Assembly (NCBI GenBank): GCA_022226955.1
Contig: CP092079.1
Location: forward strand, 2,410,396 to 2,474,395
Length of the DNA stretch: 64,000 nucleotides
From: Nitrospira sp.
GTDB lineage: Bacteria; Nitrospirota; Nitrospiria; Nitrospirales; Nitrospiraceae
Direction: 5' to 3'
This document shows positions 1-64,000 of the stretch, one piece after another (position 1 is the stretch's first letter; each line of letters opens with the position of its first letter). The notes below the pieces were generated by a model. The model did not search any database and was not told where the DNA came from. It saw only the letters and a program-made list of their open reading frames with translations. A program made the translations under genes and the position numbers.

Positions 1-1003
<1,003 letters not shown>

Positions 1004-1074
1004 TGTTCTCTAAAATTGGACCAAGGGCCACCACTTCAATACACCTTACACCTTGCTCAACTTCCTCTATTCAG

Positions 1075-1086
1075 TTGTCAAAGAAC
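1075..1086 (-). promoter_or_regulatory. boxA-like antitermination motif of the rRNA leader
   Basis: The minus strand reads GTTCTTTGACAA in the leader between the rRNA promoter and 16S. This resembles the boxA element bound by NusB/NusE in bacterial rrn operons. No boxB or boxC was resolved. Confidence 0.5.
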
Positions 1087-1116
1087 GCACGATCACATTC
1101 GTGACGCGGGAGGCGC

Positions 1117-1145
1117 AATATAAACGTTGCGCACTCTCATGTCAA
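1117..1145 (-). promoter_or_regulatory. rrn promoter, sigma70-type
   Basis: On the minus strand TTGACA (1145-1140) and TATATT (1122-1117) are separated by exactly 17 nt. It lies about 110 nt upstream of the 16S 5' end, in the right place and direction for the rRNA operon. The rest of 1004-1306 holds only the leader and the divergent upstream region of the next gene. Confidence 0.75.
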
Positions 1146-1306
1146 GGGACCCACTCAAAAAAATTCGGGTAGTTTCCCTCAGGCACCCACCGTTTGGTTG
1201 CGGTATACAGGCAAGAACTCATCCGCCCTCTGCCCTCGAACGAGTGGGAAGATAACAAGACTCCCCCACGGGTGTCAAGCAACATTTTCATGTATACTGA
1301 AAAAAT

Positions 1307-2344
1307 ATGACAAACAACGAATCGCCAATATTCATGCTGCGACGAACGATTTTAAAAGCTCTCGGACTCGCCGCGACGGCCGGAATAACCGGCGGCTGCG
1401 ACGCCGCCGGTTCAGTTTTTGGACGCATGTTTGCGATTCCGCCACGCGAGACCACCTATTTCACGCCAAATTCAAAATTTTACGTGGTCAACTACGCGGA
1501 TTCCGCCGTTTCCGTCTCGCGCGAAGTGAATATCGAGCAATGGAAAGTCCACGTGAAAGGCGCTGTGAAAATGCCGCTTTCACTGGGCTGGCGCGACATT
1601 TTGAATCGCGACTCCTACGATCAAGTCTCCACGCTCATGTGCATCGACACCCTCCCCGGCGGCGACAGCCTCGGCACCGCCACTTGGCGAGGCATTTCAT
1701 TAAAAAAACTCCTCCAAGACGCCGGCGCAGACGAAGAAACCGCACGAGACGTGATTTTTCGCGGGATCGACGGCTATGACGACAGCATTCCGTTCACGCG
1801 CGCAATGCAAGACGACACAATGCTGGCGTTTCTGATGAACGGCGAAAAACTCCCCAAGGAGCATGGCTTCCCCATCCGCCTGATCGTGCCAGGCCTCTAC
1901 GGCATCAAGAACGTCAAATGGATTACCGAGATCGAAGTTTATCCGGGAGATTACCTAGGATACTGGCAACGTAAAGGCTGGACCGACGACGCGACCATCA
2001 AGATATTTTCTCGCATCGACTCCCCCGGCCACTACCAAACCTTGCGCGGCGCCGTACAGAAATTTCGCGGAATCGCATTCGGCGGCCCCAACTCCATCGG
2101 CAAAGTCGAACTGAGTTTCGACGCCGGCCGCACCTGGAACGAATGCGAGATTGAACCGCCGATGTCGCCCTACTCCTGGGTCATCTGGAACTACACCTGG
2201 ATCGCGCCGAAGCATGGGAAGTTTCAAACCGTCGTGCGGGCGACCGATACAAAAGGGCAGCTGCAAATCGCCGAAATCATCCGGCCGCAACCAGCCGGCG
2301 CAAGTGGATTGCATACGATTATTTCCGAAATCGCCGAAATCTAA
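1307..2344 (+). CDS. Exported molybdopterin-dependent oxidoreductase, sulfite-oxidase/YedY fold
   Basis: 345 aa. It has a twin-arginine motif (RR at 12-13), a hydrophobic segment and a lipobox-like ITGGC (Cys31), so it is probably Tat-exported and membrane-anchored. Cys112, in the motif STLMCID, occupies the place of the Mo-ligating cysteine of the sulfite-oxidase family. The central part (about 75-225) is the Moco domain with the family motif GFPIRLIVPGLYG, and the C-terminal part (about 230-335) is the dimerisation, Ig-like domain. The natural substrate is unknown; sulfite or an oxidised protein/S-oxide are family possibilities. No heme or MsrQ-like partner lies next to it. An internal Met10 just before the RR is an alternative start. 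Confidence 0.87.
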   Translation: MTNNESPIFMLRRTILKALGLAATAGITGGCDAAGSVFGRMFAIPPRETTYFTPNSKFYVVNYADSAVSVSREVNIEQWKVHVKGAVKMPLSLGWRDILNRDSYDQVSTLMCIDTLPGGDSLGTATWRGISLKKLLQDAGADEETARDVIFRGIDGYDDSIPFTRAMQDDTMLAFLMNGEKLPKEHGFPIRLIVPGLYGIKNVKWITEIEVYPGDYLGYWQRKGWTDDATIKIFSRIDSPGHYQTLRGAVQKFRGIAFGGPNSIGKVELSFDAGRTWNECEIEPPMSPYSWVIWNYTWIAPKHGKFQTVVRATDTKGQLQIAEIIRPQPAGASGLHTIISEIAEI

Positions 2345-2500
2345 CGCTGCATACAAACCGCGAAATAACGCTGCGAACAAGCGCCAGCAACTCACCGCTG
2401 CTTCATCCGTGATCTAACCCTCCACCCCCTAGACTTGCTTTCTACTAAGGATTCTCGCTACTGCTAATATCATTATTTCCTCTTTCCGAAAGGCACCACG

Positions 2501-3418
2501 ATGACAAGACGTTTCATAACATGTTCCGCCCTCATCCTCGGCCTCACAGGCTGCGACCTCCATTCGCCCGCGCACCAGCAAGACCGACTGACATCTCTGG
2601 GATCGGCCCAGACTCATGCAACGACCACGCGCGTGAACGGAGAAATCACCAGACGATCAGTGACCGTCGACGGCGTCTCGCTCAGTGTGCTGGAAGCCGG
2701 CACCGGCGCTCCAGTTATCTTCGTCCATGGCGTCGTCACTACCAGCAATATTTTCCCGAAATATCTGAGCGCCTACTCACCAGACTTCCGTGGAATTGCC
2801 GTCGATCTCCGAGGATACGGCGACTCGCAAAAACCGGAGAGCGGATTCACGATCCAGCAGTTTTCTAAAGATCTCATCGCGCTGGCGGATAAACTGGACA
2901 TCGAGAAACCGATCTGGGTCGGCGTTTCCATGGGTGGCATGATCCTGCAACAACTGGCTCTAGATTATCCCCATCGCGTGCGGGCGCTCGTGCTCGTCTC
3001 GACAACAGACAACGCCATGGTGCTCGACAACGATCTGCCGACCATCGGCAACCCACGCGATTTTCGCGAGGTATCCAAGAACATCATCGTCGAGAGCTTC
3101 CCGCAAGAAACGCCCTCTACGCTCTATCAGCCATTATTGGACCGTATTCCCAGCTGGAACGGCACAGTACTGCGCGAAGCGCTGACCAGCATGGCCCACG
3201 CCAACGTACATGGACGGATCAACAAGATCACCGCCCCGACACTCATCATGGTCGGAGCCAAAGACACCGTAGCGACGCCACTGATCGCGCGAGAGATCCA
3301 AACTCAGATCGCCGGCGCGCAACTGGTGGAGTTCAACACCGGCCATTTCATGATGGCGGAAGATCCCGAACGGTTTCAGAATGTGCTGGGGGAATTTCTA
3401 CAGAGCCTGAAGAAGTAA
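2501..3418 (+). CDS. Alpha/beta-hydrolase fold lipoprotein
   Basis: 305 aa. Lipoprotein signal with lipobox LTGC (Cys18). The oxyanion strand is FVHGVV (about 74-79). The nucleophile elbow is GVSMGG with Ser143, and the likely rest of the triad is Asp255 (GAKDT) and His282 (TGHFM). The family includes esterases, haloperoxidase-like enzymes and lipases; the substrate cannot be told from sequence. It stands alone, between a Moco oxidoreductase on the same strand and a convergent pseudouridine synthase. Confidence 0.85.
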   Translation: MTRRFITCSALILGLTGCDLHSPAHQQDRLTSLGSAQTHATTTRVNGEITRRSVTVDGVSLSVLEAGTGAPVIFVHGVVTTSNIFPKYLSAYSPDFRGIAVDLRGYGDSQKPESGFTIQQFSKDLIALADKLDIEKPIWVGVSMGGMILQQLALDYPHRVRALVLVSTTDNAMVLDNDLPTIGNPRDFREVSKNIIVESFPQETPSTLYQPLLDRIPSWNGTVLREALTSMAHANVHGRINKITAPTLIMVGAKDTVATPLIAREIQTQIAGAQLVEFNTGHFMMAEDPERFQNVLGEFLQSLKK

Positions 3419-3432
3419 CGGACCAGCGCACA

Positions 3433-4095
3433 CTATTCCGCAGAGCGACGGAAAGGCCTGAGCGAATCCGGCCGCCGCGGCTTGCGCCCCGCATCCATTC
3501 CACTGCCCTGAATTGACTGCGCTTCATCCGCAGTCAATTCACGCCAGACGCCGGGCGCAAGATTTCCCAATGCAATAGGACCAATCGCCACGCGGACTAA
3601 CCGCAGCGCCGGATGCCCGACGGCCGCCGTCATACGGCGAACCTGACGATTCATCCCTTCGCAAATCGTCAGCTCGATCCAGCAAGTCGGTACGGTTTTC
3701 CTGAAGCGAATAGGCACCGAACGTTCCGGCAGCGCCGGCGATTCATCCAGCACACGCACCTCCGCCGGCCTCGTCTTGGTTCCGTTCAACACCACACCTT
3801 GGCGCAATTGCCGGAGCGCCGACTCATCGGGAATGCGTTCCACTTGAACCCAGTAGACTTTCGGAAGCTTGTGTTGCGGGTCAGTGATGCGGTGAGAAAG
3901 CGTACCGTCAGACGTCAGCAGCAGCAGCCCTTCACTATCCATATCCAGCCGGCCAGCCGCGTAGACACCGGGCAACTCGATATAGTCAGCAAGCGTCGGC
4001 CTTCCGTCCGGATCGGTAAAGCACGGCAGCACTCCGCATGGTTTGTGGAACGCGATGGTATGCGAGCGGAACGAAGAGGTTGCAGAGAATGTCAT
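3433..4095 (-). CDS. rRNA pseudouridine synthase, RluE-like (no S4 domain)
   Basis: 220 aa from ATG 4095; an upstream in-frame GTG at 4113 is also possible and no clear Shine-Dalgarno decides. It carries the RsuA/RluB/RluE/RluF signature AGRLDMDSEGLLLLT with the catalytic Asp, and the C-terminal motif EGMNRQVRRM. It begins directly with the catalytic domain (AFHKPCGVL) and lacks an S4 domain, which is the layout of RluE (U2457 of 23S rRNA in E. coli). Target assignment is by architecture only. Confidence 0.85.
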   Translation of the reverse strand: MTFSATSSFRSHTIAFHKPCGVLPCFTDPDGRPTLADYIELPGVYAAGRLDMDSEGLLLLTSDGTLSHRITDPQHKLPKVYWVQVERIPDESALRQLRQGVVLNGTKTRPAEVRVLDESPALPERSVPIRFRKTVPTCWIELTICEGMNRQVRRMTAAVGHPALRLVRVAIGPIALGNLAPGVWRELTADEAQSIQGSGMDAGRKPRRPDSLRPFRRSAE

Positions 4096-4134
4096 ATGGA
4101 TCGATGGTTCCACCGGCTGGCTATGACCGCTGCA

Positions 4135-4695
4135 TCAATAGCCACGGCCAAACCCTCCACCGATTCGGCCGCCACCTCCCACGCCCATGCCGCCAAATAC
4201 GCCAATAGAGAATCCCGATCGCGGCTCCGCGCTGTAGCCGGACGGCCACACATACAGATGCTTGACGCTAACCGTCGGATACCGATACTCCACCTCATCA
4301 AGGCGGTCCATGCGGGCTCCCGTCACCTCGCCGACCAGCGTAACCGCTGTCCCCTCTCGGATCGTCGCCGGATCAAGCATCTCTTGCGCAAGCGCCAGAA
4401 AACGGCCTTGCGACTCCGTCCTGGCAAGCGCCGGTTCATAATCGGCGTTCACGGGAAGCTGCAACACCTCTAACAGCAACCCGGCGTCGGTCCGCTTTGA
4501 CTTCAACACCTCACCACCGAGAACAATCCGTTTACCAACAAAAGAATCCGGCGCAGCCAGCACCTGCGCGAACGTCACATCCTTGTCCAATTGAGCTTCA
4601 AGTGCCTCAGGCACAACAACATGCGATGCGCACCCGAGCATCGCTATTGCGCTCCACCACAACAGGGCGGCGCTCCTGACCCAATCGATATTCAT
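4135..4695 (-). CDS. Slp-family outer membrane lipoprotein
   Basis: 186 aa from ATG 4695 (an upstream Met at 4731 is open but gives an unlikely N-terminus). Signal peptide ends in lipobox MLGC. The body resembles the Slp/YeaY family (PF03843): an N-terminal segment VTFAQVLAAPDSFVGKRIVL, which marks many small envelope OB-like proteins, then GTAVTLVGEVTG. The last 20 residues are a Gly-rich tail. Slp proteins are starvation-induced outer-membrane lipoproteins in enterics; the role here is unknown. A weak TATAGT sits just upstream. Confidence 0.78.
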   Translation of the reverse strand: MNIDWVRSAALLWWSAIAMLGCASHVVVPEALEAQLDKDVTFAQVLAAPDSFVGKRIVLGGEVLKSKRTDAGLLLEVLQLPVNADYEPALARTESQGRFLALAQEMLDPATIREGTAVTLVGEVTGARMDRLDEVEYRYPTVSVKHLYVWPSGYSAEPRSGFSIGVFGGMGVGGGGRIGGGFGRGY

Positions 4696-4731
4696 GCCGC
4701 CACTATACCTGAGCCTGCGCATCGCGCTCAA

Positions 4732-5044
4732 ATCTCACTCCCCAGTGTAGAATCGTAGGTATTCTCCTTCAACATTCAGCACGGCTCCATACGCTCGATC
4801 CATCGTGCCGTTCTTATCGCGAACTCGCCTGCCAGCATGATCGCCTGTAAACGAGACGACTTAGACGATGCGGCCATCGCCAAGTGGTGGATATCGCCCA
4901 TCGTTTCCGCCCGGCACCAGGCTTGCTCTATCACCCGGCATGAGAGCCTCGCCACTCTCATCGGATTCATAGAGGGTTCCGGCGGCCATCGCAGCGCGGA
5001 TTGCCTTGGCCGATTTTATCCATGCACGATCCAAGGAGGTTCCT
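4732..5044. other. Intergenic stretch, no supported gene
   Basis: About 310 bp. Short open frames exist on both strands, but none has a start with a good ribosome-binding site or a recognisable product. It presumably holds the promoters of the divergent lipoprotein and small secreted protein genes. A strong Shine-Dalgarno (AAGGAGG) at its right end belongs to the next gene. Confidence 0.5.
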
Positions 5045-5224
5045 ATGATTCGCTTTGCTCGTTTCATCGCACTGGCAGCATTCTTAGCATTCGGTCTCGG
5101 CACGACCGTCTCCTTCGCAAACGAACCGGCACCGGTCGAACAGAAAGACAAGAAGGATATGAATGGCTCCAAAGCCGAGGACGACGGCAAGCAAAAAGAT
5201 GAGAAAAAGGAGATGGGCAAGTAA
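5045..5224 (+). CDS. Small secreted charged protein
   Basis: 59 aa. The start is fixed by AAGGAGG seven bases upstream of ATG 5045. Residues 1-25 form a signal peptide ending near SFANE; the mature part is about 35 residues, nearly all Lys, Asp, Glu, Gln and Gly. No known family. It is followed at once by a strong hairpin, so it looks monocistronic. Such small acidic/basic secreted proteins are often stress-related, but nothing here proves a role. Confidence 0.7.
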   Translation: MIRFARFIALAAFLAFGLGTTVSFANEPAPVEQKDKKDMNGSKAEDDGKQKDEKKEMGK

Positions 5225-5235
5225 GCCTGCCTTCT

Positions 5236-5259
5236 GGGGCGCAACCTTTGTTGCGCCCC
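5236..5259 (+). terminator. Hairpin terminator after the small secreted protein
   Basis: Perfect 10-bp stem GGGGCGCAAC / GTTGCGCCCC with a 4-nt loop, starting 11 nt after the stop codon. The T-run after it is poor. Confidence 0.7.
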
Positions 5260-5489
5260 TCTGCCATTCCTCGACCTCAACCCTGAATCAGTGACCGCTG
5301 TAGGCATCCACCTACAGATCCGTGGCATCCCTCTACAATTCCTGCGGCCCTTTGAGCCAGTGCAGTGCCCCGCGCGATTCATCCTCTTGGATAACGGCTG
5401 ATTTCCAGAACCATATTTTTATAACTCTGGGGCATCGACTTTGCTCATTCAGTCTCTATTCCATCTGCCATCCATCAAAGGAGGAATCC

Positions 5490-6914
5490 ATGCATCACCC
5501 TGCACGGCTTCGGAAGCTATCGCTTCGCACCGCATCCCTCATTATGCTCTGCGCAATTGCGCCGGCCGGATGTGTCACCAAAGAAACCCACACCAAAACA
5601 TTGACGGAGTTGGACGCGGCCAGAAAAGCCTCGGCTCAACAGGCCGCCGAGCTCGACGCGCTGAAAAAACAGTCTCAGACACAGACGGATCAACTCAACC
5701 AGCAATTGGCTAGCCTACAACAGAATCTCGATCAGGAATCGGCCCAGAGAAAGACCGCTGAAGAGGCAGCGGCAGCTCTAGCCAAAGAGCGCGAAGCGCT
5801 GGAAGCGCGATCCGGCGAACTGCAGCGCAAACTTGACGGCATTGAGCAAGACAAAACCAGGCTCGGCAGTGAGCTGGGAGACGTCCGTGGGCAAATCGAC
5901 GCCCTTCAAAAAAAACTGGCGGAAGAAGCCGCACAGGTGAATGCGCTGGAACAAGACAAGCAGCAACTGACCAGCGGGACCGCCTCCGCTCGCGGGGAAA
6001 TCGCCGCGCTCCAGAAACGCGCGGCTGAACTCGAAGCCAACACCGCACGCATCGCACAAGAACGCGAGCGGTTGCAGCAGGAGCAATCTCAGATGGCGGC
6101 CACGCTAGAACAGGAGCGCCAGCGATTGAAGGCCGAGGAAGCCGAAAAATCCAGACTGGCTAAGGAACGCGAGCAACTGCAACAGGACCGCTCTCAGCTG
6201 ACCGCCAATCTGGAGCAAGAACGGCAGCGATTGAAAGCCGAGGAAATTGAGAACGCCAGGCTGGCCAAAGACCGCGAACACCTACAGCACGCGCAGACGC
6301 AACTGACCGCCAGTCTGGAACAGGAACGGCAACGACTGAAAGCTCAAGAAGCCGAGAAGGCCCGGCTGGAACAGGAGCGGGCCGCCAAGGAAGCGGAGAT
6401 TGCGCGGCTGACCCGCACGCAGGAGGAACTGTCCCAATCGCTTCAGGACGAAATTTCGAAAGGCAACATCACGATTCAACAAGTCCGCGACCAGCTGACC
6501 ATCAACATGGTCGACCGAGTGCTCTTCGATTCGGGACAAGCGCAAGTCAAACCGGCTGGAGTCAAAGTGCTGAAGCAAGTTGGCGATGTCTTGAACAAGA
6601 TCTCGGACAAACAGATCCGCATCGAAGGACATACGGACAACGTGCCAATCAGCATCAAGCTGCAGGATAAATTCAAAACCAATTGGGAACTCTCGACGGC
6701 ACGCGCGACCAATGTGGTGCGCTATCTGATCGACCAAGGCGGCGTGGACCGGCAGCATATGTCCGCCGTCGGCTATGCCGAAACCAGACCCGTCGCCCCC
6801 AATGAAACCGAGCAGGGCCGCAGCGCCAATCGGCGGATAGAAATCGTGCTCCATCCGAAAGATCTCTCCAAAATCGCCGGCCAGTTGGACTCTGCCGGTC
6901 CGGACGGGAAATAA
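5490..6914 (+). CDS. OmpA-domain lipoprotein with long coiled coil
   Basis: 474 aa from ATG 5490, chosen because AAAGGAGGAATCC precedes it; the frame is open further upstream but without a start site. Lipobox APAGC (Cys28). Residues about 40-330 are Glu/Gln/Lys/Ala-rich heptads that repeat the unit (L)EQERQRLKAEE several times, so a long rod-like coiled coil. The C-terminal ~130 residues are an OmpA/MotB peptidoglycan-binding domain (VLFDSGQAQVKP, IEGHTDN, NWELSTARA, SANRRIEI). It likely links the outer membrane or periplasm to peptidoglycan. A terminator hairpin follows. Confidence 0.9.
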   Translation: MHHPARLRKLSLRTASLIMLCAIAPAGCVTKETHTKTLTELDAARKASAQQAAELDALKKQSQTQTDQLNQQLASLQQNLDQESAQRKTAEEAAAALAKEREALEARSGELQRKLDGIEQDKTRLGSELGDVRGQIDALQKKLAEEAAQVNALEQDKQQLTSGTASARGEIAALQKRAAELEANTARIAQERERLQQEQSQMAATLEQERQRLKAEEAEKSRLAKEREQLQQDRSQLTANLEQERQRLKAEEIENARLAKDREHLQHAQTQLTASLEQERQRLKAQEAEKARLEQERAAKEAEIARLTRTQEELSQSLQDEISKGNITIQQVRDQLTINMVDRVLFDSGQAQVKPAGVKVLKQVGDVLNKISDKQIRIEGHTDNVPISIKLQDKFKTNWELSTARATNVVRYLIDQGGVDRQHMSAVGYAETRPVAPNETEQGRSANRRIEIVLHPKDLSKIAGQLDSAGPDGK

Positions 6915-6934
6915 GCCCACCCGTTCGCACCGCA

Positions 6935-6963
6935 GCGGCCGCCACCTCTTCTGTGGCGGCCGC
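6935..6963 (+). terminator. Hairpin terminator after the OmpA lipoprotein
   Basis: Stem GCGGCCGCCAC / GTGGCGGCCGC with a 7-nt loop, 20 nt after the stop codon, followed by a C/T-rich run. Confidence 0.7.
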
Positions 6964-7087
6964 CCCTCTGTTCTTTCCCCAACAGGAGCCTTTCCCTCTC
7001 CTCCTCACTTCCGCTATGATGCCGCGTGCCGCTGAAATCCACAGCGCTGCGTAGGCACTTTTATGGATTTTTTACTATGAGGATGTC

Positions 7088-7744
7088 ATGGCCCACTTGA
7101 TCCAACTTGCCCTCATCGTCTCGTTCGCCTTCGGACTGACGGCCTGCGATACCGCCTACCTCGCCACAATGGAGAAGATGGGCTATGCCAAGCGCGATAT
7201 TCTCAGCAGCCGGGTCAAGTCGGCCCGCGACGCGCAAGAAGACGCCAAAAAAGAAATCCAAAGCGCGCTCGACCAATTCGGCAAAGTCGTCGCCTATCAA
7301 GGCGGCGATCTCGAAGCCACGTATAAAAAACTCAACGGCGAACTCCAGAACAGCGAAGACAGCGCCGAGTCAGTGCGAAAACGGATCAAGGATGTGGAAA
7401 GTGTCGCCGATTCGTTGTTCGCCGAATGGAAGACCGAACTCGGCCAATATTCCAGCGCCGAGCTGCGGCGCAAAAGCGAAGAAAAGCTGACGCAGACCAA
7501 ATCCCGCTACAACGAGATGCTGGCCGCCATGAAAAAGGCCGAGCAACGCATCGATCCGGTCTTGAAGCCGCTGCGCGATCAAGTCCTCTACCTGAAACAC
7601 AACCTGAATGCGCGCGCCCTGGCCGCCATGAAAGGCGAGCTTGTAAAAGTCGACGCCCAGGTCGATCAACTGGTCAAGGACATGAACCGATCCATTGCCG
7701 AAGCGGATAAGTTTATTCAATCGATGGAAAAAGACCCGGCCTAG
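7088..7744 (+). CDS. DUF2959-family lipoprotein
   Basis: 218 aa. Lipobox LTAC (Cys20), then the family signature Y..MEKMGYAKRDIL..RV..ARDAQE. The rest is almost wholly alpha-helical and charged, with long amphipathic helices suited to a coiled coil. DUF2959 proteins have no established function. It precedes a dispersed repeat and the metalloprotease gene on the same strand. Confidence 0.8.
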   Translation: MAHLIQLALIVSFAFGLTACDTAYLATMEKMGYAKRDILSSRVKSARDAQEDAKKEIQSALDQFGKVVAYQGGDLEATYKKLNGELQNSEDSAESVRKRIKDVESVADSLFAEWKTELGQYSSAELRRKSEEKLTQTKSRYNEMLAAMKKAEQRIDPVLKPLRDQVLYLKHNLNARALAAMKGELVKVDAQVDQLVKDMNRSIAEADKFIQSMEKDPA

Positions 7745-7792
7745 TTCGGGAAACTGAATAGTCACTGATACTGACAGCATCATTCGCAGGCG

Positions 7793-7973
7793 GTTCAAAA
7801 AGTCCGTCCAGCAAGGCCGCAGCAAGTGAGAAGGCGAGGAGGTACATACCAAGCTTCGCTTGACCCGCTCGCTTCGATCATAGGCGAGCGGATAGGATTT
7901 TTGCCTCAAGGCGATTCTTGTATACGTTGAGCCTCTGCGCGCGGCGAGAACGCCGCTGAAGGGCTTTTTCAAC
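7793..7973. repeat. Dispersed repeat with terminal inverted repeats, copy A (long form)
   Basis: 181 bp flanked by imperfect inverted ends, GTTCAAAAAGTCC and its near-complement GGGCTTTTTCAAC. The outer parts match, by eye, the repeat at 46317-46429 in opposite orientation (shared core GCAAGGCCGCAGCAAGTGAG and a block around CGTTGAGCCT). Relative to that copy it holds about 70 extra bases containing a second hairpin (CCGCTCGC...GCGAGCGG). It looks like a small non-coding mobile or REP/MITE-type element between two same-strand genes. Confidence 0.75.
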
Positions 7974-7993
7974 CGTCTGTTAGGAGGATCGCC

Positions 7994-8857
7994 ATGCGGT
8001 GGGAAGGGCAACGGGAAAGCAGCAATATCGAAGACCGCCGCGGCATGGGTCCCGCCCGGGTCGGCGGCGTCGGTGGACTGGGAATCGGCGGCATTGTCCT
8101 GGTGCTCGCCGTCAGCTACTTCACCGGCACCAATCCTCTGACGATCCTCAATATGCTCAGCGGGGTCCAGAGCATGACCGAATCCTCCGCTCCCTCGGAG
8201 CCCGCCACCACAGGGACACCCAGCGATCAACTCGGCAAGTTTGCCTCCGTCGTCCTCGCGGATACGGAAACGACTTGGAAGCAATTGCTGGGACCCAACT
8301 ATGAGGAACCCCGGCTGATCCTCTTCAGCGGCGGCGTCCGGTCAGCCTGCGGAACGACCTCGTCGGCCGTCGGCCCGTTCTATTGCCCGGGCGATCACAA
8401 AGTCTATCTCGACCTGACATTCTTCAACGAGATGGCTCAGCGCCTCGGCGCCCCTGGAGATTTCGCGCAGGCCTACGTCATCGCGCATGAGGTGGGGCAC
8501 CACGTACAAAATCTGACCGGTACAGCTGAAAAAATCACTCGCCTCCAGCGTCAGTCTTCTGAGAAAGACGCAAATACGTTATCCGTTCGCATGGAGCTGC
8601 AAGCCGACTGCTATGCTGGCGTGTGGGGCCACCATGCCAACCGTACACGCAATCTGATCGAGCCGGGCGATTTCGAAGAAGGACTCAAGGCCGCCGCGGC
8701 TATCGGAGACGATCGCTTGCAGAAAATGGGACAAGGGTACGTCCAACCGGAAAGCTGGACCCATGGCTCCTCCGCTCAACGAATGACCTGGCTCAGGCGA
8801 GGGCTGGAAAGCGGCGATCCCAAAGTGTGTAATACGTTTGAAGGCGCCCTCTCATGA
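7994..8857 (+). CDS. Neutral zinc metallopeptidase, YpfJ/KPN_02809 family
   Basis: 287 aa. The start of the family is seen as MRWEGQRESSNIEDRRG, then a Gly-rich membrane helix (about 24-44) and an extracytoplasmic peptidase domain. Zinc site: HEVGH (His165, Glu166, His169) with the downstream ELQADCYAGVW motif giving a third ligand around Glu201/Asp205. PF04228 proteins are common and poorly characterised. GGAGG lies upstream of the ATG. It overlaps the next gene by 4 nt, so the two are co-translated. Confidence 0.9.
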   Translation: MRWEGQRESSNIEDRRGMGPARVGGVGGLGIGGIVLVLAVSYFTGTNPLTILNMLSGVQSMTESSAPSEPATTGTPSDQLGKFASVVLADTETTWKQLLGPNYEEPRLILFSGGVRSACGTTSSAVGPFYCPGDHKVYLDLTFFNEMAQRLGAPGDFAQAYVIAHEVGHHVQNLTGTAEKITRLQRQSSEKDANTLSVRMELQADCYAGVWGHHANRTRNLIEPGDFEEGLKAAAAIGDDRLQKMGQGYVQPESWTHGSSAQRMTWLRRGLESGDPKVCNTFEGALS

Positions 8858-9300
8858 ACGACCGCGAATCGACCGCCGTACCCTCCGATACATCCAGTGC
8901 GTGGGACACCCTCTTCGAGGATCCCCCGTGGGGCGCGAAATCGTTCCTGGGGGCCGGCGCCACCACCATAGCCGGGCTCGGAGCCTGGATGAACGACATG
9001 ATGTCTCCCGCGCTTGCGCGAGGGGGAGCCAGCTTCATGGGAGGCTTCTTAATCGGATGGGCCGTTCGCCGGACGATCAAACTCGCCGTCATCGTCGCCG
9101 GACTGCTGATGACACTCCTCGTTGCGATCAAGACAACCGGTGCCATTGACCTCGACTGGACGGCCATCGAAGCCAGCATTACGCACAGCCTTGCCTGGGT
9201 GCAAGGCAAAGCCGAGGGCTTCAAGGAAGTCCTCACGGGTTACCTTCCCTCAGCAGGAGCAGGCGGCGCCGGGACGTATTTTGGATTTCGGAAAAAGTAG
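8854..9300 (+). CDS. FUN14-like small membrane protein
   Basis: 148 aa. It starts within the stop of the metallopeptidase (ATGA). Two hydrophobic segments (about 40-70 and 75-100), with Gly-rich turns and the pattern FLIGWAVRRTIKLAVIVAG, then an amphipathic stretch and a C-terminal GxxGFRKK end. This layout matches bacterial FUN14-family proteins. Function unknown in bacteria. Coupling to a membrane protease suggests a shared membrane-quality role, which is inference. Confidence 0.65.
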   Translation: MNDRESTAVPSDTSSAWDTLFEDPPWGAKSFLGAGATTIAGLGAWMNDMMSPALARGGASFMGGFLIGWAVRRTIKLAVIVAGLLMTLLVAIKTTGAIDLDWTAIEASITHSLAWVQGKAEGFKEVLTGYLPSAGAGGAGTYFGFRKK

Positions 9301-9335
9301 ATCCGCGAGGGGGAACCGTCGCGTGAACGGACGGC

Positions 9336-9629
9336 TTAGTCTTTCAACTTTTCTGAGATCTTATTCCCGGCCTTTTCAAACCCTTCAGCCGTTTTCGTCG
9401 CAGCCTTCTTGAGCTTCTCGCCGACTTTGTCCACCACATGCTTCTCTTCGACTTTTTGCACGACCGCTTTGGTTTTACTCTCGATCTTTTCTCCAATATC
9501 TTTCGCCGTGGCCTCGACCCGCTCCATCATTCCCTGTGACTCTCCGGCAAGCACAGACGATGCCTCGGGCACTACAAGCGCGACAACCAGAAGCGGCCAG
9601 CCATAATTCCATTGCATCAAGTTCTTCAT
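9336..9629 (-). CDS. Small secreted Lys/Glu-rich helical protein
   Basis: 97 aa from ATG 9629, preceded by AAGGAGACTGCA. Signal peptide about 1-28 (cut near VLAGES). The mature part is alternating Lys, Glu, Ala and Val in a pattern of amphipathic helices (KIESKTKAVVQKVEEK, EKLKKAATKTAEGF), similar in style to apolipoprotein/LEA-like or YtxH-like proteins. No catalytic residues. Role unknown; envelope stress protection is a guess. Confidence 0.6.
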   Translation of the reverse strand: MKNLMQWNYGWPLLVVALVVPEASSVLAGESQGMMERVEATAKDIGEKIESKTKAVVQKVEEKHVVDKVGEKLKKAATKTAEGFEKAGNKISEKLKD

Positions 9630-9743
9630 TGCAGTCTCCTTCATGGCTGTCAGCATACCATCTGAGCTGCAAATTGTCCTTCCTCCGTCTATTGCTGTTT
9701 GCACCAGTCCACGAACACGTCGCACCTGCGCCCAACGGAGCAT

Positions 9744-10553
9744 CTAGGCCGCCTCGGAAAGAGACTCGCCTGGACTGCTGGCATGCCGGTTATCCTTCGC
9801 GCTCTCGTTCCCTCCCCATTGTCCGACTTCTAGGCTTTCCAGCCAGTCTAATAATTTCGTCACATCCGGCCCCTTGAAGATCGCCCCATGCTGTGGGCAA
9901 ATCATTGCCGGTTTCAGCGCCCGCACACGCTGGACCCATCCGCGAAGCGCCACGTTGGACGGCATCCAGCGGACGTGAAACCCACGCATGTACTGCACAT
10001 GGTCTTCAAAGTTCGTGACAAACAAGCTGGACTCATGGCTGGGAAGCAAGGCCCCGCCGATATCTCCGGAAAACAGAATGCGGGCTTGCGGGTCGTAAAT
10101 GGAAAAGTTTCCCGATGAATGGCAGTAATGCGCTGGCACCGCCTCGACCGTGGCGTCCGAATCGCCGATCTTGATGGTCATCCCTTCGTCGGGAATTCCG
10201 GTGATCGTCAAGTCGGCGCGAGCGGCAAAGTGGGCCAGGAACGCCGTCCACAACCAGGAGCTGTAGGTCGCCGCCCGCGGATTGAGGTCCAGCCACAAGG
10301 CCAGCGATGAAATGATGTCCGGATCCTGATGGCTGGCGAACAGCACACGAATATCCTCAAGCCGTATATGCTTGGACAATTCAGCCAGCACCCGGGGGAA
10401 AATCTCGATGCCACCCGGATCGAGCAGCATGCCTTCTCCCTTGCTCACAATGACGTACTCATTCGTATCGATCACGTGCGAGCTTTTCTCGGGATCGCGG
10501 CCGATCACGATCCAGCGATGCTGCCCCTCCTCGAAGATGACGGTGCTCTTCAT
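9744..10553 (-). CDS. ODP-type metallo-beta-lactamase-fold protein
   Basis: 269 aa. The metal site is seen as SHQDPDI (the HxDxD variant without the first-position second His), HYCHSSGN, SGDIGGA and PQHGAIF. This set is that of the FprA/ODP branch, where a di-iron centre binds or reduces O2. It lacks the flavodoxin and rubredoxin domains of FprA. Its start overlaps the stop of the upstream helical protein by 4 nt (ATGA), so the two are a unit. ODP proteins in other bacteria sense oxygen for chemotaxis; an O2/redox sensing job here is inference. Confidence 0.8.
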   Translation of the reverse strand: MKSTVIFEEGQHRWIVIGRDPEKSSHVIDTNEYVIVSKGEGMLLDPGGIEIFPRVLAELSKHIRLEDIRVLFASHQDPDIISSLALWLDLNPRAATYSSWLWTAFLAHFAARADLTITGIPDEGMTIKIGDSDATVEAVPAHYCHSSGNFSIYDPQARILFSGDIGGALLPSHESSLFVTNFEDHVQYMRGFHVRWMPSNVALRGWVQRVRALKPAMICPQHGAIFKGPDVTKLLDWLESLEVGQWGGNESAKDNRHASSPGESLSEAA

Positions 10554-11416
10554 TCAACTTCTCCTCGTGCCAGTTGCGTCAATAGCGCGCGGCCGCTGCC
10601 GATCGTGTCTCGGATCGCCTGAAATTTCTGATTCAATCCGTCGACCGTCGTGGTGATTCCGTTCGCGAGATTGGCGAAATGGGTTTTGCCCTGTCCCGGC
10701 AGATGCGCCGCTTCGATGCCCACGCAAAGCCCGAGATATCGCGCCGTCTCCCCGATCCGCTTGATACTGCCAACGGAATCCTCTGCCAGCGCCAGAAAAG
10801 GCAACGATTGTCCCAGCAACTCTTGGATCTTCCGCAACGTCTCGAGACATTGCCGGCCGAGATAGAGCAAATTCTCCCGCACTAGCGGGTCGGCCTGCTG
10901 CAACATCCGGCTCTCCAACACGCGCTCCAGATCCTCCGGATGGGTCGGTTGAAGCGCGGCCAATTCCGCCATGAGCGCTGCATCCCCATGCGCAACCTGG
11001 CGGTTCAGAACCGTCAACAGACATTTGCTGTGCTGGAAGTACCGCCGCGCCAGATTCGTGCATTCGGCCGTGTGCCGGGCGAGCGCCTTGCATTGTGCGC
11101 CCAAGCCTTCAACCTCCGGCGTAATCGTGCCGGGATAGCTCGACAGAATGCCCGCGAGCGCCAGCAACGCCTTGCCTTCGCCGGCAGGGACCTTGGCTGC
11201 CTGCACCACCCCGTTTCGCGCCAACAGCTGCATCTCGAACGCCATCGACTCCAGAGATCGCGCCACATTGAGAATATCCACGGCGATCCTGAACATCCTC
11301 GTGATCATGAGCTGATACTGCGCAATCGCCGCGCTTCCCGCTTCACTATTTCGCGCAGCGCCAAGGCCAGCCGCTGTTGAATCAATCGACGCTTGATTGT
11401 GCCTGAGCACGTCCAT
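10550..11416 (-). CDS. Helical protein coupled to the ODP sensor
   Basis: 288 aa from ATG 11416 (GAAGAGAGG upstream); the frame is open for 82 more codons but these look non-coding. No signal peptide or membrane helix. It is almost all alpha-helix with heptad-like spacing (IAVDILNVARSLESMAFEMQLLARN), similar to a methyl-accepting chemotaxis signalling rod or a four-helix sensor. Family not recognised with certainty. Overlap with the ODP gene suggests it is the signalling partner. Confidence 0.6.
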   Translation of the reverse strand: MDVLRHNQASIDSTAAGLGAARNSEAGSAAIAQYQLMITRMFRIAVDILNVARSLESMAFEMQLLARNGVVQAAKVPAGEGKALLALAGILSSYPGTITPEVEGLGAQCKALARHTAECTNLARRYFQHSKCLLTVLNRQVAHGDAALMAELAALQPTHPEDLERVLESRMLQQADPLVRENLLYLGRQCLETLRKIQELLGQSLPFLALAEDSVGSIKRIGETARYLGLCVGIEAAHLPGQGKTHFANLANGITTTVDGLNQKFQAIRDTIGSGRALLTQLARGEVE

Positions 11417-11676
11417 TATAAATGCCTCTCTTCGACCTCCCTTATCGGGTCCTGCCAGACAATTCTTCAGCCGCACTCGTAAAAATATTGCCTCATTTCG
11501 TCCCCCCTGGCCGGAAATCCGAACTGCTTTGTCTAACAACCTGGACAACGGCACCACCGGCCATCTCTCCCCCTGCCACCGCCACGCGACTTTTTCCACG
11601 AGAAAAACGGTCAATATCTTGTTTATACTGAGCCGAACATTTTGCGACTCCATCATACTCATCCTGAGGGTTGACC

Positions 11677-12702
11677 ATGACTGTGCGAATTCCCTGTTGG
11701 CCGCTCATTTCATTCACCTTCGCCTTATCGCTTGTTGCCGGACTCGCCGCTGCGTCCGCTCATGCGTCCGAAACATTTTTGGCCTCAGCGCTCGACCGCG
11801 CCAAGCTCGCCACCGTTGGGGTACTCGAAGACACGCAAGATCAACGCACGCCGGACAAACCGGGGAAAATTCTGGTGCGCGGCACTGGCTTTCATCTGCG
11901 CGATGGCTACATTGTGACCGCCCGGCACGCGGCGGAGAAACACGATGTCACCACCGGCACTATCATTGAGAAACAAATCCGCATCCTGACAACGGACCTA
12001 CACGAACTTACCGCCGATCTGGTCGGCGACAGCGCGTTTATGGATGTCGTCGTCTATCGCGTCACGGAGGCGCATCGCGGCAAGCTCCGCGCCGCCGCCT
12101 CGTTCGCTTCCGGCGACGTACAGCCGGGACAGGATGTGTTTACGGTCGGCTATCCGATGGGATGGGGGCCGACCATGTCGTTCGGACATCTGGGCAATAC
12201 GAATACGTTCCTCCAGACAGTGGATACCAGACTGATTCAGGCCGACGTGGCCGCCTGCAGCGGCAACTCCGGCGGCGGCCTCTTCAACGACAAGGGCGAC
12301 GTCGTCGGCATCATGCACGCCATCATCCAAACCGAGCGCGACGACTCCACGGCCCACTGCAGCCGCATGGCCTTTGCGATTCCGGCATTGCTGGCCGAAC
12401 GAATTGTGAAAGCGGCCATCGACGGCAAGCCACTGACCTTCTCGAAGATGGGCATTCACATGATGGCCGTGAAGGACGGCACGAAATGGCGGATGGCGGT
12501 GAAGGACGTGAATGAGCCGTCTAAATCGGCCGGCATCCAAAAGCACGACATCATCATCGCCGTGGATGAAACCGAGATCAACGACGCGGCGCATTTGAAG
12601 AATTATTTGATTGAACGGACGACCCCGGGACAACAAGTCCGAGTCAAAGTCCGCCGCATCGACGCCGACCTGACCTTTACGGTGACGTTGGCGGGGGGAT
12701 AG
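11677..12702 (+). CDS. Exported trypsin-like serine protease with PDZ domain (DegP/HtrA type)
   Basis: 341 aa. ATG 11677 has GAGGG six bases upstream; an in-frame TTG at 11671 is the less likely start. Signal peptide about 1-31. Catalytic triad His84 (TARHAAE), Asp123 (SAFMDVVVY) and Ser198 (CSGNSGGGL). The C-terminal ~90 residues form one PDZ domain (about 245-340; SAGIQKHDIIIAVDETEI). Length fits a single-PDZ DegS-like layout, but with a cleavable signal rather than an anchor. Probably periplasmic quality control. Confidence 0.88.
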   Translation: MTVRIPCWPLISFTFALSLVAGLAAASAHASETFLASALDRAKLATVGVLEDTQDQRTPDKPGKILVRGTGFHLRDGYIVTARHAAEKHDVTTGTIIEKQIRILTTDLHELTADLVGDSAFMDVVVYRVTEAHRGKLRAAASFASGDVQPGQDVFTVGYPMGWGPTMSFGHLGNTNTFLQTVDTRLIQADVAACSGNSGGGLFNDKGDVVGIMHAIIQTERDDSTAHCSRMAFAIPALLAERIVKAAIDGKPLTFSKMGIHMMAVKDGTKWRMAVKDVNEPSKSAGIQKHDIIIAVDETEINDAAHLKNYLIERTTPGQQVRVKVRRIDADLTFTVTLAGG

Positions 12703-12738
12703 GACCATCCATCCCTCCATCGATATTCGGTGGAGAGA

Positions 12739-13125
12739 TTAGTCCTTGCTCACCGAGCGTACATCCAGAATGCCGGAAAAATGCGCGTCGATTGTCACCC
12801 GATCACCGTTTCTGAGCATGACCGTTCCCATATCGCAGATCGTCGCATAGGTGGCATCGATCACACCCGTGTCGTCTGTGACTGAAAATGCCTGAATGCA
12901 TTTCTCCAATTTACTGCGAGCGCCGATAAACTGTTGCATGCGGTACTGACTTACCGTGCCCTCGACCCGCACTAATTTCATATTGTACGACTGAGGATAG
13001 GCGAGCAAGGCATTGATCTTCACCGGATCTGCCGCCCACGCACTGGACGCACCCATACTGCACAGAAGCAGCAGCATTCCTGCCAAGCCAACCAGCCGTT
13101 TTGTCGTCTCACTATACTGCCGCAT
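12739..13125 (-). CDS. Secreted OB-fold-like small protein
   Basis: 128 aa from ATG 13125 (GGGGGGAG upstream). Signal peptide about 1-31, cut after AWA. The mature part (INALLAYPQSYNMKLVRVEGTVSQ ... VSKD) has the short-strand pattern of bacterial OB-fold periplasmic proteins and two cysteines that could pair. Lies 23 nt downstream of the Lon-like protease gene, so probably the same transcript. Function unknown. Confidence 0.65.
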   Translation of the reverse strand: MRQYSETTKRLVGLAGMLLLLCSMGASSAWAADPVKINALLAYPQSYNMKLVRVEGTVSQYRMQQFIGARSKLEKCIQAFSVTDDTGVIDATYATICDMGTVMLRNGDRVTIDAHFSGILDVRSVSKD

Positions 13126-13147
13126 CACTCCCCCCCTCTGGTGTGTA

Positions 13148-14041
13148 TTAGTGGACCGCCTGGCGCAGCACTTGGCCGGTCGCAACGCTATACGCCTCAG
13201 CCAGTGTATGCACCTCGATCACATGGATCGCCTTTTCAGATCCAGTGAAGGTGAGATGGCTATTATCCAAGCCATCCGGCACGATCATCGTGGTCTTTTT
13301 GAGATCTCGGCAGGCATTCATCTTGTCTACGAGTCGACCAACCGGCTTAATTTCTAAAGTCGGTTCAATGGTTCCCGACATGCAAATATCTTGGCGAATG
13401 GGATCGCCGAGAAGTGCCGCAGCGATACCGACCGCCATGATTCCACCAGCACTCGGGCCATCCATCTTCGTTGGAATCAACAAGCGAACCGACAGGTATC
13501 TCGGATCGTATCCCACGGCCCTCGCCGCAACAGTCACGGCCGTGCGCAATGATTCAGCCGATACCGGCATTAAATTCTCATTGGGCAACACGTCTGGTCC
13601 CTTGCCATCGGCCCTGTACCCAACCATGAGCTTGGCAATCAACCCATTCCACGAACCAGTAATAGCCCCCTCTCTGGTCTTTGAAAAAATAGCGAGAACG
13701 GGTATCGATAGCGCCACCTCCGGAAACGGAGACGGCTTATTCACTACGTGGGTAGGCATTGTGACCGCGGCCGTCTTCGATTCCGGTGCAGGAGCTGCCT
13801 TGACAAGAGGTGAACTCGATGCCGGAGCTACGGCCAAAGACGAATAGGTCGTTGGCTCGCCCAATTCTCGACAACCAGGCCCGCCATGGTCCCTGTACAG
13901 ATCTGATCGTCCAGGCTGTTGACAAACCCAGGTCTCCGCCCAGGCTACTAGCACAAACATTCCCTCGGAATGGACAAGGAAAAGACAGAGCAGCCAGGGC
14001 AGCACGTGCAGATGCCGATATTCAGAAAAGCGCTCCAGCAT
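13148..14041 (-). CDS. Exported Lon-like (S16) protease domain without ATPase
   Basis: 297 aa. An N-terminal hydrophobic segment (about 11-36, ending in AWAE) looks like a signal peptide or anchor. A Cys-containing linker rich in Ala, Pro and Ser follows (40-105). The C-terminal ~180 residues are a Lon proteolytic domain: DGPSAGG with Ser197 and GRLVDK with Lys240. The Ser-Lys spacing of 43 residues equals that of E. coli Lon (Ser679/Lys722). There is no AAA+ module. The first Met (14041) has no strong ribosome site, so the N-terminus is uncertain. Substrate unknown. Confidence 0.8.
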   Translation of the reverse strand: MLERFSEYRHLHVLPWLLCLFLVHSEGMFVLVAWAETWVCQQPGRSDLYRDHGGPGCRELGEPTTYSSLAVAPASSSPLVKAAPAPESKTAAVTMPTHVVNKPSPFPEVALSIPVLAIFSKTREGAITGSWNGLIAKLMVGYRADGKGPDVLPNENLMPVSAESLRTAVTVAARAVGYDPRYLSVRLLIPTKMDGPSAGGIMAVGIAAALLGDPIRQDICMSGTIEPTLEIKPVGRLVDKMNACRDLKKTTMIVPDGLDNSHLTFTGSEKAIHVIEVHTLAEAYSVATGQVLRQAVH

Positions 14042-14239
14042 GTAATCTCGTTATTCGACAGCGATTCAGCCCTAGATTCCGCCCCAACGCTCGCAATGAG
14101 GAATACTTATATGGGAACGGTACCTCTTGGAACAGAGTCCGTCAAAAGAAAGTGCAGTTCGAGTACTGGCAGAAGATTCATTGGTGGAAAGAAAGCCCAC
14201 GCTGACTAAAACAGGTCGCACGAGAAACGCGAGACAATG

Positions 14240-15556
14240 CTATCCCGGCAGCGCCTGATACCAGCCGTTGGCTCGCACGAGCGTCACAGGCTGGTCGAAG
14301 AGACGGCTGAGATTCACGTCTGTGAGTAGATTGGCTTTCGCGCCATCGGCGACGATCTCCCCGCCCTTGAGCAATATGACCCGCTCAATTTCTGGCGGAA
14401 TTTCGTGCAGGTGATGCGTGACCAGCAGCACAGTCTTCCCTTTGCGGATCTGCGCGCGCAGCAGATCCAGGTATTGAAAACAAGCCTTCAGATCGAGGCC
14501 GCTCGTCGGTTCATCTAGCACCAGCACGGAAGGATCGTGTACCAGCGCGCGGCCGAGGAGAAAGCGGCGTTGTTCGCCGGTGGAGAGATGGCCAAACCGG
14601 CGGCCAGCCAGCGATTCGACACCTAATTCCTTCATGATGTCACGCGCCCGCGCAACCTGCGCCTCGCTGAACTCCTGATACTCATAAGTATCGTTGCTGG
14701 CGTAGTAGCCGGACAGGATGACGTTCAGACCTTCCGCGCAAATCAGGTAATCCTTCTGGAGATCGTGCGAGACAATTCCAAGCCGCTTCCGTACATCCCA
14801 GACACTCCCGCCCTCTTCCCCAAAGATACGAATGTGAGTTTCATCCAATGGCAGCGGATGAACTCCGCCAGCTAAGAGCTTGAGCAGAGTCGATTTACCT
14901 GCGCCATTCGGCCCGACAATCGCCGCATGCTCGCCTTCTTGCAGCGCAAAAGAGAAGTCCGAGAAGACACAGGTATCTCCCCGATAGACCGTCGCGTGCT
15001 GAATATCAAGGATCGGGCGAGCACTGGCCTTCTGGCGAGGCTCCTTGACCGGAGCTTTAGCCGAAGTCGAGACTGGAGCGGACACCGGCGCGACCACAGC
15101 GATCGGACTGCTGATCGGCTTCCCAGCGCGGCGTGACTGTTCAAGGCCCGCGCGAGCCAGTGCGTCTACCCGTTCGTTGTCCACATGGCCATTATGTCCC
15201 CTGACCCAATGCCATTCGATGGTGTGGCCTGAAGCCAGCGCATCGAGGCGGCGCCAGAGATCTTCATTCTTCACCGGCTCTTTGCCAGCCGTTTTCCAAC
15301 CGCGCCGCTTCCAGCCATGAATCCATTCGCTGATCCCCTTCTGCACATATTGCGAATCGGTATAGACCCGCGCAGCCACCGGCTGCGTGAACGCCTGCAA
15401 CGCTTCAATGACGGCGAGCAGTTCCATGCGGTTATTCGTCGTCGCCGGCTCTCCGCCACATAATTCCGTCTCGACACCGTCGATCCGCAGCAAAGCGCCC
15501 CAACCACCCGGCCCAGGATTCCCGCTGCAAGCACCGTCCGTATAGATATCGATCAT
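14240..15556 (-). CDS. rnhA: Fusion protein: RNase HI + ABC-type ATPase
   Basis: 438 aa from ATG 15556 (GGAAAG upstream; matches the usual RNase HI start). Residues 1-140 are a complete RNase HI with the carboxylates Asp7, Glu45, Asp67 and Asp131 and the HxxH loop near 121-124. An Ala/Pro/Lys linker spans about 141-180. Residues 181-438 are a complete ABC ATPase: Walker [10 protein letters not shown] (215-223), signature LSTGEQ, Walker B VLVLDEP, and switch His in TVLLVTHH; it resembles the YlmA/ModF-type cytoplasmic ATPases. No permease is nearby. The frame is unbroken, so this is a real gene fusion, not an adjacent pair. Confidence 0.88.
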
Positions 15557-15732
15557 TCGACTGTTCTTTCCATGAAGGTGAATCCGCTGACTGGCACTTG
15601 GATTGTACAACGATCCTGTCCGTATGGACCAGCGCCGGCTACGTCTCGCATCCGCTAGCGACGTGACTCCGCCACACGATTTGCGTACAATGCAGCCGCG
15701 CGAGCGCCCTGCACCTACACACGAGGCACATC

Positions 15733-16116
15733 CTGCGTACGCTACTCCTCATCGGCACCGGCGGGTTTCTGGGATCAGTCCTGCGCTACCTCATGAGCGG
15801 ATATGTGCAGCAGCTCGGCAAGAGCATGCAGTTCCCCTTCGGCACACTCGCGGTCAATGTCTTAGGGTGCGCGGCGATTGGATTCCTCGCGGAACTCGCC
15901 GATCATCGAGGCGCCATCTCAGGAGAGACCCGGGCTTTCCTCATCGTCGGCATCCTCGGCGGGTTTACCACCTTCTCCGCATTCGGGAATGAAACGATGA
16001 CGTTGCTGCGAAACGGAGAGCTCTTGCTGGCCTGCGGGAATATTGCCAGCCACACAGTCCTCGGCCTCGCCGCAGTCTGGCTCGGCTACTCCACCGCCTC
16101 TTTCCTATGGAAATGA
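15733..16116 (+). CDS. crcB: Fluoride channel CrcB/Fluc
   Basis: 127 aa if started at CTG 15733; the nearest ATG (15793) would remove the first membrane helix ([16 protein letters not shown]), which the family needs. No in-frame ATG, GTG or TTG lies between the upstream region and 15793, and a GAGG sits 6 nt before the CTG, so a CTG (or the adjacent ATC) start is likely. Family motifs: [22 protein letters not shown]. Four membrane helices; works as a dimer exporting F-. No fluoride riboswitch was seen upstream. Confidence 0.85.
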
Positions 16117-16182
16117 CCCTCGCGCACTGATGAGAATCTTGACGTACGCGGCTGCAGGATGACGATTGATCTTCGCGGTTGC

Positions 16183-17307
16183 TTACTGGCCAGTTGAGCG
16201 AGTCGCCTTCTTTGATGAACCGGCGATCTTGGGTGTCGCGGTCTTCACATCGGCGTTTTGGGCGCGATGCAGGAGGGCGTGATCCATGAGGACGAGGGCC
16301 ATCATGGCTTCAGCAATGGGCGTGGCTCTGATGCCCACGCAGGGATCGTGGCGGCCATTGGTTTCAACGGTGACCGGCTTGCCACTCTTATCGATTGAAC
16401 GGCGCGGGATGCGAATGCTGGATGTCGGCTTGATGCCAATCGTCACGACAATATCTTGCCCAGTTGAAATGCCGCCGAGAATACCTCCCGCATGGTTGGT
16501 CGCAAAACCTTCGGGAGTGAGTTCATCTCCATGCTCAGAGCCGCGCTGCGTCACTGAGGCAACGCCTGCGCCAACCTCGACAGCCTTCACGGCATTGATG
16601 CTCATCATGGCACCGGCCAGGTCGGCATCCAGCTTCGCATAAACCGGCGCGCCCCACCCAACCGGCACATGCTCCGCCACGGTCGTGATCTTCGCACCGA
16701 CGGAATCGCCAGCCTTCCGCAAGTCATCCATGAAGGCTTCGAGTTTCGCGACAACCGCTGCATCGGCGGCAAAAAACGGATTCTCACTGACGACATCCCA
16801 ACTCTGGAACGGCACTTCAATTGGCCCCAACTGGCTGAGATAGCCTCGAATCACTACTCCATATTTCTCATGCAACCACTTCTTTGCAATCGCCGCCGCC
16901 GCCACGCGCACTGCGGTTTCGCGCGCGGAGGACCGCCCGCCACCGCGATGATCGCGGATGCCGTACTTCTGCCAGTAGGTGTAGTCGGCATGGCCTGGTC
17001 GGAACGTGTCGATGAGATTGCCGTAGTCCCGGCTACGCTGGTCTTCGTTGCGGATCAAGAGGGCAATCGGCGTCCCCGTGGTCTTGCCTTCAAACACCCC
17101 CGAGAGAATCTCGACGGTATCCGATTCCTGCCGCTGTGTCACATGGCGCGACGTGCCGGGCTTGCGCCGATCAAGGTCACCTTGAATATCTTCAGCCGAC
17201 AGCGCCAGTCCAGGTGGGCAGCCATCGACCACACAGCCAATCGCCAGCCCATGGCTCTCGCCAAAGGAGGTGACGGTGAAGATATGTCCGAACGTATTGC
17301 CCGCCAT
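16183..17307 (-). CDS. aroC: Chorismate synthase
   Basis: 374 aa from ATG 17307; the upstream open frame is non-coding and overlaps aspS. Makes chorismate from EPSP using reduced FMN, the last step of the shikimate pathway. Seen motifs: [49 protein letters not shown], and the C-terminal [10 protein letters not shown]. Full length. It follows aspS by about 20 nt on the same strand. Confidence 0.97.
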
Positions 17308-17327
17308 GACCGATTCGCTCGCTGAGG

Positions 17328-19091
17328 TTATTCGACAAGATCCAGCTTGATCCGAAGTTCTTTCAACTGTTCCGCGCTCACGGTGGAGGGCGCGTCGGTC
17401 AACGGGCATTGGGCGCGCTGTGTCTTGGGGAACGCGATGACATCGCGAATGGAATCCGCGCCGCCAAGCAGCATAATCAGGCGATCCAAGCCGAAGGCGA
17501 TGCCGCCGTGCGGCGGCGCGCCATACTCCAATGCGTCCAACAGAAAGCCGAACTTCGCCTGGGCCTGCTCCTTGCCGATACCCAAGAGATCAAGGATCTT
17601 CAGCTGAATATCGCTCCGGTGGTTCCGGATGCTGCCGCCGCCGATCTCGCTCCCGTTCAAGACCATATCGTAGGCCTTGGCGCGCACTTTCAATGGTTCT
17701 GAATCCAGCAACGCCAGGTCTTCATCCATCGGCGCGGCAAACGGGTTATGCATGAAGATATAGCGTTTCTCTTCTGGCGAATAGTCCAGTAACGGGAACT
17801 CGGTCACCCAGAGCGGCTTCCAGGCATTCTTGTCGATCAGGTTCAATTCTTCACCGAGCAGCAACCGGATCCGGCCCAAGACATCGTGCACAATGGCCGG
17901 GCTATCGGCTCCGAACAGGACCAAATCGCCAGGCTTGGCATCGGGCAGCGCCGCAAAAAACGCATCGGCATCCAAGAATTTGGCAATAACGGAATCGAGC
18001 TGGCCGTCAGCCGTAATTTTGAGCCAGGCCAACCCCTTCGCGCCAAAACTCCTCGCGGTGTCTCCCAACGCATCGATCCGGCTTCGCGTGATCGTTGCAG
18101 CGCCTTTCACAATCAAAGCCTTCACGAGTTTGCCTTTCGTAGCGGCCTCGCGAAACACCTTAAAATCACTCGTCGCCGCAAAGGCCGTCACGTCGTACAA
18201 CGGCATGTCGAACCGCAGATCAGGCTTATCCGATCCATACCGCCCCATGGCTTCGGCATAGGTCATTCGCGGGAAAGGCGTTGGCAAGGACACGCCTCCT
18301 GCCTCGCGAAACACGGTGACAATCATCTGCTCCATCAGATTCATCACGTCCAATCGATCGACGAACGACATTTCCAGATCGATCTGGGTGAACTCCGGCT
18401 GGCGGTCGTTGCGCAGATCTTCATCGCGGAAGCAGCGGGCGATCTGATAATAGCGATCCATGCCGCTGATCATCAGCACCTGCTTGAACAGTTGCGGCGA
18501 CTGCGGCAGCGCGAAAAACGTCCCGGGGTTCACGCGGCTCGGCACCAGATAATCTCGCGCCCCTTCCGGCGTACTCTTGGTGAGGATCGGTGTTTCGATT
18601 TCGAGAAATTCTTCCTTGTGCAGGAACCCACGCACCGCATGCGCAATATCGTGCCGAAGCTTCATCAGCTTCTGCATGCGCGGGCGCCGCAAATCCAGAT
18701 ACCGATACTTCAGGCGGATGGCCTCCGTTACTTCAGCATCGTCTTCAATGACGAACGGCGGCGTCTTCGCCTCGTTCAACACCTCGATAGCATCGACAAA
18801 GACTTCGATGTCGCCAGTCGAAAGATTCGCGTTTCTGGATTCCTCTGGACGCGCCATCACCTGACCGGTGATGGAGACCACGCACTCGCTCCGCAGCGTA
18901 TGGCCGCCTTGATGGACCGCCGCGTTGCGCTCGGCATTGAAGACGATTTGCGCCAGGCCAGTCCGGTCGCGCAAGTCGATAAAAATCACTGTGCCGTGGT
19001 CGCGCCGCCGCTGCACCCAGCCGTTGAGCACCACGGTCTGGCCCACCTGAGCCTTCGTCAACTCGCCGCACCGATGCGTTCTCGCCTTCAT
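17328..19091 (-). CDS. aspS: Aspartyl-tRNA synthetase
   Basis: 587 aa, the usual bacterial length. N-terminal OB anticodon-binding domain (1-110), class II catalytic core with motif 2 region [18 protein letters not shown], the bacterial GAD insertion (about 280-410), and motif 3 GLDRL. Start overlaps the stop of the upstream pseudouridine synthase by 4 nt (ATGA). Whether it also charges tRNA-Asn cannot be told here. Confidence 0.97.
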
Positions 19092-19936
19092 GCTACGCGT
19101 CTCGCTTTCTTCACGGAGTGTCGTTTCGTCTTCGTCGGTTTCGCCCAGCCTGGTCGCCGGGGAGGCTTCGGAGGCCGGACACCGGGATCCTTCCCTTCCT
19201 TCTCCAAGGTGCGCCGCTGCTCGACAATCTCGCGCAGCGCATTCGCTTCTCGATCCGTCAGGAACCGGAACTCGCCGGACTCCAGATTGCCCAGGGTCAG
19301 CGGTCCCATCTTGATGCGGGTCAATTTAATCACCGGATGGCCGACCGCTTCCAACATCCGCTTCACCTGATGCTTGCGGCCTTCGTGGATGGTAATCTCC
19401 ACCCATGAATTGGCTTCGGCCTTGCGCACTTTTTTGACCGTGGCCGGGCTGGTCATGCCATCTTCGAGCTTGATGCCTTTTTCAAGCTGGGCAATCTCTT
19501 CGTCCGTCAGCACGCTCTTGACCTTGATGAGATACGTCTTCGGAACATGATAGCGCGGGTGCAACAGCGCCTGGGTCAGATCGCCGTTGTTCGTCAGCAA
19601 CATCAGGCCTTCGCTGTCGAAGTCCAGCCGGCCGACCGGAAACACCCGCACCGAGACGCCATGCAAAAAGTTCTTCACGGTCGGGCGCCCGCCCGGATCG
19701 TCCAGCGTGGACATCACGTTCTTCGGCTTATTCAGGATGAGATAGACGAAGGGCTGCGCGTGTTCGAGATGCTTGCCGTCCACCTTCACGTGATCGCGCT
19801 CGGGATCGACCTTCGTCCCGAGTTCGGTCACCACCTTGCCGTTGACAGTGACGCGACCGCTCGCAATCAACATCTCCGCCTTCCGGCGTGACGCCAGGCC
19901 CGTCGTCGCGATTATTTTCTGAAGCCGAGTTTCCAT
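19088..19936 (-). CDS. rluB: 23S rRNA pseudouridine synthase RluB-type
   Basis: 282 aa from ATG 19936. An S4 RNA-binding domain ([22 protein letters not shown]) is followed by the RsuA-family catalytic domain ([17 protein letters not shown] with the catalytic Asp; [10 protein letters not shown]). A basic, Pro-rich tail (about 250-282) is typical of RluB. Overlaps aspS by 4 nt, so translationally coupled. Confidence 0.9.
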
Positions 19937-20082
19937 CAGTCTCTTTTCTTCCGCTTCTTTCTCAGCAGGAGCAGGCCTATTGGCTCTCACTGCGCGCATC
20001 CAGTGAGCACCGCCCGACAATCAGAATACTAATAAAATCCGCGTGCGCACTGGGCGAGCAAGAGAGGCGATAGGCCCCCTCC

Positions 20083-21639
20083 CTATTCCCACTCGATCGT
20101 GCTCGGCGGTTTCGAACTGATGTCGTAGACGACGCGGTTCACGCCCTTCACTTCGTTGATAATCCGGCTCGACATGCGCCCCAGCACCTCATACGGGATC
20201 TTCGCCCAGTCGGCCGTCATCCCGTCTACGCTGGTCACCGCGCGAATCGCCACAACGTTGTCATAGGTCCGCTGATCGCCCATGACGCCGACCGTGCGGA
20301 TCGGCAACAGCACGGCAAAGAATTGCCAGATGTCCCGGTAGATCCCCGCGCTGCGAATTTCATGATCGACAATCGTTTCCGCGCCACGAAGAATTGCCAA
20401 GCGTTCCTTGGTCACGGAGCCAAGCACACGAATCGCCAGTCCAGGACCTGGGAACGGCTGCCGCCAGACAATTTCATCCGGCAACCCAAGCTCCGTGCCC
20501 AGCACCCGCACTTCGTCCTTGAACAATTCGCGCAGCGGCTCGATCAGCTTCAACTTCATCCGCGCGGGCAGACCGCCGACATTATGGTGCGTCTTGATCG
20601 TGGCCGACGGGCCTTTGAAGCTCACGCTCTCGATCACGTCGGGGTAGAGGGTCCCCTGAACCAGATACTTAACCCCCTTCAGCTTCTTGGACTCGGCGTC
20701 GAAATTCTTGATGAACAGACGCCCGATGATTTTGCGCTTCCGCTCCGGGTCCGTCACCCCCTTCAAGCCGTCCAGAAACTGTGTCGTGCGGTCGAGCACC
20801 CGCAGATTCAGATGCATCTGCGAGGCAAAGGTCTTCTTCACCTGTTCACGTTCACCGGCTCGCAATACGCCGTTATCGACGAAGATGCAGGTCAGCTGGT
20901 CGCCGATAGCGCGATGGGTAAGCGCCGCCGCCACCGATGAATCCACCCCGCCGCTCAACGCGCAAATGACCCGATCTTTGCCGACCTGTTCGCGAATCTG
21001 GCTCACCGCCTGGTCCACATAGGACTGCATCGTCCAGCTCGGCTGGCAGCCGCAAATCTCGTAGACGAAGTTGCGCAGCATCGTCGCCCCTTCCGGCGTG
21101 TGCGCGACTTCCGGGTGGAACTGCAGGCAATAGATCCGCCGCTCCCCATCATCCGCTTTCATCGCCGCGACCGGCGAGTTGCTCGTATGGGCGATGGAGC
21201 GAAACCCCCTGGGCATGCGCTCGATCCGGTCCCCGTGAGACATCCATACCACCGACGACCCGCCTGTACCGATTCCTTTGAAGAGATCGCTCTGATCGTC
21301 GATCAGCAGATCGGCCCGGCCGTATTCCCGATGCGGCGCCTTCACGACTTTGCCGCCGGAGAGATGCGTCACCAGCTGCATGCCGTAGCAAATGCCCAGG
21401 ATCGGAATGCCCTGATCCAATAGCGCCTTGGCAACGGACGGCGCGTTCTTTTCATAGACGCTGGATGGCCCACCGGAGAGCACGATGCCTTGCGGCCGAT
21501 AGGCGAGAATCGTGGCGAGGGATGCGGTGCAGGGCAGGATCTGCGAATAGACCTGCGCCTCGCGAATGCGACGGGCGATCAGCTGCGTGTACTGCGATCC
21601 GAAGTCAAGAACTAGAATGCGATTGTGCCACAGTTCCAT
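20083..21639 (-). CDS. guaA: GMP synthase (glutamine-hydrolysing)
   Basis: 518 aa, full length. N-terminal class I glutamine amidotransferase (nucleophile Cys in ILGICYGMQ, His-Glu in [10 protein letters not shown]), then the ATP pyrophosphatase domain with P-loop [10 protein letters not shown], and the C-terminal dimerisation domain ending KPPSTIEWE. Converts XMP to GMP. It follows guaB by 129 nt on the same strand, the classic gua order. Confidence 0.97.
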
Positions 21640-21768
21640 GAACGATTCAGCTTTCAGCGGTTAGCGATCAGCACGATGGGAGAACCGCACATTGAGGAAA
21701 TATCTGTCACAGGGAGGGATCATCTGCCTTCCGGCTGAACGCTGAGGGCTGAAGACCGACTGCTGTCG
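21640..21768. repeat. guaB-guaA spacer with short GCTGA-type repeats
   Basis: The spacer contains several imperfect copies, in both directions, of a short CAGC(G/T)(G/T)T(T/C)AGC-like word (near 21648-21670 and 21735-21755). It may be a degenerate short-repeat array or mRNA hairpin region; no gene is present. Confidence 0.35.
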
Positions 21769-23271
<1,503 letters not shown>

Positions 23272-26238
23272 CTAGCGCGTCTGCTGCGCCTTGTCGAGCT
23301 CCGCCAGCGCTTCCGCATTTTCCTGCAACCGCTCGCTACCTTCATCGGCCGGCATGAATTGCTGCACCCGCGTATTCCCGCTGTCCACGACGAACACACT
23401 GCCTCGGGCGTCCACGGCGATGCCGTACGGGAAGTTGAATTGCCCGTCGCTGTTGCCGTACCCGCCCCACTGCGTGATATAGCTGCCTTCTCTATCGAAC
23501 TTCTGCACGCGCTGGTTGCCGGCATCCGTCACATATACATCGCCGGCGCCGTCCACCGCCACACCCCAGGGATTCCGCAACTGTCCGGCTTCCTGCGCGA
23601 GCGGGCTGCTCGCATGGCCGGCCTCGGGGCTGCCGCCCCACTTCGCCAGCAACTGCGGCAGCACGTTGGTGCTGGTATCGAATTTCTGGATGCGGTGGTT
23701 GCCCATGTCCACGACATAGACCGCCCCGTCGTTCTGATCGACGGCCACGCCACGCGGGAAGTAGAACTGCCCGTCGCCGCTGCCAAAGCTGCCCCAGGCC
23801 ATGATAAACTCGCCGGCCATGTCGAACTTCTGCACGCGGAAGTTCGCGCTGTCCACGACATACACGAACCCGCGCACGCGATCGACCGCAATGCCCCAGG
23901 GGGCATTGAACTGGCCTTCGCCGTTCCCGCGCGAGCCGAACTTCATCAGATATCCGCCGAGCTTTCCATCGAACTTTTGCACGCGGTGGTTGTTCGTATC
24001 GACCACCCACACATCGCCCTTGCCGTCGCAGGCGATGCCGGTTGGATTGTGGAAATTCGCGTTCGCCGACCCGAAATTTCCCCAGAGAATGATGAAGTTT
24101 CCGGCGTTGTCGAACTTCTGAATGCGGTTGTTGCCGTTATCGACGGCAAACAACGATCCCTGCTGATCCACGCACAAGCCGTACATCGGCGCGATGAATT
24201 CGCCGCCGTGCAGCAGCGACGCGCCGCGGCCCGGCTGTCCCCACTTGGAGACACAGAGATAGCCGGAGGTATTGACGAGAATCGATGCGCTGGCCGGAGT
24301 CGAGACGTTGTTTCCGGCATCCTTGAACCATACATAGATGGTCTTCGGCCCATCGATCGGCGAAAGGATGAAGGGAATCGTCGCGCCGAACTTGATCGCC
24401 GTCGTGACATCGACCCATCCGGGCGTGCCTCCCATCGGCGTCAACGGGCTTTCCGAAATAAAGTAGGCGGCAACGCCGGTATCCAAGTCCGTCGCGGAAA
24501 TCGTGACCACGACTTCCGGCGAATTGGTCATGAACGCGCCATGGTTGATGACGGCATAGGGATTTTGCGGCGCCGTGATGTCGATGAGCACCGGCGTCGA
24601 AGTGACCTCGTCCGAGACCTCGGACTCCGTGCCGTCCTCGAACACCGCCGTGATCGCATAAAAATAGGCCGTGTCGTTGGTCAGTCCGGAATGGACATAG
24701 GGGCTGGTGACGCCTTCGATTTTGGTTCCAGCCTGAACCGTCACGCCCTGCGCCGTGTTGAAATAGAGGTTATAGGACAGAGCGCCCGCCACATCCAGCC
24801 AGCTCAAATAGATTTCGGTATCGCCCGGCTTCACCGCCACGCTGCGCGGAGGCTGGACGGTGCCGGCCGCCGGAGCCGCCGCCGCCGACTGCTCTTTCCC
24901 CCGGTTGATCTCTTCTTCCGTCGGCACATACTTCACGACGCGGTTGTTGCCGCTGTCGACAATGATGACCGCGCCTTCTTTATCGACCGCAATGCCTGAC
25001 GGGTAATTTAACTGGCCTTCTGTCTTGCCGCGATTGCCAAAGGCGCAAAGGAAGGTGCCGTTGCCATCGAATTTCTGAACGCGGTGGTTGCCGCTGTCCA
25101 CGACGTACACATTGCCGAGCGCATCGCAGGCAATCCCCCAGGGCGATTTGAACTGCCCTGGCCCAGGCCCTTCGCGTCCCCACTTGGTCAGGAAGCTGCC
25201 GCGCGCATCGAATTTTTGAATCCGGTTGTTGCTCTCGTCGGCCACGAAAATATTGCCGACGAAATCCACCGCCACGCCGCGCGGGAAAAAGAACGCGCCG
25301 TCGAAGCTGCCGTCGCGCCCCCACTTCAAGAGCGGCTGGCCGTCGGACTGGAACTTCTGGATGCGGGCATTGCTCGTGTCGGACACGTACACATTGCCCT
25401 CTTGGTCGGTGGTGAGCCCCCAGGGCACATCGAACTTGCCCATATCGGCGCCGCGCCAGGCGAAGCCGAACTTGCCCCAGGCTTTCATGACATTGCCTTC
25501 GAGATCGAACTTCTGCACGCGATTGTTGCCGCTGTCAGCGATATAAATCACATCGTCAGGACCGACCGCCAATCCGCGCGGATAATAGAACTGCCCTTCC
25601 TGCGAACTGGGCTCACTGCCCCATCGGCCCAAAAACTTGCCGTCCTTCGTAAACTTTTGAATCGAATGATTGTCGGTATCGGCCACATAGATATTGCCAT
25701 CTTTGTCGAGCGTGAGTCCGGTCGGCGAACTGAACTCGCCGTCATCCGGGCCTTCCTGCCCAAAGATCATCGCCAGCAGATAGGGCGAAGGAATCGCCAT
25801 GACTTCCTGCGACTCGGGGCTCTCCCCTTTCTGCGTCACGACGGTGACGACATAGTGATAGCAGGTGCCGTTCGCGAGATCGTCGTGGAGAAAGGGAGCG
25901 GTCGCGCCTTCGAGACAGGTCGCCTTTTCTTTTTTCACGCCGATGACGGCTTTGAAATCCTCGGCGCTGGCGATGGGACGCGTCAATTCAGAATGCTTGA
26001 TCTGCACGCCCTTCGTGGTCTGAAAGTACAGGTTATAGTACATGGCGTCCGGCACGGCATCCCATGTGATCGTGACGCGGCCATTGCCTGCTTTCACCTG
26101 AACATTTTGCGGCGCGGGCGGAAGCTCTTCATCCGCGGCGACTGAATCGCCGGCGCCCCACTCACTCTGGGTGCCTTCAGCGGACAAGATCAGCCGATCA
26201 AACCGGAACATTTCATCAAAAAGCCATGCCTTCATCAT
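23272..26238 (-). CDS. Giant NHL-repeat / fibronectin type III protein
   Basis: 988 aa. Fibronectin type III domains near 40-150 and 455-555 (PPRSVAVKPGDTEIYLSWLDV), an Ig-like/Big-type segment about 560-660, and two runs of NHL beta-propeller repeats (about 155-445 and 660-975), each repeat of the form GxFxxPxGIAVDxxGxVYVxDxxNxRVQKF. That is about six repeats per run, enough for two six-bladed propellers. No signal peptide is visible, and the N-terminus is hydrophilic, which is odd for a protein of this type. Probably a scaffold or binding protein; no enzyme motif seen. It ends 37 nt upstream of the guaB start on the same strand. Confidence 0.85.
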   Translation of the reverse strand: MMKAWLFDEMFRFDRLILSAEGTQSEWGAGDSVAADEELPPAPQNVQVKAGNGRVTITWDAVPDAMYYNLYFQTTKGVQIKHSELTRPIASAEDFKAVIGVKKEKATCLEGATAPFLHDDLANGTCYHYVVTVVTQKGESPESQEVMAIPSPYLLAMIFGQEGPDDGEFSSPTGLTLDKDGNIYVADTDNHSIQKFTKDGKFLGRWGSEPSSQEGQFYYPRGLAVGPDDVIYIADSGNNRVQKFDLEGNVMKAWGKFGFAWRGADMGKFDVPWGLTTDQEGNVYVSDTSNARIQKFQSDGQPLLKWGRDGSFDGAFFFPRGVAVDFVGNIFVADESNNRIQKFDARGSFLTKWGREGPGPGQFKSPWGIACDALGNVYVVDSGNHRVQKFDGNGTFLCAFGNRGKTEGQLNYPSGIAVDKEGAVIIVDSGNNRVVKYVPTEEEINRGKEQSAAAAPAAGTVQPPRSVAVKPGDTEIYLSWLDVAGALSYNLYFNTAQGVTVQAGTKIEGVTSPYVHSGLTNDTAYFYAITAVFEDGTESEVSDEVTSTPVLIDITAPQNPYAVINHGAFMTNSPEVVVTISATDLDTGVAAYFISESPLTPMGGTPGWVDVTTAIKFGATIPFILSPIDGPKTIYVWFKDAGNNVSTPASASILVNTSGYLCVSKWGQPGRGASLLHGGEFIAPMYGLCVDQQGSLFAVDNGNNRIQKFDNAGNFIILWGNFGSANANFHNPTGIACDGKGDVWVVDTNNHRVQKFDGKLGGYLMKFGSRGNGEGQFNAPWGIAVDRVRGFVYVVDSANFRVQKFDMAGEFIMAWGSFGSGDGQFYFPRGVAVDQNDGAVYVVDMGNHRIQKFDTSTNVLPQLLAKWGGSPEAGHASSPLAQEAGQLRNPWGVAVDGAGDVYVTDAGNQRVQKFDREGSYITQWGGYGNSDGQFNFPYGIAVDARGSVFVVDSGNTRVQQFMPADEGSERLQENAEALAELDKAQQTR

Positions 26239-26360
26239 AGATAGTGCCTCGTGTTGCTAAAGCCGCCCCGCGCCAAGAACCAAGGGTCTTTCAATCACTT
26301 AGAATTGGATTGGCGAGTCTAACAAAGCGCTGGAAAGAGAGTCAAGGAGCGGAAAATCAC

Positions 26361-26450
26361 GGACAAGCAACCGCCCTTCGTGCTCGCGGAACGCGCGGCC
26401 TCAGAAGGCCCTCGTTCGACGCGCGCAGTGTACGAGCTAGCTGCTTGTCC
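26361..26450. repeat. 90-bp element with 9-bp inverted ends
   Basis: GGACAAGCA at 26361-26369 is matched by TGCTTGTCC at 26442-26450. Between them is a GC-rich palindromic stretch (GGCCTCAGAAGGCC near the middle). It fills the 26239-26497 gap between scpB and the NHL gene. Could be a terminator structure or a REP-like element; only one copy is in this window. Confidence 0.45.
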
Positions 26451-26497
26451 GATTGGAAGAAAAAATAGAAAAGAATTAGGAGGAAATGACCTACTGG

Positions 26498-27496
26498 CTA
26501 ACTCTTTGGAATGGACTCTTCTTCGACGGACAGGGTCTCGCTGTTTGCCTCGATCTCGACTGTGATTTCTTCTTCAACCCTGAGTTCAACCACAGTTTCT
26601 TCGGCATCGGTCGAAGCGGAGGCCGCTTCATTCAAACCCATAATCGCTTCGGTCGTGCTGTCGATCACCGCTTCCTCGGCAGCAGTCGGCATGGCCACTT
26701 CCATCGTCTCCATCGGCAACAACGACTGGTCGGACTCGCCCAGCTCCGTAAACTCCCGCAGCGGCGGCAATTGCGTCAGATCGTTCAAACCGAAATGCTC
26801 AAGAAAGAACTTGGTCGTGCCGTACATGATCGGCCGCCCCGGGACTTCCTTCCGGCCCACGATGCGCACGAGCTTCCGCTCCAATAAGGTCCGCACAACT
26901 CCGGAGGTTTCGACACCGCGGATCTCTTCGATTTCCGACCGGACGATCGGCTGCTTGTAGGCGATGATCGCCAGGGACTCGAGCGCGGAGCGGGACAATT
27001 TAGCCGCCGACTTCGTCTTATCCAGACGCTTGATCCAAGTGGCGTACTCCTGCTTGGTCACCAGGCGGAAGCCGCCGGCAATCTCGACCAATCGCACACC
27101 GCGCCCTTCTTGGTCTAATTCCTCTCCCAGACCGCGCAAGGCTTGCGCAACATCCACTTTCGTCACATCGCCCATGATCGCCACCAGGCGCTGCACGGAT
27201 ATGGGTTCGGGAGAGACAAATAGCAGAGACTCGATAATGCCGCGCAACTCGCGCTCGGCAATCGCCTGCACGGCGCCAGTATTGGCCTGTGCGCCCTCTG
27301 GGAACGAGGCACCCGTCGATTCGGTTTCGCCCGATGCATCCGGGGCAGCTGAAGCAGCCGCTGGTTCCGCTCCTTCGGAAACGACCTCAACGACCGACAG
27401 GTCGCAGGCCGCCGCGTCGATGGATTCCACCGATTCAGACGCCGTCATTTCGACCTCCACGGAGGCCATCTGTATATCGTCGGTGATCGGCGTCAT
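26498..27496 (-). CDS. scpB: Segregation and condensation protein B
   Basis: 332 aa. ATG 27496 is chosen because GGAGGGGGGC directly precedes it and it overlaps the scpA stop by 4 nt; the Met four codons earlier lies in the Shine-Dalgarno itself. The conserved winged-helix pair spans about 80-250 (IIESLLFVSPEPIS, LEVIAYKQP-like LESLAIIAYKQPIVRSEIEEIRGV, YGTTKFFLEHFGL). Both an acidic N-terminal extension (1-75) and a Glu/Val-rich acidic C-terminal tail (about 255-332) are longer than in most ScpB proteins. Works with ScpA and SMC in chromosome condensation. Confidence 0.92.
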   Translation of the reverse strand: MTPITDDIQMASVEVEMTASESVESIDAAACDLSVVEVVSEGAEPAAASAAPDASGETESTGASFPEGAQANTGAVQAIAERELRGIIESLLFVSPEPISVQRLVAIMGDVTKVDVAQALRGLGEELDQEGRGVRLVEIAGGFRLVTKQEYATWIKRLDKTKSAAKLSRSALESLAIIAYKQPIVRSEIEEIRGVETSGVVRTLLERKLVRIVGRKEVPGRPIMYGTTKFFLEHFGLNDLTQLPPLREFTELGESDQSLLPMETMEVAMPTAAEEAVIDSTTEAIMGLNEAASASTDAEETVVELRVEEEITVEIEANSETLSVEEESIPKS

Positions 27497-28317
27497 GCCC
27501 CCCTCCATTCCGCATCTAAATCATCGAGCTCCGCCGGATCCGGCACGAGCGAGAATGTCCGTGACACCAAAATCGGCCCGAAGGTCTCGCTTTGAAACAC
27601 CTGCGCGACCCGCAACCGGATCAGTTCCAGCAACGCCAGGAAGGTCACAATAATCACCAGCCGGTGGCAGGAGCCTTCGAAGAGCGCGGCAAACGCCACC
27701 GAATCCTTGCCTTCCAGCGTCTCCAAGATCACGTTCATCCGCTCGCGCACCGTCAGATTATCCGGCACGATTTCAATCAACGTCTTCCCTCCGCCCGGGT
27801 TCCGCTCCACAATCGCCTTCAGCGCATCGACCAGATCGAAGAGCGAGACGTTGTCCATCGACATCTCTTCCGGCTCGACCTCAACGACAAACGGCTCCGG
27901 CTCGCGGTTGAAAATCTCCCGCCACATCTTCTCCTGGCCGTCGAGTTGCCGCGCCGCTTCCTTGTACGTTTTGTACTCCAGCAATCGCCTGACCAATTCC
28001 TCGCGCGGGTCCGGCCCGTCTTCTTCATCCTCCGCCGCCTCGTCCACCGGCAACAGCATCTTGGACTTGATCTGCAACAAGGTTGCCGCCATGACCAGAA
28101 ACTCGCCCGCGACGTTCAAATTCAATTCCTTCATCGCCTCGACATATTCGAGATATTGCTGGGCGATCAAGTTGATCGGAATGTCGTAGATATTGATTTC
28201 GCTCTTTTTAATGAGGTGCAGCAAAAGGTCGAGCGGTCCTTCGAAGTTCTCGATACGGACCTGATACGGCAGCTCGGTTTGCTCGAATCCGCTGGTCTGT
28301 TGGTTGGGCTGATCCAC
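27493..28317 (-). CDS. scpA: Segregation and condensation protein A
   Basis: 274 aa from GTG 28317; a TTG at 28353 is the other candidate, and neither has a clear ribosome site. N-terminal kleisin motif YQVRIENFEGPLDLLLHLIKKSEINIYDIPI, an acidic middle (DEAAEDEEDGPDP), and a C-terminal winged helix (FLALLELIRLRVAQVFQ). Kleisin bridging SMC heads; coupled to scpB. Confidence 0.93.
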   Translation of the reverse strand: MDQPNQQTSGFEQTELPYQVRIENFEGPLDLLLHLIKKSEINIYDIPINLIAQQYLEYVEAMKELNLNVAGEFLVMAATLLQIKSKMLLPVDEAAEDEEDGPDPREELVRRLLEYKTYKEAARQLDGQEKMWREIFNREPEPFVVEVEPEEMSMDNVSLFDLVDALKAIVERNPGGGKTLIEIVPDNLTVRERMNVILETLEGKDSVAFAALFEGSCHRLVIIVTFLALLELIRLRVAQVFQSETFGPILVSRTFSLVPDPAELDDLDAEWRGA

Positions 28318-28393
28318 GAGGGCGTTATAGCAAGTTATAGGGGGACTGGGCAAGCCTGAAACTATATGTTGTGGGTAGGGCCATTTAGACTCA

Positions 28394-29488
28394 TTACTTC
28401 AATTTGACGGCGTAGGCGACAAGAAAAGCGGCCACAAGTAGGATGCCCAGCGTTATCGCATATTGCTGAAATCCGGACTGCCCCCCCTTGCCGACGGCGT
28501 CCTGCGCCAGCCTCTTCGCCCCACGGGTCAACGGCTCTTGGTCGAAGCGGACCTTGGCCAAGTCATCGCCTCGCTTAAAGTCCGCATTCGAGAAATCGGC
28601 CGCTTGGAGAAATTGCGCCCCGGCAAACCGCGCTTCGCCTGAGAAGACCGTGAAGGCGAAAAACGCTTCCTTGCTGAAAATCGCCTCGGAGAAATTGGCC
28701 AGCTTCTTAAATTGCGCGCCGGAGAATCCGGTCCCAAGGCCGAACCGCGCCCGCTCAAAATTGACTGGCGCTTCACAGACCACCTCAAGAAACTCCGCCA
28801 TGCCATCGAAGAGACTGCCCTGGCAATCCACCGGCCCGCGAAAGACGGACCGATGGAACCGGGTATGAGGGCCGAACTTCGTGTCCGCACAGCGCAACCC
28901 TTGCGCGAAGTGTCCTTGGACAAAATACGCCTCTCGCTCGAACCGCGCTCCATCGAGCATTAGACCTCGCTGAAAGACCGACCTCGATAGATCCACGCCA
29001 TCAGTAAACTTCGTACCGCGAAAATCGACCTCTCCCTCGAACTCCAGCGTTCCTTTGCCTGATCGATGACGGAGGGCTCCATCGACGACCGAGTCCCGAA
29101 TGATCAGATTCCCCGCCGCGACCCGCAGCTCATCGTCGTTCAACGCGCTGAGCGCCGCCTGCTGCTCGGGCGTCAGGCCTTTGGGAATTTGCGACTTCTG
29201 AAGCGGCAGCTGATCGAATATCAGGTCGCCCTGCAGTACGACGCCGACAAGATCCACCGCATGCCCCTGCGCGAGCGCCTTCAGCACCGCCGTTGCGAGC
29301 ACCGCATTCGCCTCGCGCTCGGCGCGCGTACAGTCCGGGCTCAGATGCTTCATGAATGGGCCGGGAGGTCCGCTTGGCGAAGACTCAACCGTGCAACCGG
29401 CCTCCACGACACCGACCTGGAACAGACCGCACAGCATCAACAGCGCGCATAGCGGCGCCAGTCCATATTGTCGGACTTCATACATCAT
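28394..29488 (-). CDS. Pentapeptide-repeat membrane protein
   Basis: 364 aa from ATG 29488. Signal sequence or anchor at about 10-30, a Cys pair in the N-terminal region, then pentapeptide repeats of A(D/N)FxxA type over about 150-310 (FSGAQFKKLANFSEAIFSKE). A C-terminal membrane helix (about 335-360) has a KLK end. The right-handed beta-helix would therefore face the periplasm between two membrane segments. Function unknown. Confidence 0.75.
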   Translation of the reverse strand: MMYEVRQYGLAPLCALLMLCGLFQVGVVEAGCTVESSPSGPPGPFMKHLSPDCTRAEREANAVLATAVLKALAQGHAVDLVGVVLQGDLIFDQLPLQKSQIPKGLTPEQQAALSALNDDELRVAAGNLIIRDSVVDGALRHRSGKGTLEFEGEVDFRGTKFTDGVDLSRSVFQRGLMLDGARFEREAYFVQGHFAQGLRCADTKFGPHTRFHRSVFRGPVDCQGSLFDGMAEFLEVVCEAPVNFERARFGLGTGFSGAQFKKLANFSEAIFSKEAFFAFTVFSGEARFAGAQFLQAADFSNADFKRGDDLAKVRFDQEPLTRGAKRLAQDAVGKGGQSGFQQYAITLGILLVAAFLVAYAVKLK

Positions 29489-29547
29489 GGCCGCCGTTAT
29501 ACGAGATGCGCGGATGCAAGGCAAGGCAGGAGTTTCAATGCAGAACA

Positions 29548-29991
29548 CTAACGAAGAGAGGCCACGATGGCGTGATACTCATCGGCGGTCAATCGATGCA
29601 TCCCCAGACTTAACCGCCTGGTGAGCTCCGCCTGATCTTCAATCTTGAGTACCGTCTGCAACAGGCTATGACTCTCTTGCGGAGTCGAGGACCACTGCTT
29701 CGTCAGCTCCACCCGGACGAACCCGAATCGCGCTTCGGTCTTGAAATCCTCGCGTAGGAATTCATCCATCTGCTGCAGCGGAATCACAGAAGAGACAATC
29801 TTTACGTCGGCACAAATACCCGCCTTGAGCACATAGATCAGGGCATGGGAGTCGGGCGTGAGGAACGTTGTCAGATTGTCGCGGATCAAGGCCGTGCAAC
29901 AGCCCCACAACCCATGGGTCAATTGGAGCGACGCGCTTTCAGGTGAACTGCGCTCGCGAAGGGTGCCGGCCACAAATAAAAAATGACTCAT
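29548..29991 (-). CDS. Hypothetical protein with GGCT-like start
   Basis: 147 aa. It begins HFLFVAGTLRERSSPE, which resembles the YGTLR substrate loop of gamma-glutamylcyclotransferase-like proteins, but I do not recognise the rest and see no clear catalytic Glu. No signal peptide. It ends 60 nt before the pentapeptide gene on the same strand. Confidence 0.5.
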   Translation of the reverse strand: MSHFLFVAGTLRERSSPESASLQLTHGLWGCCTALIRDNLTTFLTPDSHALIYVLKAGICADVKIVSSVIPLQQMDEFLREDFKTEARFGFVRVELTKQWSSTPQESHSLLQTVLKIEDQAELTRRLSLGMHRLTADEYHAIVASLR

Positions 29992-30099
29992 GGATGCTCG
30001 GGATCAAACACCGGAGGGGAATAAGACGGGCGCCATCCTCATCTGTGCCGATCCATCTCGATCTTCGGAAAGACCGGCACAGGCAACAGGGACCGTCCG

Positions 30100-30696
30100 T
30101 CAGTTATTACGATAGTCGTCGGTGTCGTCCAGCAGGTCTTCGGATTTCTCGAGAAAGTCGGCGGCCTCATCGTCATCGCTATCGGTGAGCGCCAGATCTC
30201 CTTGCAGCTCTTCCTCGATATCGCCTTCGGCCTCGCCATCGCTCTCGCTTTCCAAGTCATCCTCGGCCAACAACTCCTCATCGTCCTCATCGATGTCTTT
30301 CGGCACAGACACCGGAGCCGGCCTGGCTGCCGCCGATGGCCTCGGGGCTTCCTCAACCGGAGTCGCTGCGGGCTTCATTGAAACAACGGGCTTAGAGGCT
30401 GACGGAGGCGCAGGCTTCTTCGCGACGGCGGTTTTCTTGGATGCCGCTTTGACGGGCGCCTTTTTCTTCGCGGCCGGTTTAGACGATTTTTTTGCAACAA
30501 CCTTTTTAGCAGGCTTCTTTGCAACCGCTTTTTTAGCCGATTTCTTTACCGGCTTTTTCGCCGCGGCTTTCTTGGTCGGTTTCTTGACCATCGCTTTCTT
30601 GGCCGGCTTGGCAGCCTTTTTCTTACCGGCCGGCTTCTTGACTGCCGGCTTCTTCACCGACTTTTTCGCCACGACTTTCTTCTTAGGCTTCGCCAT
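30100..30696 (-). CDS. Histone H1-like Lys/Ala-rich protein with acidic tail
   Basis: 198 aa; GGAGGGAATCTG precedes the ATG. Residues 1-100 are repeats of AKKPAKK-type units (about 45% Lys), like the C-terminal tail of histone H1 and bacterial Hc1/AlgP/HU-tail proteins. A Pro/Ala linker follows, and residues 130-198 are strongly acidic (DEDDEELLAEDD). The basic half should bind DNA or RNA; the acidic tail could moderate it. A repeat-rich gene, so its length may vary between strains. Confidence 0.75.
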   Translation of the reverse strand: MAKPKKKVVAKKSVKKPAVKKPAGKKKAAKPAKKAMVKKPTKKAAAKKPVKKSAKKAVAKKPAKKVVAKKSSKPAAKKKAPVKAASKKTAVAKKPAPPSASKPVVSMKPAATPVEEAPRPSAAARPAPVSVPKDIDEDDEELLAEDDLESESDGEAEGDIEEELQGDLALTDSDDDEAADFLEKSEDLLDDTDDYRNN

Positions 30697-30984
30697 CAGA
30701 TTCCCTCCTGATCAAGTGCACAACGCATGGCGTTTCGCATTGCGGCCTCCATCTAGCATGAACCCATAGCTTCTTGCAACCGGTAGAATAATGGGCCGCT
30801 CCCTGCACAGTATTGGCTAAGGGGCACTCCAGCCGGAAGCGCCTCGACAGGCTATCCGCATGGTACCCAGGGCATCTCTACACCCGTCAAAACTCGTTCC
30901 CGAAGACGACGACCATGGTAGACTACAGACGATACGAGCGCCGCTTGATGAATCGATCGCAATAGAAAGAGGCCCCGTCAACCC

Positions 30985-31362
30985 ATGACACGATCCTTGA
31001 CCATCGCCGCCGCAAGTCTATTGATGACCAGCCTGGCCTGGCCGACAACCGCCATGCCCATCGCTACGCAAATTATGATCGAAGACGGCTCTCCGTACTT
31101 TGCCCCGGCAAAAGCCGTCGTCACCAGCGGGAGTCCCGTGCGCTGGGAAAACCCAACGCCCACCGACCATACCGTGACGCATAACGGCTGCGTTGAGGAC
31201 GGCACCCCCTGCCTCTTCGATTCAGGTGTCATCCCACCGGGAGAACAGTTCAGCATTCAAGGACTCCCTCCCGGCCGCTATCCCTATCATTGCCGGATTC
31301 ACCCCATCATGCGCGGCGTACTGACGGTAACGGATGCCGCCGCCATGCCGTCCCAACTCTAA
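30985..31362 (+). CDS. Exported cupredoxin (plastocyanin-like)
   Basis: 125 aa. Signal peptide about 1-24. Type 1 copper site visible: His62 (or His66) in DHTVTH, and the loop YHCRIHPIMRG giving Cys103, His106 and Met109. Small blue copper protein for periplasmic electron transfer; the partner is not evident. Stands alone, 140 nt before a methyltransferase gene. Confidence 0.85.
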   Translation: MTRSLTIAAASLLMTSLAWPTTAMPIATQIMIEDGSPYFAPAKAVVTSGSPVRWENPTPTDHTVTHNGCVEDGTPCLFDSGVIPPGEQFSIQGLPPGRYPYHCRIHPIMRGVLTVTDAAAMPSQL

Positions 31363-31502
31363 CTCCCCCTGTGTCACTCCCCTTTCTACCCAGCCTGCGC
31401 TGACCGCCCCGCAGCACTCTTCACCTCGCGGCCTGCCTGCTCTTGCGCGTGCACTGCCCGCTCAGGTAGGCTGCGCGTTCCCACGGGGCAGGACCAGACA
31501 TC

Positions 31503-32993
31503 ATGAAACCCGTTGCCGCAATCCAAGAACCGCTTCAGCTTACCGGCGAAACGCTGCACCTCCTGGCCTGGCATATTCCCGACCTTGTGGCCTATCAACA
31601 TCGCGAAGACGAATACTGGCTCGCCCCGCTCGACGACAATTTTCCGCTCATCCGGCTCAACCCCACCGGCATCGAAATGCTGAAGTCGATGAACGGGCAC
31701 ATTACCGTCGGCGCCCTGCTCGAAAAATACGGCAACAAAATCTGTGGGCCAGACGGCCAGCCCGGCCAATGGCATCTGGAGCGCTGGGCCACCCCAAACT
31801 TCTCGCTCTGTTACTTCGGCACCGAACCGCCGGGCGGCCATCGGCATCAAGCCAAGTGGGATATCCTGCTCCAGCAGATCCGCGAAGGCTGGTCAGGGCA
31901 GGAAGGCTTCGAGGGCGAAGAACATCTGGAAGATTTTCATCATCATGAACTCACCGAAAGCGCCGAGGACGACGGCCACTTCGACTTGATCGAAACCACC
32001 GTCTCCCATCTGTTCCGTGAGCCGAACGAGGCCTTGAACGGCCTGACCTACGGACGGCTCCTGATGCGGCAACTGCGCCAGCTCGGCTGGTTTAATCCCA
32101 AACCTAAAGTCATCGTGGAGATCGGTGGCGGACTCGGCTACGTGGCGCGCGAACTGGCGAAAGAGCTGCTGCCGTTCGAGCGGCAGAGCATCCGGTACAT
32201 TTCCCTCGACATCACCAGCCCCTTCTTAAAACTTCAGACCAAGCGAGCCAAAGAGGGAGGATGGAGTGGGCTTGGGACCAGAGCCAATGCCGAAGCCCTG
32301 CCTTTCACGGACAACTCAGTCGATCTCGTGATCGACAACGAAAACATGGCCGACATGACGCCGGTCAAGCTGACGCGCAATGAGCTGCTGACCAACAAGG
32401 GCGAGACGGAGCAACATCAAGAAGCGCTCGATTGGATCAGGCGCCTCCGGCTCCCGATTGAAGCCACTCCCCCAGACGACGTCATCTTTAACCTTGGGCC
32501 AATCCGCTTTGTCGCCGAGCTCTGGCGGGTACTAAAACCGGGCGGACATGCCTTCCTCACCGAATTCGGCGTGGAAGAAGGCTGGCCGGCCTCCGTGAAA
32601 CTGCCGGGCCATACCGAATATGAAGTGCAATACAGCCACCTGCGGCAAGCAGTGCGCTGGCTGGGCTTTCAGGAACGCTACCTCTCGCTCCCGCAGTTTC
32701 TCGCGATGAAGCCGGACACGAAAGTTCTCTGCACCGGCGCGGCCTATACCATCCAGCGGTTCTGCCAGGCGATGAACAAACCCTTTACCGTCCGGGCCTA
32801 TACCGAACGCGAATTGAAGCAGACCCTCGGCGACGTGCTCCCCAAAATCCACGGCGCCCATTACCACGACGTGGTCGATCCCGCCTGGTTCGGCCTCATC
32901 GACTTCAAAGTACTGTTATTGGAAAAGCCTGGCGGCACGCCGAAAGCCCAGTTCACTGAGAACAACGGCTTTCGATGGTATTCGCAACGATAA
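31503..32993 (+). CDS. SAM-dependent methyltransferase with PqqD-like N-terminal domain
   Basis: 496 aa. Residues about 38-85 (EYWLAPLDDNFPLIRLNPTG ... LLEKYG) have the strand-turn-helix pattern of PqqD/RiPP-recognition domains, including the RLNPTG turn seen as TLNRVG in the PqqD genes near 54 kb. Residues about 200-420 hold a Rossmann methyltransferase (motif I VEIGGGLGYVA, an acidic motif ISLDIT, and LKPGGHAFLTEFG). A C-terminal ~80-residue domain follows. No precursor peptide was seen beside it. A copy of its last 100 bases lies at 36.5 kb. Confidence 0.75.
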   Translation: MKPVAAIQEPLQLTGETLHLLAWHIPDLVAYQHREDEYWLAPLDDNFPLIRLNPTGIEMLKSMNGHITVGALLEKYGNKICGPDGQPGQWHLERWATPNFSLCYFGTEPPGGHRHQAKWDILLQQIREGWSGQEGFEGEEHLEDFHHHELTESAEDDGHFDLIETTVSHLFREPNEALNGLTYGRLLMRQLRQLGWFNPKPKVIVEIGGGLGYVARELAKELLPFERQSIRYISLDITSPFLKLQTKRAKEGGWSGLGTRANAEALPFTDNSVDLVIDNENMADMTPVKLTRNELLTNKGETEQHQEALDWIRRLRLPIEATPPDDVIFNLGPIRFVAELWRVLKPGGHAFLTEFGVEEGWPASVKLPGHTEYEVQYSHLRQAVRWLGFQERYLSLPQFLAMKPDTKVLCTGAAYTIQRFCQAMNKPFTVRAYTERELKQTLGDVLPKIHGAHYHDVVDPAWFGLIDFKVLLLEKPGGTPKAQFTENNGFRWYSQR

Positions 32994-33044
32994 CGGGGTC
33001 AACGCGATCCACTCATCTGCCACAACACCCATTCCTCACTCGGC

Positions 33045-35204
33045 TCACTCTTTGGCTTTCTCTTCTGTCGCAGAAGGAGGCACAGCCGCCCGCGGCGGCA
33101 ACACGAAGTCGAGCGGCGAGTCAACGAATCGTTTGATCAGCCGTCGTATAAGCTCGAGAATATCCGATTTAGGAAAATCGTACGCGCGTAATGCGGTGAA
33201 CAACGAGAGCGCAAAGCTCACACCCAGGTTCAAGACAAACATCACACCGACCCCGGCGAGCGCATAGAGCAAGCGCCCATCCCCATACCAATCGCCCTGC
33301 AACGAGGCGATTGCCAGGCCCAAAGTCCCACTGTTGAGTGTCACATGCCGCACGTCCAATGGCGCGCCAAAAAACAGTCCAATCGCCGGCGTCATGCCGA
33401 GCATTACCCCTAGCGAGACGTTCGTTCCCCACCCTGCGATATTGCGCGACAGGCTCTCGGTCCACCGGCGCAGCCGGTCCGCTCCCAATAAACGATTTCC
33501 CAGTGCATGTTCAGCCAGCGCTTGGGGCAACCGGTGATACACCGTCCAGTTTTCGATCCAGCCGCCAGCCAAGCTCGACAACCACAGCACCACGCCGGTC
33601 AAGACGGCAAACGGCACCGTTCCGCTGTGCATGGGGTTGAGGCTGTCATAGACATGCCCGGCGGCATGCGCATCGATGATCGGCCCGCCGGTCACCACTC
33701 TCCAGCCGGCATCCAGCACATACGCTGCCAGCGCAACCACGATGACGTTGCTCACGGTCGCGGCAATCTGGGAATGGGAAATCTTGGTGATGACTTCCAC
33801 AATATCGTCCAACCGCGACGGCCCCGGCCGCTCGCGCATAATCGTGGCCAGAGTCGCCGCCGTCATGGCCGGCTGCTTCGTGGCAAGCATGAGACCGAAG
33901 GTCTGCATGAGAAGAAAGCTCACCGCATAGTTGAGGCTGTATCCAAAACCCTCGATAAAGGGCGCCAGCCCCCACCCGAGAATGGCCATCTTGTTCGCCG
34001 CGGTAAAGGCGGTCAGCACTCCACCGCCGGCAGCCGCTTTCCAGATATGCCGGTATTCCTGCAGATCGTGCGCGATATAGTGCTCGCCGGTGTTCCCGGA
34101 TCGATCCACGATCTTTCGATGCAGCATCTTGGTATTGGTTTTAACCAAGTGGCTAACGCTGCCTTCATTGACGCTCGCCTGGATCAGAATCTTGAGAAAG
34201 TCATGCACGGCTCGGGCATAGGCCGCATCGTCGCGAGCGACCATAATATCCATCGCCGCCGACATACGGATCAAACAATACTGCAGCACCTCCAAGCCAT
34301 ACACGATATCGATGCTGACACCCGCCGCTTCCAATTGACGGCGAATCCATCGGATTTCGTTCTGGCACTCCGCCACGATCTGCCGCCACTCCGCCTCGCT
34401 GGACGTCACGTCTTGCCCGTCCTGCCACCACAGCGCAATCTGTTCACTCAACTGGGCCAGCCGGTAGAAGGGGGACTCCATCACCTGAGACGGCCGCCGG
34501 CTTCGCACTCGCAATTTGTGCGACAGCCCCTGCCCTTGCACGCGAATGGCCAAGAGACGGAATCCATCCGCAAACGCTGGCATCAGCGGACAAGGCTCCT
34601 CCAAACTTCGCGGAGGCGTCAGGGCCTGCAACACCCGGGTAAACAGACGGGGCGGGATCCGTGAAAACCATTTCACTTCGATAGGACTGCGGTACTGCCG
34701 CTGTAACAAATGCGTCAGGTCCCGATCGTTCCGGATAGACGGTAAACCCTTGTTGAGCACTCGCAGAGACACTTCGGTGAGAAACCCGCGGACGGAAGGC
34801 AACCCCGCCTCACCCACCAGATCGACCGCTTCCGTTTCAAAGAGAATCCGGTTAACGGCCGCCTGCACATCCTCACGCACGGACGGCTCCTGCTCCAACA
34901 AATCCAGCAGGAGATCCCAATACACATAGGCCTCCCGCCATTGCATGCGAGCGCTGAGCACCTGCAGGCTGCGGCTGGTTCCAACTCGTGTCCAGTGGAC
35001 CAACCCAAGCCAGGCATCAAGCCGGTCGCCCAGCGATTCCGCGCTCACGAACGCCTGCAAATGGTCGGCTAATGCCACTCTGGTCGGATTGGTCAGGCTG
35101 GAAGGGCCGAAGAAAGCAAGGACCCGCTCGCGAACAGTTCCCACAGCGCCAGTAATGGCGCCTCCCGTCACAACTGTTGGCTGGTCACTCGCATCATCGC
35201 TCAC
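33045..35204 (-). CDS. SpecificRecomb-family (Gcr-like) membrane protein
   Basis: 719 aa; GTG start at 35204 overlaps the stop of the 56-aa ORF upstream (GTGA). It matches the layout of PF10136, which databases label 'site-specific recombinase' after gonococcal gcr. However, it has a large soluble helical N-terminus (1-390) and about five to seven membrane helices in the C-terminal half, with no tyrosine or serine recombinase catalytic motif. The recombinase label is therefore doubtful. Confidence 0.75.
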   Translation of the reverse strand: MSDDASDQPTVVTGGAITGAVGTVRERVLAFFGPSSLTNPTRVALADHLQAFVSAESLGDRLDAWLGLVHWTRVGTSRSLQVLSARMQWREAYVYWDLLLDLLEQEPSVREDVQAAVNRILFETEAVDLVGEAGLPSVRGFLTEVSLRVLNKGLPSIRNDRDLTHLLQRQYRSPIEVKWFSRIPPRLFTRVLQALTPPRSLEEPCPLMPAFADGFRLLAIRVQGQGLSHKLRVRSRRPSQVMESPFYRLAQLSEQIALWWQDGQDVTSSEAEWRQIVAECQNEIRWIRRQLEAAGVSIDIVYGLEVLQYCLIRMSAAMDIMVARDDAAYARAVHDFLKILIQASVNEGSVSHLVKTNTKMLHRKIVDRSGNTGEHYIAHDLQEYRHIWKAAAGGGVLTAFTAANKMAILGWGLAPFIEGFGYSLNYAVSFLLMQTFGLMLATKQPAMTAATLATIMRERPGPSRLDDIVEVITKISHSQIAATVSNVIVVALAAYVLDAGWRVVTGGPIIDAHAAGHVYDSLNPMHSGTVPFAVLTGVVLWLSSLAGGWIENWTVYHRLPQALAEHALGNRLLGADRLRRWTESLSRNIAGWGTNVSLGVMLGMTPAIGLFFGAPLDVRHVTLNSGTLGLAIASLQGDWYGDGRLLYALAGVGVMFVLNLGVSFALSLFTALRAYDFPKSDILELIRRLIKRFVDSPLDFVLPPRAAVPPSATEEKAKE

Positions 35205-35371
35205 AGATACGCCTTAGAAATAATGACATCGGAGAGAGACTGTACAAGATCCAGAAAACGAAACAACGCACTGAACGCCCAGCCTCCCGCCAGCGCATAC
35301 TGAACCGCGCGTCGATTGAACACTGCGATCAGGGTGGGAAGCAACCGAACTAAGAAGGATTCTGCTGCCAT
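35201..35371 (-). CDS. 56-aa ORF coupled to the SpecificRecomb gene
   Basis: M-A-A-E-S-F-L start at ATG 35371, 56 residues, stop TGA overlapping the GTG of the next gene by 3 nt; its start overlaps the stop of the 65-aa gene upstream. Its middle, VQYALAGGWAFSAL, recalls the N-terminal GG motif of nucleotidyltransferase-fold toxins, but the catalytic DxD part is missing. It may therefore be a stub of such a gene or a small membrane peptide. Coding status is supported mainly by the overlaps on both sides. Confidence 0.45.
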   Translation of the reverse strand: MAAESFLVRLLPTLIAVFNRRAVQYALAGGWAFSALFRFLDLVQSLSDVIISKAYL

Positions 35372-35547
35372 GCTCGCTCTTTCGCGCGCCGAATCTCACG
35401 CATCACGTTTGCCAGGGCTTCGTCCTCAGACTCATCCCGCTGCAACACAGACCGGCGCAGGGCCAACCCGAGTTCCGTCAACTCGATCGTGCGGCGAAAA
35501 TTATCCGCAATCTGCGCATCGTCGATGTGGTGAGTATGTTGTCTCAT
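35350..35547 (-). CDS. Small helical protein, possible antitoxin-like
   Basis: 65 aa from ATG 35547. Charged, helical (QIADNFRRTIELTELGLALRRSVLQRD), with a basic C-terminus (IRRAKERAW). Not recognised. Its overlap with the downstream 56-aa ORF, which has a nucleotidyltransferase-toxin-like GG motif, would fit a small accessory or antitoxin pair, but this is inference. Confidence 0.5.
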   Translation of the reverse strand: MRQHTHHIDDAQIADNFRRTIELTELGLALRRSVLQRDESEDEALANVMREIRRAKERAWQQNPS

Positions 35548-35663
35548 CGGCAAAAACCAATAGCAGCATGGATCTGCCTGAAGTGTACAAAACTCCAGGG
35601 AGCTGAGCAACCGAGGTTGCGATTCGCGACAAGAGAAACTCAGCGGCGTGCTGAAGATTCGAC

Positions 35664-35930
35664 TCAAATCGTGCGCCCAAGCCGCGCTTCCAACGTAATG
35701 AGCCTCTCCAGGCTAAACTTGCCCCATTTCCCACAGGCAAGATCGGAGACGCGCGACTGGGCAATGCCAAGCCGCTTGGCCGCTTCCGCCTAGGCGAGCT
35801 TCTGCTTCTCAATATGGAGGCGAAGGTCGCTCATCAGACTGGAGCGCATCTGGAACACCGCTGCCTCGGCCGGATCGAAACCGAGGTCAGTAAAAACACT
35901 GCCGCTCGACTTCGTCGTTTTCTTCTTCAT
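35664..35930 (-). pseudogene. XRE-type helix-turn-helix antitoxin, broken by an in-frame TAG
   Basis: Reading from ATG 35930 gives an 88-residue frame with one stop, TAG at 35792-35790 (codon 47). After it the frame goes on through AEAAKRLGIAQSRVSDLACGKW, a clear XRE helix-turn-helix, to TGA 35664. Without the stop it is the size and shape of HigA-type (COG5606) antitoxins; the expected codon is CAG (Gln of the QAEAA motif), so a single C-to-T change explains it. No toxin gene lies next to it. Confidence 0.8.
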
Positions 35931-36051
35931 GACCGAGCAGTCCAACAATTAGCCTGCAGCATTCAGCAACTAAGACTGATTCTGGTTTGCATGCGAAACA
36001 CTGTTTATTGAGAGATGCCCGCTTCTTGGGCTGAAATAGAAACGAGAAACC

Positions 36052-36366
36052 CTACGCGGTAAGCCCGAGATGTTGCTCAATGCTACAGACCCGTTGTTCC
36101 AAACGCTCGACGCGTTCTTGAATCTGGCCGTAAGAGAGCTGAATGGGCGATCGGGTTTCCTTAAACTGTTCATCCAGATACGCTCGATCATCGGCATGAC
36201 GCCGGTCGAGATGCACCTGGAACCCTTCGGCCACGAGCTGGAGTTCATGCCGGATCCCTTCGGTCAGCACACCGGTGTGTCGCTTGGCATCGGCAATATC
36301 GGCGCGAAGCGAGTCGGTAGCTGCGCCAATGATCTGCTGAATCTGAGCAAGCGATTCCTGGTCCAC
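36052..36366 (-). CDS. Coiled-coil hypothetical protein
   Basis: 104 aa from GTG 36366 (AGGGGA seven bases upstream; a TTG two codons earlier is possible). Nearly all helix, with a heptad pattern at the C-terminus (IQERVERLEQRVCSIEQHLGL) typical of small coiled-coil proteins. No known role. Confidence 0.55.
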   Translation of the reverse strand: MDQESLAQIQQIIGAATDSLRADIADAKRHTGVLTEGIRHELQLVAEGFQVHLDRRHADDRAYLDEQFKETRSPIQLSYGQIQERVERLEQRVCSIEQHLGLTA

Positions 36367-36457
36367 GGCCAATCCCCTGAAAGAGTTTCGCGAAGTCTAG
36401 GACTCAAGACTGGCGAAGTCAACGCCTCTACATTCCTATTAATACCATCGAATTCTC

Positions 36458-36561
36458 TTCGGCCTCATCGACTTCAAAGGACTGTTATTGGGAAAGCCCG
36501 GCGGCGCCCCGAAAGTCCAGTTCACCGAGGACAAAGGCTATCGGTGGTATTCGCAGCGGGA
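36458..36561 (+). pseudogene. 3'-end remnant of the methyltransferase gene
   Basis: About 104 bases match 32889-32992, the last 33 codons of the methyltransferase gene at 31503-32993, at roughly 87% identity by eye. It encodes FGLIDFKGLLLGKPGGAPK ... GYRWYSQR in the same strand. Nothing before it matches. A trace of a deleted or displaced second copy. Confidence 0.85.
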
Positions 36562-36592
36562 ACCTCGGCGAGGAGAGAGAAGAGTCTTTCCG

Positions 36593-36928
36593 CTAGGCCT
36601 CAAGATCGTCATCAACCAAGAGGTCATCCACCACATCTTCAATCACCGAGTGCAGCTCAATGCTGAACCATTGCTGAAAGGTCTTGAAGTCCCGTTTCTG
36701 CGGCCAAGCCGAGGGGTCAGTATGCCAGCCGTCCAATTCCCGTTCGAAAATTTCGGCATAGATACGCCTTAGAATCCGTAGCCCCTCTTCATCGCTTTCA
36801 AACTCGGGAATGAGATAGACCGCTTTCTCACCGTCGATATCCGGAACGAGGCCAGAATCATCAAGGCCTGCCGCCCAGTCAAGAAAAGGCTGTTTCGGGC
36901 GGACGATCAATGCAGCGCGATTCAACAT
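36593..36928 (-). CDS. Hypothetical acidic protein
   Basis: 111 aa, acidic (ends IEDVVDDLLVDDDLEA). Trp/Phe-rich middle (YAEIFERELDGWHTDPSAWPQKRDFKTFQQWF). I recall similar short conserved proteins in accessory regions but cannot name a family. The ribosome site is weak. Confidence 0.5.
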   Translation of the reverse strand: MLNRAALIVRPKQPFLDWAAGLDDSGLVPDIDGEKAVYLIPEFESDEEGLRILRRIYAEIFERELDGWHTDPSAWPQKRDFKTFQQWFSIELHSVIEDVVDDLLVDDDLEA

Positions 36929-37079
36929 AACTCAACCATTTAGCCAGATAGTCAGGATTCATCAGCCGCTGTAAACGCTGTCGTATCCGCAGCGTTCGCA
37001 AAAGGCGGTATTGCCAACCTCTCCGAGACAACAAAGAGCTCCACCCTTCCTCCCCTTGTTTTTGCGTATGGCGGGCCAA

Positions 37080-37722
37080 TCACCGTTCAAGTAAGTCCAT
37101 TGGAAAATCAGATCCTGGAGAGAGCCTACCATCTTCTTTCTCGGTACGAGTAGTAGGTTTCCACTCCAGCGCTAATCTCTGTGCCGCGGCGATTTGAGCG
37201 GGGGTCATTCTTTGTGCAAGCAAATCGCGCCGCTTCGGCGCGTAGACCGTTTCTCCATTTGCGCCCGCGAGGTTGTACCACTTGTGCGCTTGGACATAGT
37301 CTTGAATCACGCCCTCTCCCAGTTCGTACATAGTCCCAAGTTTCATTTGAGCTAGCCCATCTCCTTGATCCGCAGCCAGCCGAAACCAGGAGAAGGCGAC
37401 CTTGTAGTCCTGAGGAACCCCTCTACCAAGAAGATATAGAGTCCCCAGGCTGTTCCATGCGCTCACCTTCCCCTGTTCCGCAGCTTTCTCGAACCAATAT
37501 CTCGCCTGCTTGTAATCCTGTAGAGCACCTAATGCTTTGACGTACAACAGACCAAGACTGGGCTGCTGCCTACCCTTCTTCAGCCACCTTTTTGAACTCC
37601 TGTCCGGCAATTATGTATTCACCGCGATTATAAGCGTCAACGCCAACTTGAAAATCAGCCTCGGCGGAAACAGCGAGGCACAGGATCGACAATACGAGAG
37701 CTATCGTGAAGAGAAGAGGCAT
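37080..37722 (-). pseudogene. Sel1-repeat exported protein, split by a frameshift
   Basis: ATG 37722, with GAGGAG before it, opens a 50-residue frame with a signal peptide (MPLLFTIALVLSILCLAVSA) and the first Sel1 helix (AYNRGEYIIAGQEFKKVAEEG), ending in TAG at 37572-37570. The Sel1 repeats then continue in another frame (LGLLYVKALGALQDYKQA ... GTLYLLGRGVPQDY) to 37080. The two parts join near 37570-37580, inside GAAGAAGGGTAGGCAGCAG. Either a true frameshift mutation or a sequencing indel. Sel1 proteins are protein-protein interaction solenoids. Confidence 0.75.
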
Positions 37723-37870
37723 AGTGGACTCCTCAATAATTGTTCAAATTTATCAAAGCAAGTTCGTGACCTTACCAGGCAGTGGCATGCAGATCGCCCC
37801 CCAAACGTGCGTCAGATAATCCTACAACTCTCCCCGAATACATCAGTGAGCATGCATCGATGATGCGTTA

Positions 37871-38344
37871 TTAGTCGAGGCTCTCAATCAGCGAAGTTAA
37901 AAATTTCTTACAGAATTGTATTAGGTGATCTCCCCTGATTTGCCCTGACCAATCCGCCGTAGTTTGGTGCTTTGGGTAAGTCATAAACTTTACAACCACC
38001 TCGGCTGGTTCTGAGCTATCAGCATCAAATACCACTTTTCCATGAGCGACTGAATCTCGTAGCCGCTTAATGAGATCACCAAGGCTTACGACATTCTTTC
38101 CGGTCATCTCCCACTTGGGCCATCCCTGGGAAGACAATACAGGTAGTTTCTTCTTCTTAACTGCATCTATAGCAGATCGCTCCCATGGGAAAACTACTAG
38201 GCCCAGCAAGGACAAGATTGATTGTGTTATGACATGTACAGAATTCTTGTCGTGAGCCTCAATGATAAAATCCAAATTCGTCATAGTCCTTCGAGCAAAC
38301 TCCAGAGACTGATTCCTATCACCTATTTGTTTAAAGTTCGTCAT
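37871..38344 (-). CDS. HEPN-domain protein (pEK499_p136-like)
   Basis: 157 aa from ATG 38344. Helical protein with the HEPN active-site motif Rx4H: Arg96 to His101 in LIKRLRDSVAHGKVVF. The layout (long N-terminal helix with FARRTMTNLDFI, a hydrophobic VHVITQSILSLLGLVVFPWE stretch, then the Rx4H helix) matches the plasmid pEK499 p136 HEPN family. HEPN proteins are commonly RNases in toxin or defence systems. No antitoxin partner is adjacent. Confidence 0.7.
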   Translation of the reverse strand: MTNFKQIGDRNQSLEFARRTMTNLDFIIEAHDKNSVHVITQSILSLLGLVVFPWERSAIDAVKKKKLPVLSSQGWPKWEMTGKNVVSLGDLIKRLRDSVAHGKVVFDADSSEPAEVVVKFMTYPKHQTTADWSGQIRGDHLIQFCKKFLTSLIESLD

Positions 38345-38405
38345 CCTATTTAGCAAAGTGGTCTAGATCCTGCCCGCCTTCTCAGGTCGATTAATACCCA
38401 TTCTC

Positions 38406-38520
38406 TCAATCCCAGGCCACTGACCAAACATTCCTTTTCGCCGAGCGTTCCATGATCGTCCGAATGATGATGGCGCCGGCGGCGATGACTTCTTCGCAGC
38501 CTTTTCCAGTCCTGCCCATC
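38406..38520 (-). pseudogene. 3'-end remnant of the ppx/gppA gene
   Basis: About 110 bases align with the ppx segment near 39525-39645, in the same orientation (shared words include GCGATGACTTCTTCGC and CATTCCTT...CCGAGCG), with many substitutions. It covers the C-terminal region of Ppx only. It marks an old partial duplication or insertion scar. Confidence 0.7.
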
Positions 38521-38541
38521 GCTATTGGCCCACCTGACACG

Positions 38542-38808
38542 TCAGGCAATCTTTCTCCGGCGCATCGCCTTATCGAGATCGAATGTGGCCTGGAGATTCA
38601 TCCAGAGCTTCGCGGAAGTGCCCAGCACGCGCGCCAGATCAAGGGCGGAGTCCGCCGTAATATCACGCTTCCCTTTGATCAGCTCGTTCAGACGCGCCCG
38701 CGTCCAGCCAAGCTTCTGCGCCAGCGCAACCTGAGTCATCTTTCCGGGAACGAGAAACTCTTCGAGCAGCATCTCGCCAGGGTGAAAGGGGTTTTTAGGC
38801 AGCTTCAT
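38542..38808 (-). CDS. higA: HigA-family addiction module antitoxin (orphan)
   Basis: 88 aa; GGAGGCGTAATCTC precedes the ATG. Starts NPFHPGEMLLEEFLVP as HigA/VapI proteins do, followed by an XRE helix-turn-helix (TQVALAQKLGWTRARLNELIKGKRDIT) and LGTSAKLWMNLQATFDL. Binds its own operator and neutralises HigB. No HigB toxin is seen upstream, where HigB usually is, so it looks orphaned. Confidence 0.85.
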   Translation of the reverse strand: MKLPKNPFHPGEMLLEEFLVPGKMTQVALAQKLGWTRARLNELIKGKRDITADSALDLARVLGTSAKLWMNLQATFDLDKAMRRRKIA

Positions 38809-38872
38809 GAGATTACGCCTCCGGCCATCCCCATCATCGGTAACAATCGATGCCTACCCTGACCTGTCGCCG

Positions 38873-39103
38873 TCACGAGTTGAGCAGCGAGCGAAACTCT
38901 TCCAACGTTAGCCCCGCTTGGCGAAGCATTTCGTGAAATAGCCACTTGGGAATATCACGCTTGTGTTGATGGCTGATCCGGACTCGCAAGATCGATCCGT
39001 TAGGCAGGAACTTTCGTCAGGTTTCGTGCTTTTCCGACCGGAGATGTTCGAACCCTGCGCGTTTGAGGGCAACCCTGAAATCGTTATACGTGAACGAGGC
39101 CAT
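38873..39103 (-). pseudogene. hicA: HicA toxin, broken by an in-frame TGA
   Basis: 76-residue frame from ATG 39103 with one stop, TGA at 39019-39017 (codon 29), right where HicA proteins have Trp after HET (ETWRKF). After it the frame continues (KFLPNGSILRVRISHQHKRDIP). The typical HicA features FRVALKRAGFEHLRSEKHET and the later His are seen. A TGG-to-TGA change would explain it, leaving HicB without a toxin. Overlaps hicB by about 20 nt. Confidence 0.8.
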
Positions 39104-39425
39104 GCTTGATCTCGATCAGCGTCCGTAATTCCCAATCGGTCTTACAAGCGGCGATGGCCTCGATATACGGTAAATGGTGGGCGCTGTTAGGACTCGCAGC
39201 ATATCGATCGCGGTCTTGGAGATACTCCTTCGCGTAATCCCGAATGGCTTCGACCAGATCTTCCAGCGCAGCATCGGCTGTCGGAAGTTCCGTCACAAGG
39301 TCAAGCTCAGGACACTTGGCACAGTAGTGGCCGTTATCCTTTGCAAGCAGAACCGTCAAAAGAGACTCCGCTATCATAATCCTTGGCTCTTTGGCTCGGC
39401 GACGGGACACCTTTGAAGTAGCCAT
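39084..39425 (-). CDS. hicB: HicB-like antitoxin
   Basis: 113 aa from ATG 39425 (GGAGGAGTTATC upstream). Partial RNase-H-like HicB fold: LLTVLLAKDNGHYCAKCPELDLVTELPTADAALEDLVEAIRDYAKEYLQDRD. The usual C-terminal DNA-binding part is replaced by YIEAIAACKTDWELRTLIEIKH. It lies upstream of hicA and overlaps it, so one operon. With hicA broken, this gene is probably an orphan. Confidence 0.85.
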   Translation of the reverse strand: MATSKVSRRRAKEPRIMIAESLLTVLLAKDNGHYCAKCPELDLVTELPTADAALEDLVEAIRDYAKEYLQDRDRYAASPNSAHHLPYIEAIAACKTDWELRTLIEIKHGLVHV

Positions 39426-39491
39426 GATAACTCCTCCCACTGAGCGATATTGTAGTCAAACACCCGTGGACGAGCAACTCTACCCCCTTGT

Positions 39492-40448
39492 TCACTGATT
39501 TCCCATCCGACTCACCAATTCGATCAACACCCCTTCCCGCAATCCCAACTCACTCACCAGGCATTCCTTCTCTCCGAGCGTCTCCATCACCGTTCTGATG
39601 ATGAGGGCCCCGGCGACGATGACTTCTTCGCGATTCCCTTCCAGGCCAGGCAGGCCGATACGGTCGGCTTTCTTGCGGCTCAGCAGAGTCTGTTCGAGCT
39701 CTTCCACGGTAGCGAGAGTCAGTCGATAGTTATGAATACGGGTGGAATCGTAGGCAGGCAGCTTCTGCGCCATGGAGGCCAGGGCTGAGACGGTGCCCGC
39801 CGTGCCAACGAAGGTGGCGGCTCCATAGTCTTTCATCTCCGAAACGGCCGCTTTCGTCTCCTGCGCAATCCATTCTCTGGCCTGCCGTACTTCCTCGCCG
39901 GTCGGCGGATCGTGGCGAAGTATCCGTTCGCACAGTCGCACCACGCCGATATCGATAGAACGGACAATTGGAGCCTGGCCTTGACGGTCCAGGATAAACT
40001 CGGTGCTCCCGCCGCCGATGTCGAGGGCAAACATATCGGTCACGCCGGGCGGCAGCCCGGAACGAATGCCAAGCAACGTGCGCCGGGCTTCTTCCTCGCC
40101 AGTGAGGATTTCAATGTCGAGTCCGGCTTCACGTTTCACGCGGTCCAGAAATTCAGCACGATTGGCAGCATCGCGTACCGCGCTCGTCGCGACCACCGCG
40201 CAGGCATCCACGCGATAGGTTTCGATGACCGACTTCCACTCGCGGAGACAGGGGATCACGCGATCCATCGCCGCCTGGCTCAAGCGCTTATTCTGATCGA
40301 CGCCTTCGCCAAGACGCAGGATGCGCCGCTCGGATCGAAGTTCTTTGAGAGGTACGCCAGGAGAGAGATCGGCGATGATCAGCCGGCAGGTCAGCGTGCC
40401 GATATCGATGCCGGCAAGCCGGCGCGGGCGGACGGAGGGGGACGTCAT
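39492..40448 (-). CDS. ppx: Exopolyphosphatase / pppGpp phosphatase (Ppx-GppA family)
   Basis: 318 aa, the short N-terminal-domain-only type. ASKHA ATPase-fold motifs: AGIDIGTLTCRLIIAD, the conserved Glu in LTGEEEARRT, and MFALDIGGGSTEFIL. Hydrolyses polyphosphate and/or pppGpp. Its start overlaps the stop of the 107-aa gene upstream (ATGA). Confidence 0.9.
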   Translation of the reverse strand: MTSPSVRPRRLAGIDIGTLTCRLIIADLSPGVPLKELRSERRILRLGEGVDQNKRLSQAAMDRVIPCLREWKSVIETYRVDACAVVATSAVRDAANRAEFLDRVKREAGLDIEILTGEEEARRTLLGIRSGLPPGVTDMFALDIGGGSTEFILDRQGQAPIVRSIDIGVVRLCERILRHDPPTGEEVRQAREWIAQETKAAVSEMKDYGAATFVGTAGTVSALASMAQKLPAYDSTRIHNYRLTLATVEELEQTLLSRKKADRIGLPGLEGNREEVIVAGALIIRTVMETLGEKECLVSELGLREGVLIELVSRMGNQ

Positions 40449-40768
40449 TGCTCGTTCCTGATCTCGTCCATTTCGGCATCGAGTTTCTTCCGCGCGTCTT
40501 TCAACTGCTGAATCTCGCGGACGACGCGGCCGATTTCTTCGTCGTAGGTCACCCGCTCGGCCGTCTCGCCCCGCTCTTTCATCTCCACGGCCCGCTCACC
40601 GATGTCTTTGTAGAGGTCGGACAATTGCTGATCGATCTTCCGGACTTCCAGCCGCATCCGGAGCAGTTCCGTCTCTTCCAGCGCGCGCCCGGCAACATGC
40701 GCCGTGCCCAATCGCAACGTCGCCAGCCCCGACCGGAAGTCGTCTTTCAATCGCTGCAACAATCCCAT
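40445..40768 (-). CDS. Coiled-coil protein between recG and ppx
   Basis: 107 aa from ATG 40768 (AAGGAGAGGC just before). Helical throughout, with clear heptads (LLRMRLEVRKIDQQLSDLYKDIGER and VREIQQLKDARKKLDAEMDEI). Overlaps ppx by 4 nt and follows recG by 8 nt, so recG, this gene and ppx form an operon. Function unknown. Confidence 0.8.
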   Translation of the reverse strand: MGLLQRLKDDFRSGLATLRLGTAHVAGRALEETELLRMRLEVRKIDQQLSDLYKDIGERAVEMKERGETAERVTYDEEIGRVVREIQQLKDARKKLDAEMDEIRNEQ

Positions 40769-40776
40769 GCCTCTCC

Positions 40777-43308
40777 TTAACTGATCGAGCCGAGCTCCAG
40801 CTTTTTCTCCCACTTTCTCAACATCGCGTCCTTCAATCCCTGATGCCCCGGCGCGCTCAGTTGCGGGTCTTGCTTGAGCAGTGAAAACGCTTCGAGTCTG
40901 GCCTGCTGCAACAGATCGCCATCCCGCACAATGTTGGCCACGCGAAACTCCGGCATCCCCCACTGGCGAAACCCGAAGAATTCCCCCGGCCCCCTGATGC
41001 GTAGATCCTCTTCCGCAATCACAAAGCCGTCGTTCGATTGCACCAGAGCATCTAGCCGTTCTCGCGCATTCGAGACCGGCTCGTCCACACCGAGCGGATG
41101 CCGCCCCAGCCTCGGACGATTTCGCCCCAACCCGGCCGCCATCAGCAAGCAATAGGACTGCTCCGCGCCACGCCCGACCCGGCCACGCAGTTGATGCAGC
41201 TGCGCCAGACCGAATCGCTCTGCATGCTCAATCATCATGATCGTCGCATTGGGCACATCGACGCCGACTTCAATCACGGTGGTAGCGACGAGCAGATGAA
41301 TCTTCCCGGCCTTGAAGTCGGCCATCACGGTTTCTTTCTCAGCCGATTTCATACGTCCGTGCAACAAGCCGACCTTGAATTCGGCGAACTCCCCGTTCTG
41401 CAATTCCTCAGCGCCTTGAATCGCCGCCTGCAAATCCGTCTTCTCCGATTCCTCCACCAATGGATAGACGACGTAGGCCTGCCGCTTATTTCCCAATTCA
41501 TCTTTGAGAATTTGATAGGCCCGGCGGCGCTGGGCGTCGCCGAACAAGAAGGTCCGCACCGGCCGGCGACCAGGCGGCAGCATATCGATGACGGAGACAT
41601 CCAAATCGCCATAGACCGTCATCGCGAGCGTACGCGGAATCGGCGTGGCCGTCAGCACGAGCACATCCGGCCGATACCCTTTGTCGATCAGGTTTTTCCG
41701 CTGCATCACGCCGAACTTGTGTTGTTCATCGACCACGGCGAGCCCGAGATTCTTGAAGGCGACGCCTTTCTGAATCAACGCATGGGTCCCGATCGCCACC
41801 TGCACCTCGCCGGAAGCCAGCTGCGCCGCTTGCGTTTTTTTCACCGCCGCCTTGTCGCTGCCTCGTAGCAATGCCACGCGCAATCCCAGTGCCTCCAAGG
41901 TTCCAGTGAGATTGCGATAGTGCTGCTCGGCCAGAATTTCCGTCGGCGCCATGAGCGCGGCCTGATAACCAGACCCGCAGGCCATGACGATGGCATGGAG
42001 CCCCACCACGGTCTTTCCCGACCCGACATCGCCCTGCACCAGCCGGTTCATCGGCTTGGGCGAAATCATGTCTCGATAAATCTCGCGAATGACCTGATCC
42101 TGCGCGGCCGTCAAGCGAAACGGCAGCAAGCGGCTCATCTGATCGACAATCGGCGCTCGCGGATTGAACTTGAGCCCCTTCGGCTGCTCCTGCATTGACC
42201 GTTGCCTGGCAGCCAAGGCCATCTGCAACAAAAACAATTCCTCAAACGCAAGCCGGCGATGCGCCGCCGTCTTGCCCTGCTCCAGCAAGCGAGCGTCCGA
42301 CCCGCTTTTCGGGAAATGCACGTCTTGAATGGCCTCTTGAATCGGGATCAGCCGCTGACGGGCGCGAAGCGCCACGGGCAGATGATCGCGCAAGGCTCCG
42401 GCATGCTCCTCCAGCAATCCCTTCACCAACACGCGCGATTGCCGGGACGTCCAGCCTTTCGTTTCATGGTAGATCGGGACGATACGGCCCACATGCAGCG
42501 CCGACTCCGCAGCCTCGCCCACCACTTCGTACTGTGCCACGTCCATGCGCGGGACCATCCAGCCTTGCTTTCCCGCAATGACGCGGCCGCTCATCATGAC
42601 GACTTTCCCGACCGCCAAGATATCTTCAAGGTAGGCCTGATTGAAGAACACCACCTGCATCTTCCCCGTCTCATCCTCAACGCCGACTTCCAGCACGGAC
42701 AACCGGCGATTCCTCGTGCGCTTCGCGTCGCATTTTGCAATCGCGCCACAGATCGACGTCACCATCCCCGGCACCAAGTTGCCAATGGGCGTCATCACGG
42801 ATCGGTCTTCATAGCGCCAGGGAATCGTCCATAACGCATCTTCAACCGTCGCCATTCCAAGCCGCTGCAACAGGGCCATGCGTTTCGGCCCAACGCCTTT
42901 CACAAACTGGACCGGCACATTCCAGACATCCTCTCGCGCCGATCCCGTAGATGACACGGCACCATCGAGCTGCCCCTCACGACCAGGCAACGGCTCCGGC
43001 GTGGCTTCGCGAAGCCGTCCAAGAATAACGCAAGCCGCTTGCAGCCGCCGCTGCTGTTCGCTGGCCGGAAGCGTCTGATGGAAATCGATGAAGAGGTCTC
43101 GAAGCGAGCGCAGACGAGACTCAATCGCTGGGGGAATCCATTCCTGCGCAAGGGCGGATTGAATCTGGCCCGACACAAAGCTGCTGAGATTCTTTACGGC
43201 TCCGGCGTGAGCGCAATCGTCCTTCGTCGCAAACTCAATCGGCCGCGCAAGGCGATCGAGCCACTCGTGAAACGTCGCAGGCAAGCTAGACTCGGCGGGA
43301 GACTCCAT
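40777..43308 (-). CDS. recG: ATP-dependent DNA helicase RecG
   Basis: 843 aa from ATG 43308; earlier Met codons at 43344 and 43329 are less likely. It has an N-terminal extension of about 130 residues not found in E. coli RecG (693 aa), then the wedge/OB domain, and the SF2 motor: Walker A GDVGSGKT, DEQHKFGV, LTATPIPRTLAMT, the TRG region and QLRGRVGRG. Restarts stalled replication forks and unwinds branched DNA. Confidence 0.95.
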   Translation of the reverse strand: MESPAESSLPATFHEWLDRLARPIEFATKDDCAHAGAVKNLSSFVSGQIQSALAQEWIPPAIESRLRSLRDLFIDFHQTLPASEQQRRLQAACVILGRLREATPEPLPGREGQLDGAVSSTGSAREDVWNVPVQFVKGVGPKRMALLQRLGMATVEDALWTIPWRYEDRSVMTPIGNLVPGMVTSICGAIAKCDAKRTRNRRLSVLEVGVEDETGKMQVVFFNQAYLEDILAVGKVVMMSGRVIAGKQGWMVPRMDVAQYEVVGEAAESALHVGRIVPIYHETKGWTSRQSRVLVKGLLEEHAGALRDHLPVALRARQRLIPIQEAIQDVHFPKSGSDARLLEQGKTAAHRRLAFEELFLLQMALAARQRSMQEQPKGLKFNPRAPIVDQMSRLLPFRLTAAQDQVIREIYRDMISPKPMNRLVQGDVGSGKTVVGLHAIVMACGSGYQAALMAPTEILAEQHYRNLTGTLEALGLRVALLRGSDKAAVKKTQAAQLASGEVQVAIGTHALIQKGVAFKNLGLAVVDEQHKFGVMQRKNLIDKGYRPDVLVLTATPIPRTLAMTVYGDLDVSVIDMLPPGRRPVRTFLFGDAQRRRAYQILKDELGNKRQAYVVYPLVEESEKTDLQAAIQGAEELQNGEFAEFKVGLLHGRMKSAEKETVMADFKAGKIHLLVATTVIEVGVDVPNATIMMIEHAERFGLAQLHQLRGRVGRGAEQSYCLLMAAGLGRNRPRLGRHPLGVDEPVSNARERLDALVQSNDGFVIAEEDLRIRGPGEFFGFRQWGMPEFRVANIVRDGDLLQQARLEAFSLLKQDPQLSAPGHQGLKDAMLRKWEKKLELGSIS

Positions 43309-43465
43309 AACTGGGCGAGATCGTAACATACCGCCGCAAGTCACTCAATGAAGCCATCCGGCACTCACAGGGAGTTCATGAGCCTGACTCCAATCGGTTA
43401 TCCGCATTGCAGTGATTTCTTGGCCCTCTTCTTCTCAGGTGTTACACTGAGCCACCCTAACGACT

Positions 43466-44914
43466 ATGTATCGCCGCAACATCCGACATATCCTCATTCC
43501 CCTGGCTGCTGGCTTGGGCCTCTTCTTGGCCTATCAGCTGCATTTCAAAGCCCTGTGGGTCACCGTGCCGGCGCCGCAAACACCGCCCCAGACAACCGAC
43601 GAGCCGTCGGCGTCTCACACAGCGGGCTTGCAGAGCGGGCCGCCGCCGACCGATGAAGAGATCAGACAAGTGCGTGGGATCGACCCTGCCATCGTGCCGG
43701 AAACAGACTCCAGTCGGCTGCTGGAAACCATTCGCGACGAGATCGACAAGAAACAGCTTCCCGCCGCCGAGCAGCATCTGAAAAACCTGGATGCATCGGT
43801 CCTCGCCGATGCGAAAGCCAAACCGTATGTCGCCATTCTCTGGAACAATCTTGGATTGGAACAAGAGCGGCTCGACGGAACCAAGGTATCCGTCAACGCG
43901 TTCAAGAAAGCCGCCGCGCTCGACAGCACCAACCCGATTATTCAATTAAATCTGGCGCACGCTTATTGGGAACTGCGCGATCCGGCGTTGAATCAGGAAT
44001 TTCTGACCGGGTTGATGGCTTTGGCTCCCAACGAGCCCTTTCCGCATCTTGCACTGGCCGATCTGCTCTACGAACAGGACCGGCTGAGTGAAGCCGCGCA
44101 ACATCTGACGCAGGCGACCGAACGGGCCGGCAAAGATCCGCGTATCCAGTCCTACCTCGCGACTGTCACGAATAAAGTGCGCCACACCGATGCGGTGGAA
44201 TCCCGCATGAACGCCAGAAGCAGCAGCCACTTTCTCGTCAAATATAATGGAGCAGAAGATCCACAGACCTGGACAGTGGTGCTGGAGATTTTAGAGGAGG
44301 CCTATCGCGAAATCGGCCAGCGACTCGGCCATTTCCCCGCCAAACCGATCGTGGTTGTCCTGCATACCAAAGACGCGTTTCAGACCGCCACCGGCAGCCC
44401 GGCCTGGGCCGACGGCCTCTACGATCCAACCCTCGGCCGCATCCAAATCCCGACACAAGGCGCCACGACCGATACGAAGTGGCTCACCGATGTCTTGCGC
44501 CATGAGTATGTGCATGCCCTCTTGCATGATCGCCTGGAGGGCCGGATCGGCTCGCTGCCGGTGTGGCTCAATGAAGGACTGGCGATGCAACTAGCCGGCA
44601 GTTCCTGGCCGGACCTCGACCAGGCCATGCCGAACGGCGGCTCAGTTCTGCACTTGCGCTATTTGGAAGGAGGATGGGGGCAGATGCCGCACGACGTAGC
44701 GACGCTGGCCTACCTCGAAGCCAATTCCGCCACGCACTACCTGATCGAACGATTCGGGATGAGCCGCGTGGTCGATCTCCTGGATGCCTTCAAGGGAAAC
44801 GCCACCGTTGCCACCGCGCTCCAGGACAAAATATTTCTCTCCTATGACCAATTCCACCAACAGTGGTTGGATACCTTTCTGCAAAAACGCAGTGCCCCCT
44901 CGCAAACCTCTTAG
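43466..44914 (+). CDS. Membrane-anchored TPR protein with gluzincin peptidase (MA-like) domain
   Basis: 482 aa. N-terminal membrane helix about 8-27, then a Pro-rich linker. TPR units lie at about 95-235 (AFKKAAALDSTNPIIQLNLAHAYWELRDP). A zinc-peptidase domain spans 250-482: HEYVH (His346, Glu347, His350) and the glutamate ligand in LNEGLAM (Glu370), as in PF13485 peptidase MA-like proteins. Probably periplasmic, processing unknown substrates. Its last 4 nt overlap the convergent next gene. Confidence 0.88.
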   Translation: MYRRNIRHILIPLAAGLGLFLAYQLHFKALWVTVPAPQTPPQTTDEPSASHTAGLQSGPPPTDEEIRQVRGIDPAIVPETDSSRLLETIRDEIDKKQLPAAEQHLKNLDASVLADAKAKPYVAILWNNLGLEQERLDGTKVSVNAFKKAAALDSTNPIIQLNLAHAYWELRDPALNQEFLTGLMALAPNEPFPHLALADLLYEQDRLSEAAQHLTQATERAGKDPRIQSYLATVTNKVRHTDAVESRMNARSSSHFLVKYNGAEDPQTWTVVLEILEEAYREIGQRLGHFPAKPIVVVLHTKDAFQTATGSPAWADGLYDPTLGRIQIPTQGATTDTKWLTDVLRHEYVHALLHDRLEGRIGSLPVWLNEGLAMQLAGSSWPDLDQAMPNGGSVLHLRYLEGGWGQMPHDVATLAYLEANSATHYLIERFGMSRVVDLLDAFKGNATVATALQDKIFLSYDQFHQQWLDTFLQKRSAPSQTS

Positions 44915-45789
44915 ATCGATTCTTCTTGGAGCTGCCGACCCGTATGGCCTGACCACGTCGGCAACCGCAGAGCCTTCTCCTCCACCGTTTCCGACTCAGC
45001 GATCTCGCCGGCGTCAGTCTGAGCAAATCGGTCTTCCCATAGAATGTGGCGGCCCTCGTCCTCAGACATCCTGATTCTGAAATCGAAGGAACGGCTGAGC
45101 TCCGATTTGTCGCGATCCGCGCTCACCAAGCGATTCGCGACCCGCTCCAGCTTGGCGCGGCGGATCCCATCCGTTGAAAACTCGTCTTCCCACACCAACC
45201 CGCCCGTTTCAGCGTCGAGCGCGCGGAGCAAGAACGACGGTTGGGAAGGCGAGGCTGGCTTTTCATGGACTCTGCTCACCGTCGCACGCCGCGGCACCAG
45301 CGTCGAGACCAGCTGTCTTGAACTTTCTGCATCGTGCGGCGTCAGATTCAAATTTCCTTCCCATTGAAACTTTCCAGTCGTCGCATCGTAGACCCGCAAG
45401 ACGAAATTGGAGAGGTCCGTCGCGCCCGCACCGACGCCGCCGGCAAAAATCCGAGCGCGCGGCTGCGATCCGTTCGTCGCCTGCTCTTCCTTCACATTCA
45501 ACTCATAGGTGTCGTCCGACAGCACCTCGCCGCTCTGCGGATCGTAGATCTTTACCGTGATCGTCGAGACATCCCCAACTTGATAGCCGAACCCAGCGGC
45601 GACAATTCCCATCGGGACCGGAGCCGCTTCGGCCCACGCCAGCGACGGACCGAGCACAATGCCCACAAGCCCCCAGGCCAGACTTTTAATGGAGTACCGC
45701 ACGCGGCGTGACGAGTGGAGCTTCTTCACCTGAAGCTTGGGAGACATGGCGCCGGTCACAGACTGAAGAAGACGGCTGATCCAAGACAT
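44911..45789 (-). CDS. Exported beta-rich hypothetical protein
   Basis: 292 aa from ATG 45789 (GGAGGGG about 10 nt upstream; Met at 45798 is too close to it). Signal sequence about 35-57, after a basic stretch (RRVRYSIKSLAW), cut near AWAEA. The mature part repeats a pattern of DPQSGEVL, DATTGKFQWEG and DAETGGLVWEDEF, as in a small beta-repeat protein. No enzyme motif. Function unknown. Confidence 0.65.
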   Translation of the reverse strand: MSWISRLLQSVTGAMSPKLQVKKLHSSRRVRYSIKSLAWGLVGIVLGPSLAWAEAAPVPMGIVAAGFGYQVGDVSTITVKIYDPQSGEVLSDDTYELNVKEEQATNGSQPRARIFAGGVGAGATDLSNFVLRVYDATTGKFQWEGNLNLTPHDAESSRQLVSTLVPRRATVSRVHEKPASPSQPSFLLRALDAETGGLVWEDEFSTDGIRRAKLERVANRLVSADRDKSELSRSFDFRIRMSEDEGRHILWEDRFAQTDAGEIAESETVEEKALRLPTWSGHTGRQLQEESI

Positions 45790-45967
45790 GATTGGCATGG
45801 CCCCTCCGTAATGTTGGGGTCATTCTGCCTGCATTGCACCCGCCGCGTATATTCCCCACTGTGGGAAGGTTCCCCTCGAACGAGGGGGTGAGAAGGGAGG
45901 CATGAGACTGAAAGTCCAGACCTGCAACGCCGTTGTTGCTAAGGCATGAACAGGCTATAGTGCGGCG

Positions 45968-46321
45968 ATGATAAGACCTTGGGGACTGCTAATCAGTTTA
46001 ATCGGCTTGACCGCCGTCGGTATGGCAACGCTGTTTCTCGTGAATCAGCCTAGCCAGGCAGAGCCAAGCCGTTTCCTCGTCGGCTTTCTCATCGGGCTGC
46101 CGGTATTCCTGCTGATCGTGGTCCGCTTGGGATATCGATGGGCGACGATGGCGAGTGTGATCTACGGAACTATAGGACTGGCGCTGGACTTATCGACAAT
46201 GGTCCAACTGGTCACGAAAGACCAGCCGACCGTCGCGGCACTGACGGCAAGCGGCTTCAGCGGGATTTTGAATTTTCTCGTGATCTCGTTCGGCGGGCGC
46301 GCGTTTTTGACAAGAGACTGA
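45968..46321 (+). CDS. Small four-helix membrane protein
   Basis: 117 aa with four hydrophobic segments (about 5-25, 35-57, 62-82, 93-113). No known family. Its stop codon lies inside the dispersed repeat that begins at 46317. Confidence 0.6.
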   Translation: MIRPWGLLISLIGLTAVGMATLFLVNQPSQAEPSRFLVGFLIGLPVFLLIVVRLGYRWATMASVIYGTIGLALDLSTMVQLVTKDQPTVAALTASGFSGILNFLVISFGGRAFLTRD

Positions 46322-46429
46322 AAAAACCCGTGCAGCGTCGTTCTCGTTGCGATCAAAGGCTCAACGTATCGAAACGTACGCCTCGCCTTCTCACTTGCTG
46401 CGGCCTTGCTGAACAGGCTTTTTGAGTCT
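46317..46429. repeat. Dispersed repeat with terminal inverted repeats, copy B (short form)
   Basis: 113 bp with inverted ends ACTGAAAAAACCC and its near-complement GGCTTTTTGAGT. It matches the outer blocks of 7793-7973 in reverse. It sits between two convergent genes and supplies the stop codons of both (46321 + and 46391 -), so it may act as a two-way terminator. The last residues of the methyltransferase (KRLKKPVQQGRSK) are encoded by it. Confidence 0.8.
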
Positions 46430-47452
46430 CTTACGGGACAAGCCCCCAGGCGCCACAGCCTCCAGGATCCCGTCCTCCCAATCCTCCGTCCCCGGCTTGA
46501 TCCGCAACACCTTAGTTTTGATAAACCCAGCCTCTTTCAGCCAGACACGCGTGGCCGCCGCCGTATAGGTATTGCCCTCTTCCGTAAAGAGCAGCATCGA
46601 GAGGGCAAAGAGATTCGCTTCGGCTGGACGAAGCCCTTCACGATCGTGCAGAAACGCATCCTGAATCAGCAACCGACCGCCTAGATTCAAGGCCGCGAGC
46701 GCGCGGCGGAAAATCGCCCGATTCGTCTCGGGCGAATAGATGTGCAGCACGTTGGAATACCAGATGACATCGTAGGTGCCGGGAATCTCTTCCTGCGTAA
46801 AATCGACCGGCAGGTAGCTAAGCCGGGAACCGGCCTTATGCGTCGAGGCAATCTCCCTAGCCACTTCAAGGGCCGCCGGACGGTCGCCGACCGTGGCGCG
46901 CAAGCGCGGATGTTTGGACAGAAACGCCATCGCGTACGTGCCAGGCCCACCGCCGAGATCGAGCAACGTCGTCGCGCCGTGCACATCCACTTGCGCGGCA
47001 ATCTTCGGCGCCGTCTCCAGCGTCCGATAGTGCATGGCCCAGGTGAATCGTTGGCGATAACCCGGCTCTTCCGGCACATTCTCATCCAACGGACGCCCCG
47101 TCCGCACGGATTCTCCCAGGCGAAGCCAATCCTTCTCATGGTTCATCATCAGATCGAGATAGTCTTTGCGATAGGCGGCATGCCGGGCATTCAACGCGGT
47201 CGCCGCCAGCCGGCTGTTGCGATAGGCCGAACCGATTTTCGTCAGCAGGCCAGCCATGGCCAGATTGCGGCACAGGATCGAGAGTCCCCGCTCGCTGACG
47301 GACAACGCCTTGGCCAATTGTGGAATCGTCCAACGGCGCGCGCCGATTTTGGTAAAGAGATCCAACTCCAGCGCCAGGATGAGAACTCTCGGCAGCCGAT
47401 AGGCCGAGACCGCGTCGCGAAACTCATCGAAGGTGGTAATGCGTCGCGTCAT
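46391..47452 (-). CDS. O-methyltransferase with N-terminal winged helix
   Basis: 353 aa from ATG 47452, overlapping the upstream stop (TGATG). N-terminal dimerisation/winged-helix domain (LALELDLFTKIGARRWTIPQ), then a class I methyltransferase with motif LLDLGGGPGTYAMAF and an Asp in a later motif, as in the acetylserotonin/CrtF-type family. The last ~13 residues come from the repeat element. Last gene of an operon with a TPR protein, an MBL-like protein and a TlpA-like protein. Substrate unknown. Confidence 0.82.
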   Translation of the reverse strand: MTRRITTFDEFRDAVSAYRLPRVLILALELDLFTKIGARRWTIPQLAKALSVSERGLSILCRNLAMAGLLTKIGSAYRNSRLAATALNARHAAYRKDYLDLMMNHEKDWLRLGESVRTGRPLDENVPEEPGYRQRFTWAMHYRTLETAPKIAAQVDVHGATTLLDLGGGPGTYAMAFLSKHPRLRATVGDRPAALEVAREIASTHKAGSRLSYLPVDFTQEEIPGTYDVIWYSNVLHIYSPETNRAIFRRALAALNLGGRLLIQDAFLHDREGLRPAEANLFALSMLLFTEEGNTYTAAATRVWLKEAGFIKTKVLRIKPGTEDWEDGILEAVAPGGLSRKRLKKPVQQGRSK

Positions 47453-47886
47453 CAGGCCCTGCCAATCTCTCGCAGGCACCAACGCATGAGATCCTGCACT
47501 TTGGATGGATTGCCGATATCCACCGGGCGCGCGAATGTCGCCGCAACGAATTCGTCGGTCATCTCCGTCTCTTCGGTAAATCCAGATTGCAAAAGCAGCG
47601 CGCGATATTTCCCGACTGCCGGCTGAATAAAATACTTCGCCTGCTTCGCCACTTCATCCGTTCCAAGGTCTTCCGGCGTTCCATCGGACATCAGGGCCAT
47701 CACATCGTCCATCGCAACCCCGTACTGACAGAGCACGAATCCTTCAGGCTTGACCTCCAGCAGCCAGCCATCGGAGCCCAGATCCATCGCCACGGCTCCG
47801 CCCGGTTCCAATTCATAGAGCTGGGGAAACGCGCGCATCAGCGCCGCGCGAAGCTGGGGCCAGGCGGAAACAGCCGGATCGCTCAT
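47452..47886 (-). CDS. Hypothetical protein in the methyltransferase operon
   Basis: 144 aa, alpha/beta, no signal peptide. Overlaps the TPR gene upstream by 4 nt and the methyltransferase downstream by 1 nt, so certainly co-translated. Not recognised; the PDIGNPSKVQDLMRW end is distinctive. Confidence 0.7.
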   Translation of the reverse strand: MSDPAVSAWPQLRAALMRAFPQLYELEPGGAVAMDLGSDGWLLEVKPEGFVLCQYGVAMDDVMALMSDGTPEDLGTDEVAKQAKYFIQPAVGKYRALLLQSGFTEETEMTDEFVAATFARPVDIGNPSKVQDLMRWCLREIGRA

Positions 47887-48707
47887 GCATGCGACTCGCG
47901 ATAAGGCGGGGTGGAATCGGTCTCCGCCAGCCGGGCGCGGAGCTCCCTAAGGCGCTTGGTATTTTCTTCGAGCTTGGGCAACTGGTATTTGCGATCCATG
48001 AGCACGACGAGTTCGAGGAGGTCGGCCGCGTCCTGCAACCGGCCGATCGCTTCATAACACTGGGCCAGCACATACCGCGCCCCACCGGCCCGCAATTCAT
48101 CGCGCGCCCGCTCAGCAATCGACTGGCTGGTTTGGCAGCAGGCAATCGCATCGTCATACCGTTCTTGCATCAGAAACGTCCGGCCGATCATCCGCCAGGC
48201 ATCGGCCACACCGCCCTGATTGCCCAAGCGCCGCATCAGCACCAGCGAATACTCGTAGTACTGAATCGCTTGCTCGTATTGACCGACCTCGCGCGCCACC
48301 AGGCCAAGATCCGATAGCAGCACCGCCTTCGCCGCTTCATCGTGCGCCTTCGTCAGGAGATCCAGCGCTTCCAAATAGTAGGCGCGGGCGCGTTCCCATT
48401 CGCCGGCGTCGGCGCGCAGATTGCCTAAATTGCCCAGCGTCGTTCCGATCCCCTTCTCGTCGCCAAGAATCTTTTGCAACTCCAACACTTCCTGATAGTA
48501 CGTCTGCGCCGAGTCCCGCCTGCCGCTGACCGCGCAGATATTGCCGAGATTCCCAAGTGTCGCGGCCATCGCCCGCTGATCCCCGGTCATCCGGTCGCAT
48601 TCCAGCGCCTTGGCGTAACAGGTGTACGCTTCCGTATAGAGGCCGCGCGAGAAATGCTCGTTCCCCTGGCGATTCAATTCTTCGGACAATCCGTTTCGTA
48701 ATGGCAT
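47883..48707 (-). CDS. TPR-repeat protein
   Basis: 274 aa. Six or so tetratricopeptide units from residue 7 to about 235 (GNEHFSRGLYTEAYTCYAKAL, LGNLGNICAVSGRRDSAQTYYQEVLEL), of the kinesin-light-chain/SNAP type. No signal peptide, so cytoplasmic. A scaffold for the operon proteins. Confidence 0.85.
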   Translation of the reverse strand: MPLRNGLSEELNRQGNEHFSRGLYTEAYTCYAKALECDRMTGDQRAMAATLGNLGNICAVSGRRDSAQTYYQEVLELQKILGDEKGIGTTLGNLGNLRADAGEWERARAYYLEALDLLTKAHDEAAKAVLLSDLGLVAREVGQYEQAIQYYEYSLVLMRRLGNQGGVADAWRMIGRTFLMQERYDDAIACCQTSQSIAERARDELRAGGARYVLAQCYEAIGRLQDAADLLELVVLMDRKYQLPKLEENTKRLRELRARLAETDSTPPYRESHA

Positions 48708-48719
48708 AAGGAACTTCCG

Positions 48720-49313
48720 CTATTGCAGCGCCTGCTCCAAAATCGGCTTCGCCCCGGTCAAAATTGAGGCGCCATCGCCGACCAATACCGAATCGAATGA
48801 ATACTTCAGCAAGCGCCGCAATCCTTCTCTGGCCTTTTCACGATCGGCATATTTCTCAGCCGGCAGCATAGACAGGGCCCCGGTTGGTTTGCCGATTAAG
48901 GCATCGCCGAATATTAAAACCCCCTTGCCCTGCTGAATAAACAGTGCCGACTCCCCGGGTGATTTTTGATCCTTCAGGTGAACGACCCAGATGCCACCGG
49001 GAAGAAGCTCCTGATCCTTGAACGTCTTCGTCGCCGTCACATCCATCTGCGCGGCATCCGCCTCCGGCACGAACAGCTGGCATTTGAATTCTGCCTGTAC
49101 CGTCGCCGCCTCGCGCACATGATCGCGGTTTGTCACGATGATGTAATCGACAGGGCCATTCCGGCGAATCATCGTGCTCGCCTCCGCCGTCATTGGAGGT
49201 GGATCGACGAGAATCTTGTGTTCGCCGACCGTCAGAAACAACCCGTTAAAATCGATCTGCTTCTCGTCGGAAAACCATGACCACTGCCAGATGCCTGGTA
49301 AAAGAGGTTTCAT
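48720..49313 (-). CDS. Degenerate metallo-beta-lactamase-fold protein
   Basis: 197 aa. MBL layout (FLTVGEHKILVDPP, VDYIIVTNRDH, SALFIQQGKGVLIFGDALIG) but the HxHxDH metal motif reads TNRDH, with the first two His replaced, and the later His is also missing. So it is probably inactive as a hydrolase or uses another metal set. Same operon as the TlpA-like and TPR genes. Confidence 0.7.
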   Translation of the reverse strand: MKPLLPGIWQWSWFSDEKQIDFNGLFLTVGEHKILVDPPPMTAEASTMIRRNGPVDYIIVTNRDHVREAATVQAEFKCQLFVPEADAAQMDVTATKTFKDQELLPGGIWVVHLKDQKSPGESALFIQQGKGVLIFGDALIGKPTGALSMLPAEKYADREKAREGLRRLLKYSFDSVLVGDGASILTGAKPILEQALQ

Positions 49314-49321
49314 AGCAACCG

Positions 49322-49561
49322 CTACAGCGCCGCAATGGCATCGGTCACCGTTTTGGTGACCTTGGTCAGAATGCCGGCGTCATTGGGAAGGTCCAGAATA
49401 TCGTCTTCGGATACCGTGATGAATTTCCGGTTCGTCCCTTTCGTGAGGGAGATCAAAAACATGCTGTTCGACGGTGTGACCGGAATCACCGTCTGCACCG
49501 CTCCATCCACACCCTTGATGACATCCAAGAACTTCTGCTTCCCTGCTTCCATCTCATCCAT
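49322..49561 (-). CDS. Small hypothetical protein
   Basis: 79 aa from ATG 49561 (AAAGGATTG upstream). Compact alpha/beta sequence (AVQTVIPVTPSNSMFLISLTKGTNRKFITVSEDDIL). No known family. Sits between the TlpA-like gene and the MBL-like gene, 8 nt from the latter. Confidence 0.65.
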   Translation of the reverse strand: MDEMEAGKQKFLDVIKGVDGAVQTVIPVTPSNSMFLISLTKGTNRKFITVSEDDILDLPNDAGILTKVTKTVTDAIAAL

Positions 49562-49616
49562 TGCTGACAATCCTTTATATATCGACACGCAGACCAGATC
49601 GAATCGCCTGACAGCA

Positions 49617-50147
49617 TTACATCTTCGCGGGGCTCGCCAGCAACTTCTCGACCTCTGCCGTAATCGCATCGGCCGCCGCGAGATCCATGTTCCCAACCCG
49701 CTGCCAGCGGATGACCCCGGCCTGGTCGATTACATAGACATTGGGAATGAACTTGCCGCCGCCATACAGCTTGTCCGTCACTTTCCCCGGATCGAGGAGA
49801 TAGGGATAGGTCACTTTGACAGAAAAGGCCGACAGGAACTCCCCGACACTTTTTTTCGTGTCTCCCGACGAATTCACGCCGACCACCGCCACATCTTTGC
49901 CTTTAGTCATCTCGGAAACCTTTTGCAGCGTCTCGCCCTGCATCATGCAGGGATCGCAAATATGAAACAACCCAAGGACGATGACTTTCCCTTTATAGGC
50001 GTCTAACGATACCGTTTCACCGGTAATGGCCGTCAGCGTGAACGACGGCGCTTTCTCGCCGACTTTGAAAAATCCAGCCGCCAGCGCCAGGTGAGCCGCG
50101 AAGACCGGAACCAGTAGCGCGCCGAGCACCCACACAAATCGTTTCAT
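49617..50147 (-). CDS. TlpA-type thioredoxin-fold protein, exported
   Basis: 176 aa from ATG 50147 (AAGGAGGCTTAT before). Signal peptide about 1-23, then a peroxiredoxin/TlpA fold with the redox pair CDPC (FHICDPCMMQGE). Probably a periplasmic disulfide reductase or AhpC-like protein. First gene of the operon leading to the methyltransferase. Confidence 0.85.
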   Translation of the reverse strand: MKRFVWVLGALLVPVFAAHLALAAGFFKVGEKAPSFTLTAITGETVSLDAYKGKVIVLGLFHICDPCMMQGETLQKVSEMTKGKDVAVVGVNSSGDTKKSVGEFLSAFSVKVTYPYLLDPGKVTDKLYGGGKFIPNVYVIDQAGVIRWQRVGNMDLAAADAITAEVEKLLASPAKM

Positions 50148-50285
50148 ATAAGCCTCCTTCGCCATCAATCGACTACCCGAATGACTGACGAAAGCCATCC
50201 TACCATGCAGAATTTTTCAGGGGCAACGGCACGCCATAAATCCGATGTCCTTGTGACAAGCCCGCACGGCGCGCCGCGGTTCGAT

Positions 50286-51542
50286 TCATCGATGAAACAG
50301 ATGGCGGATCGAAGCTGGAGGAGCGAGCCACCGTGAGAGCGCCTGCACAGGACTCACCACGCGCGCGAGCCAGTACAGCGCCCGGCTCCCACGGAACCAC
50401 GCTGGGGACGCATGAATGACGGGGTCATGACTGCGGCACAACGCCATCCCGTATCGCCACCGCGCACGCCAATCATCCTGAAGCGTACACAACAACGCTC
50501 CGACTTCATGATCGTCGAGCCCCTCCCGCTGCTGCAAGAGCAAACTTTTCGGCATGCGAGGGGCCATGTCCATGACATCGGAATCAGCCTCAATCAGGCT
50601 CAAGACCTGCGGAGGGATAGGCGTTTCCATGACTCGATGAGACAGCGCCAAACCGAGCAACAGGATCCGATAGCATTTCCATTCCACGGCAGTCGCAATC
50701 ACTCGCTTCCAATTCAGCCGTCCGGCGTGGATAAGTCCGGCCACTTCCGTCATGAGGCTGAGCTGCTTCCATGCCCGATGCGCCCCATACACGCATAGCA
50801 CGAGTATCGCCTCCTCCGGGGCCATTCCCCTGATCCTCCGGCCATCCAGCGAGACCGGCCTGATATGGCTCCATACCTCCGGTCGCTCGATCGGAAAAGT
50901 CATACTCGCATGGCTCATCGCCCACAGCAGCTCGATCCGGCGCGACGTGTTGGCATGAACGTAGACGAGCGACCGCTCAGAGACATCGGTATCGCCTGAG
51001 GCCTGTCCCTTCCCTCCTCTCGCCACATAGCCCTGAGAAACCAACACTTGCTGGCCCGCGACAAGTTGGTTCCTGCGCACCAGCACAACCGGATCGGTCG
51101 GAGCGCAGAGCGTGAGATCGCCATAGATCATAGCGGCTAGAACGACGCCTCTGACGGGAAGGACTGAGATTCCGGCCTCATCAAAGAGTCGAGACAGTCG
51201 AAGCAGATCCTCCGCTCCCGCTCGATTCACGACGGCCGCCGCCTCTGCTCGCCGACAAAGCACATCGAGATCCGCCGGAGGAGCAAGGTCCGCGCACAAT
51301 CCGGTCAGCGTCCTAGCGAGCAAGGCTTCGACGCCCTGAGCGCTGGCCAATTCCAGCAACAACGGCCAATTCAAACCGGCCTGCGCACTCTCAAGAATCC
51401 GGCGGCGGATAAACTCAGGCACCGTCGCTCTCGCGCACCAGATAAGAAACTGGGCTTCCCGGAAACGCACCGGGTTCACCCATCCATCAGACGCACCGGG
51501 AGATGCGGCTCCATCGACCGGATATCGCGACGAGAATCCCAC
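50286..51542 (-). CDS. NTP_transf_5 nucleotidyltransferase-like protein, catalytic motif degraded
   Basis: 418 aa from GTG 51542 (GGGAGG eight bases upstream). Homologous along its length to the nucleotidyltransferase at 58917-60140. The DLDLLIP motif there is TDPVVLV here (Asp150 remains, the second Asp is Val) and the KG motif is RG (131-132). It is thus probably a pseudoenzyme or partner subunit. Last gene of the RiPP cluster, 3 nt after the hydroxylase stop. In lasso clusters such proteins add nucleotides or modify the peptide tail. Confidence 0.75.
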   Translation of the reverse strand: MGFSSRYPVDGAASPGASDGWVNPVRFREAQFLIWCARATVPEFIRRRILESAQAGLNWPLLLELASAQGVEALLARTLTGLCADLAPPADLDVLCRRAEAAAVVNRAGAEDLLRLSRLFDEAGISVLPVRGVVLAAMIYGDLTLCAPTDPVVLVRRNQLVAGQQVLVSQGYVARGGKGQASGDTDVSERSLVYVHANTSRRIELLWAMSHASMTFPIERPEVWSHIRPVSLDGRRIRGMAPEEAILVLCVYGAHRAWKQLSLMTEVAGLIHAGRLNWKRVIATAVEWKCYRILLLGLALSHRVMETPIPPQVLSLIEADSDVMDMAPRMPKSLLLQQREGLDDHEVGALLCTLQDDWRARWRYGMALCRSHDPVIHASPAWFRGSRALYWLARVVSPVQALSRWLAPPASIRHLFHR

Positions 51543-51544
51543 CG

Positions 51545-52585
51545 CTACATCCTCCCCTCAAGCAACTGAGTCAGCGCACGAACAGATTTAGCCACAGGAC
51601 TCACGTACAGACTCCGAACCGTCTCAAATTCCCTGGGCGCGGCATCGAGCAATCCGACTTGCAGAACCTCCGGATGCTCGGGACGATAGTGCGAGCCGGA
51701 CAGTCCGTCCCATATGGACAGCTTGCGCCCGAAACTCTTATTCCAATGGCGTGGATCGACGCTGTGGCTGTGATGGATCTGATGATGCGCCGGACTGATG
51801 AACAGCCAATTGAACACCGGGCCATACGAGAGCCAGATGTGCGAGTGACGCAAATGCATGCCCAGCAGCGCGATCGTAAACCCGATGATACTCACACCGA
51901 AAATCATCTCGACCTGAAGCTCACGACCAAGAATGTTTTCATAAAAGACCGCAGAGAACCCGATGGCCGGAACCTGTAACAGGGCAAAACCGATGGTCTC
52001 AACGGGATGGACTCGATAGGCTGCCGCAGGAGTCAGCACCTCGACCGAATGATGCACCCGATGAAAGGCCCACAGCACTGGCACCGTGTGGAATAACGTG
52101 TGCGCCCAATAATTGATCAAATCGTGCAGCAGGAGAAAACCGATGGCTGCCATGACAATCGCCGTCAGAGAAAGAGCACGGGGCGGCTCCCATCCCAACT
52201 GTCCAACCAATAACCACGACATCCCTTTTGCGCCCAGCACTCCGAGCCCTGTCATGATGGGAACATAGAAAAGAAATGTCAACACCATATCGATGGCCGC
52301 GAACCGAAAATCCAGCCTGGTCGACCAATGGCGATACAAGCGCGCGGGAAAGGCAAACTCTTGAAAGGACTCGCCCTCCAAGCGTCCCGCCCGCTTGGCC
52401 ATCACATACATCGCCCAGGCACACGCCAAGCTGGAAAGAAGATACGGCCAGGCCAACCCATTCGAGAGGTTGACGAAAACGCGAGGAATTTGCCCGATGG
52501 TCGTCGTGAACTGGTCCCAGGAAGAGACGGCGGACAGGGCGTATTCAGCCACGCGCTCTAGAAACCAGCGTGCTGCCTCAATCAT
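51545..52585 (-). CDS. Membrane fatty-acid-hydroxylase/sterol-desaturase family protein 1
   Basis: 346 aa, several membrane helices. Eight-His di-iron motifs: HDLINYWAHTLFH, HRVHH and HHQIHHS, with a further His in HLRHSH. The family uses O2 to hydroxylate or desaturate lipids. It is a paralogue of the next entry (both begin with an RWFLERVAEY motif). Its place inside a RiPP cluster makes peptide or lipid hydroxylation plausible, but the substrate is unknown. Confidence 0.85.
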   Translation of the reverse strand: MIEAARWFLERVAEYALSAVSSWDQFTTTIGQIPRVFVNLSNGLAWPYLLSSLACAWAMYVMAKRAGRLEGESFQEFAFPARLYRHWSTRLDFRFAAIDMVLTFLFYVPIMTGLGVLGAKGMSWLLVGQLGWEPPRALSLTAIVMAAIGFLLLHDLINYWAHTLFHTVPVLWAFHRVHHSVEVLTPAAAYRVHPVETIGFALLQVPAIGFSAVFYENILGRELQVEMIFGVSIIGFTIALLGMHLRHSHIWLSYGPVFNWLFISPAHHQIHHSHSVDPRHWNKSFGRKLSIWDGLSGSHYRPEHPEVLQVGLLDAAPREFETVRSLYVSPVAKSVRALTQLLEGRM

Positions 52586-52666
52586 CTGGCACTTCTATTC
52601 TGCGGTTACGCCGTATGAACAACTCCTTCTCCTGTCGCGCCATACGCCTTCACCTCTTTTTATTGG

Positions 52667-53740
52667 TCACAGTCCATCGGAACGCACCGGATTCTGAGGG
52701 CGATTGAATAGGCCTGAGACAAGGCTTCGGCGAAGGAGCCCTCCTACACGCTTAAACGGGCCGACATACAGCTTCCCAACGGTCGAGAACTCGTCCTTGC
52801 TCTCGCCGACAAGTCCGAATTGAAGGCGCTCATGGCAATCCGGCACACAAAGCGTCCCAAACATCCAATCCCACAACGAAAACTTCACGCCGAAGTTCTT
52901 GTCGTGATGGCATGGATCGATACTGTGATGGGCTTGATGCACGATCGGAGTCACGAGAATACGATCCAGCAGAGGGCCATAGGAAATCGGAAGGTGCGAA
53001 TGCTGCAAGTGATGCCCTGAAAGTCCATGCAGAAACCCGATAAGGCTGACACCGAAGATCGTCGTGGCAGCTAAGTCTTGCGTCGATATATGTTGGTAAA
53101 AGACAACGGCAAATCCAATGACCGGCGCACGCAAAATCGCCGTCACAAAAAACTCCACGGGGTGCGCACGGAACCCTGAAATGGGCGTCAATACCTCAGC
53201 CGAATGATGCACCTGATGAAACGTCCACAGAAACGGAACTTTATGAAGCAATACATGACCTACGTAATTGATGAAATCGTACAACAGGTAAAATCCGAGC
53301 ATCGCGGCAAAGAGAACAGGCACAGGTAACGTGGTCGGAGAGATCCAGCCCAGATAGCCGGTTAACACTATCTTGCCCATCTTCTCCGCAAGAAGGGCGA
53401 AGCCGACCAACATGGGCACAAAGAACAATGCATTGAGCACGACACTCACCGCATAAAATCGGTAGTCCACCCAGGCAGAGGAGTGACCGTACACAAACCG
53501 AGGAAACAGAAAGGCTCTAAAGGACGACACCGACAGCGCCTCCCCCTTCCTCGACAGGCTATACGCCACACCGGCAATCGTCACACTGGCAAGCAGATAC
53601 GGCCAGGCCAATCCGCTATTGAGGCGCGTGAATGTGCCGCCGATCTCTCCGATGGCTGCCGTAAAACGGTCCCAGGAAGAGACCGTGGACAGGGAGTATT
53701 CGGCCACACGCTCTAAGAACCATCGTACTGCGTCAATCAC
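52667..53740 (-). CDS. Membrane fatty-acid-hydroxylase/sterol-desaturase family protein 2
   Basis: 357 aa. Start at GTG 53740, which aligns with the first residues of its paralogue (V/M-I-D/E-A); a TTG at 53752 is the alternative. His motifs: NYVGHVLLH, HQVHH, HQAHH. Begins 86 nt after the first precursor peptide, with a strong hairpin between. Likely works with the paralogue. Confidence 0.85.
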   Translation of the reverse strand: MIDAVRWFLERVAEYSLSTVSSWDRFTAAIGEIGGTFTRLNSGLAWPYLLASVTIAGVAYSLSRKGEALSVSSFRAFLFPRFVYGHSSAWVDYRFYAVSVVLNALFFVPMLVGFALLAEKMGKIVLTGYLGWISPTTLPVPVLFAAMLGFYLLYDFINYVGHVLLHKVPFLWTFHQVHHSAEVLTPISGFRAHPVEFFVTAILRAPVIGFAVVFYQHISTQDLAATTIFGVSLIGFLHGLSGHHLQHSHLPISYGPLLDRILVTPIVHQAHHSIDPCHHDKNFGVKFSLWDWMFGTLCVPDCHERLQFGLVGESKDEFSTVGKLYVGPFKRVGGLLRRSLVSGLFNRPQNPVRSDGL

Positions 53741-53769
53741 CAGGCCTCTCAATTACGCCCTATACGATT

Positions 53770-53803
53770 CGTGGGGCAGCCGGCCGAAGCCGGCCGCCCC
53801 ACG
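53770..53803 (-). terminator. Strong hairpin after precursor peptide A1
   Basis: Stem CGTGGGGC-GGCCGGC / GCCGGC-t-GCCCCACG with a TTCG tetraloop, 23 nt after the precursor stop and 30 nt before the hydroxylase start. No T-run follows, so it may act as an attenuator or 3' end protector: more precursor than enzyme mRNA is the usual effect in RiPP operons. Confidence 0.6.
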
Positions 53804-53825
53804 AACGCGGTTACGGCAGCATTAG

Positions 53826-53969
53826 CTAATAGGACTCAATCGCACCGGGTTTCTCACCCACACTCTTGTCGCTAGCCTTCACCCCGGACGTTCCGCCGGT
53901 GATGTCGCGCAACATGTCGTGCGCCACCAAGACCGGCTCGGTGTACGACTCTTTCTGCTGTTGCTCCAT
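53826..53969 (-). CDS. RiPP precursor peptide A1, lasso-type leader
   Basis: 47 aa; GAAAGGGGGTGAAGAAGC precedes ATG. Leader: MEQQQKESYTEPVLVAHDML with Y9-x-x-P12-x-L14, then RDIT (Thr24) and Gly25. Predicted core starts at Gly26 (GTSGVKASD...), with Asp34 as core residue 9, the right place for a Gly1-Asp9 macrolactam. Thr at -2 fits the lasso rule. Two further Glu and a C-terminal tail rich in Gly/Pro/Ser end in SY. It directly follows the PqqD1 gene. Other enzymes may use it differently. Confidence 0.75.
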   Translation of the reverse strand: MEQQQKESYTEPVLVAHDMLRDITGGTSGVKASDKSVGEKPGAIESY

Positions 53970-53975
53970 GCTTCT

Positions 53976-54434
53976 TCACCCCCTTTCTATTGTTAAAAGT
54001 CCCTCGTGACTCAGATGGGTCACCAGAGCAAAGAGATCATCGGCAATCCGCTCCGGCGGAGCATCGAACCGTCCACACAATGCGGTGTGAATGGCCTGAA
54101 GGGACGCTGTTCCCGTGCAGGCGTCCCAGATCGCGCTGCCAACCCGATTCAAGGTGTAGTAACGGCCCGTACTCAAATCGAGTAACACGGTCTCGCCATC
54201 CAACGTCGTTCCCTGAACATCCGGATTAGGGCGCGGCACCGCCGCCATGAGGTCCTGGCGGGTATCTTGCCGGCCTCGTTCAATCTGTTGCTGCTCTCCC
54301 TCCGACAGAACGGCACGAGCTGCTTCGGCCAGTTCTGCGGTCGTTGCATGCCCCCCTAGCGATACCTGTCCAGGCTCGGACGCCACGGTTAGATCCGGCC
54401 TCAAATCGGCGGTGATAAACGGCTGTCTCCCCAT
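53976..54434 (-). CDS. PqqD/RRE-type leader-binding protein 1 with N-terminal extension
   Basis: 152 aa from ATG 54434 (AAGGAG upstream). Residues about 70-150 are a PqqD domain (GTTLDGETVLLDLSTGRYYTLNRVGSAIWDACTG). About 65 N-terminal residues are a poorly conserved extension. Such B1-type proteins bind the YxxP leader. It ends 7 nt before precursor A1. Nearly the same 14-residue block occurs in the second copy at 61.6-61.9 kb. Confidence 0.85.
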   Translation of the reverse strand: MGRQPFITADLRPDLTVASEPGQVSLGGHATTAELAEAARAVLSEGEQQQIERGRQDTRQDLMAAVPRPNPDVQGTTLDGETVLLDLSTGRYYTLNRVGSAIWDACTGTASLQAIHTALCGRFDAPPERIADDLFALVTHLSHEGLLTIERG

Positions 54435-54479
54435 TAGCGGCACTCCTTTCGTCGTTGCGATTCGACCGATTCACATTCG

Positions 54480-55379
54480 TTACGCCCGTCCGGCACAGAG
54501 CAGATCGGCTAAGGCATCGCCAATTCGCTGACCGGTATAGTTCTCAAAAAAGGTAAACCCCGGGCTGGTATTGACCTCGAAACAATAATAGGCGCCAGCC
54601 GGCGTCCGGCGAAAATCGATTCCGCTCAGGCTCAATCCCAAGCCTCTGGCGAGACCGAGACAGCGGGCCTGAATACTCTGCTCCAATTCGACGGCTCGCA
54701 TGGTGCGCTGCTTGTCCTCGCGACCGGCATACCGGTAATCCGTCCCGTCCGACAGCACCTCGGTCGCGAACAAACGGTCTCCCACCGTATGCACGCGCAG
54801 ATCCGCGCCTGGAATCGTTTCTTGCAACTGCACGGGGCAGGAGCGGATGTGTTCCAGGCGGGGAAAATCAGCCGGCGTCAACGGCCTCACAATCGACCGT
54901 TCCGCGCTGATGGATTTGTAAATGACGCGCCCCTGGCACTCGTCATAGAACCGGCGCGCTTCTTCCGGCACCATCGTCACCAGTGTCTTCGGAACCAGGA
55001 AGCCGGCTTGCTCAATCAGCTGTTGCTGATAGGGCTTCGACATGTTCGTATGCCCGGCCTGGCGCCGGTTCACAACCAGGACTGAAAGACTCTCGGCAAA
55101 CTCCCAGAGTGTCGTCGCGAGGATTCTGGCCCTCGGAGACGAGGCCGACCGGGCGCCGACTCCACGCAAATACACCGCATCAATACTGGCGGCATCGATA
55201 ACCTGCTGGCCGAGACGGATGTGCTCTACAATCCTACGGCCATCGCTCGACCAGGACACATCCCAATCCTGCCCTTCCGAATCCGGATGGACGAGCATGA
55301 GATCAGCGTTCCGGACCGCAAGCCGGGCGCACACATTCGCAAGCACTGAGTCGGCCATCGGTCCCATGAGAAGAATCAT
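54480..55379 (-). CDS. ATP-grasp ligase (graspetide/RimK-like), intact
   Basis: 299 aa from ATG 55379. ATP-grasp core: phosphate Lys in VIYKSISAERS, a LQETIPGADLRVHTVGDRLFATEV strand set, and the metal site FEVNTSPG (Glu268, Asn270). Family members activate Asp/Glu side chains as acyl-phosphates and join them to Ser/Thr/Lys or N-termini. It overlaps the upstream ATP-grasp gene by 77 nt. Best candidate for the ring-forming enzyme of this cluster. Confidence 0.82.
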   Translation of the reverse strand: MILLMGPMADSVLANVCARLAVRNADLMLVHPDSEGQDWDVSWSSDGRRIVEHIRLGQQVIDAASIDAVYLRGVGARSASSPRARILATTLWEFAESLSVLVVNRRQAGHTNMSKPYQQQLIEQAGFLVPKTLVTMVPEEARRFYDECQGRVIYKSISAERSIVRPLTPADFPRLEHIRSCPVQLQETIPGADLRVHTVGDRLFATEVLSDGTDYRYAGREDKQRTMRAVELEQSIQARCLGLARGLGLSLSGIDFRRTPAGAYYCFEVNTSPGFTFFENYTGQRIGDALADLLCAGRA

Positions 55380-56328
55380 CCTGCGACAGGCTCCTCTGTT
55401 CAGAAAGGTATTCGAGCAACTGCTCCGCAATCTGCTGCTGCGCGTCCTGCGGACAACGCCAGAAGTTCGGCGTGCCGCTGATATCGAGACACCAGAGGTC
55501 TCCGCTGGGGTCGATCACAATCTGACACTCAGCAAAGGTGAGCCCTAACGCGCGCGCGAGATCACAACAACGCGCGGTGTGAGCGGACAGCACCTCCACC
55601 GGCTGCGACACCGCCTCGCCGGAACGAAGGACCGTCGCCACCGCTCGCTCGCCCGCCACATAGACCGTCGCCTGCTGCCCAGGCGGAACGGTTTGAAGCG
55701 ACACCGCCTGTTGTTCCATGACTTGGCGGATCTGCTCGGCCCCATCCTGCGCTTGCAGGAACCGCCCCGGCTCACTCGATCCAAGAGGCTTAAGATAGGC
55801 CGACCCGCCCCAAGCCGTGAATTGCTGCAAGGCATCGGCTTGGCTGGACGTGTAACGGACTGCGGGAAGAAGAAATCCATGCGCTGGCGCGAGCGGGGCC
55901 AACAGCGGGCTTCCCGAAAGAAGTGTGGGCCTGCCGCCGGGAACCGGCCGATTGATCACTGGACAGGGCATCGCATTCAGGAAGGCCAGCCAGGCCGCGG
56001 TGGCCTCCTTCGTCACATAGTCGGCGTCGGCATCCGACAGCCCCTCAAGATTCACACGTAATGGGAACGGAAGCCGAGTGAAAATTCCCGTGAGGGTTTC
56101 AAGAGTAATTCTCTGCCCATTGATCTCCAGAAATCCTTGGATGACCGACTCTTTGGCCGAAACCGGCCAATTAAGCAGAACCTTATCCAGCAGCTGCAGG
56201 GGTTCAACCCAGCAGACATCGCTCCCTGTTCGTTGAGCTTCTCGATGGATACGCGCTGCCCAGGGGTCGGTTGAATCGGCAAGAATGAGAATCACTGGAG
56301 ATGACTCCTCTCCGGCGCCTGAATTCAA
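55303..56328 (-). CDS. ATP-grasp-like protein with degraded metal motif
   Basis: 341 aa, paralogous in layout to the next gene (SAYLKPLGSSEPGRF, VPPGQQATVYVAGERAVATV, GLTFAECQIVIDPSGDLWCLDISGTP). The E-x-N metal pair is D-I-S (Asp282-Ser284), so catalysis is doubtful; it may bind substrate or regulate the intact partner. The C-terminal ~25 residues overlap the partner gene. Confidence 0.7.
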   Translation of the reverse strand: MNSGAGEESSPVILILADSTDPWAARIHREAQRTGSDVCWVEPLQLLDKVLLNWPVSAKESVIQGFLEINGQRITLETLTGIFTRLPFPLRVNLEGLSDADADYVTKEATAAWLAFLNAMPCPVINRPVPGGRPTLLSGSPLLAPLAPAHGFLLPAVRYTSSQADALQQFTAWGGSAYLKPLGSSEPGRFLQAQDGAEQIRQVMEQQAVSLQTVPPGQQATVYVAGERAVATVLRSGEAVSQPVEVLSAHTARCCDLARALGLTFAECQIVIDPSGDLWCLDISGTPNFWRCPQDAQQQIAEQLLEYLSEQRSLSQDDSSHGTDGRLSACECVRPACGPER

Positions 56329-56420
56329 TGGAGTAGCTGCGTGAAAAATCTCAAGGCGCGCCAGGCCTTCGAGAAGAATAGCCCCAGCCTGGCACCCTGC
56401 CTAGACCACTAGAAGCGGGG

Positions 56421-56452
56421 CTTCCCCTACATAAGTCTGTACGTAGGGGGAG
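56421..56452 (-). terminator. Hairpin between the ABC exporter and ATP-grasp genes
   Basis: Ten-pair stem (one G-T) CTTCCCCTAC / GTAGGGGGAG with a 12-nt loop, in the 180-bp gap 56329-56508. No T-run. Internal attenuator of the cluster. Confidence 0.45.
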
Positions 56453-56508
56453 CTATTCTAAGAGATGCGGCAAGAAGATGAAAGAGCGCACGATCTGAAA
56501 CAGGAGGA

Positions 56509-58320
56509 TTACTGGTAGTGCTGCGCTTGGGTGAGGAATAGTGAGGCATAGAGGCCTTGGCGCCCCATCAAGTCATCGTGCGAACCCTGTTCCACGATCT
56601 GACCGCGATCCACGACGAAAATTCTGTCGGCCATCTTAACCGTGGAGAGTCGATGGCTGATTAAGATGGCTGTCCGTCCTTGCGCCAGTTCATGGAACCG
56701 TTCAAATAACTCCGCTTCTGCCTTGGCATCCATGGCGCTGGTCGGTTCGTCGAGAATCAGGACCTGGGAATTGCGGAGAATCGCCCGGGCCAGGGCCACC
56801 TTCTGCCATTCTCCGATACTCAGCTCATGCCCTCCATCGAATAGCTTCCCCAGCAAAGACTCGTAGCCCTTCGGCAACCGCTCAATGGTCTCATGAACAC
56901 CGGCTTGCTTGGCCGCCTGCACGACCGTCGGCAATGCGATATCGGATGCCTGCACCCCCAATGCGATGTTGTCTTTGGCGGAAAACTGAAACTTCACAAA
57001 GTCCTGAAAAATTCCGCTGACCGCGCCACGGACGTCGGCGATGGCATAGTCGCGAAGATCCGCCCCATCGATCATAATGCGCCCGCTCGTGGGATCATAC
57101 AGACGGCACAAGAGCTTCACTAAGGTCGTTTTTCCAGCGCCGTTGGCGCCGACAAACGCCACATGCTCGCCAGGCCTGATCGTAAACGTGAAGTCGCGAA
57201 CCGCCACCCGTTCTTCATGGGGATATTGAAACGAGACCCGCTCGAACCTAATCCCCTGCCCGAGCGAGGCGGGAAACCGCCGCGGCTGAACCGCTTCAGG
57301 CAGCTTTGAACGAATCGCGAGAAATTCATTCAGCGTCGTCAGAAAGAGATTGCTCTCATACAAATTCGACACACTCCAACCCAACCCTTCGAGAAACCCC
57401 GAGGCCCGCTGGATCGCCTGAAAGAACATGACGAGATCACCGACCGTCAACAGTCCATGAAACGTTCTTACTGCCACAAAGCTGTAGACTCCGAAGACGC
57501 CCGCCACTCCCACAATCTGCGCCGCCAGCCCGAACAGCGCCCACCGGCGCTCCAGCGCAATCCGCTCCTGGCGCAATATCGTCCGCGTCTCGCGGAACCA
57601 GTCTCGCAACCGAGGGCCGAGATCGAACAAGCGAACTTCTTTGGCGGCGGTGGCCTGCGTCAACAGCATATTGACGTACCAGGCTTTCCGTTCCAGCGGC
57701 GTCCGCTCGCGCTCCCAGGCAAACAACCGGTTGGATTGCTGCAACCGGACCAAGAAATACGGAATCGCCGTCAGCGCAAGGACCGGAATGACCGCCCAAT
57801 GCAGCCACCAGAGAATGCCCGCCATCGCCAGCAGCGAGATGCCATCCTGGAAACATTGCAAGAGCGCGTTGAGAATTGCGGTGGGACGATAGGGCGCTTC
57901 CTGCTGCGCCCGGTGCAGCGTATCTTGATACCGCGCATTCTCGTAATACTCGAGATCGACCTCGACAGACTTCGCCTGCAGCAGCGCATGCATATGATCG
58001 GTGACGACCTGGGCGTGAATCCTGGAAATCAAAGAAGCGGCAACCGTGAGCAGGGCACTGATCACCGCGGCCCCTGCCAGTCCCGCGAGAATCGTTGCAA
58101 TGGGAGTTAACGAGGCATCCGGCGAAGGAACCTTAATTTCCTCCGTCACCGCATCGATCAATAACTTCGTCAGGTACAGCACGGCCAGCGGCAACAACCC
58201 CTGGACCACCCGTACAGCAATGCTGCCGACCGCGAGGCTCGGACTGCTCTGCCAGACAAAGGAGAGGGCATACCGAAGCGTCTGAAGAAACGGCCGTATG
58301 CGAAGCAGCAAACTATTCAT
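56509..58320 (-). CDS. ABC exporter (fused TMD-NBD), RiPP type
   Basis: 603 aa. Six membrane helices (about 20-320) then an ATPase domain: Walker A GANGAGKTT, signature LSIGEWQK, Walker B VLILDEPTSAMD, H-loop ILISHR. No C39 peptidase domain at the N-terminus, so leader removal must be done by another protein, in agreement with the B2-like gene just upstream. Likely exports the mature peptide (role of lasso D). Confidence 0.9.
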   Translation of the reverse strand: MNSLLLRIRPFLQTLRYALSFVWQSSPSLAVGSIAVRVVQGLLPLAVLYLTKLLIDAVTEEIKVPSPDASLTPIATILAGLAGAAVISALLTVAASLISRIHAQVVTDHMHALLQAKSVEVDLEYYENARYQDTLHRAQQEAPYRPTAILNALLQCFQDGISLLAMAGILWWLHWAVIPVLALTAIPYFLVRLQQSNRLFAWERERTPLERKAWYVNMLLTQATAAKEVRLFDLGPRLRDWFRETRTILRQERIALERRWALFGLAAQIVGVAGVFGVYSFVAVRTFHGLLTVGDLVMFFQAIQRASGFLEGLGWSVSNLYESNLFLTTLNEFLAIRSKLPEAVQPRRFPASLGQGIRFERVSFQYPHEERVAVRDFTFTIRPGEHVAFVGANGAGKTTLVKLLCRLYDPTSGRIMIDGADLRDYAIADVRGAVSGIFQDFVKFQFSAKDNIALGVQASDIALPTVVQAAKQAGVHETIERLPKGYESLLGKLFDGGHELSIGEWQKVALARAILRNSQVLILDEPTSAMDAKAEAELFERFHELAQGRTAILISHRLSTVKMADRIFVVDRGQIVEQGSHDDLMGRQGLYASLFLTQAQHYQ

Positions 58321-58347
58321 GGAGATTCAAATGCGTCTGTTTTTGCC

Positions 58348-58821
58348 TCAGATAACCGCCGTCGTCCCCTTCCGTGGGCGCACAGGCGGCACGAGATCCC
58401 GGTTGACTAGGGGACCAGGAGGGAATGAGTAGGTCACGGTGAACTGCTGCCAATACCGGCCAGGCTCGTGAAACGGCTGATGATCCAGCATCAACCAAGC
58501 ATGGCCATCGAGACCGGTCCCATCCTTTCTCACTCCGCAATGAAACGACACCGGATAGCCCGATCGTGTGGCGAACCAATACAAGGCCAACGATCGGGGA
58601 AAACAATTCCCTTTTGCATTGTAGGGGAAGAGCTGGAGCCATCGATCTAGATAGTAGACCAGGTCTTCAAATCGCGCCGGATCGGGATTCCCGGAAAGCA
58701 CGGCTGGCTGCAGTCGCTGCAACACCCTCGGAAGACTTTCGCCGCGTAATCGAAAACGAATCCACGACACCACCGCAGCCACCTGCAACAGCAGCCAATA
58801 CTTTCTCGCTATTCGCTTCAT
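58348..58821 (-). CDS. B2-type transglutaminase-fold leader peptidase
   Basis: 157 aa from ATG 58821; upstream open frame is not coding. Cys-His-acid layout of the lasso B2/McjB family (PF13471): GNCFPRSLALYWF (Cys73), LDGHAWLML (His107), and an acidic residue at Asp113 or Glu119. The family removes the leader after RRE binding. 28 nt before the ABC exporter. N-terminal hydrophobic stretch (WLLLQVAAVVSW) may touch the membrane. Confidence 0.88.
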   Translation of the reverse strand: MKRIARKYWLLLQVAAVVSWIRFRLRGESLPRVLQRLQPAVLSGNPDPARFEDLVYYLDRWLQLFPYNAKGNCFPRSLALYWFATRSGYPVSFHCGVRKDGTGLDGHAWLMLDHQPFHEPGRYWQQFTVTYSFPPGPLVNRDLVPPVRPRKGTTAVI

Positions 58822-58916
58822 CGTAGGCTCAGTCGGCCCAATCGCAGGACGCGCTCCCGCAATCGCGTGCCTTTCTAGACGACAACCCCTCACACACCCG
58901 AGAGAGCCCGTGGCCA

Positions 58917-60140
58917 TCAGCGGCCATGATCGACCCATCGATTGATTGTGCCGCGAATGGGAGAGGGGACCAGATTCCTCACCGCGCGCTGGCAGGGCCG
59001 GACAAGATGCGACAATTGCGCCAGCCGCTTCCCACGGGAAAACCAGCTTGGCGGAGCCTCCACGATTGACGAGCCGTCCCGGCACAGTGCCAGGCCGAAT
59101 CGCCATTGCTCCCACCAAGTGTCTTTCAACGAAAAATAGACGGCCACTGCCTGCTCCTCGCTGACACCGTTCCTGGGATTCGCCAAAAGACTCGCCGGCA
59201 TACGCTCGGACAACATCTGAATATCGGAATCGGCCGAATAGCGGTCGTGGACCGATTCTGGGATCGGCGCATCTAGCACCCGATGGGCCAGGGCCAATCC
59301 GATGTGCATAAGCCGCAGGCAACGCCAGGCCTTCGCCTGTGAAAAAACCCTGGCCCAATCGAGGTTCGGATGCGAACGGAGCAATTCAGCGACATCGCAC
59401 ACCCACTTGAGCTGTTCCCAAGCATGCTTCGATCCATGCACACAGAGAAGAATCAGAAGTTCCTCAGGCGCCAGCGTGTGAACCGTCGACTTTCCCAGCA
59501 CCATCGGCGTCCGATGTGCCCAGAACTCCGGACGATCCAGTTGAAAGGCAAAATGCTGATGCGCCATCACCCACTGAAGATCGACTCTGAATAGGCTGCG
59601 CGTCTTGATAAACACATTGTAGGGGCCCTCTTCGTGCTCCGCTTCCGCTGGGTCGGTCGAAGGGTCTTTTCGCTCATACCCCTGAGCAAGCAATACCGCT
59701 TGCGCGGCCCCAACCGCAGATTCTGGAATCAAGAGATCGAGATCGCTGAAATCACGAAGCGTCAGATCGCCATAGGCGGACAAGGCTAAGGTCGCGCCTT
59801 TAATGGGCACAACCGGGACATTCCGCGCGGCAAATGCATCGCACAAGTTTCCCAGTTCCTGCGCAAGCGATCGGCTCAGCAAGGCACAGGCTTGTGTTTT
59901 TTGGCGCAGCTTCGCCAGCACATCGCCCGGCACGAGCGCGGGACAGATAGTCGAAATATTCCGATAGAAAAGCGGAAGCACGCCGTGAGACGTGGCGAGA
60001 TCCAGCAGCTGTCCCCAATTCAGCGGCTCCTGGATCCGCGCGCAGATCCGCGCGCGCAGTTCCTCGGTCAGGTGCGTGCGCGCGCAGCACACCAGCAACT
60101 CCGCTTCAGGCAACCACGGGAATTGCCGTGCGACCTTCAT
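58917..60140 (-). CDS. NTP_transf_5 nucleotidyltransferase, intact motif
   Basis: 407 aa from ATG 60140, overlapping the kinase stop by 4 nt (GATGA). Nucleotidyltransferase fold: KGATLALSAYGD and DFSDLDLLIP (Asp133, Asp135). Homologues accompany lasso peptide clusters together with an HprK-like kinase and probably act on the phosphorylated peptide tail. Paralogue at 50286 has lost the second Asp. Confidence 0.88.
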   Translation of the reverse strand: MKVARQFPWLPEAELLVCCARTHLTEELRARICARIQEPLNWGQLLDLATSHGVLPLFYRNISTICPALVPGDVLAKLRQKTQACALLSRSLAQELGNLCDAFAARNVPVVPIKGATLALSAYGDLTLRDFSDLDLLIPESAVGAAQAVLLAQGYERKDPSTDPAEAEHEEGPYNVFIKTRSLFRVDLQWVMAHQHFAFQLDRPEFWAHRTPMVLGKSTVHTLAPEELLILLCVHGSKHAWEQLKWVCDVAELLRSHPNLDWARVFSQAKAWRCLRLMHIGLALAHRVLDAPIPESVHDRYSADSDIQMLSERMPASLLANPRNGVSEEQAVAVYFSLKDTWWEQWRFGLALCRDGSSIVEAPPSWFSRGKRLAQLSHLVRPCQRAVRNLVPSPIRGTINRWVDHGR

Positions 60141-61156
60141 CGCCCCTTCTCCAGCAGCGGGGTGATCAGTTTCGGCAAATCCAAGATATCGCGGCCGAAA
60201 TGCAGTCGGTAACAATCGACTTGCTGTACAAGTTTCGCCAGCACTTTGAACTCCCGCCGAGCGACCTCTTGATCGTAGACCAGCAAGGCTTGCGGCAAGA
60301 GCGCCTCCAGCGCCCGGCTCTTGGGAAGCAGTTCAAGATGGCTCTTCGGTGCATCGACGACATGGGGAAACAACACAAGCGCGGGCTGGCAGCGCTCACC
60401 GACCGCCGTCCGATAGAGGTCTTCGGCATAAAAAAATCGTTTGGGCACACCTGGATGGAGCACCTGCTCCGATGCCGACTGCAGTTCTGGGAAAAACTGC
60501 ACCGTGGCATCGGTGACATTGATCTTGATCGGAAACGGCAGCACTTCCACCTGCGCTCCGGAATCCTGCAAGAGTGGATGATCGTCCGATAGATAGCGAT
60601 AGCCGGACCGAAGTAAGGAGATAAACGAGGTGGTTTTCCCGCGGCCGCTGTTGCCGGGAATCAAGATGGCGCGACCGCTGTACTCCAGCGCCGTCGCATG
60701 AATCGTATAGAGCCCGCGGCGCCGCAATAATTCAATCAACGCCAGGTGAAATAGATATTCGATCAGGTTGGAGGACAGCCGCTCGGGATTTATCACATAC
60801 CCCTCGGCTTGGCCCTGCGCGCCGTCGATCACTAACACCCCGATCTCAGGAAACTCTGCGATCAGAAGCCCCTGATCCGCACTCACCTTGTAGGCCAGTC
60901 CGGTCGCTCGCCGATCCCCGACCGCCTCACCCGTACCGGCCGCCAACTGCCGCGCCGAAGCGGAAATTGTAAAGGGAACCTCGGCCAGATTCTTCACTTG
61001 TCGAAAACGAAGAGTCAGCACCGCATCGGCATCGAACGCATCGTTCAGGCGAAAATGCCGCAACAACTCGTTCACCGGTTGCGCCAGAATCGGCACATCC
61101 GTCTCATATCTGACCGCCGTGCCATAGAGTGAATAGCGATATTCAACCATGCTCAT
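60137..61156 (-). CDS. HprK-like kinase of the RiPP cluster
   Basis: 339 aa from ATG 61156 (GAGGG about 9 nt upstream; earlier Met codons sit on the ribosome site). C-terminal P-loop domain: GNSGRGKTT (168-176), YLSDDHPLL, as in HPr kinase-like enzymes that phosphorylate the C-terminal Ser of some lasso peptides (paeninodin type). N-terminal ~140 residues are a variable beta-rich domain. P1's Ser in the ESY end is a possible target. Confidence 0.85.
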   Translation of the reverse strand: MSMVEYRYSLYGTAVRYETDVPILAQPVNELLRHFRLNDAFDADAVLTLRFRQVKNLAEVPFTISASARQLAAGTGEAVGDRRATGLAYKVSADQGLLIAEFPEIGVLVIDGAQGQAEGYVINPERLSSNLIEYLFHLALIELLRRRGLYTIHATALEYSGRAILIPGNSGRGKTTSFISLLRSGYRYLSDDHPLLQDSGAQVEVLPFPIKINVTDATVQFFPELQSASEQVLHPGVPKRFFYAEDLYRTAVGERCQPALVLFPHVVDAPKSHLELLPKSRALEALLPQALLVYDQEVARREFKVLAKLVQQVDCYRLHFGRDILDLPKLITPLLEKGR

Positions 61157-61255
61157 TTCTACCATACCCTCAGGATTCAACCGACGTATTTCGCGCTACC
61201 ACGCCGTTGCAAGGAGATGGGCCGGCCCGCCATTTAGCGAGCCGACCCCTTCACA

Positions 61256-61387
61256 TTAATCGTTATTCCACCAGCGGCGCGGCCTCTTGTCATCACAATT
61301 GTAGCCTGACTGACCCGCCGTAATGTCGCGCAACAGTTCGTGTTTCTCTACCGCTGGCTGGACATACTGTTCTTTCTTCTGTTCCAT
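61256..61387 (-). CDS. RiPP precursor peptide A2, lasso-type leader
   Basis: 43 aa, GAGGAGGTAATACAAA before ATG. Leader MEQKKEQYVQPAVEKHELL with Y8-x-x-P11, then RDITA. Core after Ala24: GQSGYNCDDKRPRRWWNND (19 residues), with Asp at core positions 8 and 9. Gly1 + Asp8/9 and bulky Trp-Trp after the ring is the textbook lasso layout (plug residues). One Cys at 7. Confidence 0.8.
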   Translation of the reverse strand: MEQKKEQYVQPAVEKHELLRDITAGQSGYNCDDKRPRRWWNND

Positions 61388-61453
61388 TTTGTATTACCTC
61401 CTCAATTTATATAGACGGCACAATCTCCGTGAGCCCGCTACCCCTCAGGGACG

Positions 61454-61576
61454 CTACTTCTCCTGGCACTGAAGTGTTCTGCAAGGCTGCTGCCCAGAGT
61501 TTCCCGCCGTAATGTCGCGCAACAACTCATGCTTCATCACCATCGGCTGGGCACACTGCTTTTTCTGTTGTTCCAT
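61454..61576 (-). CDS. RiPP precursor peptide A3 (no acidic residue at 7-9)
   Basis: 40 aa, AAAGGAGGTGAAGAAAA before ATG. Leader nearly the same as A2 and A4, but Tyr8 is Cys (KQCAQPM). Core: GNSGQQPCRTLQCQEK; Cys at 8 and 13, no Asp/Glu at 7-9, Glu only at 15. Thus it cannot close a normal 7-9 residue lasso ring. Follows PqqD2 by 7 nt. Confidence 0.72.
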   Translation of the reverse strand: MEQQKKQCAQPMVMKHELLRDITAGNSGQQPCRTLQCQEK

Positions 61577-61582
61577 TTTTCT

Positions 61583-61936
61583 TCACCTCCTTTCCTGTTC
61601 AAGTAGCCCCTCCTGAACCAATTCATTGGCCAGGTTGACAAGGTCGTCGAGGGCTCGCTCGGATGCGACCTCAAACTGGTCGCCGATAACCGCATGAATA
61701 TCGCCCATCGTGTTCCGCCCCGTGCAATGCTCCCAAATCACACTCCCCAGCCGATTCAAGGTGTAGTACCGGCCGCTGCTCAGGTCCAACAGCACTGTCT
61801 CTCCATCCATCGTCGTACCTTGCACGTCGGGACTTGGTCGCAAAACGATGCGATCAAGTTGCGTCCGATCGATTGAACCGTGGATCGAAGATTCTGCCGC
61901 ACCGGACAATATCGTCGTAGCTGAGATCTCTACCAT
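61583..61936 (-). CDS. PqqD/RRE-type leader-binding protein 2
   Basis: 117 aa. PqqD domain at about 35-115 (GTTMDGETVLLDLSSGRYYTLNRLGSVIWEHC), nearly the same as in the 53976 copy; the N-terminal extension is only ~30 residues. Followed by A3 and A2. Binds the YxxP leader (inference). Confidence 0.85.
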   Translation of the reverse strand: MVEISATTILSGAAESSIHGSIDRTQLDRIVLRPSPDVQGTTMDGETVLLDLSSGRYYTLNRLGSVIWEHCTGRNTMGDIHAVIGDQFEVASERALDDLVNLANELVQEGLLEQERR

Positions 61937-62381
61937 CTGCCATCCTCCTTGCCGGTCGCTGCCCGGCTTTTCGACTGCGCCTAGGAGCCGCTATACCAGC
62001 ATCGACTACCTGCATCGACTTCCGCTCGCCATCGCGACAGACTGTCGTCTTCTTCAAGAAAGGTAGCCTGACATTGGGATCTTGCCTATACCCCAAAGGC
62101 CTGATGAAGTACCCCACCTTGGTATATGGCCAGGGGTGGGACTGCGTGCAACAAGGCCTTGAGGGCAAGACTTTCAGGCTTGTCGAGCCAGGCGAGCAAG
62201 CGCCTAGCAAGCTTTGTGGCTCTCAGAGAAACTCTGGAGTGAAACCTGAGACAGAGACCATGACAGGCAAATCAGATGAGAAGATACGAGGCGAGAGTAT
62301 TCCCGGCACAACAACAGAAGCTAGGCACCAACAAGATAAGCTGGCCGATCCTCGAGAACCGGCCAGCCCATTAGTTCGTTA
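61937..62381. other. Gap between PqqD2 and precursor A4, no gene seen
   Basis: 445 bp. Short frames on both strands lack ribosome sites and similarity. Contains the hairpin at 62341-62366. It likely carries the promoter of the A3-A2-kinase block. Confidence 0.5.
62341..62366 (-). terminator. Hairpin after precursor A4
   Basis: Stem CTGGCCG / CGGCCAG (7 bp) with a 12-nt loop, 16 nt past the A4 stop, followed on the minus strand by a moderately T-rich stretch. May end the short A4 transcript. Confidence 0.5.
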
Positions 62382-62495
62382 CTACTTATCGCAATTCCTA
62401 TCACAACCAGGGATAGATTGCTTCGCCGTGATGTCGCGCAACAACTCGTGCTTCACCATCACCGGCTGAACATACTGCTCTTTCTGTTGTTCCAT
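62382..62495 (-). CDS. RiPP precursor peptide A4 (Lys at core position 1)
   Basis: 37 aa, AAAGGAGGTGAAGAAGA before ATG, near-identical to the A3 upstream. Leader MEQQKEQYVQPVMVKHELL + RDITA. Core: KQSIPGCDRNCDK; Asp at 8 and 12, Cys at 7 and 11. Position 1 is Lys, where A1-A3 have Gly. First gene of the cluster in transcription order. Confidence 0.72.
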   Translation of the reverse strand: MEQQKEQYVQPVMVKHELLRDITAKQSIPGCDRNCDK

Positions 62496-62798
62496 TCTTC
62501 TTCACCTCCTTTCCTGTTGAAATCGCTCTTCCTGAATCAGTTCCCTGACCGGAACGCGTGCGCAAGAATAGACAGGACAACAGGCCTTGTCCACCCTCCT
62601 TTGGAGGGAGCACACGTATCTTCAAACAACTAGGAGAGATTACGAGGCTGGGATGAACATGGCGATACCGACTGGCTGAAGAAAAAGAGAGGCCACTTCT
62701 AAAGCGAGAGGCCGCTCCTCAGCAGAACGAAGGGGGGGAAGGATCCAATACATAGCTGTGAGAGATTCGAAGGAACAGACATGACCGCAGGACGCCGT
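62496..62798. other. Upstream region of the RiPP cluster, no gene seen
   Basis: About 300 bp between the PilZ gene and precursor A4. Holds the A4 ribosome site (62497-62520) and presumably the main promoter; no clear -35/-10 pair was found. Confidence 0.45.
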
Positions 62799-63107
62799 CT
62801 ACACGTCACGCTGGTTCAACATTTGTTCAAGTTGAAGCTTGGCATTGTCTTCGAACCGCACAAACTCGATGCCGAAGCGATTCTCGCGCTGCCAGCGCAC
62901 CGTCGCGATCGCAATATCGATGGGGTTTCGCGCACCGGAGAGATGAATATGGATCCTGAAATGGACGCCGACTTGGGTGAGAAGATCCGATGCAATCTCG
63001 CCGCCGGTAATGGTGAGATTCGTCATCGTCCCGGTCCCATCGCCCCCCTCGCCGCTCAGCGTGACGGGATAGTCGACTTCGACTCTCGGCCGACCGCGTT
63101 CATGCAT
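62799..63107 (-). CDS. PilZ-domain protein
   Basis: 102 aa from ATG 63107. PilZ start ERGRPRVEVDYPV (the RxxxR-like c-di-GMP arginines are partly seen as R-G-R-P-R), then the beta barrel with TNLTITGGEIASD in the D/NxSxxG position (here N-x-T-x-x-G). Small stand-alone PilZ protein, probably a c-di-GMP receptor; 43 nt after purF. Confidence 0.75.
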   Translation of the reverse strand: MHERGRPRVEVDYPVTLSGEGGDGTGTMTNLTITGGEIASDLLTQVGVHFRIHIHLSGARNPIDIAIATVRWQRENRFGIEFVRFEDNAKLQLEQMLNQRDV

Positions 63108-63150
63108 AGCGCAGCCCTCTCTCCGCGACGCAACGGTCACACCATAACCG

Positions 63151-64000
63151 CTACATCGACTTCTTAACCGAGGCCGATGGCTCGAACAGCCCGAGCTGCA
63201 TTTCTTCTGCGCGGGTAAACGCGATGGGATACTTTTCGGTGAAGCAAGCATTGCAATATTGGGACGGGACTCCCGGAGCTGCTTGCAGCATGCCGTCAAG
63301 GCTCAGGTAGGCCAGCGAGTCGGCGGTAATGTATTTACGGATCTCCTCAGCCGAATGATTCGACGCGATCAACTCTTTCTTCGTCGGCGTATCGACGCCA
63401 TAGAAACAAGGCGAGACGATCGGCGGAGAACTGATCCGCATATGAACTTCCTTGGCGCCGGCATTCCTCAGCATCTTGACGATCTTCCGGCTCGTCGTCC
63501 CTCGAACGAGCGAATCGTCGACGACCACCACCCGCTTGCCCGTTAACACCTCAGGCACCGCGTTTAGCTTCACCTTCACGCCGAAGTGTCGAATGGACTG
63601 TTCCGGTTCGATGAAGGTCCGGCCGACATAGTGATTGCGAATCAATCCCGTCTCGAAGGGAATGCCCCCGCCTTCGCTATACCCCAATGCGGCGGGCACG
63701 CCGGAGTCTGGCACAGGAATCACGATGTCCGCCTCCACCCAGGATTCTTTGGCTAACCGGCGTCCCAAGGCTTTGCGCGTTGAATAGACCGCGTTGGCGC
63801 CGAAGATTCGGCTGTCCGGCCTGGCGAAGTAGACATACTCGAATACGCACATAGCTGGATCGACTTTAGGAAAGGGCCGATGGCTGTCGATCCCCTGATC
63901 GCTCAAGACAACCAACTCGCCGGGCTCGATCTCGCGCACATACTCAGCATCCAAGAGATCGAACGCGCAGGTTTCCGACGCCACCACCCAGCTCCCACGC
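63151..64000 (-). CDS. purF: Amidophosphoribosyltransferase, C-terminal part (cut by window edge)
   Basis: Open to the right edge; the visible ~282 residues are the phosphoribosyltransferase half. PRPP motif [21 protein letters not shown], upstream [18 protein letters not shown] and [14 protein letters not shown]. Cys residues at [10 protein letters not shown] suggest the Fe-S type of Bacillus PurF. First step of purine synthesis. The N-terminal glutaminase is outside the window. Confidence 0.95.

Follow-up and report, generated by a model that had tools for sequence, protein, structure and literature searches.

Lasso peptide clusters such as those of paeninodin and pseudomycoidin resemble the Nitrospira cluster described here in encoding PqqD/B1, B2, a kinase and a nucleotidyltransferase, and in having a penultimate Thr in the leader (PMC9266682, PMC10368454). 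Both known systems possess a C cyclase and are phosphorylated at a C-terminal Ser, whereas the Nitrospira cluster has no C and its conserved Ser lies near the core N-terminus. Among graspetides, whose leader peptidase is in many cases described as unknown (PMC8939145), microviridins likewise have two paralogous ATP-grasp enzymes (MdnB/MdnC); however, their leader motif PFFARFL, which activates the enzyme (PMC8939145), sits on the precursor itself, both ligases act, and a B1/B2 protease is absent. The rosaritide synthetase likewise depends on a partner protein, MirC, whose N-domain weakly resembles an RRE, but MirC is SurA-like, being neither a PqqD nor a degenerate ATP-grasp protein, and a tag in trans is not described for it. 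In corallotide (graspetide group 15), the TIGR04187 enzyme CorB links Lys to Asp through isopeptide bonds within KxxxD units that are hydroxylated afterwards, and the TIGR04187 ATP-grasp, the repeated Lys-x-x-x-Asp units and a cluster oxygenase are shared with the Nitrospira cluster. Unlike the latter, corallotide has a large precursor with no lasso-type leader and a 2OG-type oxygenase instead of an FA_hydroxylase, and PqqD, B2, HprK and a degenerate ATP-grasp are not described for it (PMC13097080). The synthetases of graspetide groups 33 and 39 are placed beside a transglutaminase-fold protein, as here; these groups may overlap with the Nitrospira system (PMC13097080).

The Nitrospira cluster occupies positions 50286-62495 of the window (the whole stretch of 64,000 nucleotides analysed), and every gene named in the sequence-only reading was located there on the minus strand (Table 1). 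Specifically, Pfam and NCBIfam models confirmed two PqqD proteins, a B2 peptidase, an ABC exporter, an HprK-like kinase, two nucleotidyltransferases, two ATP-grasp proteins and two hydroxylases; the three families proposed for checking, PF13471, PF05402 and PF14907, all have matches in the cluster, whose B2 gene is the only PF13471 gene of the genome. Relatives share the gene order, including the ATP-grasp pair, as that reading required. Its four precursors, with their lasso-type leaders, also stand, but the YxxP and LLRDIT-x motifs that it assigned to them do not hold throughout, as A2 reads CAQP and A4 reads MLRDIT. The precursors have ribosome-binding sites, and their conserved leaders together with the 81 distinct relatives gathered indicate that A1-A4 are not chance ORFs. 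Catalytic residues are missing in the second ATP-grasp (GRSP2) and in the second nucleotidyltransferase (NTF2), whose motif is changed in all six sequences compared.

Table 1. Features of the RiPP cluster in the window (the TIGR04187 cut-off is 350 bits)
Feature	Position	Strand	Description
Precursor A1	62382..62495	-	Module 1; leader MEQQKEQYVQPVMVKHELLRDITA, core KQSIPGCDRNCDK; ribosome-binding site; orthologue in L104
PqqD1 (RRE/B1-like)	61583..61936	-	Module 1; PF05402 E 1.6e-15; N-terminal tag absent (alignment)
Precursor A2	61454..61576	-	Module 1; core GNSGQQPCRTLQCQEK
Precursor A3	61256..61387	-	Module 1; core GQSGYNCDDKRPRRWWNND; similar cores in L136, a cluster without ATP-grasp
HprK-related kinase	60137..61180 (ORF bounds; true start may be internal)	-	Module 1; predicted Ser kinase; TIGR04352
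NTF1, NTP_transf_5 nucleotidyltransferase	58917..60140	-	PF14907 E 1.5e-64; SDLD motif intact
B2 leader peptidase (transglutaminase-like)	58348..58830	-	PF13471 and NF033537, both cut-offs exceeded
ABC exporter	56509..58320	-	Conserved in both module types
GRSP2, degenerate ATP-grasp, graspetide-synthetase fold	55303..56328	-	Module 2; TIGR04187 E 7.8e-12 (below cut-off)
GRSP1, intact ATP-grasp, graspetide-synthetase type	54480..55379	-	Module 2; TIGR04187 E 1.3e-32 (below cut-off)
PqqD2 (RRE), N-terminal extension of ~70 aa	53976..54434	-	Module 2; PF05402 E 1.6e-17
Tag PFITADLRPD inside PqqD2 extension	54393..54422	-	Predicted docking signal for the ATP-grasp pair
Precursor A4	53826..53969	-	Module 2; core GTSGVKASDKSVGEKPGAIESY, K-x2/3-[DE] units
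FAH1, membrane di-iron FA_hydroxylase	52667..53752	-	Module 2; PF04116 E 2.1e-22; His motifs intact
21-aa ORF MARQEKELFIRRNRRIEVPDD	52578..52643	-	Good ribosome-binding site; relatives have a second A4-type precursor at the same place
FAH2, second membrane di-iron FA_hydroxylase	51545..52585	-	Module 2; PF04116 E 9.7e-20
NTF2, degenerate nucleotidyltransferase	50286..51542	-	PF14907 E 3.7e-34; TDPV in place of SDLD

Comparative genomics divides these genes into two groups. Module 1 comprises PqqD1, precursors A1-A3, HprK, NTF1, B2 and the ABC protein, and module 2 comprises the degenerate and the intact ATP-grasp, PqqD2, A4-type precursors, the hydroxylases and NTF2. The set PqqD-precursor-HprK-NTF-B2-ABC occurs alone, without ATP-grasp or cyclase, in many Nitrospira, although the contigs of some of these loci are short and may lack genes, and several loci come from MAGs. 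A one-contig genome that carries module 1 (G059) gave no GRSP1 match, and locus L136, recovered in full between purF and the redoxin gene, has no module 2 and encodes cores (GQSSYNCDEK) resembling A3. At the purF-redoxin site of other genera (L206-L208), module 2 occurs without the module-1 PqqD and precursors and without a second kinase copy. Additionally, a genome-collection scan with HprK returned records that are almost all of the Nitrospira type. The operon is best explained as two related RiPP systems in tandem with a common B2 leader peptidase and exporter. We put a probability of roughly two in three on the full reading, in which a kinase module 1 works without ring closure and module 2 makes graspetide-type Lys-Asp/Glu rings using lasso-type leader recognition and cleavage and docking through the PqqD2 tag.

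In module 1, Ser is found at position +3 or +4 in 59 of 59 cores, while Asp/Glu at positions 7-9 is missing in 42 of 59; judged by sequence, most module-1 cores are unable to form a lasso ring. The kinase has orthologues in Nitrospira and, by alignment, retains an intact P-loop (GNSGRGKTT) and SDD, with a match to TIGR04352 (HprK-related kinase A; E 6.8e-17) that falls under the family cut-off. The pairing expected of an HprK-modified RiPP, a kinase with an intact P-loop and a conserved acceptor Ser, is present, and module 1 probably phosphorylates small peptides. HprK was also considered as a possible modifier of module-2 cores; one such core, VKYKEQCQKAADAACAD (L105), has no Ser/Thr. The sequence data directly establish the gene content, its conservation and modularity, the core patterns, the distribution of the tag and the loss of catalytic residues; we infer all the chemistry, the order of the steps and the member of the ATP-grasp pair that binds the tag. 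In module 1, A1-A3 would be bound by PqqD1 at their YxxP leader and phosphorylated by the HprK-like kinase at core position 3, where Ser is invariant; NTF1 may extend the phosphate, comparable to the role proposed for PsmN in pseudomycoidin. B2 would then cut after T-x and the ABC protein would export the product, with no ring-closing enzyme involved.

The cores of module 2 follow a different pattern. K-x2/3-[DE] units, mostly in tandem, occur in 21 of 22 module-2 cores versus 6 of 59 module-1 cores, and K-x2-[DE] was observed 40 times versus 7.7 in shuffles, a significance that is overstated because the cores are related. More distant module-2 cores found later, namely SKYREKYRDKVNDN, QKYREKERDKFSDKSGVEN, NKYREKFSDKVNDN and KYREKLLDKFSD, fit the Lys-Asp/Glu pattern, and in one module-2 core, GASGVSGGQCQSTSALNCVL (L032), Lys, Asp and Glu are all absent. 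Repeated Lys/Ser/Thr donors with Asp/Glu acceptors, as expected of graspetide precursors, are likewise seen in the 21 of 22 and are lacking in A1-A3. The closest PDB match of GRSP1 is PsnB (7drm, E 2.7e-23), and the alignment shows that it keeps the conserved residues of PsnB, including DFR and ExN, and hence the catalytic residues expected of a graspetide synthetase. GRSP2, in which the catalytic E/D/N are substituted in alignments, has an AF2 model that matches MdnC/AMdnB/PruB/PsnB. The A4-type cores are most likely the substrates of the ATP-grasp pair, forming Lys-to-Asp/Glu side-chain rings, and this stapling is probably the work of the graspetide-type enzyme of module 2. Several A4-type cores also carry G1 and D9, for which an N-terminal macrolactam is possible. 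In the proposed route, PqqD2 would bind the leader of A4-type precursors and dock on the synthetase pair via its N-terminal PFITADLRPD tag, with GRSP1 as the predicted active member and GRSP2 as its non-catalytic partner. Within the K-x2/3-[DE] units, the pair would activate Asp/Glu with ATP and link them to Lys side chains; oxidation of the product by the FA_hydroxylases may follow, and B2 would finally remove the leader.

The tag lies in a part of the PqqD2 extension that is disordered in the structure model. A scan of 986,080 ORF residues for the pattern FI..[DE][LE]RP gave 27 matches, each of them in PqqD2 or in a protein whose gene neighbours a homologous ATP-grasp pair, and 4.6 million residues of shuffled sequence gave none; as the pattern was derived from the same loci, this specificity is partly built in. 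Diverged module-2 loci and a Candidatus Megaera locus, fetched later, form the independent test. On the Megaera plasmid, the tag is found on a 41-aa ORF directly upstream of an ATP-grasp gene, and the second ORF of the locus gave no match to the GRSP2 profile. Because PFITADLRPD resembles graspetide leader motifs, its PFITADL fitting the published Phhx(1,2)h (PMC8939145), and occurs beside homologous ATP-grasp pairs, it is a probable docking signal. It need not be the sole one, since PVLVA in the otherwise lasso-type A4 leader also fits this loose motif. The docking signal thus seems to have moved, probably, from the substrate to the adaptor PqqD2. Elsewhere, the tag is carried by large proteins (M6 peptidase, subtilase, tyrosinase, DUF6519, esterase-like) and adjoins a K/E/D-rich tail. 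We tentatively suggest, at somewhat less than even odds, that the pair, one member active and one non-catalytic, is a portable Lys-Asp/Glu cross-linker recruited by a short tag in cis on such proteins, and that the tag moved here to an RRE adaptor supplying many small peptides in trans. We found no report of the gene combination, a graspetide-tyrosinase link or the tag in the open-access literature subset.

The sequence-only reading had proposed that ATP-grasp closes the rings or that a cyclase lies elsewhere. It was right that the window has no Asn_synthase-like gene, as all nine PF00733 matches of the genome lie outside it. Six of the nine are full-length proteins, which leaves room for a lasso cyclase acting in trans on A1-A4, but searches of the complete genome with PF00733 and the lasso-cyclase model recognised none. 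All six still begin with (M/V)CG, as glutamine-dependent synthetases do, and score 146-214 bits against NF033535 (cut-off 525), a model to which controls, E. coli and B. subtilis among them, also give matches below the threshold. Furthermore, the loci fetched around the nine matches contain no homologues of cluster genes, and no Asn_synthase orthologue group common to all five cluster genomes was found (G032 being only 89% complete), which makes a trans-acting cyclase highly improbable. The ASN matches in L160, L163, L165, L166, L171 and others are PurF, from the purine gene adjoining the locus. In a specific form of the other proposal, the ATP-grasp pair would take the place of the cyclase and link the N-terminus of the core with Asp/Glu 8 or 9 in all four precursors; this version draws on the B1 (PqqD) and B2 parts, the Thr at -2 of the leader, and G1 with D8/D9 in A3 and several A4-type cores. 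However, Asp/Glu at 7-9 is present in only 17 of 59 module-1 and 14 of 22 module-2 cores, A1 starts with Lys, A2 has no Asp/Glu at 7-9, and module-2 cores keep the Lys-Asp/Glu spacing rather than position 1. Because the A1-A3 module, with A3-like cores in L136, exists without the ATP-grasp pair, a ring-closing role of the pair for all four is not supported, and such lasso-like rings are very unlikely; what survives of the proposed lasso-graspetide mixture is the combination of lasso-type leader handling with graspetide-type ligases.

RimK-like action, in which the pair attaches a free amino acid or lengthens a terminus without closing a ring, would agree with the weak matches of GRSP1 to RimK models. 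It is nonetheless unlikely, as graspetide synthetases match better, GRSP1 by sequence and GRSP2 by fold, and as the K-x2/3-[DE] units stand in tandem. The tag-bearing PqqD2 could itself be the substrate, given that the tag at most other loci is on a protein with a K/E/D-rich tail; yet the extension of the window PqqD2 has no Lys, those of almost all orthologues contain few Lys residues if any, and the neighbouring A4-type cores hold Lys-Asp/Glu units, so we consider this option quite improbable.

If the tandem-module reading is true, lasso-peptide leader handling (RRE and B2) is joined to graspetide chemistry, and graspetides would gain a candidate leader peptidase. It would also suggest that a docking signal need not stay with the substrate but can reside on an adaptor, and that protein tails, besides small peptides, may serve as substrates of these ATP-grasp ligases. 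A B1/B2/kinase cassette without a cyclase, common in Nitrospira, is a further caution against equating B1/B2 genes alone with lasso peptides.

The genes named in the sequence-only reading are all present at 50286-62495 of the window, on the minus strand, as found by ORF listing and profile searches. They lie in a complete 3.6-Mb Nitrospira genome, whose single PF13471 gene is the cluster's own B2 leader peptidase. Module 1 comprises PqqD1, precursors A1–A3, an HprK-like kinase, the nucleotidyltransferase NTF1, B2 and an ABC exporter, and module 2 comprises the ATP-grasp pair GRSP1 and GRSP2, PqqD2, A4-type precursors, the hydroxylases FAH1 and FAH2 and the nucleotidyltransferase NTF2, whose SDLD motif is changed in all six sequences examined. 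The contents of the purF–redoxin site range from PqqD and HprK alone (L172) up to both modules. The 21-aa ORF has a strong ribosome-binding site and occupies the place of the second A4-type precursor of relatives; L104 carries a similar ORF.

Coordinates of features in the window and on a Candidatus Megaera plasmid
Feature	Position	Strand	Remarks
NTF2, nucleotidyltransferase	50286-51542	minus	degenerate, SDLD motif changed to TDPV
GRSP2, ATP-grasp protein	55303-56328	minus	degenerate
Cluster flanks, redoxin gene and purF	49617-50198 and 63151-63987		
21-aa ORF	52578-52643		candidate decayed precursor or separate peptide
Candidatus Megaera plasmid (L224)	5696-9196		K/D-rich small ORF, tagged 41-aa ORF, ATP-grasp gene, 278-aa ORF, two dioxygenase genes

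Each module also occurs on its own. Of 79 Nitrospira genomes searched with the HprK gene, 41 gave a match at E ≤ 0.001; the weaker matches are probably other kinases, and loci were fetched around 28 of the matches. Loci L106–L127 carry PqqD, precursor, HprK, NTF, B2 and ABC genes (fewer where contigs end) and lack the ATP-grasp pair; G059, a one-contig genome carrying module 1, gave no GRSP1 match. At L136, module 1 is flanked by purF and the redoxin gene and lacks ATP-grasp genes. Its ABC gene is apparently broken, and its cores, GQSSYNCDEKTVRLN and GQSSYNCDEKERRLN, resemble that of A3. In other genera (L206–L208), the purF–redoxin site holds B2, GRSP2, GRSP1, PqqD2, an A4-type precursor, HprK, a hydroxylase and NTF, with the module-1 PqqD and precursors absent. 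L215, L217 and L218 are more distant module-2 loci; Pfam identifies a GMC oxidoreductase in L215, where no hydroxylase is matched. The window thus has the two modules in tandem. The conserved gene order with the ATP-grasp pair that the sequence-only reading proposed to look for is present in relatives. A further Nitrospira set (L128–L131) has HprK-like, radical-SAM-like, PqqD, nucleotidyltransferase and B2-like genes adjoining large secreted-looking proteins.

The absence of an Asn-synthetase-like gene from the window was confirmed, with none of the nine PF00733 matches in the whole genome falling inside. The suggestion that a lasso cyclase lies elsewhere in the genome found no support, as none of the nine reached the lasso-cyclase cut-off; the best of the six full-length proteins scored 214 bits against 525. 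All six start MCG or VCG, like glutamine-hydrolysing synthetases, and lasso cyclases are not known to carry this Cys. Cluster-gene homologues are absent from the fetched 20-kb surroundings of the nine matches, and the sole Asn-synthetase match in L106–L127 (L123, ~4 kb off) also starts MCG.

GRSP1 matches the graspetide synthetases PsnB (7drm, E 2.7e-23), MdnC and MdnB; all of 16 homologues keep its K155, R195, D214, D255, E268 and N270. GRSP2 aligns with the same family, with the corresponding acidic and Asn residues missing. The GRSP2 model (mean pLDDT 70.8) matches MdnC, AMdnB, PruB and PsnB in Foldseek (E about 1e-14 to 1e-13) at a low TM-score of about 0.33, so its relative domain placement is uncertain.

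The 81 distinct precursors gathered gave 59 module-1 and 22 module-2 cores, with leaders ending in KHELLRD[IV]TA and VLxAHExLRD[IV]TG, respectively. Ser occurs at +3 or +4 in 59/59 module-1 cores and Asp/Glu at 7-9 in 17/59. At least one K-x2/3-[DE] unit occurs in 21 of the 22 module-2 cores, two or three in tandem in most, and the later-gathered cores (L206–L208, L215, L217) have the same tandem units. K-x2-[DE] occurs 40 times versus 7.7 in shuffled cores, a ratio that is not a probability since the cores are related. Module-1 cores from loci without ATP-grasp genes (L107, L109–L111, L114, L118, L119, L122, L125–L127) are Gly/Asn-rich, many containing NNGxGNGxxDGVPGxS-like stretches.

Aligned with PqqD1, PqqD2 has an extra N-terminal ~70 residues, in part of low conservation, which contain the tag PFITADLRPD. 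In the PqqD2 model, disorder is predicted for most of the first 31 residues, and the RRE fold is confident at 66-150. PFITADL matches the graspetide leader motif Phhx(1,2)h, whose microviridin version is PFFARFL (PMC8939145). FI..[DE][LE]RP has 27 matches in 986,080 ORF residues, all in PqqD2 or neighbours of homologous ATP-grasp pairs, and none in 4.6 million shuffled residues. In other Nitrospirota, homologous pairs adjoin large tagged proteins (M6 peptidase, subtilase, tyrosinase, DUF6519, esterase-like and others) with K/E/D-rich C-terminal tails, an arrangement that suggests that the tails are cross-linked. The form [FY]I-x-x-[DE]-[LE]-RP is seen on tailed large proteins at L033–L039, L210, L211, L213, L214 and L216. 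On the Candidatus Megaera plasmid, the tagged 41-aa ORF adjoins the K/D-rich small ORF and is immediately upstream of the ATP-grasp gene, with the two dioxygenase genes further on, and the region is possibly a graspetide cluster of this rickettsial endosymbiont.

Modularity, conservation, core patterns, tag distribution and residue loss are what the analysis shows. Beyond these, we propose that GRSP1, with GRSP2 as partner, would cross-link A4, PqqD2 bridging leader and ATP-grasp enzymes, while A1–A3 would be phosphorylated and B2 would cleave both precursor kinds; where the hydroxylases come in is guessed by analogy. The Lys-Asp isopeptides made by CorB, which belongs to TIGR04187, the family that both ATP-grasp proteins here match below its cut-off, lie in KxxxD units, and hydroxylation follows (PMC13097080). 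Lasso precursors are modified by kinases and a nucleotidyltransferase (PMC9266682). The idea that ATP-grasp stands in the cyclase's place for all four precursors found no support, as module 1 occurs with A3-like cores and no ATP-grasp gene at L136; the pair most likely acts on the A4-type cores. Leader handling in the cluster is lasso-type, but the cluster falls outside the lasso definition because it has no cyclase. Judged by sequence, module 2 would belong with the graspetides, and the system may overlap with graspetide groups 33 and 39, which share with it a transglutaminase-fold neighbour (PMC13097080).
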